Shown here: positions 1-37,664 of the stretch, piece after piece
How positions within the stretch are numbered: position 1 is the first letter of the stretch
How the letters are laid out: each line of letters begins with the position of its first letter
DNA from: Planctomycetota bacterium
GTDB taxonomy: Bacteria; Planctomycetota; SZUA-567; H5-PLA8
Direction of reading: 5' to 3'
Length of the DNA: 37,664 nt
NCBI GenBank assembly: GCA_026692735.1
Contig: JAPLOD010000044.1
Location: 1 to 37,664, forward strand
Notes under the pieces: model-generated
Told to the model about the DNA's origin: nothing
Seen by the model: only the letters and a program-made list of their open reading frames with translations
Databases searched by the model: none
Translations under genes and position numbers: made by a program

Positions 1-537
1 CAGGTTCTTCACGCCCATGTAGAAACAGAGCGTGCCGATCCTGGCCAGCGCGGCCCAGTCGAGCGCGCTCTCGGGCTTGGTGGGGTCCTCGTGTCCCGTC
101 ACGAACGCGACGGCGCTGGCGCAGTCGCGGTGCGTCACGGGAATGCCCGCGTACGCCGCGGCGGCAATGCCCGCGGTGACGCCCGGGACGACCTCGACGT
201 TGACGCCCTGCTCGACGAGGTACAGCGCTTCCTCCGCGCCGCGGCCGAAGAGGTACGGGTCGCCGCCCTTCAAGCGGAGGACGGTCTTGCCCGCCTTGGC
301 TTTCTCGGCCAGGAGGCGGTTGATCTCGGGCTGTTCAAGCGTGTGCTGGCTGCCGCGTTTGCCGACGTTGATCTTCTCCGCGCGCGGGTTGGCGAGCGCC
401 AGAATCGGCGGCGCGACGAGGGCATCGTAGACGAGGCAGTCACAGGCGCGCAGGAGTTCGAGCGCGCGCACGGTGAGCAAGCCCGGAGCGCCCGGGCCGG
501 CGCCTGCCAGGTACACGGTCCCCGCCTGCGTTTTCAT
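1..537 (-). CDS. cobA: Uroporphyrinogen-III C-methyltransferase (SUMT), 3' end beyond window
   Basis: The first 179 residues are present; roughly the last 80 residues expected for the family lie outside the window. SUMT transfers two methyl groups from S-adenosylmethionine to C2 and C7 of uroporphyrinogen III, giving precorrin-2 for cobalamin or siroheme synthesis in the cytoplasm. Visible family motifs, in order: the SAM-binding [11 protein letters not shown] at residues 12-22, VGKRG near 58, [16 protein letters not shown] near 88-103, and [19 protein letters not shown] near 118-136, followed by TGHE. The start is the ATG at 535-537, directly before the conserved [10 protein letters not shown] strand; no strong Shine-Dalgarno is visible upstream. 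The CYTH gene lies upstream on the same strand, 141 bp away. I saw no cobalamin riboswitch in that gap. Identity is very secure. Confidence 0.93.
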
Positions 538-579
538 ACGGGAAGGTATAAACACAAACAGACGAAGAGACAAAGGAAA

Positions 580-610
580 GAAGGATGAAGGATGAATGAT
601 GAAGGATGAA
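580..610. repeat. Heptanucleotide tandem repeat (GAAGGAT)n
   Basis: Four 7-bp units read GAAGGAT, GAAGGAT, GAATGAT, GAAGGAT and are followed by a partial unit GAA. The array lies in the 141-bp gap between cobA and the CYTH gene. It is one of several arrays in this window with different sequence but the same 7-bp period. Confidence 0.85.
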
Positions 611-625
611 CAGGGAAGACCGGCC

Positions 626-646
626 GGCTATTGGCTACTGGCTATT
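626..646. repeat. Heptanucleotide tandem repeat (GGCTAYT)n
   Basis: Three consecutive 7-bp units read GGCTATT, GGCTACT, GGCTATT and are followed by GGCA. It lies 16 bp from the GAAGGAT array in the same intergenic gap. The period matches the other arrays, but the unit sequence is unrelated. Confidence 0.75.
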
Positions 647-678
647 GGCACGCGGCGCATAGCGCGCTGGTGGAGGGG

Positions 679-1182
679 CTACTGATCGAGATAGGAGCCG
701 GCGATCCTCGGAGCGTCGGCGAGGCCGAGGCGCTGCAGAATGTCGCGTGCTTCCACCTCGCCGTGAGCGGGCGGTTCGCCGTCGCGCAACACGACCTCGA
801 GTTCGAGGAAGTCGCCGAGGCCTTCGACCTGGTCGAGATGAATGCGCGTGCGGCCCAGCATGAAGAGGCGGCGGGCCTTGACCACGCGGCGGAGCACGCC
901 CAGGCCGAGCGCAAGCGTCTCCTTCAGTCCGACGGGATCGGCGACGCTGAAAAGCCTGTAGTTGCAGGTGCGCAGGCCATTGATGTCCGGGCGTTCGTAG
1001 GCGACGAGCTGCGCGCCGCCCGGTTCCTGCTCACGGAGTTTCAGGCGCGCGCCCTTCGGCGCCTGGAAGTACGTATCCACCTGCTGGAGGACGCCGCGGT
1101 CTTCGGCGCCCAGCGCTCGGACGGCGGAGAGAACGGCCGCCAAGTCGGGGAGTTTGATCTTCACTTCGACGTTATGGGGCAT
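679..1182 (-). CDS. CYTH-domain protein (class IV adenylate cyclase / ThTPase-like)
   Basis: A 167-residue CYTH protein, a family that binds triphosphates in an eight-stranded tunnel and includes CyaB-type adenylate cyclases and thiamine-triphosphatases. The N-terminus carries NVEVKIKLPD, the NxExK form of the CYTH signature common in annotated class IV cyclases. It is followed by QVDTYFQAPKGARLKLRE (residues 39-56) and VAYERPD, both typical of that subgroup, then charged strands with conserved acidic residues near LELEVVL. The ATG at 1180-1182 has CGGAG six bases upstream; a start seven codons earlier would lack this site. Whether it makes cAMP or hydrolyses a small triphosphate cannot be told from sequence. 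It is co-directional with cobA. Confidence 0.82.
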   Translation of the reverse strand: MPHNVEVKIKLPDLAAVLSAVRALGAEDRGVLQQVDTYFQAPKGARLKLREQEPGGAQLVAYERPDINGLRTCNYRLFSVADPVGLKETLALGLGVLRRVVKARRLFMLGRTRIHLDQVEGLGDFLELEVVLRDGEPPAHGEVEARDILQRLGLADAPRIAGSYLDQ

Positions 1183-1251
1183 GGGGTGCTCCGGGAATCC
1201 CACTACGGCAGTCGGAAGGAGACCGCTGGGAGGTCCAGCACCTCACCGGCG

Positions 1252-2496
1252 CTATCGGGGCCGCGTCCCGATGCGCAGCTTGCCCTCGGCATCCATGGGG
1301 CTGAGGAGCGGCATGGGCGGCGGCGGCGGACGTTCGGCCTTCGTCGCGGGGAGCAGTTCGCCATCGAGCGTGATATTCTCCGCCTTGCCGACCTCGCATT
1401 TCCGATACGGCGGCCCCTCCGTGGAGAAGGTGTTGTTCTCCACCTTGATGTCGTGCGGCATGCAGCCTTCGACGGGGATGTTGTTGTGCGTGTCGTACGC
1501 AACGGAGATCGCAACGAAGGGGCGGAAGGACTTGCCGCGGAAACTGCGGAACACATTGGCTGCGATGAGGCCCGAGCCGTCCCTGATGCCCACGCCATGG
1601 CGGAGGTTCTCAAAGAGGTTGCGCTCGATGACGAAGGTGCCGTCCATGCCGGGATGGGTGTCCACGGCGCAGAGTTCATAGGCTGACAGGTCGTTGCTAT
1701 CCACGCGGTTGTGCACGAACTCCCAGTGGGTCTTGCGCACGCCGGGCTTATGGACGTACTTGCCGAGCGTCTTGGGGCTGCTCCAATCGAGCGCGCCGTT
1801 GGAGGCCAGGGAGTGGCGGTTCTGCGCGAACTCATTGTCAGCGATCAGGACGTAAGCGCCAGAGTAGAGGGCGACGCCGTAGCCGAGGCCATCGCGCAGG
1901 TTGTGGTGCACGGAACAGCGGTCCAGTTGGGCAGTGGCTTCGTCGGCGAAATTCGTCGCGTAGCTGAAGCCCGTAAGCTCGCAATGGTCAATCCGCACAT
2001 CCTGCTTGCGTTCCACCGTGATGCCGTAGGTGTCGTTGTCAGTGCTCGTGGTTGCGCCGGCGCCCTCCAGTCTCAGCCGCGTGAAGCGCACTCCGTCGCC
2101 TCCGGCGCGGAACAGGTGGGCAGTCTTGCTGCCGGCCTTGCAGACGGTCCCGGCGCCTTCGCCCAGGACAGTCAGGCCGGCGGGCACGAGCACCTCCGAG
2201 TCGAACACGTACTGCCCGGCAGGCAGAACGACGACGCGGAGTCCCTCCTTGGCGGCGCGCTCGCACGCTGCTTGAACGGCCGCGGCCGTAGGGCCAGCCA
2301 CGGTGACACGTTTCTCAAGGCGTGATTTCTCGTCCTCGGTCAAGGGCACGTCGGGACCGACAGGATGACGCGGCCCCGCGGGCGGCGGCTTGGCGTCCGG
2401 CTTGTCCTGCGGGCGGGCCTCTTCGGGCCGGACAGTGGCGGGCGCCAGCGCCACAAGAAGGGCAACCGCCAGAAACGAGCGAGAGTTCATCATCAT
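1252..2496 (-). CDS. Exported right-handed beta-helix protein
   Basis: A 414-residue protein with an N-terminal signal peptide (hydrophobic FLAVALLVALAPA, cleavage probably around residues 20-25), a Pro/Lys/Asp-rich linker, then a parallel beta-helix. The helix entry is recognisable from VVVLPAGQYVFDSEVLVPAGLTVLGEG-type spacing near residues 90-120 and from repeated short strands such as VRIDHCELTGF, AQLDRCSVHHN and YVLIADNEF. Such proteins usually bind or cleave polysaccharide at the cell surface; no catalytic residues of a known lyase family could be assigned. Three consecutive ATGs (2488-2496) follow GGAG, so the exact start is uncertain by one or two codons. It is separated by about 100 bp from the flotillin gene upstream. 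Confidence 0.8.
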   Translation of the reverse strand: MMMNSRSFLAVALLVALAPATVRPEEARPQDKPDAKPPPAGPRHPVGPDVPLTEDEKSRLEKRVTVAGPTAAAVQAACERAAKEGLRVVVLPAGQYVFDSEVLVPAGLTVLGEGAGTVCKAGSKTAHLFRAGGDGVRFTRLRLEGAGATTSTDNDTYGITVERKQDVRIDHCELTGFSYATNFADEATAQLDRCSVHHNLRDGLGYGVALYSGAYVLIADNEFAQNRHSLASNGALDWSSPKTLGKYVHKPGVRKTHWEFVHNRVDSNDLSAYELCAVDTHPGMDGTFVIERNLFENLRHGVGIRDGSGLIAANVFRSFRGKSFRPFVAISVAYDTHNNIPVEGCMPHDIKVENNTFSTEGPPYRKCEVGKAENITLDGELLPATKAERPPPPPMPLLSPMDAEGKLRIGTRPR

Positions 2497-2595
2497 GGCG
2501 CTCCAAGGGGCGACAAGTCGCCGTACCCCAAAAGCACGGGCGCCCAATGGCAAGGCTGCCCGCGGCACGAGGACAGGCAAGCTGGAAAGCTTGCC

Positions 2596-4083
2596 CTACT
2601 TCTTCTTGTCGGGCGTTGCCGGCGGGGAGGCTGGCGGCACAGCCCCGGCGGCTTGGGCATCGGCGGCCTGTTTCCCTTCGGCGACCATCTTGCCCATGAA
2701 GTCGGGAAGCTGCACGCCGCCGACATCCTTCATGACCTGCATCATGGGCGGCAGCGTTCTGGCCATGCTCTGCAGGAAGTTGGACGTGCCGGTGGCGCCT
2801 TCCTTGCCGCCGCCTTCCCAGACCACGACCTTGTCGAACTTGATGTTCGCGATCGCGCTCGCGGCCGTTTCGGCGATGTGATCCAGGTGTTCGAGCATGA
2901 GCATCTGGAAGGCCTGCTGGGAGCCGCCGCAGGCTTCGATGATGCGTTTGAGGCCGTCGCCTTTCTTGGCCAGGATTTCGTAGTTGCCCTTGGCTTCGGC
3001 TTCGAGCTTGGCGTAGATGGCGGAGGCTTCGCCGATGGCCTGCAAGCGGCGTCTCTCGGCCTCAGCTTCGGCTTCCACGATGGTCTTGGCTTTCTCGGCC
3101 TTGGCGGGCGCTTCGAGGGCGGCGCGGCGTTCGGCTTCGACGCGCTCGGCTTGGGCGAGAGCGGCTTTGGCCATGGCCTTGTTCTGCGCTTCCTGCACGG
3201 CGGCCTCGGCTTCGCGCTTCTTGGTTTCGGAGAGGCGGTAGGCTTCAGCCTGTTTGATGGCCAGTTCGGCCTGCGAAGCGACGACGGCCGCCTGGGCGGT
3301 GTTTTCGCCGGCGACGGCCTTGGCGTTGGCTTCGGCCAGCGCGATACGCATGGCGCGTTCGGCGTCCTTGATCTGGGCGTCGCGCTGGTAGGCGGCGGTC
3401 TGTTCGCCGATCTTCTGTTCCTTGTCCAATTCGGCGATGCGGACGGCCTGTTCGCGCTGCGCTTCGCGCGTGCCGATCTGCTTGATCTTTTCGGCGTTGG
3501 CGACCTGGACGGCCTTGTCGCGGTTGGCCTCCGCGACGTGGGTTTCGCCGAGCTTTTCCTGGTCGGCGACGTCGCCGCGGGCCTGCTGGATGGCCTGCGC
3601 CGCGGACTTCTGGCCGATGGCTTCGATGTAACCGGATTCGTCGGTGATGTCGGTGATGTTGACGTTGATGAGGACGAGGCCGACCTTCTGGAGTTCCGGT
3701 TCGAGGGAGTTCTGGATGTGCTGGAGGAACTTCTCGCGGTCGCGGTTGATTTCTTCGATACGCATGGAGGCGATGACCTGGCGCATTTGGCCGAAGATAA
3801 TTTCCTGCGCCTGCTGCTGAATGGCGCGGTAGTCGAGGCCGAGGATGCGGATGGCGGCGTTCTGCATGACGGCCGGGTCGGTGCCGATGGCGACGGTGAA
3901 GACGCTGGGCACGTTGACGCGGATGTTCTCGGCGGAGAGCGCGCCCTTGAGGGGGATTTCGATCTGGAGCGGTTCGAGGCTGAGGAAGGCATAGTCCTGC
4001 AGCACCGGCATGACGAAGGTGGCGCCGCCGTGGATGCAGCGTGCCGATTCGCCGCCGCCGACCTTGCCGTATTTCACCAGCAC
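2596..4083 (-). CDS. Flotillin-family (SPFH) protein lacking its membrane anchor
   Basis: A 495-residue flotillin-like protein. The SPFH domain is clear (SARCIHGG, LQIEIPLKGALSAENIRVN, NVNITDITDESGYIEAIG, about residues 10-165). It is followed by a long Ala/Glu/Lys/Gln coiled-coil (about 165-390) and a C-terminal domain. Flotillins organise membrane microdomains and normally begin with a hydrophobic segment before the RVLVxYGKxGG motif. Here no hydrophobic segment can be encoded: the frame is closed by a TGA about 50 bp upstream of 4083, and the only usable start is GTG at 4081-4083, which has AAGGAG 11 bases upstream. Homology appears to extend slightly upstream of that GTG (NRVLV). The start overlaps the NfeD-like gene by 10 bp, so the two are probably co-translated. 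Confidence 0.85.
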   Translation of the reverse strand: MLVKYGKVGGGESARCIHGGATFVMPVLQDYAFLSLEPLQIEIPLKGALSAENIRVNVPSVFTVAIGTDPAVMQNAAIRILGLDYRAIQQQAQEIIFGQMRQVIASMRIEEINRDREKFLQHIQNSLEPELQKVGLVLINVNITDITDESGYIEAIGQKSAAQAIQQARGDVADQEKLGETHVAEANRDKAVQVANAEKIKQIGTREAQREQAVRIAELDKEQKIGEQTAAYQRDAQIKDAERAMRIALAEANAKAVAGENTAQAAVVASQAELAIKQAEAYRLSETKKREAEAAVQEAQNKAMAKAALAQAERVEAERRAALEAPAKAEKAKTIVEAEAEAERRRLQAIGEASAIYAKLEAEAKGNYEILAKKGDGLKRIIEACGGSQQAFQMLMLEHLDHIAETAASAIANIKFDKVVVWEGGGKEGATGTSNFLQSMARTLPPMMQVMKDVGGVQLPDFMGKMVAEGKQAADAQAAGAVPPASPPATPDKKK

Positions 4084-4778
4084 GCGGTTCTCGTCTCCTT
4101 CTTTGGAGTGGCTCTCGTTTCGTCAGCTTTCACAGGATCGCCGGTTTTCTTCGGCACGGCGGCGCCGGCCGCCGCCACGGGCGCGACTCTCAGCGTTTCG
4201 CCGTCCACCAGGTCCACGACTTCGACGGCGGTGCCGGTGGGGATGGCTTCGTGGTCGGTGACGGCGTGGTACTCCATGAAACGGTTCTGCACCTTCACGG
4301 TGATCTTGCCCGCGCCACTGTTGCGCGCGGGGATGGTGAGGTAGACGACCGCCTGTTCGCCGAGAGCCTGTTCGATATGCGCCGTGCCTTCGGCTTCGAG
4401 CTTGGTAAGGCCCCGCATCAGGAGGGCCATCAGGAACAGGCCCAGCAGGCCGGCGCCGGCGGCGACCGCCAGCACGGCGACGGTGGTCAACGAGCTGCTT
4501 GCCACGGCGCGCCCCGTCAGCCCGAAGAGCGTGACACCGACGACGAGGGCGCGGAAGTTGAGCAGGCCATGCAGGCCGAGGCCGTGTCCCTGGTCGTGGC
4601 CTGCGTCGTGGCTCGCGTCGTGGCCCACGTCGTGTGCGACATCGTGGTCACCGCCGATGTCGTGATCGCCGCCCCCCGCATCATGGTCGCCGCCGACACC
4701 CAGCAGCGACATCAGGAGTTGGCACAGGAAAAGGGTGCCTCCCAGAATGGCGCAGATGGTATAAACCCACAGCGGCAT
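4074..4778 (-). CDS. NfeD-like membrane protein with His/Asp-rich loop
   Basis: A 234-residue protein with one N-terminal membrane segment (residues 4-27), a low-complexity His/Asp/Gly stretch (about residues 30-66, with repeated GDHD, AHD and GHD units), two further hydrophobic segments (about 70-120) and a C-terminal soluble domain likely to be the OB-fold of NfeD-type proteins (VYLTIPARNSGAGKITVKV, then GTAVEVVDLVDGETLRV). NfeD-like proteins are partners of flotillin/SPFH proteins and are commonly encoded beside them, as here. The last residues (about 205-234) are charged and low-complexity and overlap the flotillin start. The His/Asp loop could bind divalent metal, which is inference. ATG at 4776-4778 with a weak AAGG upstream. 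Confidence 0.78.
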   Translation of the reverse strand: MPLWVYTICAILGGTLFLCQLLMSLLGVGGDHDAGGGDHDIGGDHDVAHDVGHDASHDAGHDQGHGLGLHGLLNFRALVVGVTLFGLTGRAVASSSLTTVAVLAVAAGAGLLGLFLMALLMRGLTKLEAEGTAHIEQALGEQAVVYLTIPARNSGAGKITVKVQNRFMEYHAVTDHEAIPTGTAVEVVDLVDGETLRVAPVAAAGAAVPKKTGDPVKADETRATPKKETRTACW

Positions 4779-4910
4779 ACGAGTCCCGCCTTACGAGACA
4801 CCTGAGATCGTCTCTTCTACGAGTGACTCTACTGTGAGGCCGGTAGCATGGTCAAGGGGAAAGGGAGCTGGAAATTATAACGGGGCGTGGCATTGAAGGT
4901 GCTGGGGGAG

Positions 4911-5001
4911 GATGCCGGATACCGGATACCGGATGCCGGATGCCGGATACCGGATGCCAGATGCCGGATACCAGATACCGGATGCCAGATGCCAGATGCC
5001 A
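4911..5001. repeat. Heptanucleotide array, 13 units of GATRCCR
   Basis: Thirteen uninterrupted 7-bp units fill 91 bp exactly. Every unit fits GATRCCR, with variation only at positions 4 and 7 (GATGCCG, GATACCG, GATGCCA, GATACCA). It lies between the divergent NfeD-like gene and the gene at 5052. It is followed by a segment (about 5002-5045) that recurs after the shorter copy at 5693-5720. Because 7 is not a multiple of 3, the array is open in several frames and creates spurious ORFs on the minus strand. Confidence 0.93.
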
Positions 5002-5051
5002 ACGCGCGGCGGTAGAGCGCGCGGGCGACGGGATGACTGAACGGTTACCAG

Positions 5052-5555
5052 ATGGAAAAGAACGGCGGGAGACCACGCGGGCGCAAGGTGGCACTGGCGG
5101 TTCTGGCCGCGCTGTGCGTGGTGTTGGTCGCATGGGTGCTGTCCGGCGCTCGGGAGTGGGCTCGGCGGGACCAGTGCGCCAGGAATCTCAGCGCCATTGC
5201 CTGCGCGTGTTTCATGTATGCGGATGTGCCGGCGAATGAGGGGCGATACCCGAGCAAGTGGTCGGAGATGTTCCGCCACTACATTATGGACGGTCGGGTC
5301 TTGACGTGCCCGTCGCGCGGCTCGCGGCCGCTGGCGGAGGACGAGGTTGACTCAAAGGCCGACTACGTGCTGGTGCCGGGATTGGCGACCTCGAGTCCGG
5401 CCAAGTGGATCCTGATGTACGACCGCTACCCGCACATGGGCGCCGTGGTGAACATTGTCCGGGTGAACAGGACGGTGACGGAGACGATCACGGTGTCCGA
5501 ACTGCATAGGCAATTGCAGGAGCAAGGGGCGGGTGGGGTCGAGGACAGCCGGTAA
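5052..5555 (+). CDS. Small membrane-anchored protein, DUF1559/pseudopilin-like fragment
   Basis: A 167-residue protein with a basic N-terminus and a single membrane segment (about residues 13-31), followed by an outside domain with CARNLSAIACACFMYA near residue 42. That block resembles the C-x-x-N-L-x-x-I-x-x-A helix of DUF1559/type II secretion-like proteins abundant in Planctomycetes, which is followed by a YP..W segment as here (GRYPSKWSEMF). Cys residues around CARN and LTCPSRG may pair. It lacks the prepilin N-terminal methylation motif, so it is not a normal pseudopilin. The ATG lies only 7 bp after the end of the composite repeat, and no good ribosome site is visible. Function unknown. 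Confidence 0.6.
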   Translation: MEKNGGRPRGRKVALAVLAALCVVLVAWVLSGAREWARRDQCARNLSAIACACFMYADVPANEGRYPSKWSEMFRHYIMDGRVLTCPSRGSRPLAEDEVDSKADYVLVPGLATSSPAKWILMYDRYPHMGAVVNIVRVNRTVTETITVSELHRQLQEQGAGGVEDSR

Positions 5556-5661
5556 TCCGCGGCGATGGTTGTGCCAAGAATAGTCCTATTTTCCATGCAG
5601 TAGGAGGAATGGTGGTACGTCTTATATTAGGGGTGAGTGGAGGGCGGTGATATAGAGGTAT

Positions 5662-5685
5662 GCACAACGTGCGTTTCCGGACAGA
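5662..5685. repeat. 24-bp direct repeat, left copy
   Basis: It begins with GCACAACGTGC, itself a small dyad (GCAC/GTGC), and matches 5779-5802 at 20 of 24 positions. The two copies flank the second heptamer array and its downstream segment, upstream of the MazG-like gene. They might be operator-like or part of a dispersed repeat; nothing decides between these. Confidence 0.6.
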
Positions 5686-5692
5686 CAGCCAA

Positions 5693-5720
5693 CATACCGG
5701 ATACCAGATGCCGGATGCCA
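5693..5720. repeat. Heptanucleotide array, 4 units of GATRCCR
   Basis: Four units (the first with C in place of G at its first base) of the same 7-bp repeat as at 4911-5001. As at the first locus, it is followed by GCGCGG-rich sequence and then GACTGAACGG (5752-5761 here, 5035-5044 at the first locus), so heptamers and downstream segment form one composite repeat. Confidence 0.85.
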
Positions 5721-5778
5721 AAGCGCGGGCCGGGGGTGCGCGGAGGATGGAACGACTGAACGGCTGCCGCACTCCACA

Positions 5779-5802
5779 GCACAACGTGCAGTTCTGGACA
5801 CA
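5779..5802. repeat. 24-bp direct repeat, right copy
   Basis: Partner of 5662-5685, 117 bp downstream of it and 28 bp upstream of the MazG-like start codon. Its closeness to that gene is the only hint of a regulatory role. Confidence 0.6.
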
Positions 5803-5829
5803 CGATGCGACTGACGATGGAGGAGAGAG

Positions 5830-6123
5830 ATGGAAATCCGTGCCTTTCAGGAGCTGATCGCTCGTACATACTTGGAGAAGGACCGCGCGCGCGGGGCGCC
5901 GGCCACGTTCATGTGGTTCGTCGAGGAGGTGGGGGAACTGGCCACGGCTTTGCGCGAAGGCACGAAGGAGGAGCGGGCCAGCGAATTCGCCGATGTGTAC
6001 GCGTGGCTGATGACACTGGCCAACCTGGCCGAAGTGGACATGGAGGAGGCGCTCAAGAAGTACAGCAGCGGTTGCTGCGGCTGCGGGACCGTGCCGTGTT
6101 CGTGCGTGGGCGTGAAACCTTGA
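5830..6123 (+). CDS. MazG-like nucleotide pyrophosphohydrolase with Cys-rich tail
   Basis: A 97-residue all-alpha NTP-pyrophosphohydrolase domain. The metal-binding pattern is visible as EEVGEL (ExxE, residues 36-41) followed by EFADVYAWL (ExxD, about residues 57-65). MazG-like enzymes hydrolyse (d)NTPs to monophosphate and pyrophosphate, acting as house-cleaning or stress enzymes. The C-terminus ends in CCGCGTVPCSC, a cysteine cluster known from short MazG proteins of some archaea and bacteria that could bind a metal. ATG at 5830 follows GGAGAGAG closely. It reads in the same direction as the TPR gene 128 bp downstream. Confidence 0.85.
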   Translation: MEIRAFQELIARTYLEKDRARGAPATFMWFVEEVGELATALREGTKEERASEFADVYAWLMTLANLAEVDMEEALKKYSSGCCGCGTVPCSCVGVKP

Positions 6124-6251
6124 GGGGCGAGGGGTGAGGGGCGAGGGCCGTTGACAAGGCGGAAGCGATGGGGTCAGATGAACTTGCAGCGGTTGTTTGG
6201 GCTGCGCTGCGCGTTGTGGGCTGGTGTATCTAGGCTCGGAGGGGTCTATCG

Positions 6252-8073
6252 GTGTTTCCGGTTGCCATGACACGCGCACGGCGTTTTGCCGTGCAAAGCC
6301 TGGGCTTGGCGCTTCTCCTGGCGTTGGGGTGGCGTTGTCATGGGCTGCACGGCGCGCCGCACGCCTGCATTTACTGGGCGGGATGGCTGGTCCTGGCCGG
6401 CTTGTGGTTGTGGTGCCTGCCGCTGCGCGCTCTGGCCGCGCGCTGGCGCATGGAGGCGCGCTTGCGAGCGGCACTGCCGGGCGCCGGCGGAGAGCTGAAG
6501 GGGCTGGTCGCCGCCGCCATGACCATCAAGCAGCAGCACGAAGAGCGCGCGCTGTACATCATTGAGAACCTTGCGGCTGCGCGCCGAGCCGCTGTTGCGC
6601 GAGCTGGCCGAAACGTCGTCGGCCGAGCTGGACGAATTGGCCCAGGACTACATCAGCCTGCTGGACGTGCTGGTGTCATCGCTGGGGGCGCCGGGGCCGG
6701 CGGGGGCGCCGTTCGCGTTCGAGGCCGAGGACCTGCTGGCGTTCATCACGGGGCGCACCTACGTGGTGGGCCCGCGCGAACGGTTCGGCATCTGGTGGCG
6801 GGCGACGCGGCCCATCCTGGTGCGCGGCGGCGGAGCGCTGCTGGTGGGCATGCGCCTGCTGCAGCGCGAGAGCTACGCCGAGGCGGCCAGGCTCCTGTCC
6901 GGCCTGGCGGAAGGCGGCCTCCTCTCGGCCGAGGCGGACACACTACGGCGCGCGGCGTCGTTCCTGGCGCTGTTCGCGAGGCCGCAGTGGCGCATGACCA
7001 GTGCGGACATTCCGCGCTACTTCACGGAAGGGCACTATTTCATGGCCCTGGAGATGGGCGTGCTGCGCTTCCCGACGGCGGGGCTGCCGGAGGTGACGAA
7101 CGCCTGCCGGACGGGGAAGATTCTGCGGGACAGCAAGCGGCGGCTGCTCGAGGACGCGCTGGCGCTGTGGGGGGTCTTCGACGCCGAACTGGCCCCGTTC
7201 CTCGCGCTGCTGCTCAAGCGCCTGCTCGAAGACAAAAGCCGCCATTGTCCCACGCGGGCCAGCTACTGGCGCCGGCAATGGGCCGAACGGCAGGCGTCGT
7301 TCGAGCAGCCGATAGCGCTGTTGATGGACGGCATCGTCGCGACGGCGGCCGGCCGTCTGGCCCAGGCGGCGCAGTTGTTCGAGGAAGCGGCGCGGCGGGA
7401 ACCGCACCTGAGCGTTCCGCTGATCAACCTCGTGTACGTGAAGCTTCAGGCCGGCAAAGTTGACGAGGCGCGGGCCCTGGCGCGCGTCATCGAGAGGCGC
7501 TTCCCCAAGGACGGCTACGCCTTCATCGCGCTCGGCCGGCTGTTTGCGACGCAGCTCGAAGACACCGCCGAGGCGGAGCGGCTGTTCCTCAAGGCCCGCG
7601 ACTTGACCGATCCGCCGACGGAAGCGCTGATCTGCCTGGGCGAGGTGAAGCTGATGGAGGGCCTCTACATGGAGGCCCAGGCGTACTTCGAGCACGCCCG
7701 GCAGGCCGATCCCGCGCTGCCCGATCCCAGGCTCGGCCTTGCCCGCACGTACATGGAGACGCGGAACTACAAGCACGCGATCGAGCACCTGGACGCGGTC
7801 GTCAAGAGCGGGCCCGACGAGGCCCGCGACATGGCCTGCTATCTCCTCTACCGGACGTACCGCGAGGCGGGGAACGACAAGCGGGCGTTCGAGTGTCTGG
7901 ACAAAGTCCCGCAGCGTTTCTTCACGGAGCCGGATATTCTGGACGACATCGCCGGCCATCTCGAGAGCGACCAGCAGTACGCCAAGGCGCGGGAGTTCGC
8001 CGTGCGCGCCATGATCCTGCGCGCCAGCGGCCAGGGACGCTCCAACGACGCCGACGCACTAAATGCGATGTGA
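6252..8073 (+). CDS. Membrane-anchored TPR protein, frameshifted near 6570
   Basis: Two overlapping reading frames make one protein. The first (from GTG 6252, with GGAGG nine bases upstream, or ATG 6267) encodes a basic start, two hydrophobic segments (about residues 14-30 and 38-60) and a helix ending in ERALYIIENL. The protein-like sequence then continues one frame over as RLRAEPLLREL from about 6571. Removing one T from AACCTTGCGG (6565-6574) would restore a single frame of about 606 residues. The rest is helical, with clear TPR units in the last 250 residues (GRLAQAAQLFEEAARREP, GLYMEAQAYFEHARQADP, TRNYKHAIEHLDAV). TPR proteins are scaffolds; the partner is unknown. If the frameshift is real, a TTG at 6562 could start a soluble 503-residue version. 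The last 31 codons are repeated at 8708-8801. Confidence 0.8.
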
Positions 8074-8082
8074 GGTATTCGG
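7980..8082 (+). repeat. 103-bp direct repeat, copy 1 (3' end of TPR gene)
   Basis: It covers the last 31 codons of the TPR gene, its TGA and 9 bp beyond. It matches 8708-8810 at 96 of 103 positions without gaps, at an exact offset of 728 bp. Confidence 0.95.
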
Positions 8083-8145
8083 CGGCGCAGAGCAGGCATT
8101 GGGTTCAGGGGGCCGGAGTCTGGGCTGCGGGCTATCGGGGCAAAT

Positions 8146-8406
8146 GTGCCAACGCTGTCACGCTTCTATGGCATCGTCATTCGCATGCGCTTCAACGATC
8201 ACGCGCCGCCGCATTTTCACGCCGTTTACGGAGAGTACGAATTGCGCGTGGGCATTTGGCCGGTTAAGATTCTAAGTGGGGAGGCGCCACCACGGGTGCG
8301 CTCGATGGTCTTGGAGTGGGCGGCGCTTCATCAAGAGGAGTTGCGGACCGCCTGGGGCCAGTGTCGCGTTGGCGAGGAGCCGACACAAATCGCGTCGCTG
8401 GAGTGA
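8146..8406 (+). CDS. DUF4160 domain protein
   Basis: An 86-residue protein that matches the DUF4160 pattern closely: MPTLSRFYGIVIRM at the start, then the HAPPHFHAVYGEYELRV core with conserved histidines (residues 19-33), and a C-terminal helix VLEWAALHQEELRTAW. The start is GTG at 8146-8148; the next in-frame ATG would remove the conserved PTLSRFYGI start. DUF4160 genes are very often followed by DUF2442 genes, as here with 19 bp between. The biochemical role is not established. Its compact pairing and patchy occurrence suggest a toxin-antitoxin-like or otherwise mobile module, which is inference. The pair sits between two copies of a 103-bp repeat. Confidence 0.88.
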   Translation: MPTLSRFYGIVIRMRFNDHAPPHFHAVYGEYELRVGIWPVKILSGEAPPRVRSMVLEWAALHQEELRTAWGQCRVGEEPTQIASLE

Positions 8407-8425
8407 CTCGCAAAGGGATGGGAAT

Positions 8426-8701
8426 ATGTTTCACGTTATCACCGCGGCTATTCCTGAACCGGGCTGCAAGGTTCGCCTGACCTTCAGCGATGGCACGAGC
8501 GGCCTTGCGGATTTTGCCCCCGTGGCGGTGCAAGGCGGCGTCTTTGCGAAACTGCGTGATCCGCAGTTCTTCGCACAGGTCACCATTGGCGACAGGGGCC
8601 GGTCCATCGAGTGGCCCGGGGAACTGGACTTCTGCGCCGACGCGCTGTGGCAGGAATGCCACCAGCGTGACGCGGTGCCAGCGAATGCCAAGGCTTCCTG
8701 A
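8426..8701 (+). CDS. DUF2442 domain protein
   Basis: A 91-residue protein with the DUF2442 layout: two N-terminal strands ending in VRLTFSDGTSGLADFAP (residues 17-33), a middle helix segment FAKLRDPQFFAQVTI, then the conserved end IEWPGELDFCADALW (residues 63-77). In many members a short basic tail follows. ATG at 8426, preceded by GGGATGGGA at a plausible distance. It is encoded directly after DUF4160 and is probably co-transcribed with it. Some DUF2442 proteins have a DNA-binding helix at the C-terminus; none is visible here. The gene ends 6 bp before the second copy of the 103-bp repeat. Confidence 0.87.
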   Translation: MFHVITAAIPEPGCKVRLTFSDGTSGLADFAPVAVQGGVFAKLRDPQFFAQVTIGDRGRSIEWPGELDFCADALWQECHQRDAVPANAKAS

Positions 8702-8707
8702 GTTGAC

Positions 8708-8810
8708 CGCCAGGGCGCGGGAGTTCGCGGTGCGGGCCATGATCCTGCGCGCCAGCGGCCAGGGACGGTCCAACGACGCCGACGCACTGAACGCGATGTG
8801 AGGTGTTCGG
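8708..8810 (+). repeat. 103-bp direct repeat, copy 2 (orphan TPR gene tail)
   Basis: Without a start of its own, this copy still encodes the last 31 residues of the TPR protein and its stop (8799-8801). Of the six coding differences from copy 1, five are synonymous and one changes Lys to Arg, so the two tails diverged while both were under protein-level selection. That is unlike a fresh duplication or a neutral relic. Confidence 0.93.
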
Positions 8811-8827
8811 GCGCGTGTTGGCCTGCG

Positions 8828-8840
8828 CATTACGCCACGG
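8828..8840. repeat. 13-bp direct repeat, left edge of R-M island
   Basis: CATTACGCCACGG occurs here and again at 10507-10519, bracketing the two restriction-modification genes. At the right-hand copy, read on the minus strand, it is the last codons and stop of the small gene at 10509-10745. The left copy is therefore a stray piece of that gene's end. Confidence 0.7.
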
Positions 8841-8869
8841 ATACGCCCTCGCCAGGCGAGGGCGTATCC
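8839..8869. terminator. Perfect inverted repeat, possible terminator
   Basis: Arms of 15 bp (GGATACGCCCTCGCC and its complement) surround a single central A. The stem is strongly GC-rich, but no T-run follows on either strand, so it is not a standard intrinsic terminator. It sits just inside the left edge of the R-M island, 47 bp before the methyltransferase start. Confidence 0.5.
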
Positions 8870-8916
8870 TGCTGCAACCCATTGACTGAAAGCCCCCTTC
8901 TGGGTACGATGCGCCC

Positions 8917-9876
8917 ATGCTTGGCAACACTTACGGAATAACCGAATCCTTCGATCCAGAAGCACGCGCCGTGGTTTGGCCAGGGGACTGCCTGGACTTG
9001 CTCAGGACAATACCCACGGGGAGCATGCAACTCGTTGTCACGTCGCCGCCATATAATATTGGCAAGGAATACGAGAGGCGGCTCAAACTTGAGACGTACC
9101 TTGAACAGCAAGCCAAAGTTATAAGAGAATGTATCAGGGCTCTCTCGCCAAGGGGAAGCATCTGCTGGCAGGTGGGTAATTACGTTGACCAAGGAGCCAT
9201 TATACCACTGGATACGGTTCTTTACCCAATCTTCACAGAACGTGGGCTCAGGATGAGAAATCGAATCATCTGGCACTTTGAGCACGGTCTACACTGCAGC
9301 CGGAGATTCTCTGGCCGCTACGAAACCATAATTTGGTTCACGAAGTGCGAGGAATACACCTTCAATCTTGACCCTGTTCGCGTGCCCCAAAAGTATCCGG
9401 GCAAGAAGTATTTCAAAGGACCGAAGGCGGGGCAGTACTCATGCAACCCCCTGGGGAAGAACCCGGGCGATTTGTGGGTGATCCCGAACGTCAAAAGCAA
9501 TCATGTGGAAAAGACCAACCATCCGTGTCAGTTCCCCGTTGAATTGATCGAGCGATTGGTTTTGTCGCTGACGAACGAGGAGGATTGGGTTCTAGATCCA
9601 TTCCTCGGAACGGGCACAACAATTATCGCTGCGATTCGCCATGGACGGCGGGGTATGGGGGCGGATACCGTGCCAAAGTACGTCAAGTTAGCCCGAGAGA
9701 GGGTTCAACAGGAGATCGAGGGCAGTTTACAGACTCGCCCCATGAACAGGCCCGTCTACGACCCTGTTGAGGCGGGCAATAAGCTGACAGTTGCACCTTG
9801 GGATAGGAAAAGGACCGATTTGCAAACGGCGCTTTTCGAAGCACCCGCCAAGTATGGGAGAAAAGCAGCACGATGA
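8917..9876 (+). CDS. Type II DNA methyltransferase (beta-class, BstYI-type system)
   Basis: A 319-residue amino-methyltransferase. The catalytic motif TSPPYN (residues 43-48) precedes the SAM-binding motif DPFLGTGTT (about residues 227-235), the order of the beta class. An S/T-PPY motif is typical of N4-cytosine enzymes but is also seen in N6-adenine ones, so the modified base is not settled. It protects host DNA from the endonuclease encoded next. The stop codon overlaps the endonuclease start in ATGA (9873-9876), so translation is coupled. ATG at 8917 has no clear Shine-Dalgarno. The base composition is visibly less GC-rich than the neighbouring genes, which supports horizontal acquisition. 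Confidence 0.9.
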   Translation: MLGNTYGITESFDPEARAVVWPGDCLDLLRTIPTGSMQLVVTSPPYNIGKEYERRLKLETYLEQQAKVIRECIRALSPRGSICWQVGNYVDQGAIIPLDTVLYPIFTERGLRMRNRIIWHFEHGLHCSRRFSGRYETIIWFTKCEEYTFNLDPVRVPQKYPGKKYFKGPKAGQYSCNPLGKNPGDLWVIPNVKSNHVEKTNHPCQFPVELIERLVLSLTNEEDWVLDPFLGTGTTIIAAIRHGRRGMGADTVPKYVKLARERVQQEIEGSLQTRPMNRPVYDPVEAGNKLTVAPWDRKRTDLQTALFEAPAKYGRKAAR

Positions 9877-10484
9877 GGATCGCGGAAACGTATTCACACC
9901 TAAACGGTTTGGAATTCCTTCTCGTTCATAAGCCAACCCTGTGGAAGGAGATTCAAACTGTCGTCTCGGCGGTTGACGCGCAGAAGTGCAAGACCAAAGT
10001 TTCAAAAGAGAAAACAATGAAGGGAGAGTTGCTCTTCAGTCCGATTGAGATGAATGCCACATTCAAACGACTGCTTCGGGAAAAGTCATGGGAAGAGAGC
10101 CGCGTGAGTTACTGGGTGACCCGAAGCGAGAAGCTGATTCGAAAAACACTCACAATGCCAGCCGCCGAGCAGAAGAAAGAGATTGAGTGCGCCGGAGAGA
10201 AACCCATTTTCAGCTACAACCAAACGGATTTCGTTAAGGATCGTGTAGCCGTGGAAGTTCAGTTCGGAAAGTATGCCTTTGTGGCATACGATCTCTTCGT
10301 GAAGCACCTCGCCTTCTATGTAGGTGACCATATTGACCTGGGAATTGAGATTCTGCCCATGAAATCGCTCCAAAGCCAGATGAGTTCAGGAGTGGCCTAT
10401 TACGAGGGCGAGTTCTACAACGTTGTCAGGCAAGGCCGGGGCGTTCCAGCGGTCCCTCTGATTATCATCGGCCTCGAAGCCTGA
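9873..10484 (+). CDS. BstYI-family type II restriction endonuclease (predicted RGATCY)
   Basis: A 203-residue protein that I recognise as close to BstYI along its whole length: the N-terminal YSHLNGLE block, SKEKT (residues 44-48), SYNQTDFVKDRVAVEVQFG (about residues 110-128), the FVAYDLFVKHLAFYV block and a C-terminal YNVVRQGRGVP. The family (BstYI, BglII) uses a PD-(D/E)xK-type site; the D...ExQ pattern here (D118, then EVQFGK near residues 124-129) matches it. BstYI cuts R^GATCY, so that specificity is predicted but not shown. Length matches BstYI. It overlaps the methyltransferase by 4 bp. The island is bounded by 13-bp direct repeats. Confidence 0.9.
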   Translation: MRIAETYSHLNGLEFLLVHKPTLWKEIQTVVSAVDAQKCKTKVSKEKTMKGELLFSPIEMNATFKRLLREKSWEESRVSYWVTRSEKLIRKTLTMPAAEQKKEIECAGEKPIFSYNQTDFVKDRVAVEVQFGKYAFVAYDLFVKHLAFYVGDHIDLGIEILPMKSLQSQMSSGVAYYEGEFYNVVRQGRGVPAVPLIIIGLEA

Positions 10485-10506
10485 GATGGAACGCTGGTGG
10501 CCCGGA

Positions 10507-10519
10507 CATTACGCCACGG
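10507..10519. repeat. 13-bp direct repeat, right edge of R-M island
   Basis: Second copy of CATTACGCCACGG; it covers the last codons and TAA stop of the minus-strand gene that follows. Confidence 0.7.
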
Positions 10520-10745
10520 CTGGCTCAAGCACTTCCAGGCGGACCACATGCAGCATGCTGACGATATCCACGCGCTCGGCCATGCCCTCTTTGCGTCTGC
10601 TCGGGACGCCGACGGCGAGCGCCGTGCGGCTCACGATCGCCATCTCCGGGTGCTTCACATCGTAATGAGAGCCATCGGAGAGGTGCAGCCTGAACGGCTG
10701 GAAGGGACGCTTGCGGAGAAGATTGAGAATCTCGGACGGGTTCAT
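10509..10745 (-). CDS. Small conserved hypothetical protein (MNPSEILNLLRKRPFQPF type)
   Basis: A 78-residue protein with a conserved opening (MNPSEILNLLRKRPFQPFRL) followed by HLSDG and VKHPEMAIVSR. This is a family of short beta-rich proteins common in Planctomycetes and other PVC bacteria, to my knowledge of unknown function. The ATG at 10743-10745 has AAAGGGGGC five bases upstream; a longer frame starting 12 codons earlier lacks a ribosome site and loses the family start. It lies 72 bp downstream of rhaS on the same strand and may be the last gene of that operon or independent of it. Confidence 0.72.
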   Translation of the reverse strand: MNPSEILNLLRKRPFQPFRLHLSDGSHYDVKHPEMAIVSRTALAVGVPSRRKEGMAERVDIVSMLHVVRLEVLEPAVA

Positions 10746-10817
10746 GTGTGCCCCCTTTACTCGTTTGAAGCTATTCCCCATATCGGTGCTGTCAAGACGC
10801 GCGATCCTGAGTCACGG

Positions 10818-11855
10818 TCAAAAGTCATACTTGTCAATGTTCTCTTTTGTGAAGACCAGGATATCGCCGAGGAGGATGTTGTCGCCCGCGATCTGCTTCT
10901 CGCCCAGTCGGCCGGCTTTGAAGACCGTGGCGCCGGGCTTGAGCTCGCCTCTGGCCAGCGCGCGCGCGGCATAGACGGTGAGGTAGCCGAGGTCCCTGGT
11001 GTTCCACAGGATCACCGACTTGACCGTGCCGTCCTTGACGAACTCCTTCATGTCGTTGGGCGTGGACAGGCCCGTGACCATGATCTTGCCGGATTTGCCG
11101 GCGTCCCTGACCGCCTTGGCGGCGGCGGGGAAGGCCATCGAGGAGATGCCGAAGATGCCCTTCAGGTTGGGCCGGTCGCTGATGAAGCCCTGCGCCATCT
11201 TGAGCGCTTCGTTCTGGTCTTCGCCGGGATACTTGGTGTCAATGAGCTGGATCTTGGGATACTTCTCGGCGAGCCGCTCCTTCATGTGCTTCATCCATTC
11301 GTTCTGGTTGGCGGCGGCGGCGGTGGCGCTGATGATGGCCACTTCGCCTTCGCCGCCAATGTCCTTGGCCATGGTGTCCACGAGCGCGTAGCCGATGTTT
11401 TGCGCCGTCGCCTGGTTGACGAAGAACTCGCGGCTCTCGGGCGTGGCGTCCGCGTCCCACGAGATCACGTGCAGCCCCTTGTCGCGGGCCTTCTTCATGG
11501 CGGCGGTCAGCACGTCGGGGTTGTTCGGAGAGACGGCGATGACGTCCACCTTCTTCTGGACCCAGCGGTCTATCATGTCGGCGCTGGCCGTCGCGCTTCC
11601 ATCCGTGGGGCCGTCGTAGATCAGCTCCACGTCGCCCAGCTCTTTCGCCGCCTCCTGCGCGCCCTCGGCGCAACTGGTGAAGTACGGCACGCCTTTCCGT
11701 TTGGGCAGCAGCGCGACGGTGATCCGCTTCTTCCCCGAATCGCCGGTGGCCTTGGCGGAACTCGCTGCCCCGCCCGGCGAACCGTCGCCACAGCCCGCGA
11801 GCACGAACAGGAACGCCGCCACCGAAGCCAGACCCAGAACCGACACGCGCGCCAT
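10818..11855 (-). CDS. rhaS: Rhamnose-type ABC transporter substrate-binding lipoprotein
   Basis: A 345-residue periplasmic-binding-protein-like lipoprotein with a signal peptide ending in LAGC (Cys22). The fold is the type I sugar-binding family (RbsB/LsrB/RhaS). Motifs closest to RhaS are VELIYDGPTDGSA (residues 76-88), KKVDVIAVSPNNPDVL, VISWDADATPESR and the late SVILWNTRDLGY. It would deliver L-rhamnose to the permease pair encoded upstream. ATG at 11853-11855 follows GGGAGG with a six-base spacer. It is the distal transporter gene of the minus-strand operon, 51 bp after the permease at 11907. The substrate is inferred from similarity plus the neighbouring rhaA. Confidence 0.85.
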   Translation of the reverse strand: MARVSVLGLASVAAFLFVLAGCGDGSPGGAASSAKATGDSGKKRITVALLPKRKGVPYFTSCAEGAQEAAKELGDVELIYDGPTDGSATASADMIDRWVQKKVDVIAVSPNNPDVLTAAMKKARDKGLHVISWDADATPESREFFVNQATAQNIGYALVDTMAKDIGGEGEVAIISATAAAANQNEWMKHMKERLAEKYPKIQLIDTKYPGEDQNEALKMAQGFISDRPNLKGIFGISSMAFPAAAKAVRDAGKSGKIMVTGLSTPNDMKEFVKDGTVKSVILWNTRDLGYLTVYAARALARGELKPGATVFKAGRLGEKQIAGDNILLGDILVFTKENIDKYDF

Positions 11856-11906
11856 GGTACGCCTCCCTGTATCCCCGAGCGCCGAGTTGACGGCCGGAGA
11901 TCGGTC

Positions 11907-12890
11907 TCAGTCGCCGCGCCGCCTGGCTGACAGCAGCGAGTTCAGCAGCACCGAGACGATCAACAGCGAGCCGATCACGACCAAATTTAGCTCGGCCTTG
12001 CTCCAATGCCAACTCACGAACTCGCGCGTCTCGTGGATCAGCACGATACCGAGCAGCGTGCCCACGATCCGCCCTCGGCCGCCGAAGATGCTCGTCCCGC
12101 CCAGCACGACGGCCGTGATCACGTCCAGCGATATGCCCGCGCCGATGTCCGTGTTGGCCGTGTTCCTCCGGCCCACAAACAACAACGCCGCCAGGCTGGC
12201 CGCCAGGCCGGAACAGGTGTAGAGCAGCAGCTTGATCCGGTCCACCGGTATCCCGGAGAAACGCACCGCCGTCTCGTTGTGGCCGATGGCATACAGCGCC
12301 AGGCCGAATGCCGTCTTGCCCAGCACCACCGCCGAGACCAGCGCCGCGGCGGCAAAGATCAGCCCCGCGATCGGCAGGCCGCACACGCTGCCGCCGCCGA
12401 TCATCCGGAAGCTCTCGGGGTAGTTGGACAGCGGCATGCCGTGGCTTATGCCCACAGCCGTGCCGTAGTACGCCGCCAGCGCCGCCAGCGTGACAATCAG
12501 CGGGTGCACGCGGACCCAGGCCACGAACACCCCGTTCAACGCTCCCGCCGCCGCGCCCGTGAGCAGCGCGAGCGCCGCGGCCAGCGCTATCGGGAGGTCC
12601 CAGTGCAGGTACGCGGTGCCCAGGATCACGGCCGACAACGCCATGATGGAGCCCACCGACAGGTCAATCCCCGCGGTGATGATGATCAGCGTCATCGGCA
12701 GGCACATCAGCGCCAGTTCCCAGATGTGCGTGGACAGGTCGAGCTGTGTCTCCCAGGTCACGAAGTCCGGCGCCTGCCACCGGGCTCCGAGCATGAGGGC
12801 CGTCAGCAACGCCACGAGCACCAGCTCGTGCCAGTACGGGAAGTCTCGCAGCCCACTGCGGCGGGCAGCGTCGCCGGGAAGAGCGGTCAT
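11907..12890 (-). CDS. Rhamnose/sugar ABC transporter permease (RhaQ-like)
   Basis: A 327-residue integral membrane permease of the RbsC/BPD_transp_2 family, with about ten hydrophobic segments. The coupling and pore signatures are visible: TAGIDLSVGSIMALS (near residue 75), LNGVFVAW (near 120), LYAIGHNETAVRFSGI (near 215) and VVLGGTSIFGGRGRIVGT (near 270). The ATG at 12888-12890 overlaps the stop of the upstream permease in ATGA, so the two subunits are translationally coupled. A longer in-frame extension upstream is only the shadow of that neighbour. RhaP/RhaQ pairs form the heteromeric channel of rhamnose ABC transporters. Confidence 0.87.
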   Translation of the reverse strand: MTALPGDAARRSGLRDFPYWHELVLVALLTALMLGARWQAPDFVTWETQLDLSTHIWELALMCLPMTLIIITAGIDLSVGSIMALSAVILGTAYLHWDLPIALAAALALLTGAAAGALNGVFVAWVRVHPLIVTLAALAAYYGTAVGISHGMPLSNYPESFRMIGGGSVCGLPIAGLIFAAAALVSAVVLGKTAFGLALYAIGHNETAVRFSGIPVDRIKLLLYTCSGLAASLAALLFVGRRNTANTDIGAGISLDVITAVVLGGTSIFGGRGRIVGTLLGIVLIHETREFVSWHWSKAELNLVVIGSLLIVSVLLNSLLSARRRGD

Positions 12891-13906
12891 GCGCCTTCCC
12901 CCTGGCCGTGCCGGCGCCGCGCGAGGTGGTCCGCCAGAACGGCCGCCAGGATGAAGCCGCCCTGGATCGCCTGTTCCCAATACGTCGCGTTCTCGCTCAG
13001 CCGCAAGAACAGCAGGACGGAACCGATGCTGCACAGCAGCAGCACCGCCAGCAGCGAGCCGAAGACCGTGCCCTTGCCGCCGCTGATGGACGTGCCGCCG
13101 ACCACGACGCAGGTCACGACCAGCAACTCCAGCCCCTGCCCGATAGAGGATTCGACTTTGGCCAGTTGCGGCACGCGCACAATCGTGGCGACTCCCACCA
13201 GCAAGCCGGTGAGCGTAAAGACGAACAGCTTGATCCGCTGTTGCGACAAGCCGGCCAGAAATGCCGCGCGGGGATTGCTGCCGACCGCGTAGATGCGCCG
13301 CCCCAGAGGCATCATGTACACGAGGAAGGCGACCGCCGCGAGCACAGCCAGCGCGATCCATAAGCCGGCCGGGATGGACAGCACTGTGCCCTTGTCGAGC
13401 CAGCGCAGCGCGGGCGCGCACCGCGACACGTCAATGGAATCGTCGTATCCGGTCAGGAAGAGCTTGGTGACCCCCAGCAGCGCCATCATCATCCCCAGCG
13501 TCACGACGATGGACGGCACGCGCCCCAGCGTCACCAGCAGGCCGTTGACGAACCCCACGGCCATGCCCAGCGCCAGCACCAGCGCCACGGTCGCCCCGAC
13601 AGGCCACCCCAGGTACACCGACGAGGAGGTCGCGCCCAGCACCGCCGCCAGGAGGCCCATCAGCGAGCCGACCGAGATGTCAATCTCGCCCGTGACGATC
13701 ACCAGCGTGACCCCGCAGGCCACGATCGCCGTCGGCGCCGCGTTCACCAGCATGTTGCGGATGTTGCTGAGTTGGCAGAAGTTGGCGTTCTTCACGCTGA
13801 CCGCGGCCACGGTCGCCGTCAGCAGCACCAGCACCCAGAACTCACGGCGGTTGAGCTGCCGCCACAGCGAGGGCGCAGGAGCGGCGTTTGGCGGCGTCGT
13901 GTTCAT
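12887..13906 (-). CDS. Rhamnose/sugar ABC transporter permease (RhaP-like)
   Basis: A 339-residue RbsC-family permease. Membrane segments begin near residue 22 ([17 protein letters not shown]). Signature stretches are [15 protein letters not shown] (near residue 70), [19 protein letters not shown] (near 118), [16 protein letters not shown] (near 210) and [19 protein letters not shown] (near 270). ATG at 13904-13906 follows GGGGAGG and overlaps the ATPase stop (ATGA, 13903-13906). The chain of 4-bp overlaps ATPase-permease-permease shows one tightly organised operon read leftward. Confidence 0.88.
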
Positions 13907-15431
13907 GCGCCCGCCTCCCCGGCAGCCACGGTCGCGGCTTCCGCGAGCGCCAGTGCGAGGATCTTCTCCTGGGTGGCCTCGGCACGCGCGAACTCGCCGA
14001 CGATTCTCCCCGCGCGCATGACCAGGATGCGGTCGCTCATGGCGAGGATCTCGGGCAGCTCGGACGAGATCATGAGGATCCCGACGCCCTGGCGGGCCAG
14101 CTCGCCCATGAGGCCGTAGATTTCGGCTTTCGCGCCGACGTCGATCCCGCGCGTCGGCTCGTCGAGGTCAGCACCTTCGGGCTGCTGGCCAGCCACTTGC
14201 CCAGCACGAGCTTCTGCTGGTTCCCGCCGGAAAGCGTCTCCGCCGGCACGGCAGGGCTGGCGGCGCGCACGGCCAGGCTGGCCATGAGCTTCTCCGCAAG
14301 GGCGCGCTCGCGCCGGCTGGAGCGCAGGCCGAAACGCGTGAGCGATTTGAGCACAGCCATAGTCAGGTTGTCGGCGACGGACATGGGCAGGACCAGGCCG
14401 AGGTGCTGCCGGTCTTCAGGGACCAGAGCCACTCCGTGGCTCATCGCCGCCCGCACCGAGCCGCGCGGCAGAGGCTGCCCGGCCACGAGCACGCTGCCGC
14501 CGTCGGCCCGGTCCACGCCGAAGATTGCGCGTGCCACCTCGGACCGCCCCGCGCCAACCAGACCTGCCAGGCCCACGATCTCGCCCGCGCGCACGCTGAA
14601 GGAGATGCTCTCGAACACCCCCGCGCGGCCCAGGTCGCGCACTTCCAGCAACGCCGGGCCGGCGGCGGGCGGAGCGCCCCGCTCCGCCGGCACTGCCGCC
14701 ACCTCGCGGCCCACCATCAAGCGGATGAGCTTCTCGCGGTTCACATCCGCGATCGGCAGCGTGTCCACGTGGCGGCCGTCGCGCAGCACCGTGACGCGGT
14801 CGGCCAGATCGAAGATCTCCTCCATGCGATGGCTGACGTACAGCAGGCTGACACCCTCGGAACGCAACCGGCGGATGATGCGGAACAGCACCTCCGTCTC
14901 GCGGGACGACAGCGACGCCGTGGGCTCGTCCAGGATCAGGAGCCGGCAGCGGCTGTGCAGCGCGCGCGCGATGCCGACCATCTGGCGCTGCGCCACCGGC
15001 AGCTCGCCGACGGGCACGCGCTGGTCAATCCGTTCGCCCAGGCTGGCCAGCAGTTCGCGCGTGCGTTCCCGCATCCGCGGGCGGTCGAGCAGCAGGCCGC
15101 CCAGCCGGCGCGGCTCGCGGCCCACGAAGATGTTGTCCTCGGCGCTGAGATGCGGGAAGGCGGTGGATTCCTGATGGATGACGGCGATCCCCGCCGCTTC
15201 CGCGGCGCGGACGCTTCCCAGGTGCAGGGGCTTGCCGGAGACGAGCACGCGGCCCTGGTCGGGCACGTAGGAGCCGGCGAGGACTTTGATGAGTGTGGAC
15301 TTGCCGGCGCCGTTCTCGCCGCACAGCGCATGCACTTCCGCCGGGGCGATGCTCATGCCGACCTCCGTCAGCGCATGTACGCCGCCGAACGACTTGCTGA
15401 CAGAGATCACCTCGACGACTGGCGCGGTCAC
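13903..15431 (-). CDS. Rhamnose-type ABC transporter ATPase, frameshifted in second Walker B
   Basis: A duplicated RbsA-type sugar ATPase. First nucleotide-binding domain: Walker [10 protein letters not shown] (about residues 38-46) and Walker [14 protein letters not shown]. The second has the degenerate loop LVGAGRSE and signature LSGGNQQK. After KVL the frame breaks where ILDEPTRG should follow: the DNA reads CTGACCTCGACGAG where CTG-ATC-CTC-GAC-GAG is expected, so one base is missing at about 14167-14168. The remaining sequence ([17 protein letters not shown] to the stop at 13903) continues in another frame. The intact product would be about 509 residues. The start is GTG 15431; the nearest GGAGG is 12 bases upstream, a long spacer. 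If the deletion is genuine, the transporter is probably non-functional or weak. Confidence 0.85.
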
Positions 15432-15594
15432 CGGCGCGGAGAGCCTCCTGCGGTCGGAAAACGGAGAGCACCATTAGAGCCTATGTCAGCAGGCGTCATC
15501 GGCGTCTGCTTGCGGCGGGCGGCGCGTGGCTTCGTCAGACTGGCGACACCATACATATCTCCGAACGTTGCTCCTGGCAGCCCTCCGTGCCAAC

Positions 15595-15861
15595 TCACAC
15601 TGCTGTAAGCTCTTTGCGCAGCAAACGGCTGGCAAGAGACCCAGAGCGAATGTGGTACTTTTTGGCCCTCTGCCGCAGCATGTCCATCACGTCCGCGTCA
15701 ATGTCAATCTCAAACTTCCTGCCCTTCAGATCCACCTCGATCTCGACCTCGGAGAACGCCTCCGGATAGTCCGTTGTGTCGTGGCGGCCCCAGAAATCCC
15801 CCGCTTTCTCGTATGAGACGAACTCTGCGGGGATGGGGTCAATGTTTTTTCGCTTTGCCAA
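15595..15861 (-). CDS. CopG-type antitoxin (PF12441-like) of a BrnT-like pair
   Basis: An 88-residue protein. The N-terminal half resembles the CopG antitoxin family: [27 protein letters not shown], with the conserved FW..HD.TDY pattern (about residues 23-33). The C-terminal half is a ribbon-helix-helix candidate ([21 protein letters not shown], then a second helix). The start is TTG at 15859-15861, with AGGAGG four bases upstream and no ATG available. It overlaps the end of the upstream toxin-like gene by 23 bp. Such antitoxins bind and neutralise the toxin and repress their own promoter. Confidence 0.78.
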
Positions 15862-16132
15862 AATACCTCCTCTCCGCCTGCGTCATGTCCCTGCCAGAAA
15901 TGGGCAGGGCGCCATCTGGCTTCTTGAAGATGAAGAAGACAACCAAGTACCGTCCGGCATCCGTGCGCCCGTACGCCGCATACACGTTCTCGCCTTCAAC
16001 GCGACCACGCTCCGCCTTGCGGAAGTGGGCCCCTGAACGCAGGACCTCTTCGACCTCCGCCGGGCCTACGCCGTGCTTCCAGCGCAGCTTCTCAATAAAC
16101 TGCTCCTTCCAGATTGTCCACCGTATTCTCAT
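15839..16132 (-). CDS. BrnT-like ribonuclease toxin
   Basis: A 97-residue protein with the BrnT-like outline: an N-terminal [19 protein letters not shown] helix (Lys-His-Gly of the family), a middle [22 protein letters not shown] sheet, and the C-terminal [14 protein letters not shown] helix that resembles the BrnT ending (ISARxMTxxERR). BrnT is a RelE-fold RNase. ATG at 16130-16132 has GAGG seven bases upstream; a longer open frame upstream lacks homology. Toxin precedes antitoxin, the order of brnTA. The pair lies between the divergent rha ABC operon and rhaA. Confidence 0.75.
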
Positions 16133-16315
16133 TGCTGGACCTCTACTGCTCATCATAGCGGCATGACACTTGGCATGCCACCGTTGAACACAATGGTTGC
16201 CGACGCGGTAGACACTGCGGCGGCGAGCGATTACAGTGGCGGTGTCCATACAGAGCCTGGCGCGGCTGAAGTCGCTGCGAAGAAGCAGCTTCACCTGCGA
16301 CGAAGGGAGAACGTC

Positions 16316-17584
16316 ATGTCGAAAACCGGCGCGGTTGAGAAGGCTTATCAATTGGCTCGTGAGCACTACGCGGCCATGGGCGCGAACACGGACAAGGCCC
16401 TCAAGGACCTGAGGCGCGTGGCTGTCTCTCTCCATTGCTGGCAAGGCGATGACGTCGGAGGGTTCGAGAGCGGCGAAGGCCTGAGCGGCGGCGGCATCCA
16501 GGCCACGGGCAACTACCCGGGCAAGGCGCGCACGGCCAACGAGCTGCGCGCGGACGTGGAGAAGGCGCTGAGCCTGTTACCGGGCAAGCACCGCCTGAAC
16601 CTGCATTCGCTCTACGCCGAACCGAAGGGCCCCAAGGTGGACCGCGACGCGCTCACCCCCGACGAGTTCTCCAACTGGATCGCGTGGGCTAAGAGCCGCA
16701 GGATCGGGGTGGACTTCAACCCCTCGTTCTTCTCACACCCCAAGGCGGCGGACGGCTTCACGCTCGCGCATCGCGATGAAGGCATCCGCAAGTTCTGGGT
16801 GCGCCACGCCATCGCCTGTCGCAGGATCGGCGCGGCGTTCGGCAAGGCGCTCGGCACGCCGTGCGTCACCAACGTCTGGATCCCCGACGGCTACAAGGAC
16901 GTGCCCGCCGACCGCAAGACGCCGCGCGAAATCCTGCGGAAGTCGCTCGACGAGGTCTTCGCGCCAAGGATTGACCCGCAGCACAACCTGGATTCCATCG
17001 AAGGCAAGCTCTTCGGCCTCGGCTCCGAAAGCTACGTGGTCGGATCGCATGAGTTCTACCTGGGCTATGCCATCGAGAAGCGCAAGTTGCTGTGCCTGGA
17101 CGCCGGCCACTTCCATCCCACCGAAGGCATCGCCGACAAGATCTCCTCGGTGCTGATGTATCTGGACGAGATCCTGCTGCACGTCAGCCGCGTCGTGCGC
17201 TGGGACAGCGACCACGTGGTGATCCTGAACGACGATCTGCGGTCCATCGCCGAAGAGATCGTGCGCGGCGAGTTCCTCAAGCGCGTGCACATCGGCCTGG
17301 ATTTCTTCGACGCCAGCATCAACCGCATTGCCGCCTGGGTTGTCGGCACCCGCTGCATGATCAAGTCGCTCCTGATCGCGATGCTGGAACCGCACGCCAG
17401 GCTGGCGGCGCTCGAGGCCGAAGGAGACTTCACGTCGCGCCTGGCGCTGCTCGAAGAACTCAAGACCATGCCCTTCGGCGCGGTGTGGGACTACTACTGC
17501 CTGACGCAGGATGTGCCCGTTGGCGCGGCGTGGCTGGATGAGGTGAAAGCGTACGAGCGCGAGGTGCTGTCGCGGAGGAAGTAG
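16316..17584 (+). CDS. rhaA: L-rhamnose isomerase
   Basis: A 422-residue cytoplasmic enzyme, close to the 419 residues of the E. coli protein, converting L-rhamnose to L-rhamnulose. Family blocks are almost unchanged: [15 protein letters not shown] (residues 39-53), [59 protein letters not shown] (metal-site Asp and His) and RWDSDHVV, then [17 protein letters not shown]. These include the residues that hold the two divalent metals. ATG at 16316 follows GGGAG with a six-base spacer; longer in-frame upstream sequence has no homology. It starts a plus-strand unit with the rhamnose symporter 51 bp downstream. The 183-bp leader between the toxin-antitoxin pair and this gene shows no operator I could name. 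Confidence 0.96.
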
Positions 17585-17635
17585 GCGCACCTCCATCCGG
17601 GTGCCGGGCGCGGCACGGCGAAAGGAGTGGTTGGC

Positions 17636-18799
17636 ATGACTGAAGCGAATCCGGTTCTGGGGGTCTTCTTCCACTGGCTGGGCGGGTTGGCGGCGGGCAG
17701 CTTCTACGCCCCATATCGCGCCGTGAAGAAGTGGTCGTGGGAGACCTTCTGGCTGGCCGGCGGCTTCTTCAGTTGGATCATCGCGCCGTGGTTCTTCGCC
17801 TCGATCCTTTCAGAGAACGTCCTGACGGTGCTGAGCCAGGCGACGTGGAGCACTCTGTTCTGGACCTATCTCTTCGGGGCGATGTGGGGCCTAGGCGGGC
17901 TGACTTTCGGTCTGTCCGTGCGCTACCTCGGCATGTCGCTGGGTGTGGCGGTGGCCCTGGGCTACTGCGCCGCCGTCGGGACCCTCGTGCCGCCGCTGTA
18001 TGATGGCACGTTCACGTCCGTCATCCTGAAGACGTTCGGCGGCTGGGTGACCCTGGCGGGCGTGGTGGTGTGCCTGGGCGGCATCGCCATCGCCGGCCTC
18101 GCGGGGATGTCCAAGGAACGCGAGATGCCCGAGGAGCAGAAGAAGGCATCCGTCCAGGAGTTCAGCTTCAAGAAGGGCATCCTGGTCGCCACGTTCTCCG
18201 GCATTCTGAGCGCGTGCCTCAACTTTGGCTTCGTGGCCGGGAAGCCCATCCAGGACCTCACCACGGCGCAAGGGACGAGCAGTTGGTGGGCGGGCCTGCC
18301 GGTGCTGATCGTGATCCTCCTCGGCGGCTTCACCACGAACTTCATCTGGTGCGCGATCCTGCTCCTCAAGAACAAGACGGCGCACCAGTACCTCAGCGCC
18401 ACCGTACGCGACTCGTCATCCGCCGAGGCTGCGGCCGCGCCGGAGCGCGTGCCGATGCTGGCCAACTACCTCTTCTGCGCGCTGGCCGGCATCACCTGGT
18501 ACATGCAGTTCTTCTTCTACCAGATGGGCATGTCGCGCATGGGCGTGTTCCATTTCTCAAGCTGGACGCTGCACATGGCCAGCATCATCATCTTCAGCTC
18601 GCTGTGGGGGCTCGCGTTGAAGGAGTGGAAGGGGACCAGCAGCCGCACGCGCAGGCTGCTCTCTGCCGGCCTCGCGCTCCTGATCGCGTCCACCATCGTC
18701 ATCGGCTACGGGACGTACAAGCGCGAGGCCGAGAAACGCCCCGCGCCGGTCGAGGAACCGGCAGTGACTGTTCTTGAACGATCTTCGCGCGTGCTCTGA
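17636..18799 (+). CDS. rhaT: L-rhamnose/proton symporter
   Basis: A 387-residue inner-membrane protein with about ten hydrophobic segments, matching the RhaT family: GVFFHWLGGLAAGSFYAPYR at the N-terminus (residues 9-28), WETFWLAGGFFSWIIAPW, LFGAMWGLGGLTFGLSVRYLG, SLGVAVALGYCAAVGTLVPP, and later TNFIWCAILL and ITWYMQFFFYQMG. It imports rhamnose with H+. It is longer than the roughly 344 residues of E. coli RhaT, mainly through a hydrophilic middle loop (PEEQKKASVQEF) and a charged C-terminal tail. ATG at 17636 follows AAGGAG with an eight-base gap. It is probably co-transcribed with rhaA. Confidence 0.93.
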   Translation: MTEANPVLGVFFHWLGGLAAGSFYAPYRAVKKWSWETFWLAGGFFSWIIAPWFFASILSENVLTVLSQATWSTLFWTYLFGAMWGLGGLTFGLSVRYLGMSLGVAVALGYCAAVGTLVPPLYDGTFTSVILKTFGGWVTLAGVVVCLGGIAIAGLAGMSKEREMPEEQKKASVQEFSFKKGILVATFSGILSACLNFGFVAGKPIQDLTTAQGTSSWWAGLPVLIVILLGGFTTNFIWCAILLLKNKTAHQYLSATVRDSSSAEAAAAPERVPMLANYLFCALAGITWYMQFFFYQMGMSRMGVFHFSSWTLHMASIIIFSSLWGLALKEWKGTSSRTRRLLSAGLALLIASTIVIGYGTYKREAEKRPAPVEEPAVTVLERSSRVL

Positions 18800-18824
18800 C
18801 CTCAATACAACGCCGCGGAAGTCT

Positions 18825-18901
18825 CTGACCATTCAGAGCCGCGCGCGTCAGCAAGCGGTCCGGGAACCGCTCCCTCACGGTCGCGGCTCAGAGATGGTCA
18901 G
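18825..18901. repeat. REP-like palindromic element between convergent genes
   Basis: Outer arms (18825-18843 and 18882-18901) pair as CTGACCAT..AGAGCCGCG with CGCGGCTC..ATGGTCAG, with small bulges. Inside lies a nested AGCGGT/ACCGCT stem. The GAACCGCTCCCTCACGGTCGCGGCTC-type segment resembles an interspersed palindrome I associate with planctomycete genomes. Its position between convergent rhaT and the second permease fits a two-way terminator, though no T-run follows. Confidence 0.65.
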
Positions 18902-18921
18902 GCATTTGTGCGGCGCTGTGC

Positions 18922-19917
18922 TTAGGCCTTGCGCGATTCCCGCCAGCGGTCCAGGGCGACGGCGACGACGATGATCAAGCCCGTGATGATCTCCTGCACC
19001 CACGTCTTGATGCCCATCTGCACGCAGCCGGACTTGACGACGGTCATGATGAGCGCGCCGACGAGCGTGCCGAGGATCGAGCCCTTGCCGCCGGAGAGGC
19101 TGCCGCCGCCGATCACCACGGCGGCAATGATGTCGAGTTCCAGGCCCTGCGCGACCGTGGGGTCGCCGACAGTCAGGCGCGAGAACTGCATCAGGCCCGC
19201 CAGCCCCATGAAGGCGGCGCCGAGCGTGTACACGGCCAGCTTGACGCGCTCCACGGCCACGCCGCACAGCCGCGCGGTCTGCTCATTGGACCCGATGGCG
19301 AAGATGTGCCGCCCCAGGCGCGTGTAGCGCAACAGGCCGGCGACGGCCAGAGCCAGAACGAGCATCATCCAGACGCCGGGCGGCAGGAGCATCCAGGAGG
19401 TGTCTTCGCGCAGGCTCGCGGTCAGCTCCGGCAGCCAGCTCGCCGGCGCGTCAATCTTCTGTTCCTTGGCGACGCCCTTGGCCACGCCGCGGACCGCCAG
19501 CATCATGCCCAGAGTGGCGATGAAGGGCACGAGCCGCAGGCCGGTGACGAGCAGGCCGTTGATCCAGCCGCAGAGCGCGCCGACGGCCACGCCGCCCAAG
19601 GCGGCAAGCGTGGGGTCATACTTCTCGTTGAGCATCCACGCCGTGACGACCGTGCTCAACGCCACGATCGAGCCGGCGGACAGGTCAATGCCGCCCATGA
19701 TCATGATCAGCGTCATGCCCAAACCGGCCATGCCGACGATCACCGTCTGGCGCGCCATCATCTCGAGGTTGTTCAGCGTGGGGAAGCTCTTCGGGACGAG
19801 CGCCGAGAACAGGCCGTAGATCAGCAGCAGCGCAATGGCCGGGCCGAGCGTCTCCAGCCACGCGCGGCGTCTCTCCGCCATCGTCGCCCACAGCCGCGGC
19901 CACATCCCGGAACTCAT
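18922..19917 (-). CDS. Second sugar ABC transporter permease (RbsC-like)
   Basis: A 331-residue RbsC-family permease. Motifs: NNLEMMARQTVIVGMAGLG, MGGIDLSAGSIVALS (near residue 80), INGLLVTGLRLVPFIATLGMM, IFAIGSNEQTARLCGV, and VVIGGGSLSGGKGSILGTLVG near residue 275. ATG at 19915-19917, preceded by GGAGGCGGC, overlaps the ATPase stop in ATGA. A longer open frame upstream is only the shadow of the ATPase C-terminus. This system has one permease gene, so the channel is presumably a homodimer, unlike the first transporter with two. Substrate not known; ribose/allose/rhamnose-type by family. Confidence 0.88.
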   Translation of the reverse strand: MSSGMWPRLWATMAERRRAWLETLGPAIALLLIYGLFSALVPKSFPTLNNLEMMARQTVIVGMAGLGMTLIMIMGGIDLSAGSIVALSTVVTAWMLNEKYDPTLAALGGVAVGALCGWINGLLVTGLRLVPFIATLGMMLAVRGVAKGVAKEQKIDAPASWLPELTASLREDTSWMLLPPGVWMMLVLALAVAGLLRYTRLGRHIFAIGSNEQTARLCGVAVERVKLAVYTLGAAFMGLAGLMQFSRLTVGDPTVAQGLELDIIAAVVIGGGSLSGGKGSILGTLVGALIMTVVKSGCVQMGIKTWVQEIITGLIIVVAVALDRWRESRKA

Positions 19918-21419
19918 GCCGCCTCCCCTCCCGTCGCTTCGAGCATCAGGCTGTGCTCGTCCAGTTCCGTTACGGGACGCGCGGGCAGCAGGCGCCCGCG
20001 GCACATCACCGCGATGCGGTCGCAGATGCCCAGGAGCTCCGGCAGGTAGCTGCTGACCAGCAGCACCGCTTTGCCGGCCAGCGCCAGCTCGTCAATCAGC
20101 TTGTAGATCTGCGCCTTGCTTCCCACATCAATGCCCCGCGTGGGTTCGTCCAGCAGCAGCACGTCCACGCCGTGGTGCAACAAGCGCGCCAGCGCGACCT
20201 TCTGCTGGTTCCCGCCCGACAGGTCGCTTATCGGCTGCGACCCGCTGCGGCAGCGGATGCTCAGCTTCTCGACCCACGCGCTGACGGCCGCCGCCTGCCG
20301 GCCGGGCAGGACCAGGCCCGCCGGACCGAAACCGCGGAGCTGCGAGAGCGTCATGTTGTCGCCGACGCTCAGGCCCAGCGCCAGGCCCTCGTTCTTGCGG
20401 TCTTCGCTCAGGAACCCCATGCCCTGCGCCCAGCGCCGCGCGGGCGAGGCCGGGCCGACGTACGCCCCAAGCCGGACCTCGCCGCGGCGCACGGCGTCCA
20501 GGCCGAAGACGGTGCGCAGCAGCTCCGTGCGCCCCGCGCCGACCAGCCCGGCGATGCCCAGCACTTCGCCACGCCGCAGGGAAAGAGTGGCGTCCTCGGG
20601 CTTGACGGGGCCGGACAGTTCCCGCAGGTCGAGGATCACGTCGCCGGGCGTGCGCTGCGAATGAGGGAAGAGCTCTGTCAGATTGCGGCCAACCATCAGC
20701 GCGACGATCTCGGGGATCTTCGTCTCCTTCACCAGCCCGCCGCCCACGGTCGCGCCGTCGCGCAGGACTGTGAAGCGCTCGGCCACGGATTGCACCTCTT
20801 CGAGGAAGTGCGAGATGTACACGATGGCCAGGCCCTGGCCGCGCAGGCGCTCGATGAGCGCGAAGAGGTGCTGCATATCGTCGCGGGAGAGGCTGCTGGT
20901 CGGTTCGTCCAGGACCAGCATGCGGCAGTGCACGGCGAGCGCGCGGGCGATCTCAACAAGTTGCTGCATGCCGGGCGACAGGTCGCCGACGGGCGTGTCG
21001 GGGTTGAGCTCGGGGTGCTCGAGCTTTTCGAGCGCTTCGCGGGTGCGGCGGCGCATCTCGCTGCGGCGCAGCAGGCCCCAGGCGCAGGGCTCCTGTCCCA
21101 GGAGGATGTTATCCTCGACCGACAGATGCGGGGCCAGCGCGAGCTCCTGGTAGATCATCACCACGCCCTGGCGGCGGGCATCGAGCGGGCCTGCGGGGAG
21201 ATAGGGCTTGCCGTCCAGCCACATCTGGCCGGCGTCGGCCGTGAGCGCGCCCGAGAGCACTTTCATGAGCGTGCTCTTGCCGGCCCCGTTTTCGCCGACA
21301 AGCGCGTGCACTTCGCCGGGCGCGACGACGAGGTCCACGCCGGCGAGGGCCACCGTCGGGCCGAAGCTCTTCTTAATGCCGCGCATCTCAAGCCGCGGCG
21401 GGGCGGCATCAGTGCTCAT
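19914..21419 (-). CDS. Second sugar ABC transporter ATPase (RbsA-like)
   Basis: A 501-residue double-domain ATPase of the RbsA/MglA type. First domain: Walker [10 protein letters not shown] (about residues 42-50), LSPGMQQLVEIARAL signature region, Walker B LVLDEPTSSLSR. Second domain: degenerate GLVGAGRTELLR in place of Walker [24 protein letters not shown], then intact [19 protein letters not shown]. Unlike the first transporter's ATPase, the reading frame is complete. ATG at 21417-21419 follows GAAAGG at a short distance. An AT-rich hairpin lies just upstream, between the binding-protein gene and this gene, and may set their relative expression. Confidence 0.92.
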   Translation of the reverse strand: MSTDAAPPRLEMRGIKKSFGPTVALAGVDLVVAPGEVHALVGENGAGKSTLMKVLSGALTADAGQMWLDGKPYLPAGPLDARRQGVVMIYQELALAPHLSVEDNILLGQEPCAWGLLRRSEMRRRTREALEKLEHPELNPDTPVGDLSPGMQQLVEIARALAVHCRMLVLDEPTSSLSRDDMQHLFALIERLRGQGLAIVYISHFLEEVQSVAERFTVLRDGATVGGGLVKETKIPEIVALMVGRNLTELFPHSQRTPGDVILDLRELSGPVKPEDATLSLRRGEVLGIAGLVGAGRTELLRTVFGLDAVRRGEVRLGAYVGPASPARRWAQGMGFLSEDRKNEGLALGLSVGDNMTLSQLRGFGPAGLVLPGRQAAAVSAWVEKLSIRCRSGSQPISDLSGGNQQKVALARLLHHGVDVLLLDEPTRGIDVGSKAQIYKLIDELALAGKAVLLVSSYLPELLGICDRIAVMCRGRLLPARPVTELDEHSLMLEATGGEAA

Positions 21420-21430
21420 ATGCCTTTCAG

Positions 21431-21503
21431 AATGCAAACTTCAAAATTAAGAATTCAAAATGAAAGATGAAACCATCCAATTTTGCATTTTGAATTTTGC
21501 ATT
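21431..21503. repeat. AT-rich inverted repeat in second transporter operon
   Basis: Arms 21431-21447 and 21487-21503 are 17 bp each and differ from perfect complementarity at one position. A second possible arm (21452-21462) can pair with 21486-21496, so alternative folds exist. The stretch is strikingly AT-rich in a GC-rich window and fills most of the 85-bp gap between binding protein and ATPase genes. It may be an mRNA-stability or attenuation hairpin; a relic of a repeat element is equally possible. Confidence 0.75.
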
Positions 21504-21504
21504 G

Positions 21505-22506
21505 TCACTTCAGGTACTTGTCCAACGGCGGATGGAGCAGATCCTTGATCTCGGCTTCGTCCATGTTCTCCTTGGTGACCAGGACCGAGCCAGTGTCCAC
21601 GCGCTTCTCAACCTGCGTCCCGTTCAGATGGTCCACCATCGTCTTGACGCCCAGGTACCCCATGCGCATGGGGTTCTGCAGGATCAGGCCCTGGAGGTGA
21701 TCGTTCTTCAGGCCTTCGATGAGCTTGTCCGACGCGTCGAAGCCCACAAACCTGACATGGCCCGCCAAGCCGCCGTCCGTCAGAGCGCGCAGCATGCCGA
21801 ACGTCGAGGACTCGTTCGGGCAGAAGATGCCGCCGATCGCCAGCTTGCCTTCCTTCTTGAGGGAAGCGAGGAGGTTCTCGCTGGCCTTGAAGGCCGTCTC
21901 CGTGGTTGCGCCGCCGTACTGGTCGGAGCTGACCACTTCGATGTCCGGGAACTTCTTCATGGCTTCCAGGAAACCCTCTTCGCGCGCCATGGTGCTGGCC
22001 GAACCGACCGCGTAGCGCAGCATGGCGACCTTGCCCTTGTTGCCGATCAGCTTGGCGAGGTACTCGCCGCCCTTCCGCCCGCCATCCTTGTTGTCCGTGG
22101 CGACGAAGCTGACGTAGTTCTGGCTCTTCAGGCCCGAGTCAATGATAACCACCGGGATCTTCTTGCGGCCGGCCTCTTCCACCACGGAGACAAGGGCCTG
22201 GTCATCCAGCGGCGCCAGGACGATGCCGTCCACGCTCTGCGTGATGAACTGTTCGACGATCTTGACCTGGTCCTCGCGGCTGTCTTCGCGGACAGGCCCC
22301 TGCCACTCGATCTGTACGCCGGCCTCCTGAGCGGCCTTTTCCGCGCCCGCGTGGATGGCTTTCCAGAACTCGTGGGTAAGGCCCTTGGGGATGACGGCGA
22401 TCGTCTTCTTCCCCGCTTTGCCGCCCTGCGTGGTCTTCGAATCCCCGCACGACGTCAGCCCGAGCAACAGCGCGCCGCAGAGCACAGACGGAAGCAGATT
22501 CCGCAT
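21505..22506 (-). CDS. Second sugar ABC transporter substrate-binding lipoprotein
   Basis: A 333-residue RbsB-family lipoprotein: signal peptide ending in LTSC (Cys20), then KKTIAVIPKGLTHEFWKAIHAGAEKAA, SVDGIVLAPLDDQALV, IPVVIIDSGL, and RFVGFDASDKLIEGLKND, the usual two-domain sugar-binding layout. ATG at 22504-22506 has a strong site (AAGGAGG, four-base gap). As the promoter-proximal gene with the best ribosome site, it fits the usual excess of binding protein over transporter. It differs from the first binding protein in subfamily, so the two transporters probably prefer different sugars. Confidence 0.9.
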   Translation of the reverse strand: MRNLLPSVLCGALLLGLTSCGDSKTTQGGKAGKKTIAVIPKGLTHEFWKAIHAGAEKAAQEAGVQIEWQGPVREDSREDQVKIVEQFITQSVDGIVLAPLDDQALVSVVEEAGRKKIPVVIIDSGLKSQNYVSFVATDNKDGGRKGGEYLAKLIGNKGKVAMLRYAVGSASTMAREEGFLEAMKKFPDIEVVSSDQYGGATTETAFKASENLLASLKKEGKLAIGGIFCPNESSTFGMLRALTDGGLAGHVRFVGFDASDKLIEGLKNDHLQGLILQNPMRMGYLGVKTMVDHLNGTQVEKRVDTGSVLVTKENMDEAEIKDLLHPPLDKYLK

Positions 22507-22651
22507 ACGACCTCCTTAGTGGCCCAATCCTCGTCACGCAACCGGCCAAGCTGCGCCACCGGACTGCGTCCCATTGTCGTCATTTCTCAGTCAGCGCTCC
22601 GGAATGTAGCACGCCCAGCCGAACCCGTCAAACCGCATGCGCCCTGAACAA

Positions 22652-22992
22652 GGGGAAGTACCCCAGACATCCTGCCCCCCCTGCTGACGCCGTTGCGTTG
22701 CCTGGGGCGGGTGTGGATTAAGCCGCTGCGGAAGTTGCTTGGGGAACTGGAGTTCTACTTCGAGACCTTCCGCACCCGCACTGAGTTCCTCCACAAGGCC
22801 GCCACATACCAGAGCTTCTTCAACTACCTGCGACCCAACTCCGGCAAGGAGAACCAATGCCCCTGGCTACTCTTGCAGCACAAGACTCCACACGTCCCCA
22901 AGACCATCTTGCACCTGCCGCCCATCTACCTCGAAGACGCTCTCGCCTTCTCACTTTCCCCCAGCAGGGGGCAGGATGTCGGGGTACTTCCC
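22652..22992. mobile_element. Internally deleted insertion sequence with both inverted repeats
   Basis: The left end (22652-22686) and right end (22961-22992) are inverted repeats starting GGGAAGTACCCC and continuing GACATCCTGCCCCC; they differ by one inserted A and a C-run length change. Between them only about 275 bp remain, encoding the C-terminus of a transposase in the plus frame up to the right repeat. Most of the transposase has been lost by a deletion that begins just after the left repeat. Confidence 0.8.
22693..22980 (+). pseudogene. C-terminal remnant of an IS481/integrase-core transposase
   Basis: About 95 residues survive. FETFRTRTEFLHKAATYQ, SFFNYLRPNSGKENQ, TPWLLLQ-like CPWLLLQ, and LPPIYLEDAL follow the C-terminal pattern of DDE transposases of this group, where a final helix (LxKAxTYxxxFNxxRPN.GKe..TPW) precedes a short LPP tail. 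The catalytic DDE residues are absent, so the piece cannot be active. The end of the coding stretch runs into the right inverted repeat. Confidence 0.72.
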
Positions 22993-23009
22993 TATACGGA
23001 GGGAACCCT

Positions 23010-25013
23010 ATGGCTGTCCGTAGTTATGCGCTGGCTTGTGCTCTGGCGGCGGCTTCCATTCAGGCTGGGGAGGGGGGCGGGGCCGATATCACCGCGGCGG
23101 CTTTTGGCGACATTTATGACATGAGCGACGGCGCCAAGCCCATCGGGAAGGGGGGCAGCCATAAGGACATCGTATCCGGCGACACATGGTACAGCACCTG
23201 GGCGGGCGATGGCACGGCGTACCTGATTCAGGACGATGGGCTGGGGTTCGACAATATCGGCGGGGAGTTTGCGCGGCACCGCTTGTGCCGCCTCGAAGGG
23301 GATCCCAATGCGTCAACCGGCGGATTTCGCGGAGTCAACCTCAATCCGGGTCTGCTCGGCTCAACGATGCCGAATCATGAGGCCACGCCGGAATGGCGAA
23401 TCGGCTACTCATCATCCATTCACGAGCAAGACGGCGTCCTCTATGTGATCAGGCACAACTGGAGCAAGGACGCCAACCTTTGGCCGCCGATTGATTCCAG
23501 CATCATCAAGTCAACCGACGGCGGGAAGACATGGATCAATCACCTGGGGCAGGGCAACGCGCCGCTGCCCGGCAAAGAGCAGGCGATGTTCCCCTGTCTG
23601 CCCTGGTCCTGGCTCACATTCGTTCAATACGGAAAAGGCAACGTCGCTCCGAACGCGGACAATGCAGAACAATACGTGTACCTGACCGCAAGCGCACACT
23701 TGGCGAGAATACCGAGGAGCAAGCTGGCCGATCTCAATAAGGGTGACATCGAGTACTTCAGGGGCAGAGGATTCGATGGGATGCTGGATTCGAGCTGGTC
23801 GAAAGCGATGGCGGACGGGAAGCCTGTGCAGTTCCTGGGCGCTGGGGACGCGGTGACGACTGGGGAGGACGAAGGCAACGGCATAAGCAACGTGGTGTAC
23901 AACTTCGGGCTGCAACGCTATGTCGCGACCGGATGGTCCGCCTATTTTGCGCCGGGCGAGGGAGGGCATGACACGGGGAAATCACGGTTCCTCATCTACA
24001 CTTCGAAGCACCCGTGGGGGCCTTGGCAAACGGTCCTCCGGTACGGCGTCTGGGGCCGCGCGGGCTGGAACTTTCTCTTGTGCAACAAGTACAGCGCGCC
24101 GGACGGCAGGAAAATGTGGTACGTCTTCTGTGGCGAGTACAAGGGCGACCTGTGGAACTACGGCTTGCAGTACATGCCCCTGTACCTCTCAAGCGGAGCG
24201 GTTGATACCTACGAGGCGGAGAAGGCCGCACTTCAGGGGACGCGCGTTGGCTCGGAATATCCGTCCTGCTCGGGCGCGGAGTACGTCACGGGCTTTGCCA
24301 AAACGGGCGACAGGGCCACATTTGCCCTTAACGACGTCAACGGCACGGGCTGGCACATCGTGAGAATCCGCTATACGTCGCCGCTGGCCAACGGCCGGAC
24401 GCTGAGCATCTACGTGAATGGAAGGAAGGCCCGGCGGGTGACGCTGTCCTTGAATAACAAGGACTGCAAGCCCAGAGAGAACTGGACTGACCGCAGCGAC
24501 GTTTACTACCTCAATCACGGCTCCAACACGTTTGAGATACGCCAGGATGAAGGAGACGCGGGGGCGGGTGTCATGATTGACTACATCGCCGTCTCCAGGG
24601 AAGTGACGTACGACGAGGGGAGAAACGTGGCGCCGGAGGCGGCCGCCACCGCCAGTTCGGGCGATCCCGCGTGCGCAATTAAGGGATGGGTAGATGGGCT
24701 TCGCGAGTGGACTGCCAAAGGCACCGTGGGGGAATGGATTCGCTTGGATTGGGCACAGGCCACCAAAACAGTTCACAAGGTTGTGCTCTACGACCGGGCG
24801 AACAGAAAGGACCAAGTGGCATCCGGGACGTTGTCCTTCAGCGATGGTTCCTCCATGCCAGTGGGCAGATTGCAGAATGACGGCCAGGCCGGGACGGTAG
24901 TCACCTTTCCCGCCAAGAAGATCCAATGGGTCCGGTTCACGGTAGACGCGGTGAGGGCGGGTACGGAGAACGGGGGCCTGGGTGAGATGGAAGTGTATGC
25001 CAAAGCAGACTAA
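23010..25013 (+). CDS. Exported DUF4185-type protein with CBM and discoidin-like domains
   Basis: A 667-residue secreted protein. The signal peptide is YALACALAAASIQAG (about residues 5-19). Residues about 40-390 look like a DUF4185 five-bladed propeller, related in layout to sialidases/GH families (WYSTWAGDGTAYLIQDDG, IIKSTDGGKTW, FLIYTSKHPWGPWQ, MWYVFCGEYKGD). Residues about 395-530 are a CBM6/35-like module beginning YEAEKAALQGT. The last 130 residues are an F5/8 type C-like module (NVAPEAAATASSGDPA, WIRLDWAQATKTVHKVVLYDR). It probably binds or cuts glycans outside the cell. ATG at 23010 follows GGAGGG with a six-base gap, only 17 bp after the IS inverted repeat, so its promoter must lie in or beyond the IS remnant. 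Confidence 0.78.
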   Translation: MAVRSYALACALAAASIQAGEGGGADITAAAFGDIYDMSDGAKPIGKGGSHKDIVSGDTWYSTWAGDGTAYLIQDDGLGFDNIGGEFARHRLCRLEGDPNASTGGFRGVNLNPGLLGSTMPNHEATPEWRIGYSSSIHEQDGVLYVIRHNWSKDANLWPPIDSSIIKSTDGGKTWINHLGQGNAPLPGKEQAMFPCLPWSWLTFVQYGKGNVAPNADNAEQYVYLTASAHLARIPRSKLADLNKGDIEYFRGRGFDGMLDSSWSKAMADGKPVQFLGAGDAVTTGEDEGNGISNVVYNFGLQRYVATGWSAYFAPGEGGHDTGKSRFLIYTSKHPWGPWQTVLRYGVWGRAGWNFLLCNKYSAPDGRKMWYVFCGEYKGDLWNYGLQYMPLYLSSGAVDTYEAEKAALQGTRVGSEYPSCSGAEYVTGFAKTGDRATFALNDVNGTGWHIVRIRYTSPLANGRTLSIYVNGRKARRVTLSLNNKDCKPRENWTDRSDVYYLNHGSNTFEIRQDEGDAGAGVMIDYIAVSREVTYDEGRNVAPEAAATASSGDPACAIKGWVDGLREWTAKGTVGEWIRLDWAQATKTVHKVVLYDRANRKDQVASGTLSFSDGSSMPVGRLQNDGQAGTVVTFPAKKIQWVRFTVDAVRAGTENGGLGEMEVYAKAD

Positions 25014-25205
25014 GGGCTCGCGAGGAACTATTCACCACAGTCACGATGAGGCTGCGCCTCACCGGAGATGATGAAAAGGTCCGCGTGCTCTGGTTTATTG
25101 ATCAGGTGGCCTGGCCAATAGCAAAATGCGTACAGGCCCCCTTGAAGCAGGTTTCGGCATGGGCGGCGAGCATAGGGTTGTTCCCCCGTGCCCCCCCTGC
25201 ATTCA
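25014..25205. other. Intergenic stretch, no gene recognised
   Basis: The stretch after the DUF4185 gene contains short open frames on both strands, none with recognisable homology or a ribosome site. It leads directly into the recombinase remnant and is probably further decayed mobile sequence. Confidence 0.4.
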
Positions 25206-25420
25206 TGGAAGAAACTGCCGCTCACTAAGGCCCGCGGAAACGACGAGCTTTCAGTCCTGACGAGATGCGCGCTATCGTGCAAGCGGCTGACGATCTAGAC
25301 GGCATACTCAACCGCCCCTTGCCCACGAGCATCGTCTTCGAGGTGCTCGTGGACACGGGTAACCGCCCCGGCGCCTTGTTCGCGGCGAAAGTGGAAGACT
25401 TGAGGGCGGACCGGGTCTAA
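25206..25420 (+). pseudogene. Fragment of a tyrosine recombinase/integrase
   Basis: From 25235 one frame reads RAFSPDEMRAIVQAAD, then PTSIVFEVLVDTGNRPGAL, FAAKVEDLRAD, stop. This is the junction helix and first catalytic region of phage-type integrases (xFSPDEMRAIV, then LLxTGxRPGEL). The position of the catalytic Arg is the R in NRPGAL. Upstream, in the neighbouring frame, KKLPLTKARGND looks like the preceding linker, so a one-base frameshift near 25244 separates the two. The rest of the catalytic domain (HxxR, Tyr) is absent. Its end overlaps the end of the JAMM fragment by 4 bp. Confidence 0.72.
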
Positions 25421-25872
25421 CTGCCCCCAGGGAATGGCCGGAAGTGCAACGGACGCTGTACGCCGGCCGCGCCGCTATCGTCCGTGCCGGAATGGAACGC
25501 CTTGATGCCGGCGTGGGAGTGAATCGAGCCGAACCGCTGGAAGCCGGCGGGCGGGTCGGGCAGCCTCGACGTGTCATACTTGACGTGCAGCCCCTGAACC
25601 TCCTGCGGCGGGACTTCGATCCGCCATTCCTTAGTTGCCGGGTTGCAGAACAAAAGGACGACGGCTTCGCTCTCATGCTCGTGGTAGACGGTCACGAAGA
25701 ACGACTCGACCTGACGGAGCAGCCTGTCCGGCAGCTTGGGAACGTTCAGAACAGCGGTCTCGCCGATCTCCGCCAGGCCGCCAACGCCACCCACCTTCAG
25801 GCGGACGGCGTAGAAGGCGTTGGTCACCTGCTTGAAGACGCCATCGCAGCCGACGAGGTAGCACAGCCCATC
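25417..25872 (-). pseudogene. Fragment of a JAMM/JAB-domain (Mov34/MPN) protein
   Basis: Recognisable sequence runs from GLCYLVGCDGVFKQV through VYHEHESEAVVLLFCNPA and PAGFQRFGSIHSHAGIKAFHSGTDD. The last stretch carries the JAMM metal motif HxH-x7-SxxD (HSH, then S and D). The usual C-terminal block after it (DGLHFTFG-like) is only faintly visible as RPLHFRPFPGG, and the frame ends soon after. No ATG precedes the homology; a GTG at 25825-25827 would lose the first strand. JAB proteins of this kind are deubiquitinase-like proteases often found with E1/E2-like genes in mobile or defence loci; none is present here. Confidence 0.72.
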
Positions 25873-25931
25873 AACGTTCTGGTCTCCAGTGCCGGGCAGC
25901 GGTCCGATTCGCCGCGACGAGATTCGTCGTC

Positions 25932-28900
25932 CTACAGCGTCTTGAACACGGATTGCCCCGCAGGAAGCTCAATCGTCTCCTCATTGAACGTCTTGTCCCT
26001 CAGTGGATCGAAGTTCGGGTTCTTCTTCAGTGTTGTGCGCACGGCGGCATCGGTGGGATTGTGGACGTCAACTACCCAGGCGTTCTCGCCCGTCTGCGCA
26101 ACCTGGATGAACAGTCCGGGCTTGTCGCACATGATCGGGTGGCCGACAAAGACGTCGAGGCTTCCCTTCAGGCACACGACGGCCCACGCCTTGTTCTCGA
26201 AGACGCCGACGGGCCGCGCCTTCCTCCGGCCGCGGTCAAAGAGATATGCGCTCCACCGGTCGTTCAGGCCAGACACGCGAATGGGCATGCTGGAGATGAG
26301 GTCGCCTTTCAGCGTGCCCGAAAAGCAGGCCCCGCTCTTGCCATCAACATCAAGCATGTAGCGCTGGCCGGTCACGCTCCCGGCCGCACAGTCCACAGTG
26401 TACGCAGGCCTGCCGTCGCCCAAGCCGAAGTCGCCGCGAAAGCGCTCGACGATCTCCGTCGTCGGCGCCGGCAGGTTCCTCGTGCGGTCTGTGGCGCCCG
26501 GAATCCCGACCAGCAGGAACGCGACCTCCTTCTCCTCGCCGGCCTTCTGCGGCGAGGTTGTGGGACTCCCGCGTGGGCAACGTGAGCGACGCCTCCATGC
26601 CATCGCACATGGGGAACACCGCCGTCCCGCCGAGCGGCGAGTTGAGCGCCGCGGCGCAGGCGCCGGGACCGAAGGGGACCGTGAGCGTCCGCCTGGACGA
26701 TTTCGCGGTGTCTTCAAACGTGCCGGCGTACGAGCGGCCATCGCTGCCGCGCAACATCCACAAAGCGGCTTCGTCGCCGCGGACGAAACCGGCGAAGACG
26801 CCGTTGTTCGGGATGTCGCGGAGCAGCCTGACCCGCAGCGTCCACAGGAAGACGGCCAGCGGACTATCGGGATCAACGTTGAAGAAATGCTGCCGCCAGA
26901 CGACGGAGCAATCCTTCGCCGGTTCCGTCTTCCACAGCGTGTGCCACACGTTGGCGACTTGAATGCCGTCCGTGAAGTTGTGTTCATAGCGCCCTTCGCC
27001 GATGTGCACGTCGCCTGTGTGCAGCAGGCGAGTTGTTTCGCACACGGAGGGAGACGCAATCTCCTTGTCCTTCGTGCGCAGATTCATTGGAGCGAAGAAC
27101 GCCGGCTCACCGCCGGCCGCGCCGTCGAACGCCGGCGCTCCGAGCAGTCCATCATTCTTGAATGTGCCGGATGGGGAAATCTCGCGGCCGTCCACGCGCT
27201 TGTTCGGCGTGGCGAGGCGCTGGTTGCCGCCGAGGAGCAGCCCGTAGCCATCCTTGGATGTGAGGTAGCCATAGGAAAGCTGGTTGTTGCGGTCGGCGCA
27301 GTTGAACTCTTCCAGCCGATGATTGCGGTCCCACTGCTCGCCGCTGATGGCGCGCGCGCCGTTGGCATCTTCTGCCACAAGCACCAGGTTATGCTGCTTG
27401 TCGTGCGTGAGTTGCAGCGTGAATCCAAATGCCTTCTGTCCCTGCGGCAGGAAACGCCGGAACAACTCGGGGCCGTCGTAGATCGTGACGCAGCGCAGGC
27501 CGACCTCGGACTTTACTTTGCCGTATACATTCCAGTGCAGGCTCTGCCGGACGAAGTCGCCGTTGTTGTTGCCTTCGTAATCGCGCGGCCCGGCCTGGCT
27601 CCAGCGTTCGATTTCCGGGCCGGACGTAACATAGATGCGCGTCGGATTGTCCGGGTAGAAATGCCATGTGTTGAAGTACGCGGCGATCTTGCTCGCGCCT
27701 TCAAGCGGCCCGCCAACGACGGAGACAGTGCCAGCCGTTTTCGGCAGGCGCACGACTGTCCGCCACTTCGCCGCGGTAAGCTTCGCCGGATCGTCACAGA
27801 ACTCGAGCGCCAGCGGCAGCGGCCCCTGCCCGGCATCCACGAGCTTGAGATATTGCTGCGTCGCGTCTTCGAGGAGCGTGCCTTCCTTGCCGGCGATTAC
27901 GGCCGTAGCGTCCCAGTTGCAGAAGAAGTTGGCGAACGGCGCGGCGCTCTTCCCGAAGAGGAAGTGACCCGCCGTGAGCTTGAACGAAGCGGTGCTGTAC
28001 GCGTAGGTCAGCGTGGTCATGCTGAGCTGCCCCTTCAGGCGCGGGTTCTTCGAGTTCAGTTCGGCATCGTAGGAAACGAGGACCTTGCCGTCGTCGGAAA
28101 GCAGTTTCTTGTCCGGATAGGGGAACGCTGTCCCGAAGTAGAAGTAGTGGTTGCCGACTTCGTCATCAATCGTGAAGCCAGGGATTGCAGCGAAATCGGC
28201 CGAGGTGTTGCGAACGCAATCCGCCTTCAGCTTGTCGAACTCCTCCTTCGTCAGTTCCGCGAACTCCTCGAGGAAGACGATGAACGACAACTGCTGCTCC
28301 TTGGCCTTGGCGGCCCATTCGTCAACCGTCCCCTTGCCCGACGAATACGCCGTGCGTGCGCCGATGATACCCGCGCATGCCGGGTCGGGTTCGGGCAGGT
28401 TGATGTTCGCCTCCCAGTCGTGCGGCTTGCCGAACTGCGTCTTGGCAGGATCCTTGAGTAGGCCCACATCCATCGTCGCTCCGCCGAGAGTGGCTTCGGC
28501 GCACGAGGGTTCCGCGAGCCACCGCAGCGTGTTCCGTATCAACGCATAGCCGTGCGATGGCGTGTTGCGCAGGCCGCGGCTCAGGACGATGTCCTCGAGC
28601 GTCGTCGCCGCGACGCCGCTGAAGAGATACTCCGGGGTGATGGCGAAACAGACGACGCGCCCTTTGCCCGCTTGCCGGCACGCCAGCAGCGGCACGTCCC
28701 GGTCGAAGGCGCCTTTAGTTGCCTCGTCGAGGTTGCACCACTTATCGAACGCGATCTCGCGCGACTGCGAACTCCGCCCGCCTTTGACGACGACGTTCCA
28801 GTTCTCATCGCTCTTGAATGTCGTCGTGTGCTGCTGGCCGCCGGCGCGCGTCGCGACCGGATACCACAGCGACGTGACGCCTTGCGTGAGAGGCGAGTTC

Positions 28901-29451
28901 GTGACCATGGCCGTCGTGTGAGCGAAGTCGAGCTTCCAGGCCGTAGCGCGCACGCTGCTTTCCGGATCGAAGACGACGTCGCGGAAGAGCGGCACGAGAC
29001 CCAGCGGCTTCATGAACTCTTCCTCCGGGGGCAGCAGCGTGTCCATCTGCATCCAGACGGGGATGAAGAATACGCCGCCGCCTTCGGCGATGAACCGGCG
29101 CAGCACTGCGATGTTCGTCTTGTTCTTGTCGGTAAGCGAGAAGTCCGCATTCGACAGACCGAGGCCGGCGACGACGATGACGTTGTACTTCTTCACTCGC
29201 TCCCACGTCAGCGGAGAGCCTTCGAGGCCCGGCCCGCCTAGCGCGTTGACGGCGAAGCCATCCTTCTGCAGGTGCGCCGCGATATCGTGGCTGCAGTGCG
29301 CATGTGGGTAGCCGGCGAAGAGGATGGCGGGGCCCTGCTGCTGCGGCGAGGCTGCGGGTTCAGCAACGTGCGCCGGAAGTGCCACCAGCAATACGCCGTA
29401 GGCGATCAGCAAGCGCGCGGTGCGATGGGCTTTCGAGTCGTGTGTGCGCAT
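25932..29451 (-). CDS. Very large exported protein, frameshifted near 26563
   Basis: About 1,172 residues if a single frameshift is repaired. The signal peptide is LLIAYGVLLVALPAHVA (residues 14-30). Residues about 40-260 resemble a ThuA/GATase1-like alpha-beta fold (ILFAGYPHAHCSHDIAAHL, VIVVAGLGLSN, FIAEGGGVFFIPVWMQMDTLL). The middle and C-terminal parts are beta-rich and not recognised. After SLTLPTRES the first frame turns to nonsense. Coding sequence continues one base over, as SPQKAGEEKEVAFLLVG, to the stop at 25932; removing one C from the run at 26562-26564 joins them. ATG at 29449-29451 follows AGGAGT. The start of the decayed JAMM region lies just past its stop. Confidence 0.72.
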
Positions 29452-29897
29452 GGGCGACTCCTATCTTATTGTGGAGGACGAACGGCAACGTACCACAACC
29501 TCGGGAGGTGAGAAAGCCGGGATTACGCACGTGGTTCCGGGCATCGCGCACGGCGGCTCACGACAGGCGTGGGCCGGGCGTTGTTGTTGGCCGGTATGCC
29601 CTACGTCGCCGCAGCGATTTGCTCGTCCACGGCTTGCGTGACGGGGCTGTACAGGTCGCGGATGCGGGCCTGGATGACATCGGGCTGATCGGCGTCGGAG
29701 ACCTCGATCTCCATCGCCGCGCCCTACTGCTGACTACTGAACTCGGTGCCGGGAATGGGCACCCACGACGGCGCCCAGACGACGGCGGGATGGGGCGGTG
29801 GCTTCCTACGAGATATCCTTGATCGTGCAGCGGCGGGTGCTATGGATTTCGGGAGCCTTGGACTCTACACTGGGTGCGGTCGGGAGGAGGCAGCGCG
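29452..29897. other. 446-bp gap between divergent exported genes
   Basis: The region upstream of the large exported gene (minus) and the DUF4838 pseudogene (plus) holds no gene I can support. A 37-residue minus frame at 29601-29714 (MEIEVSDADQPDVIQARI...) has protein-like composition but no ribosome site, and may be the tail of a lost gene. Promoters for both flanking genes should lie here; none is obvious by eye. Confidence 0.45.
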
Positions 29898-30521
29898 ATG
29901 CGCAGCGGAACCATCGTCAGCGCGAAGGGCATCGGCCTCGTGCTGGCGGTTGTGCAGAGCGGGCTCACGGCCAGTCTTCACAGCGCTGAGCCGGACAGGC
30001 TGGTCCTCACCGAGAACGGCAGGCCCAAGGCCACGATCATCCTTGCCAAAGAGCCGACCAGGGCCGCGCAACTCGCAGCCTGCTAACTGCAGGCACACAT
30101 CAGACTGATCAGTGAAGCCGTGGTGCCGATTGTCAAAGGGGCTGAGAAGGCCGAAGGCGCCCGCATACTTGTGGGCGAGAGCGAGGCGACGCGGGCACTT
30201 GGCCTGCGCAGCGCGGACTTCCAGCCGCAGGAGTTCCTCGTCCGGTTTCTGCCCGATACGCTCCTGCTGCTCGGCCGCGACAAGGACGACCGCGGTCCGG
30301 TGAAGTACGATTTCAGCGATCCGCTCCTCTACGAGACGTGGCCCGATTTCTACGATGTCGCCAGGGAACTCAAGAAGACGCACCCCGACAAGTACATCAT
30401 CACCCTGGCCTACATGACGCATGCCGCAATTCCGCGGCTTTCGACGGTCATTGTTCGGGAAACGCGGCGCAAAGCCGTGCACTCAGACACGACCGGTCCG
30501 TCGTCTCAGGAAACCCGCTAG
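29898..30521 (+). pseudogene. DUF4838-family pseudogene (in-frame stop and internal deletion)
   Basis: The reading frame begins at ATG 29898 after GGAGG and encodes a signal-like start. It then has LVLTENGRPKATIILAKEP and TRAAQLAA, matching the N-terminus of the DUF4838 protein at 33576 (LLVNDGQPAATIVLGTP, TKAAQLAAFELQ). A TAA at 30084-30086 sits where the Glu of AFELQ should be. The same frame continues after it with ARILVGESEATRALGLRSADF and PDTLLLLGRDKDD, again parallel to the other copy. It then jumps from YETWPDFYD to KTHPDKYIITLAYMTHAAIP, a block from much later in DUF4838 proteins, showing an internal deletion. It ends without further homology at 30521. Confidence 0.82.
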
Positions 30522-30593
30522 ACAACTACTCTGGACTCTGCCGGTCCAGGCCGCTATACACTGCGAAGGCCATCGCCTACGAGGGTCGAACGG

Positions 30594-32894
30594 ATGGGCA
30601 AACGTGCGCACAGGCTCGGCCCGGCCGCGCTGATACTGGCGGGGTTATGCCTTGCCGCGGGCGTTGCGCATGACGCCGAAACCCGGGCGGATGGAAGTCT
30701 CGCCCAACTGCTCGTCAAGAAAGCTGATGTCCTGTACCGGTGGGATTATCTGCCCGAGGTGCTCGACGACCTCAAGCAACGCTTCGGCCTGCATAGCGCC
30801 TGCCGCGGGGTGCAGGTTGCCTACGGGCAAATGAAGCCCGAACTGGGTCACCTTGCGCCAAGCGAGGAAAACAACTTCACCTTCACCTTTGAAGCGCAAC
30901 AGGTAACCATCAAGGAAGTGCTGGAGCGCCTGGCAGCCGCGGGTGGGTTGAGGTCGGAGTACCGCGGCGACACGGTGGTTTTCTGGAAAAAGGCGGACGA
31001 CGCGCTGCTCGCGCAACTGGAGAAGGAACTCAAGAGCGAAGACGTCCAAGCCCGCTGTGATGCCGTCTGCGGCCTGTCCCGCTTAAGCGACCTCCGCATC
31101 TATCCCCTGCTCTTCAAGGCGCTGTCCGATCCCGACCCTGCTGTCCTGGCGTGGTCGGTGAAGTGTCTCAAGGTCCATGCCCCCATGCTGCCTTATGGCC
31201 AGGGCCTCGATGGCGCGGTCGAAACTCTGGTTCAGTATTTCCACGACCCTCCGCCTGGACACTCGCGGGAAGACTTCGCTGCGCTGCTTGGCTCATCGCG
31301 GCATGAGCGCGCCGTGGAGGTCCTGCTGGCCGCGTTGCGGCAGCAGGACGAGCACAAACTCCGGTTAACGGCAGCCGTCGCTCTGGGCACGACGCGCAGA
31401 GCATCCGCCTTCGAGCCGCTGGCGGCGCTGCTGGAGGGCCGGGAGTACGACTTGGCGGCGTGGGGCGCGAGCGCCCTGATCGAGATTGACAACACACGCG
31501 CAACGGACCTGTTGGTGCCGTTGCTCCCGAAGTGGGCCGCGGAGAAATCCGGCCGCGTCAACTACTTTGGCTTGCTCGGCCGTCTTCGGGACCCCGGTGC
31601 GGTTGACATCTTGGTGGCCGTGGCCCAGGACAAGTCCGTCTTGCAGTTACCAGCACGGTATGGCCTCTTCTCGTCTCGCAATCCGCTGGCTGTCCTCCCG
31701 TTACTGAAGCTGCTCCGCGAACGCGATATGCGAGACGACGAGGGGCGGGCTTTCGTCGGCGGCTTTCTGGCGCAGAGGCGCCTGCGTGACCCCGCGGGGC
31801 TGGACCTGTTCTTGGCGTATTATCAGGATGCTCCCGCCAATGCGCTCAACAACGGTTTCGTGCTGTACCAGGGAATTGAGACTGTGCGGCCCGTGGGGGG
31901 TGTGCGCTTGCTGAACTGGCTCGCCGAGCGTCTGAGATCACCGGAGGCGCACGAACGGCGCCGGGCCGCTTACTGTCTCGGCCGCACCCGGAACCCGCAG
32001 GCCGTGGAGATCCTGGTGGGTTACGCCAGAAGTGAGCGCGATGCTGAGACGCAAAGAGAGGCCGTCGCGGCCTTAGGCAGCATTCCCGATGCGAGCGCCG
32101 TGGACGCGCTCCTTTCGTTCGCGAAGGACGCCAGCCCGAATCTGCGCAGAGGAGCTGCGGCGGGGCTGCGAGACCAGGATGCGCGCACGGTTGAGGCGCG
32201 TATGGTGCTGGCCAATGATCCGGACGCCGAGGTGCGTACGGCCGCAATCGGCGCGACGAACAACCCCCGCTTGGTCCAGGCCCAGGTGCGGTGTCTGAAG
32301 GACCCGCACGAGGCTGTGCGCAAGGAGGCCGTGGCGGCTTTGGGCAAGGCGCCCGACGCTCGCGTTGTCGCGCCGTTGATCGCGCTGGGCGCCGATCCCG
32401 AGCCGGCGGTGCGGAGGGCCGTGGCGGAGAGTCTGTGCGGGCTGGGCGACCCGCGCGCGCGCGACGCCGTTCTGGCCTTGCTTCAGGACAAGGACGAAGA
32501 GGTGAGAACAGGCACCGCGTATGAGGTATTCGACTGTTGGCTGGGGCGGTTGCCAGAGCCGCGCATGGTCGAGACGCTGGTCGCCCTGTTACGCGACCCC
32601 GAGGAGGGCGTGAGATGCGCCGCTAACTGCGCACTGCAGGAATTGGGCCACGGCCTGCCGCCCGCGCGTTTGAGCAGCTTCCTGGAGCGGATGATTGCCT
32701 TGCTCGATGATAAGGACGCCGGCCTCCGCGAGGAGGTCTACTATGCCCTGAGAAAAGGGTGGCTGACGCGCGGCAGCCCCTACAAGCAGAAACTGCAACC
32801 GGTGCTGGAGAAATACAGGAAAGAGCACCCCGAGGAGCCGGAGGTAGCGCCAACGCCAGCGGTCAAGCCGCCCGAGCCGCCGGGGGAGTTCTGA
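30594..32894 (+). CDS. Exported HEAT-repeat protein with STN-like N-terminal domain
   Basis: A 766-residue protein: signal peptide (LILAGLCLAAGVAHD, about residues 13-27), then a secretin/TonB short N-terminal (STN)-like module (about residues 70-128: FTFTFEAQQVTIKEVLERLA, YRGDTVVFWKK), then HEAT/PBS-lyase-like repeats to about residue 745 (DLRIYPLLFKALSDPDPAV, ARDAVLALLQDKDEEVRTG, MVETLVALLRDPEEGVRCA), and a Pro-rich tail. HEAT solenoids bind protein partners; the STN-like module suggests an outer-membrane or surface assembly. ATG at 30594 has GAGG nine bases upstream. A LamG fragment follows within 12 bp. Confidence 0.83.
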   Translation: MGKRAHRLGPAALILAGLCLAAGVAHDAETRADGSLAQLLVKKADVLYRWDYLPEVLDDLKQRFGLHSACRGVQVAYGQMKPELGHLAPSEENNFTFTFEAQQVTIKEVLERLAAAGGLRSEYRGDTVVFWKKADDALLAQLEKELKSEDVQARCDAVCGLSRLSDLRIYPLLFKALSDPDPAVLAWSVKCLKVHAPMLPYGQGLDGAVETLVQYFHDPPPGHSREDFAALLGSSRHERAVEVLLAALRQQDEHKLRLTAAVALGTTRRASAFEPLAALLEGREYDLAAWGASALIEIDNTRATDLLVPLLPKWAAEKSGRVNYFGLLGRLRDPGAVDILVAVAQDKSVLQLPARYGLFSSRNPLAVLPLLKLLRERDMRDDEGRAFVGGFLAQRRLRDPAGLDLFLAYYQDAPANALNNGFVLYQGIETVRPVGGVRLLNWLAERLRSPEAHERRRAAYCLGRTRNPQAVEILVGYARSERDAETQREAVAALGSIPDASAVDALLSFAKDASPNLRRGAAAGLRDQDARTVEARMVLANDPDAEVRTAAIGATNNPRLVQAQVRCLKDPHEAVRKEAVAALGKAPDARVVAPLIALGADPEPAVRRAVAESLCGLGDPRARDAVLALLQDKDEEVRTGTAYEVFDCWLGRLPEPRMVETLVALLRDPEEGVRCAANCALQELGHGLPPARLSSFLERMIALLDDKDAGLREEVYYALRKGWLTRGSPYKQKLQPVLEKYRKEHPEEPEVAPTPAVKPPEPPGEF

Positions 32895-32905
32895 AGCACG
32901 GCCGC

Positions 32906-33490
32906 GTGACCACGATCGGGCCGGTGCAACGGGCGCGCGGACCGCGCGGCAAGGCCCTGCAGGTCACGGAGGAGTTGCAGTGTGTCGAGGTGAAGACGGC
33001 GCCGGCGCTCGAGCTTCACGGGCCGCTCACGCTGGAAGGCTGGGTGCGACTGGACGATCCCAAGTGCCGCACTCTGGGCAACCCCGCGCTCTTCGGCAAG
33101 GGATACGAGAAAGGCTCATACAGTCTGCACGCCCGCGGCGTCAGCATGCCCAACTCGGGGACGCTGTGGTTCGAGCTGGACGCGGCCGACGGCAAGCGGC
33201 ACATCTACAATCCCACGGATGTGGTGCTCTCGCAGAACGAATGGGACCACGTTGCCGCGACGTACGATGGCACGACGATGCGCGTGTACATCAACGGCCG
33301 CCAGGTTGGCAACGGGATGCAGAAGACGGTGGACATCGCCACGTGCGCCGAGCCGTTCCGGATCGGCTGGCTGCCGTGTTGCGCGCAGTTCACGGGTGGC
33401 ATGGAAGACGTGCGGCTCTACAGCCGCGCGTTGTCGCACGGCGAGATCTTTGCGCGCTTCAAAGCTGGCTGGGCGGGCAGGAAGCACTGA
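32906..33490 (+). CDS. LamG/concanavalin-like domain, 5'-truncated
   Basis: One LamG-like module of about 195 residues: LTLEGWVRLDD, SYSLHARG, EWDHVAATYDGTTMRVYINGR, FRIGWLPCC, and the final GGMEDVRLYSRALSHGEI are the standard blocks. Such domains bind carbohydrates or proteins as modules of large secreted proteins. Here the module stands alone without a signal peptide. The first possible start, GTG 32906, lies inside the usual opening (HGRVTTIG), has no ribosome site, and the frame runs back only into the HEAT gene in another frame. It is therefore probably the C-terminal remnant of a larger gene. Confidence 0.62.
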   Translation: MTTIGPVQRARGPRGKALQVTEELQCVEVKTAPALELHGPLTLEGWVRLDDPKCRTLGNPALFGKGYEKGSYSLHARGVSMPNSGTLWFELDAADGKRHIYNPTDVVLSQNEWDHVAATYDGTTMRVYINGRQVGNGMQKTVDIATCAEPFRIGWLPCCAQFTGGMEDVRLYSRALSHGEIFARFKAGWAGRKH

Positions 33491-33523
33491 TTTCCTCAGC
33501 CGCTCGGCCTGCCTCTCCCCGTG

Positions 33524-33544
33524 GCGCAATTTGCCAAATTGCGC
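33524..33544. repeat. Perfect 21-bp palindrome
   Basis: Arms of 10 bp (GCGCAATTTG and its complement) surround one central C. It lies between the LamG fragment and the second DUF4838 gene, 31 bp before the start codon of the latter. C-rich and G-rich flanks can extend the hairpin imperfectly. It may be an operator for the gene downstream or a REP-like element. Confidence 0.75.
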
Positions 33545-33575
33545 TACACCGGGAGGGGCCAAGGGGAGGCGACCT

Positions 33576-34751
33576 ATGAAGAGCACCTCAAGTGCCGTCG
33601 CAGCGTTGTTTCTCGGAGGGCTGCTCTTCGTGAGCGCCATGGGCGCGGCTCGAGCCGCAAGCATACTGCTCGTCAACGACGGCCAGCCAGCCGCGACCAT
33701 CGTGCTCGGCACACCGGCAACGAAGGCCGCGCAGCTTGCCGCGTTCGAGCTGCAGTGGCACATCCTGCAGAGCACCGGTGCGCGGCTGCCGATCGCCACG
33801 GCCGTCCAGCGGATCGCCGGCACGCGAATCCTGGTTGGCGCCAGCGCGGCGACGGAGGCGCTCGGCATCAGAGCGGCCGATTTCAAGTCTCAGGAGTACA
33901 TGGTGTCCTTCCGGCCCGATGCGCTTCTGCTGCTGGGCCGCGACAAGCCGGACACAGCGGAAGTCAGCTACGACTTCAGCACGCCGAACGCCTCCGAGAG
34001 CTGGCCCGGCTGTTACGACGAGCAGGGCACGCTGTACGCCACGTACGACTTCCTCGAACGCTGCGTCGGCGTCCGCTGGTTCAACTCGACCGAGTTCGGG
34101 ACGATCATCCCGAAGGCCTCGACGCTGGTGGTCTCCGGCAAGGATATCCGCCGCACGCCGACGTTCCGGACGCGCAACGCGTGCGTCGGCGGCCAAACCC
34201 AGGACTACGACGCCGTCAACTGCATGTGGACCGGCGAGAAGTACCGGGAATACGAAGCCGCAGCATTCCCGGAACTGCACAAGAGGTTCAGCGACCAACA
34301 CCAGTACATGCTCGCCAAGCGCACCGCCAACAGCCTTTTTCATCTGCGGATGCGGGCCGGCGGCGAGGGCTGCTTCTGCAACCACTCGATGTACTCCTAC
34401 TACCAGCGCTACTGGGAGAAGGACAAGGATCCGAACGCGGCCAGGCTCTTCCGCGAGCGCAAGCCTGAGATCTTCGCCAAGGGCTTTCCTGAAGGGACCG
34501 TTCCGCCGCAGATGTGCTACACCAGCAGAGAACTGGTGCGGCTCGTGGCGCAACCCGGCATGACGGCGAAGCGCTCCGACGTGATCTTCAACCCGCGAGC
34601 ACCGGCCCGTTCAGTCAGTACATCCACGACATCGCCGTGCGGCACGGGCCTCCAGGTATCGGTGGGTTCGGGCGTTGGGATCGCCGCCAGGTCGTGGCGA
34701 CTGACTTCATGGGCACGTGAGAGCATGAGCATGGTGCTGTTCCTTTCGTGA
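33576..34751 (+). CDS. DUF4838-family exported protein, truncated
   Basis: A 391-codon frame. The first 326 residues or so are a good DUF4838 N-terminal half: signal peptide (FLGGLLFVSAMGAARA), SILLVNDGQPAATIVLG, AAQLAAFELQWHIL, DALLLLGRDKPD, the YDEQGTLYATYDFLERCVGVRWF block, then RTPTFRTRNACVGG and NHSMYSYYQRYWE. Family members are about twice this long and are linked to glycan breakdown. After VRLVAQ (34551) homology stops and the frame runs into sequence that on the other strand encodes a DUF932-type start. The last 65 residues are therefore not native. ATG 33576 follows GGGGAGG with six bases. Confidence 0.75.
   Translation: MKSTSSAVAALFLGGLLFVSAMGAARAASILLVNDGQPAATIVLGTPATKAAQLAAFELQWHILQSTGARLPIATAVQRIAGTRILVGASAATEALGIRAADFKSQEYMVSFRPDALLLLGRDKPDTAEVSYDFSTPNASESWPGCYDEQGTLYATYDFLERCVGVRWFNSTEFGTIIPKASTLVVSGKDIRRTPTFRTRNACVGGQTQDYDAVNCMWTGEKYREYEAAAFPELHKRFSDQHQYMLAKRTANSLFHLRMRAGGEGCFCNHSMYSYYQRYWEKDKDPNAARLFRERKPEIFAKGFPEGTVPPQMCYTSRELVRLVAQPGMTAKRSDVIFNPRAPARSVSTSTTSPCGTGLQVSVGSGVGIAARSWRLTSWARESMSMVLFLS
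34562..34732 (-). pseudogene. 5' fragment of a DUF932-type (phage/plasmid-like) gene
   Basis: Starting at ATG 34730-34732 with AAAGGA upstream, about 57 residues are recognisable: SRAHEVSRHDLAAIPTPEPTDTWRPVPH, then LTERAGARGLKITSERFAV. This is the N-terminal block of DUF932 proteins found on phages and plasmids (xTPxAT.TW.P.PH, then ..GL.I..E.FAVSRDG). It ends where the plus-strand DUF4838 homology ends, so the two truncated genes meet head to head. Confidence 0.65.
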
Positions 34752-34857
34752 AAAGGGTTAAAGTGAAGCTGGAAGGACGAGAACAGAGTGCTACGTTTCT
34801 GACGGTATCTGGTGACTACAGTTCTCGCATTGCGGCGACCATCTGCTGGAGGACGAT

Positions 34858-35715
34858 ATGAGGCAATCCAATCTGGCCGCAATCTGCTGCTTGGTCGGTC
34901 TCACGGGGGCCTGGGCTGGGGAAGCAGCACGAGACCCCCGCTTGTCGGAAGAGGCCAAGGTCACGGTTGACGCCCAACGGAAACGGATTGCTGAGGAGGT
35001 CGGGAAACTCGGCCCGGATCATCCTTGGGCCGGCAGCTACTATTTCGGTGACGGACTGGGCGTGAACAGCGCTCTTGACCTCGCACCCGACGCCGGCTTC
35101 GTGTTTGAATGGCACGGCTGCATGGGGGTCTACGACCGCAACCACGGTTCCATGGCTATCGAGGACGGCCACATCAAGCTGAAGTGTCTGTTCACAAACC
35201 GGCAGGATGGCTTTCGAGGTATCGCGGTTGATCTGCTGCCAATCGGCTGGGGAACGCGCCACTATCTGGTGCCGGCTGAAAAGCTGCCGGACTTCTGCAA
35301 CGCCATCAACAGCGGGGACGAGCCACGCAAGGACATGCACGGCATGTTCTTTCTGCGCCGGGGCGATGAGGCCAGGAAAGTCGAGGGCGCTCCTGTCTTA
35401 CCCCAGGAGTTCCGCGCCTACCTGCTGACGACACCTCTGCGCGCTGAGATTGCCAAGGTGGAGGAACCTACGTACAAGCAGAGCAGAGCAGACTTCAAGT
35501 TCCGCCTGACGCCCGTCGCGCTCAATGTCGGCAAGGTTGAGGGCGTGTTCAAAGGGATGGAGTTCTACGTGCTCGAAGGCGACGCGGTGATGAGTGCGAA
35601 GGTAACCGAGGTGGAGGAGCACACCTGCAAGGCGCTGTTCACGGACATGGATGACGAGAAGCTCCGGCCCACCGTGGGCTGGAAGGTCTCCACGCGGCCA
35701 CGGTGGCGGGAGTAG
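34858..35715 (+). CDS. Exported protein of unknown function
   Basis: A 285-residue protein with signal peptide (NLAAICCLVGLTGAWAG, about residues 5-21), then WAGSYYFGDGLGVNSALDLAPDAGFVFEWHGCMGVYDRNHGS near residues 57-98. I know this block only from uncharacterised exported proteins of Planctomycetes and other environmental bacteria. The C-terminal half (about residues 180-285) is a beta-rich region with VGKVEGVFKGMEFYVLEGD, perhaps an OB-like or barrel fold. ATG 34858 follows GGAGG with a five-base spacer. It stands alone between the DUF932 fragment and the WD40 gene. Confidence 0.78.
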   Translation: MRQSNLAAICCLVGLTGAWAGEAARDPRLSEEAKVTVDAQRKRIAEEVGKLGPDHPWAGSYYFGDGLGVNSALDLAPDAGFVFEWHGCMGVYDRNHGSMAIEDGHIKLKCLFTNRQDGFRGIAVDLLPIGWGTRHYLVPAEKLPDFCNAINSGDEPRKDMHGMFFLRRGDEARKVEGAPVLPQEFRAYLLTTPLRAEIAKVEEPTYKQSRADFKFRLTPVALNVGKVEGVFKGMEFYVLEGDAVMSAKVTEVEEHTCKALFTDMDDEKLRPTVGWKVSTRPRWRE

Positions 35716-35770
35716 AACAAGGGCACGTGTCATTACGCGAATGCTTCGTCTGCCGCCGGGAGCCCCAGTG

Positions 35771-36871
35771 ATGAGCGACTCCACGCCCAAGCGCCGCTGG
35801 CTGCGCTTCTCCCTGCGCACGCTGGTGATCTTCGTGCTGCTGTGCGGCAGCGGGATGGGACTGTGGTTTCACTCGGCGCCGTGGCATTTGGAGAAGACTA
35901 TTCATGCGCACGACCACTCAGCGATGACGGCGTACTTTTCACCTGATGGCAAACGGATCATAACAGCGGGGCATGACAATGCGGCGCGAATTTGGAGCGT
36001 GGCTGACGGTACAATGCTTGCCGAATTCCATAGTGCCTCGCAATCGAACGTGTTTGCAACCTTTTCCCGGGATGGCCGTTTAGCCGCCGTGGCCGGCTAC
36101 GATAAGAGCGTGCGTGTGTTTGAGACGGGTTCTGGGACTCAACTTGTTGAGATAAAACGAGAGCCGAATTTGCTGAACTGCGCACAATTCTCTCCGGACG
36201 GAAAAACACTACTCGTAGCCTGCTCGGCACAGAGCGCTTTCCTGTACGATGAGGCAAGCGGCTTCAGAACTCCGTGCGCGGCATTCCCGACGGGTCGCTA
36301 TGACGCAACGCACTGTGCATTCTCTGGCGACGGTCGGTGGGTCGTCGTGTCAACGGATCGGGCAGCAATTGTCTGGCAAACATCAGATAGCATCCTCTCA
36401 GCCACTCTGCCACATCCTGACGTGGTAAACTGGGCCGTATTCTCACCGGATCAGAGGTATATCGTCACCGTATGCCGAGACGGAAGCGCACGGCTGTGGC
36501 AGTTCGACAGACAGATCGTCATACGCACATTTAGAGAACAAGGTCAATGGTCGGGCATTATTACAGCAGAGTTCTCGCCCGACGGCGCTCGCATCCTGAC
36601 AGCCAGCGGGTGCGGCGATTGCACCATTTGGGATGTCATGACCGGCGGACGACTTGCGGTGCTTCGGCAAGATGCAGGAGTCCAACATGTCTCTTTTTCT
36701 TCGGACGGAAGCCGACTGGCAGCAGCTTCACGAGACGGGAAACTGAGCGTCTGGTCCCGTCGCCGCCCGGAATACTGGTGGGGCCTCGCCTGGCTGCCTG
36801 AGTTCTGGCTGACGGTGGTGCTGGCGGGGGCGTTCGCGTGGAGCGTGTGGCGGGACAGGAGGACGCTGTGA
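35771..36871 (+). CDS. Membrane-anchored WD40-repeat protein
   Basis: A 366-residue protein opening with RRWLRFSLRTLVIFVLLCGSG, the planctomycete-type N-terminal basic stretch plus membrane segment (about residues 8-30). The middle is a WD40 propeller with repeated FSPDGK..(V/I)..A..D..ARIW units (FSPDGKRIITAG, FSRDGRLAAVAG, FSPDGKTLLVA, FSGDGRWVVVST, FSPDQRYIVTVC, FSPDGARILTAS, FSSDGSRLAAAS). A second membrane segment (about residues 341-358) closes the protein. It is probably a scaffold or sensor anchored at both ends. ATG 35771 is chosen because the family start follows at once; ATG 35741, 10 codons upstream, is possible. Confidence 0.85.
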   Translation: MSDSTPKRRWLRFSLRTLVIFVLLCGSGMGLWFHSAPWHLEKTIHAHDHSAMTAYFSPDGKRIITAGHDNAARIWSVADGTMLAEFHSASQSNVFATFSRDGRLAAVAGYDKSVRVFETGSGTQLVEIKREPNLLNCAQFSPDGKTLLVACSAQSAFLYDEASGFRTPCAAFPTGRYDATHCAFSGDGRWVVVSTDRAAIVWQTSDSILSATLPHPDVVNWAVFSPDQRYIVTVCRDGSARLWQFDRQIVIRTFREQGQWSGIITAEFSPDGARILTASGCGDCTIWDVMTGGRLAVLRQDAGVQHVSFSSDGSRLAAASRDGKLSVWSRRRPEYWWGLAWLPEFWLTVVLAGAFAWSVWRDRRTL

Positions 36872-37007
36872 GTGACACGAGGGGCACACCATGACTGACG
36901 CCCCGCCGACACCTGCGCCCGCGCGGTAGCGTAGAGGGGGTGCCGGGGTTCGCACTGTGACGGACGCTGTGAGTCTGAACAACCCGAGCGCCCGGTAGGA
37001 GGAAGAA

Positions 37008-37664
37008 ATGAGCAACGCCGCGAACATTGACAGCGCCTCGAGCGCTCGTCCCCGCCCGCCACGGCTCAGCGTGCCGCTGTCAGACACGGATATGCAGCAG
37101 GTCATCGCAGGCGCCCGGCGTGTTCTCAGGGAAGTCGGCGTCCACTGCCAGGCGCCGGAAGTCCGCAAGCAGCTTGCCAGTCTGCCTGCTGCGTGGCAGT
37201 CCGGAGAGCGCGTCTATTACGGCGACGCGGTAGTTGACGCGATCCTCGCCGACTCGCACAAAGGCGCGATGCCGGAACAGAAACAGCACCGCGAACCGTT
37301 CAGCATCGGCCCACCGTGGTGCTGCCTGCAGATCGCTGACGCCGGCAGCGGGACCGTGCGTCCGCCGACAGCGCAGGACGCTGCGCGTGCAACGCGGCTG
37401 CTGGAAGGAGTCGGCGCGCCCGTTCACGTCGCGCCTGTCGCGCCTGCGAACGTCTCGCCGCAACTGCGCAATCTGGCCTGCCTCCGGACGGTGTTGCTGC
37501 ACTCACGCGAAGGCCGGTACCTGCCGAACCCGCCGGTCCCGGAACAGATCTCCGCGACGGTGGACATAGGCGCTGCCGCCGGCCGCACGGCGCGAGCGTT
37601 CATCATGGTGATGCTCAGCCCCTTGCGCTTTGACACCAACGGCATCGGGTATTTCCTGAAGTAC
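37008..37664 (+). CDS. MttB-family trimethylamine methyltransferase-like protein, 3' end beyond window
   Basis: The first 219 residues are seen; family members are about 450-500 residues. ATG 37008 follows GTAGGAGGAAGAA, a strong site. LSDTDMQQVIAGARRVLREVGVH (residues 25-47), SGERVYYGDAVVDAIL and the later MVMLSPLRFDTNGIGYFLK match the N-terminal half of MttB-type methyltransferases, which pass methyl groups from quaternary or tertiary amines to a corrinoid protein. The catalytic region is outside the window, so pyrrolysine or its non-Pyl counterpart cannot be judged. The link to amine metabolism is by family only. Confidence 0.65.
   Translation, partial: MSNAANIDSASSARPRPPRLSVPLSDTDMQQVIAGARRVLREVGVHCQAPEVRKQLASLPAAWQSGERVYYGDAVVDAILADSHKGAMPEQKQHREPFSIGPPWCCLQIADAGSGTVRPPTAQDAARATRLLEGVGAPVHVAPVAPANVSPQLRNLACLRTVLLHSREGRYLPNPPVPEQISATVDIGAAAGRTARAFIMVMLSPLRFDTNGIGYFLKY

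Follow-up and report, generated by a model that had tools for sequence, protein, structure and literature searches.

How toxin-antitoxin (TA) pairs reach scattered single positions in bacterial chromosomes, where no mobile element is visible beside them, is the question raised by a locus on a contig of a Planctomycetota bacterium (JAPLOD010000044.1 of assembly GCA_026692735.1), of which we analysed a stretch of 37,664 bp, here called the window. A DUF4160/DUF2442 gene pair lies there between the 3' end of a gene encoding a TPR-repeat protein and a second, diverged copy of the same 3' end. The features of the locus are the following:

6252–8073, forward strand: TPR-repeat gene, the host target; the reading frame 6562–8073 is open and the N-terminal part from 6252 to approximately 6563 lies in another frame
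7980–8082, forward strand: tail 1, where the TPR gene ends; 94 bp are coding (stop codon included) and 9 bp follow
8083–8145, forward strand: spacer from tail 1 to the TA pair, unlike the sequence 3' of tail 2
8146–8406, forward strand: DUF4160 protein of 86 aa, putative toxin (PF13711, 64.9 bits, E 7.5e-18)
8426–8701, forward strand: DUF2442 protein of 91 aa, putative antitoxin (PF10387, 47 bits, E 3e-12)
8708–8810, forward strand: tail 2, the TPR 3' end again in diverged form, without a full gene attached
8838–8869, no strand assigned: near-perfect palindrome GGATACGCCCTCGCC/GGCGAGGGCGTATCC with 15-bp arms, ending in GGCGTATCC, 3' of tail 2
8917–9876, forward strand: DNA methyltransferase (N6_N4_Mtase) of a type II restriction-modification system, low GC
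9873–10484, forward strand: BglII-family restriction endonuclease (PF09195, 118 bits), low GC

The Repeated Gene End and Its Surroundings

Self-alignment of the window confirmed the recurrence on which a preliminary description of this DNA was built: tail 1 and tail 2 are identical at 96 of 103 bases, ungapped and at an offset of 728 bp, and weak similarity runs on to 8087 and 8815, respectively. The match has a blastn bit score of 155, compared with a maximum of 37.4 in 20 shuffled windows, and no third copy of the tail is present in the whole 9.1-Mb assembly (1014 contigs, 86% complete, 3.6% contamination). Six of the differences are coding, five of them synonymous and one a K to R exchange (position 7985), while the seventh is located 3' of the stop codon. 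Tail 2 starts 6 bp 3' of the DUF2442 stop codon. The palindrome behind tail 2 has no T-run and was therefore not scored as a terminator, and an Rfam search of the window gave no matches.

Compared to orthologues of the same family, the TPR gene is approximately 53 codons short, with a shift of frame at about 6564, and for this reason the upstream copy, complete as it appears, is not a clean full-length gene; either a real deletion or an assembly error accounts for the frameshift. In five genomes of the same family the TPR orthologue is single-copy and follows mazG in the same order, with 51–55% protein identity, no TA pair and a different downstream region.

Directly 3' of tail 2 lies a BglII-like type II restriction-modification system (8917–10484) that the preliminary description did not report, with a GC content of 50–53% compared to 69% for the TPR gene. 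Systems of this class are known for insertion with long target duplication; a third TPR tail 3' of this system was not found. The window further contains arrays of the 7-bp unit GGATRCC at 4897–5010 and 5686–5726, and CCCTGAACCCTGAA-type repeats are scattered elsewhere in the genome (loci L055 and L403).

The Cargo, a Putative Toxin-Antitoxin Pair of an Ordinary Kind

Both genes of the pair are intact, score above the Pfam cut-off, are co-directional and lie 19 bp apart. They are the sole genes between the tails and the unit encodes no recombinase. In keeping with the earlier description, the locus behaves like an insertion that brings a substitute for the end of its target gene. The window genome as a whole contains nine DUF2442 and six DUF4160 matches. 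Relatives of the window pair are found on plasmids of Thermus, Legionella, Vibrio and others, and the plasmid relatives of the DUF4160 protein, including that of Thermus, are 45–49% identical to it. In the module of a Thermus plasmid, the DUF4160 ORF proves toxic when the DUF2442 ORF is absent, and both together make the plasmid more persistent (PMC12724237); dhiTA of Dickeya is likewise a DUF4160/DUF2442 toxin-antitoxin pair (PMC8198452). The window pair shares with these modules the combination of domains and similar sizes, and with the Thermus module also the gene order, DUF4160 first and DUF2442 second; by analogy it may be an active TA module. It differs from them in that it is located on a chromosomal contig between two copies of a host-gene tail.

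The Arrangement Recurs Around Unrelated TA Families

The preliminary description had proposed a search for DUF4160/DUF2442 pairs bounded by tails of other genes, and such cases exist (L055, L085, L138, L073). Altogether, approximately ten other places were confirmed by hand in which a host gene is followed by a TA module and then by a diverged fragment of 43–644 bp of the end of the same gene. Three of them belong to the window genome (contigs C599, C400, and C14) and the remainder to other genomes and phyla:

C599/L055, 3' tail: lone DUF2442 gene preceded by a glycoside hydrolase gene and followed by a 55-bp copy of the hydrolase gene end
L085 (Acidobacteria), 3' tail: amidohydrolase gene, DUF4160/DUF2442
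L138 (Actinomycetota), 3' tail: acyl-CoA dehydrogenase gene, DUF4160/DUF2442
C400/L411 (window genome), 3' tail: HicAB, 644-bp copy
L287 and L200, 3' tails: HicA
L460, 3' tail: BrnT, host gene ending in ...PEVSKILMEFYRGK, 76-bp tail copy
C14/L403 (11720–15328), 3' tails: three stacked tails of a DUF58-like gene with a 1.77-kb unit, a PIN-domain pair lying between the second and the third tail
L073 (Calditrichaeota), 5' head: DUF4160/DUF2442
L281 and L313, 5' heads: HicA

The footprint thus surrounds four TA types, namely DUF4160/DUF2442, HicAB, BrnTA, and a PIN-domain pair. In all hand-checked cases the TA genes are co-directional with the duplicated gene, and in most of them the module ends within approximately 45 bp of the repeat and the copies are 5–17% diverged. 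In C14, the one clear case in about 580 kb of the window genome taken by contig number, the stop codon of the PIN-domain toxin lies inside tail 3, and tails 2 and 3 are identical at 48 of 49 bases. Of the DUF4160 loci, drawn from many phyla, 68 could be tested, and among these L085, L138, and L073 are the clean gene-end duplications. The repeat-positive loci L081, L149, L181, L308, and parts of L254 look intergenic or multi-copy and were left out of the clean cases. The clean cases are without exception from draft genomes; half of these or more are labelled metagenome-assembled genomes or are the 1014-contig assembly of the window. Around plasmid-borne DUF4160 loci flanking repeats were absent in nine of ten cases, while at the tenth, L519, the repeat is intergenic and not a gene end.

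The footprint is not confined to DUF4160/DUF2442 but is also found with HicAB, BrnTA, and the PIN-domain pair. An element specific to DUF4160/DUF2442 was rejected, HicA loci having gene-end repeats at least as often (8 of 78 in the automatic test).

Two further arrangements were noted. The background repeats found in GTDB loci include an insertion-like case at L123 (4203–5088), where BrnT/BrnA-like ORFs lie between two 136-bp repeats of 72% identity. At L446 (740–2047; C50 of the window genome) a methyltransferase-like gene, a non-TA cargo, stands between two 140-bp repeats of 83% identity that lie outside coding ends.

The automatic test found gene-end repeats at 17 of 262 TA toxin genes (DUF4160 8/159, HicA 8/78, BrnT 1/25) and at 4 of 986 background positions, one of which is C14 (p=5e-9). 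Non-TA genes had a single positive among 81 (ribosomal L20 0/29, acetyltransferase 0/27, 23S rRNA IVP 1/25), and the difference between TA and non-TA genes is not significant (p=0.085). The footprint is therefore enriched at TA modules over random positions, while its specificity in comparison with other accessory genes lacks significance. The automatic gene-end classifier sometimes takes a spurious ORF on the opposite strand (e.g., at L055 and L085), and the main list of cases was accordingly checked by hand; tblastx self-comparison for older repeats was too noisy in GC-rich DNA.

Did the Two Gene Ends Diverge Before They Met?

The preliminary description took the five synonymous among six coding differences as a sign that the tails had diverged under selection in separate genes before being joined. 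This argument is weak. Had the two tails started out identical, with the fragment evolving neutrally thereafter, approximately 56% of the differences should be nonsynonymous (range 0.55–0.59), and under this model no more than one nonsynonymous change among six, as in the window, has a probability of P ~0.06. Pooled over 12 hand-aligned tail pairs, the counts are 64 synonymous to 62 nonsynonymous; for purely allelic divergence we estimate an expected nonsynonymous fraction of about 0.2, so that the pooled value lies between the two models and nearer to identity at birth.

Prior divergence as such fares better than the argument first made for it. In C599 both copies stop at the homologous codon (NERTGTRR* and NERIGAGK*), and the same is true of C400 (CR*TGA and YR*TAA), in each case past the end of DNA similarity. 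This is not expected of a duplicate made from the local copy and favours two separately evolved gene ends, whereas the pooled counts lean the other way. Also on the side of separate ends, the hand-aligned coding tails, a subset chosen for clarity, contain neither gaps nor premature stops.

How the Pair May Have Entered the Gene End

As our leading but still tentative reading, we propose that the TA module was gained at the TPR 3' end without a recombinase, by homologous recombination on one side and an illegitimate joint on the other. DNA of a relative, in which the TPR 3' end had the TA pair just behind it, would have entered the cell and recombined homologously inside the TPR gene, while its other side would have been joined illegitimately a few bases 3' of the TA operon, within the terminal ~100 bp of the gene already there. 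The end that arrived would then have become tail 1, which keeps the stop codon of the gene, and the resident end would persist as tail 2, a dead remnant; addiction exerted by the TA pair may thereafter favour retention of the insert. In natural transformation, homology-facilitated illegitimate recombination combines one homologous with one illegitimate joint and leads to additive gain beside a homologous gene. To judge from its end state, the present locus would have arisen in a comparable way. The anatomy, its recurrence around four TA types, the closeness of the inserts to the host-gene stop and the shared reading direction are observed; which way the DNA was transferred, of what kind each joint was and what part addiction played are inferred.

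The closest competitor, which we regard as quite possible though less probable, is a strict long target duplication, in which a replication-based or illegitimate move copied about 100 bp of the target, so that both tails began as the same sequence and the unattached one has since decayed. Such insertion is the pattern of restriction-modification genes (Nobusato et al., 2000; Furuta et al., 2010; via PMC3874152, PMC3031569, PMC1643837), and it has much in common with the present locus: a small selfish or addictive module, a unit without recombinase, unrelated targets, and long direct target repeats flanking the insert, variable and of the order of 100 bp. In comparison with these accounts, the cargo here is a TA pair, the copies are mostly several percent apart, and what is repeated are gene ends, with the stop (or start) of the gene retained. 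The pooled substitution counts fit the fraction expected under such a duplication, and the near-identity of tails 2 and 3 in C14 speaks for it as well. Against it stand the homologous stops of C599 and C400, the counts of the window taken alone, and the scarcity of near-identical tail pairs, although short-read assembly could hide longer ones. We therefore slightly prefer two separately evolved ends brought together by one-sided recombination.

It was also suggested at the outset that two tandem TPR paralogues (or alleles) once stood here. A whole second gene would have come in, and all but its last 100 bp would have been deleted up to the TA pair, which could not be crossed without cost. The end state would be identical, and a deletion that halts at an addiction module fits the closeness of the right-hand joint to the end of the TA operon. 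However, among the five same-family genomes there is neither a second TPR copy downstream nor a complete second TPR gene, and most remnants measure 43–125 bp, although longer ones should be frequent after random deletion; we consider this course unlikely.

That an assembler fused two strain alleles from a metagenome bin into a chimera would suit the fragmented, slightly contaminated assembly and the allele-like appearance of the tails, but this is very improbable: the window contains no N, the joint at 8701/8708 offers no long shared overlap to an assembler, and unrelated genomes repeat the anatomy around other genes and other TA families.

Integrase islands settle in gene 3' ends, as SGI1 does in trmE (PMC8409611); the incoming copy replaces the target 3' end and the old end comes to lie at the far side, much as at the present locus, whose unit differs in its 728 bp, its lack of a recombinase and of a shared site, and its unrelated targets. 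A site-specific mini-element with the gene 3' end as attachment site and a recombinase acting in trans, for which one might cite this typical substitute 3' end and the recombinase genes adjoining several plasmid-borne DUF4160 pairs, is the least credible explanation, given unrelated target genes, joints without a common motif, repeats ranging from 43 to 644 bp and cases in which 5' ends are duplicated.

Significance

The observation at the TPR gene is confirmed, and its footprint is real and recurrent around ordinary cargo. Most likely, it represents a known kind of insertion with a different addictive cargo; restriction-modification and TA systems have addiction and apparent mobility in common (PMC2654758). 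No description of the pattern for TA modules was found in the literature searched, which left most subscription journals outside its scope. A broader proposal, which we consider rather doubtful, is that bare TA operons of several unrelated families are minimal mobile units that spread through chromosomes without a recombinase, use a captured host-gene end as homology anchor, and through addiction select for additive integration that leaves a duplication over allelic replacement.

Because the same arrangement is found around other TA families in other phyla, the data suggest that TA pairs settle in chromosomes by one-sided, recombinase-free insertion, a route hitherto described mainly for restriction-modification genes. 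The diverged gene-end duplicate around a pair is a footprint that can be searched for in strain collections and that shows the resident and the incoming allele side by side, and it would carry over to toxin-antitoxin genes a mechanism put forward for restriction-modification genes. Even if its cause is only generic one-sided recombination, it still marks events of gene gain.
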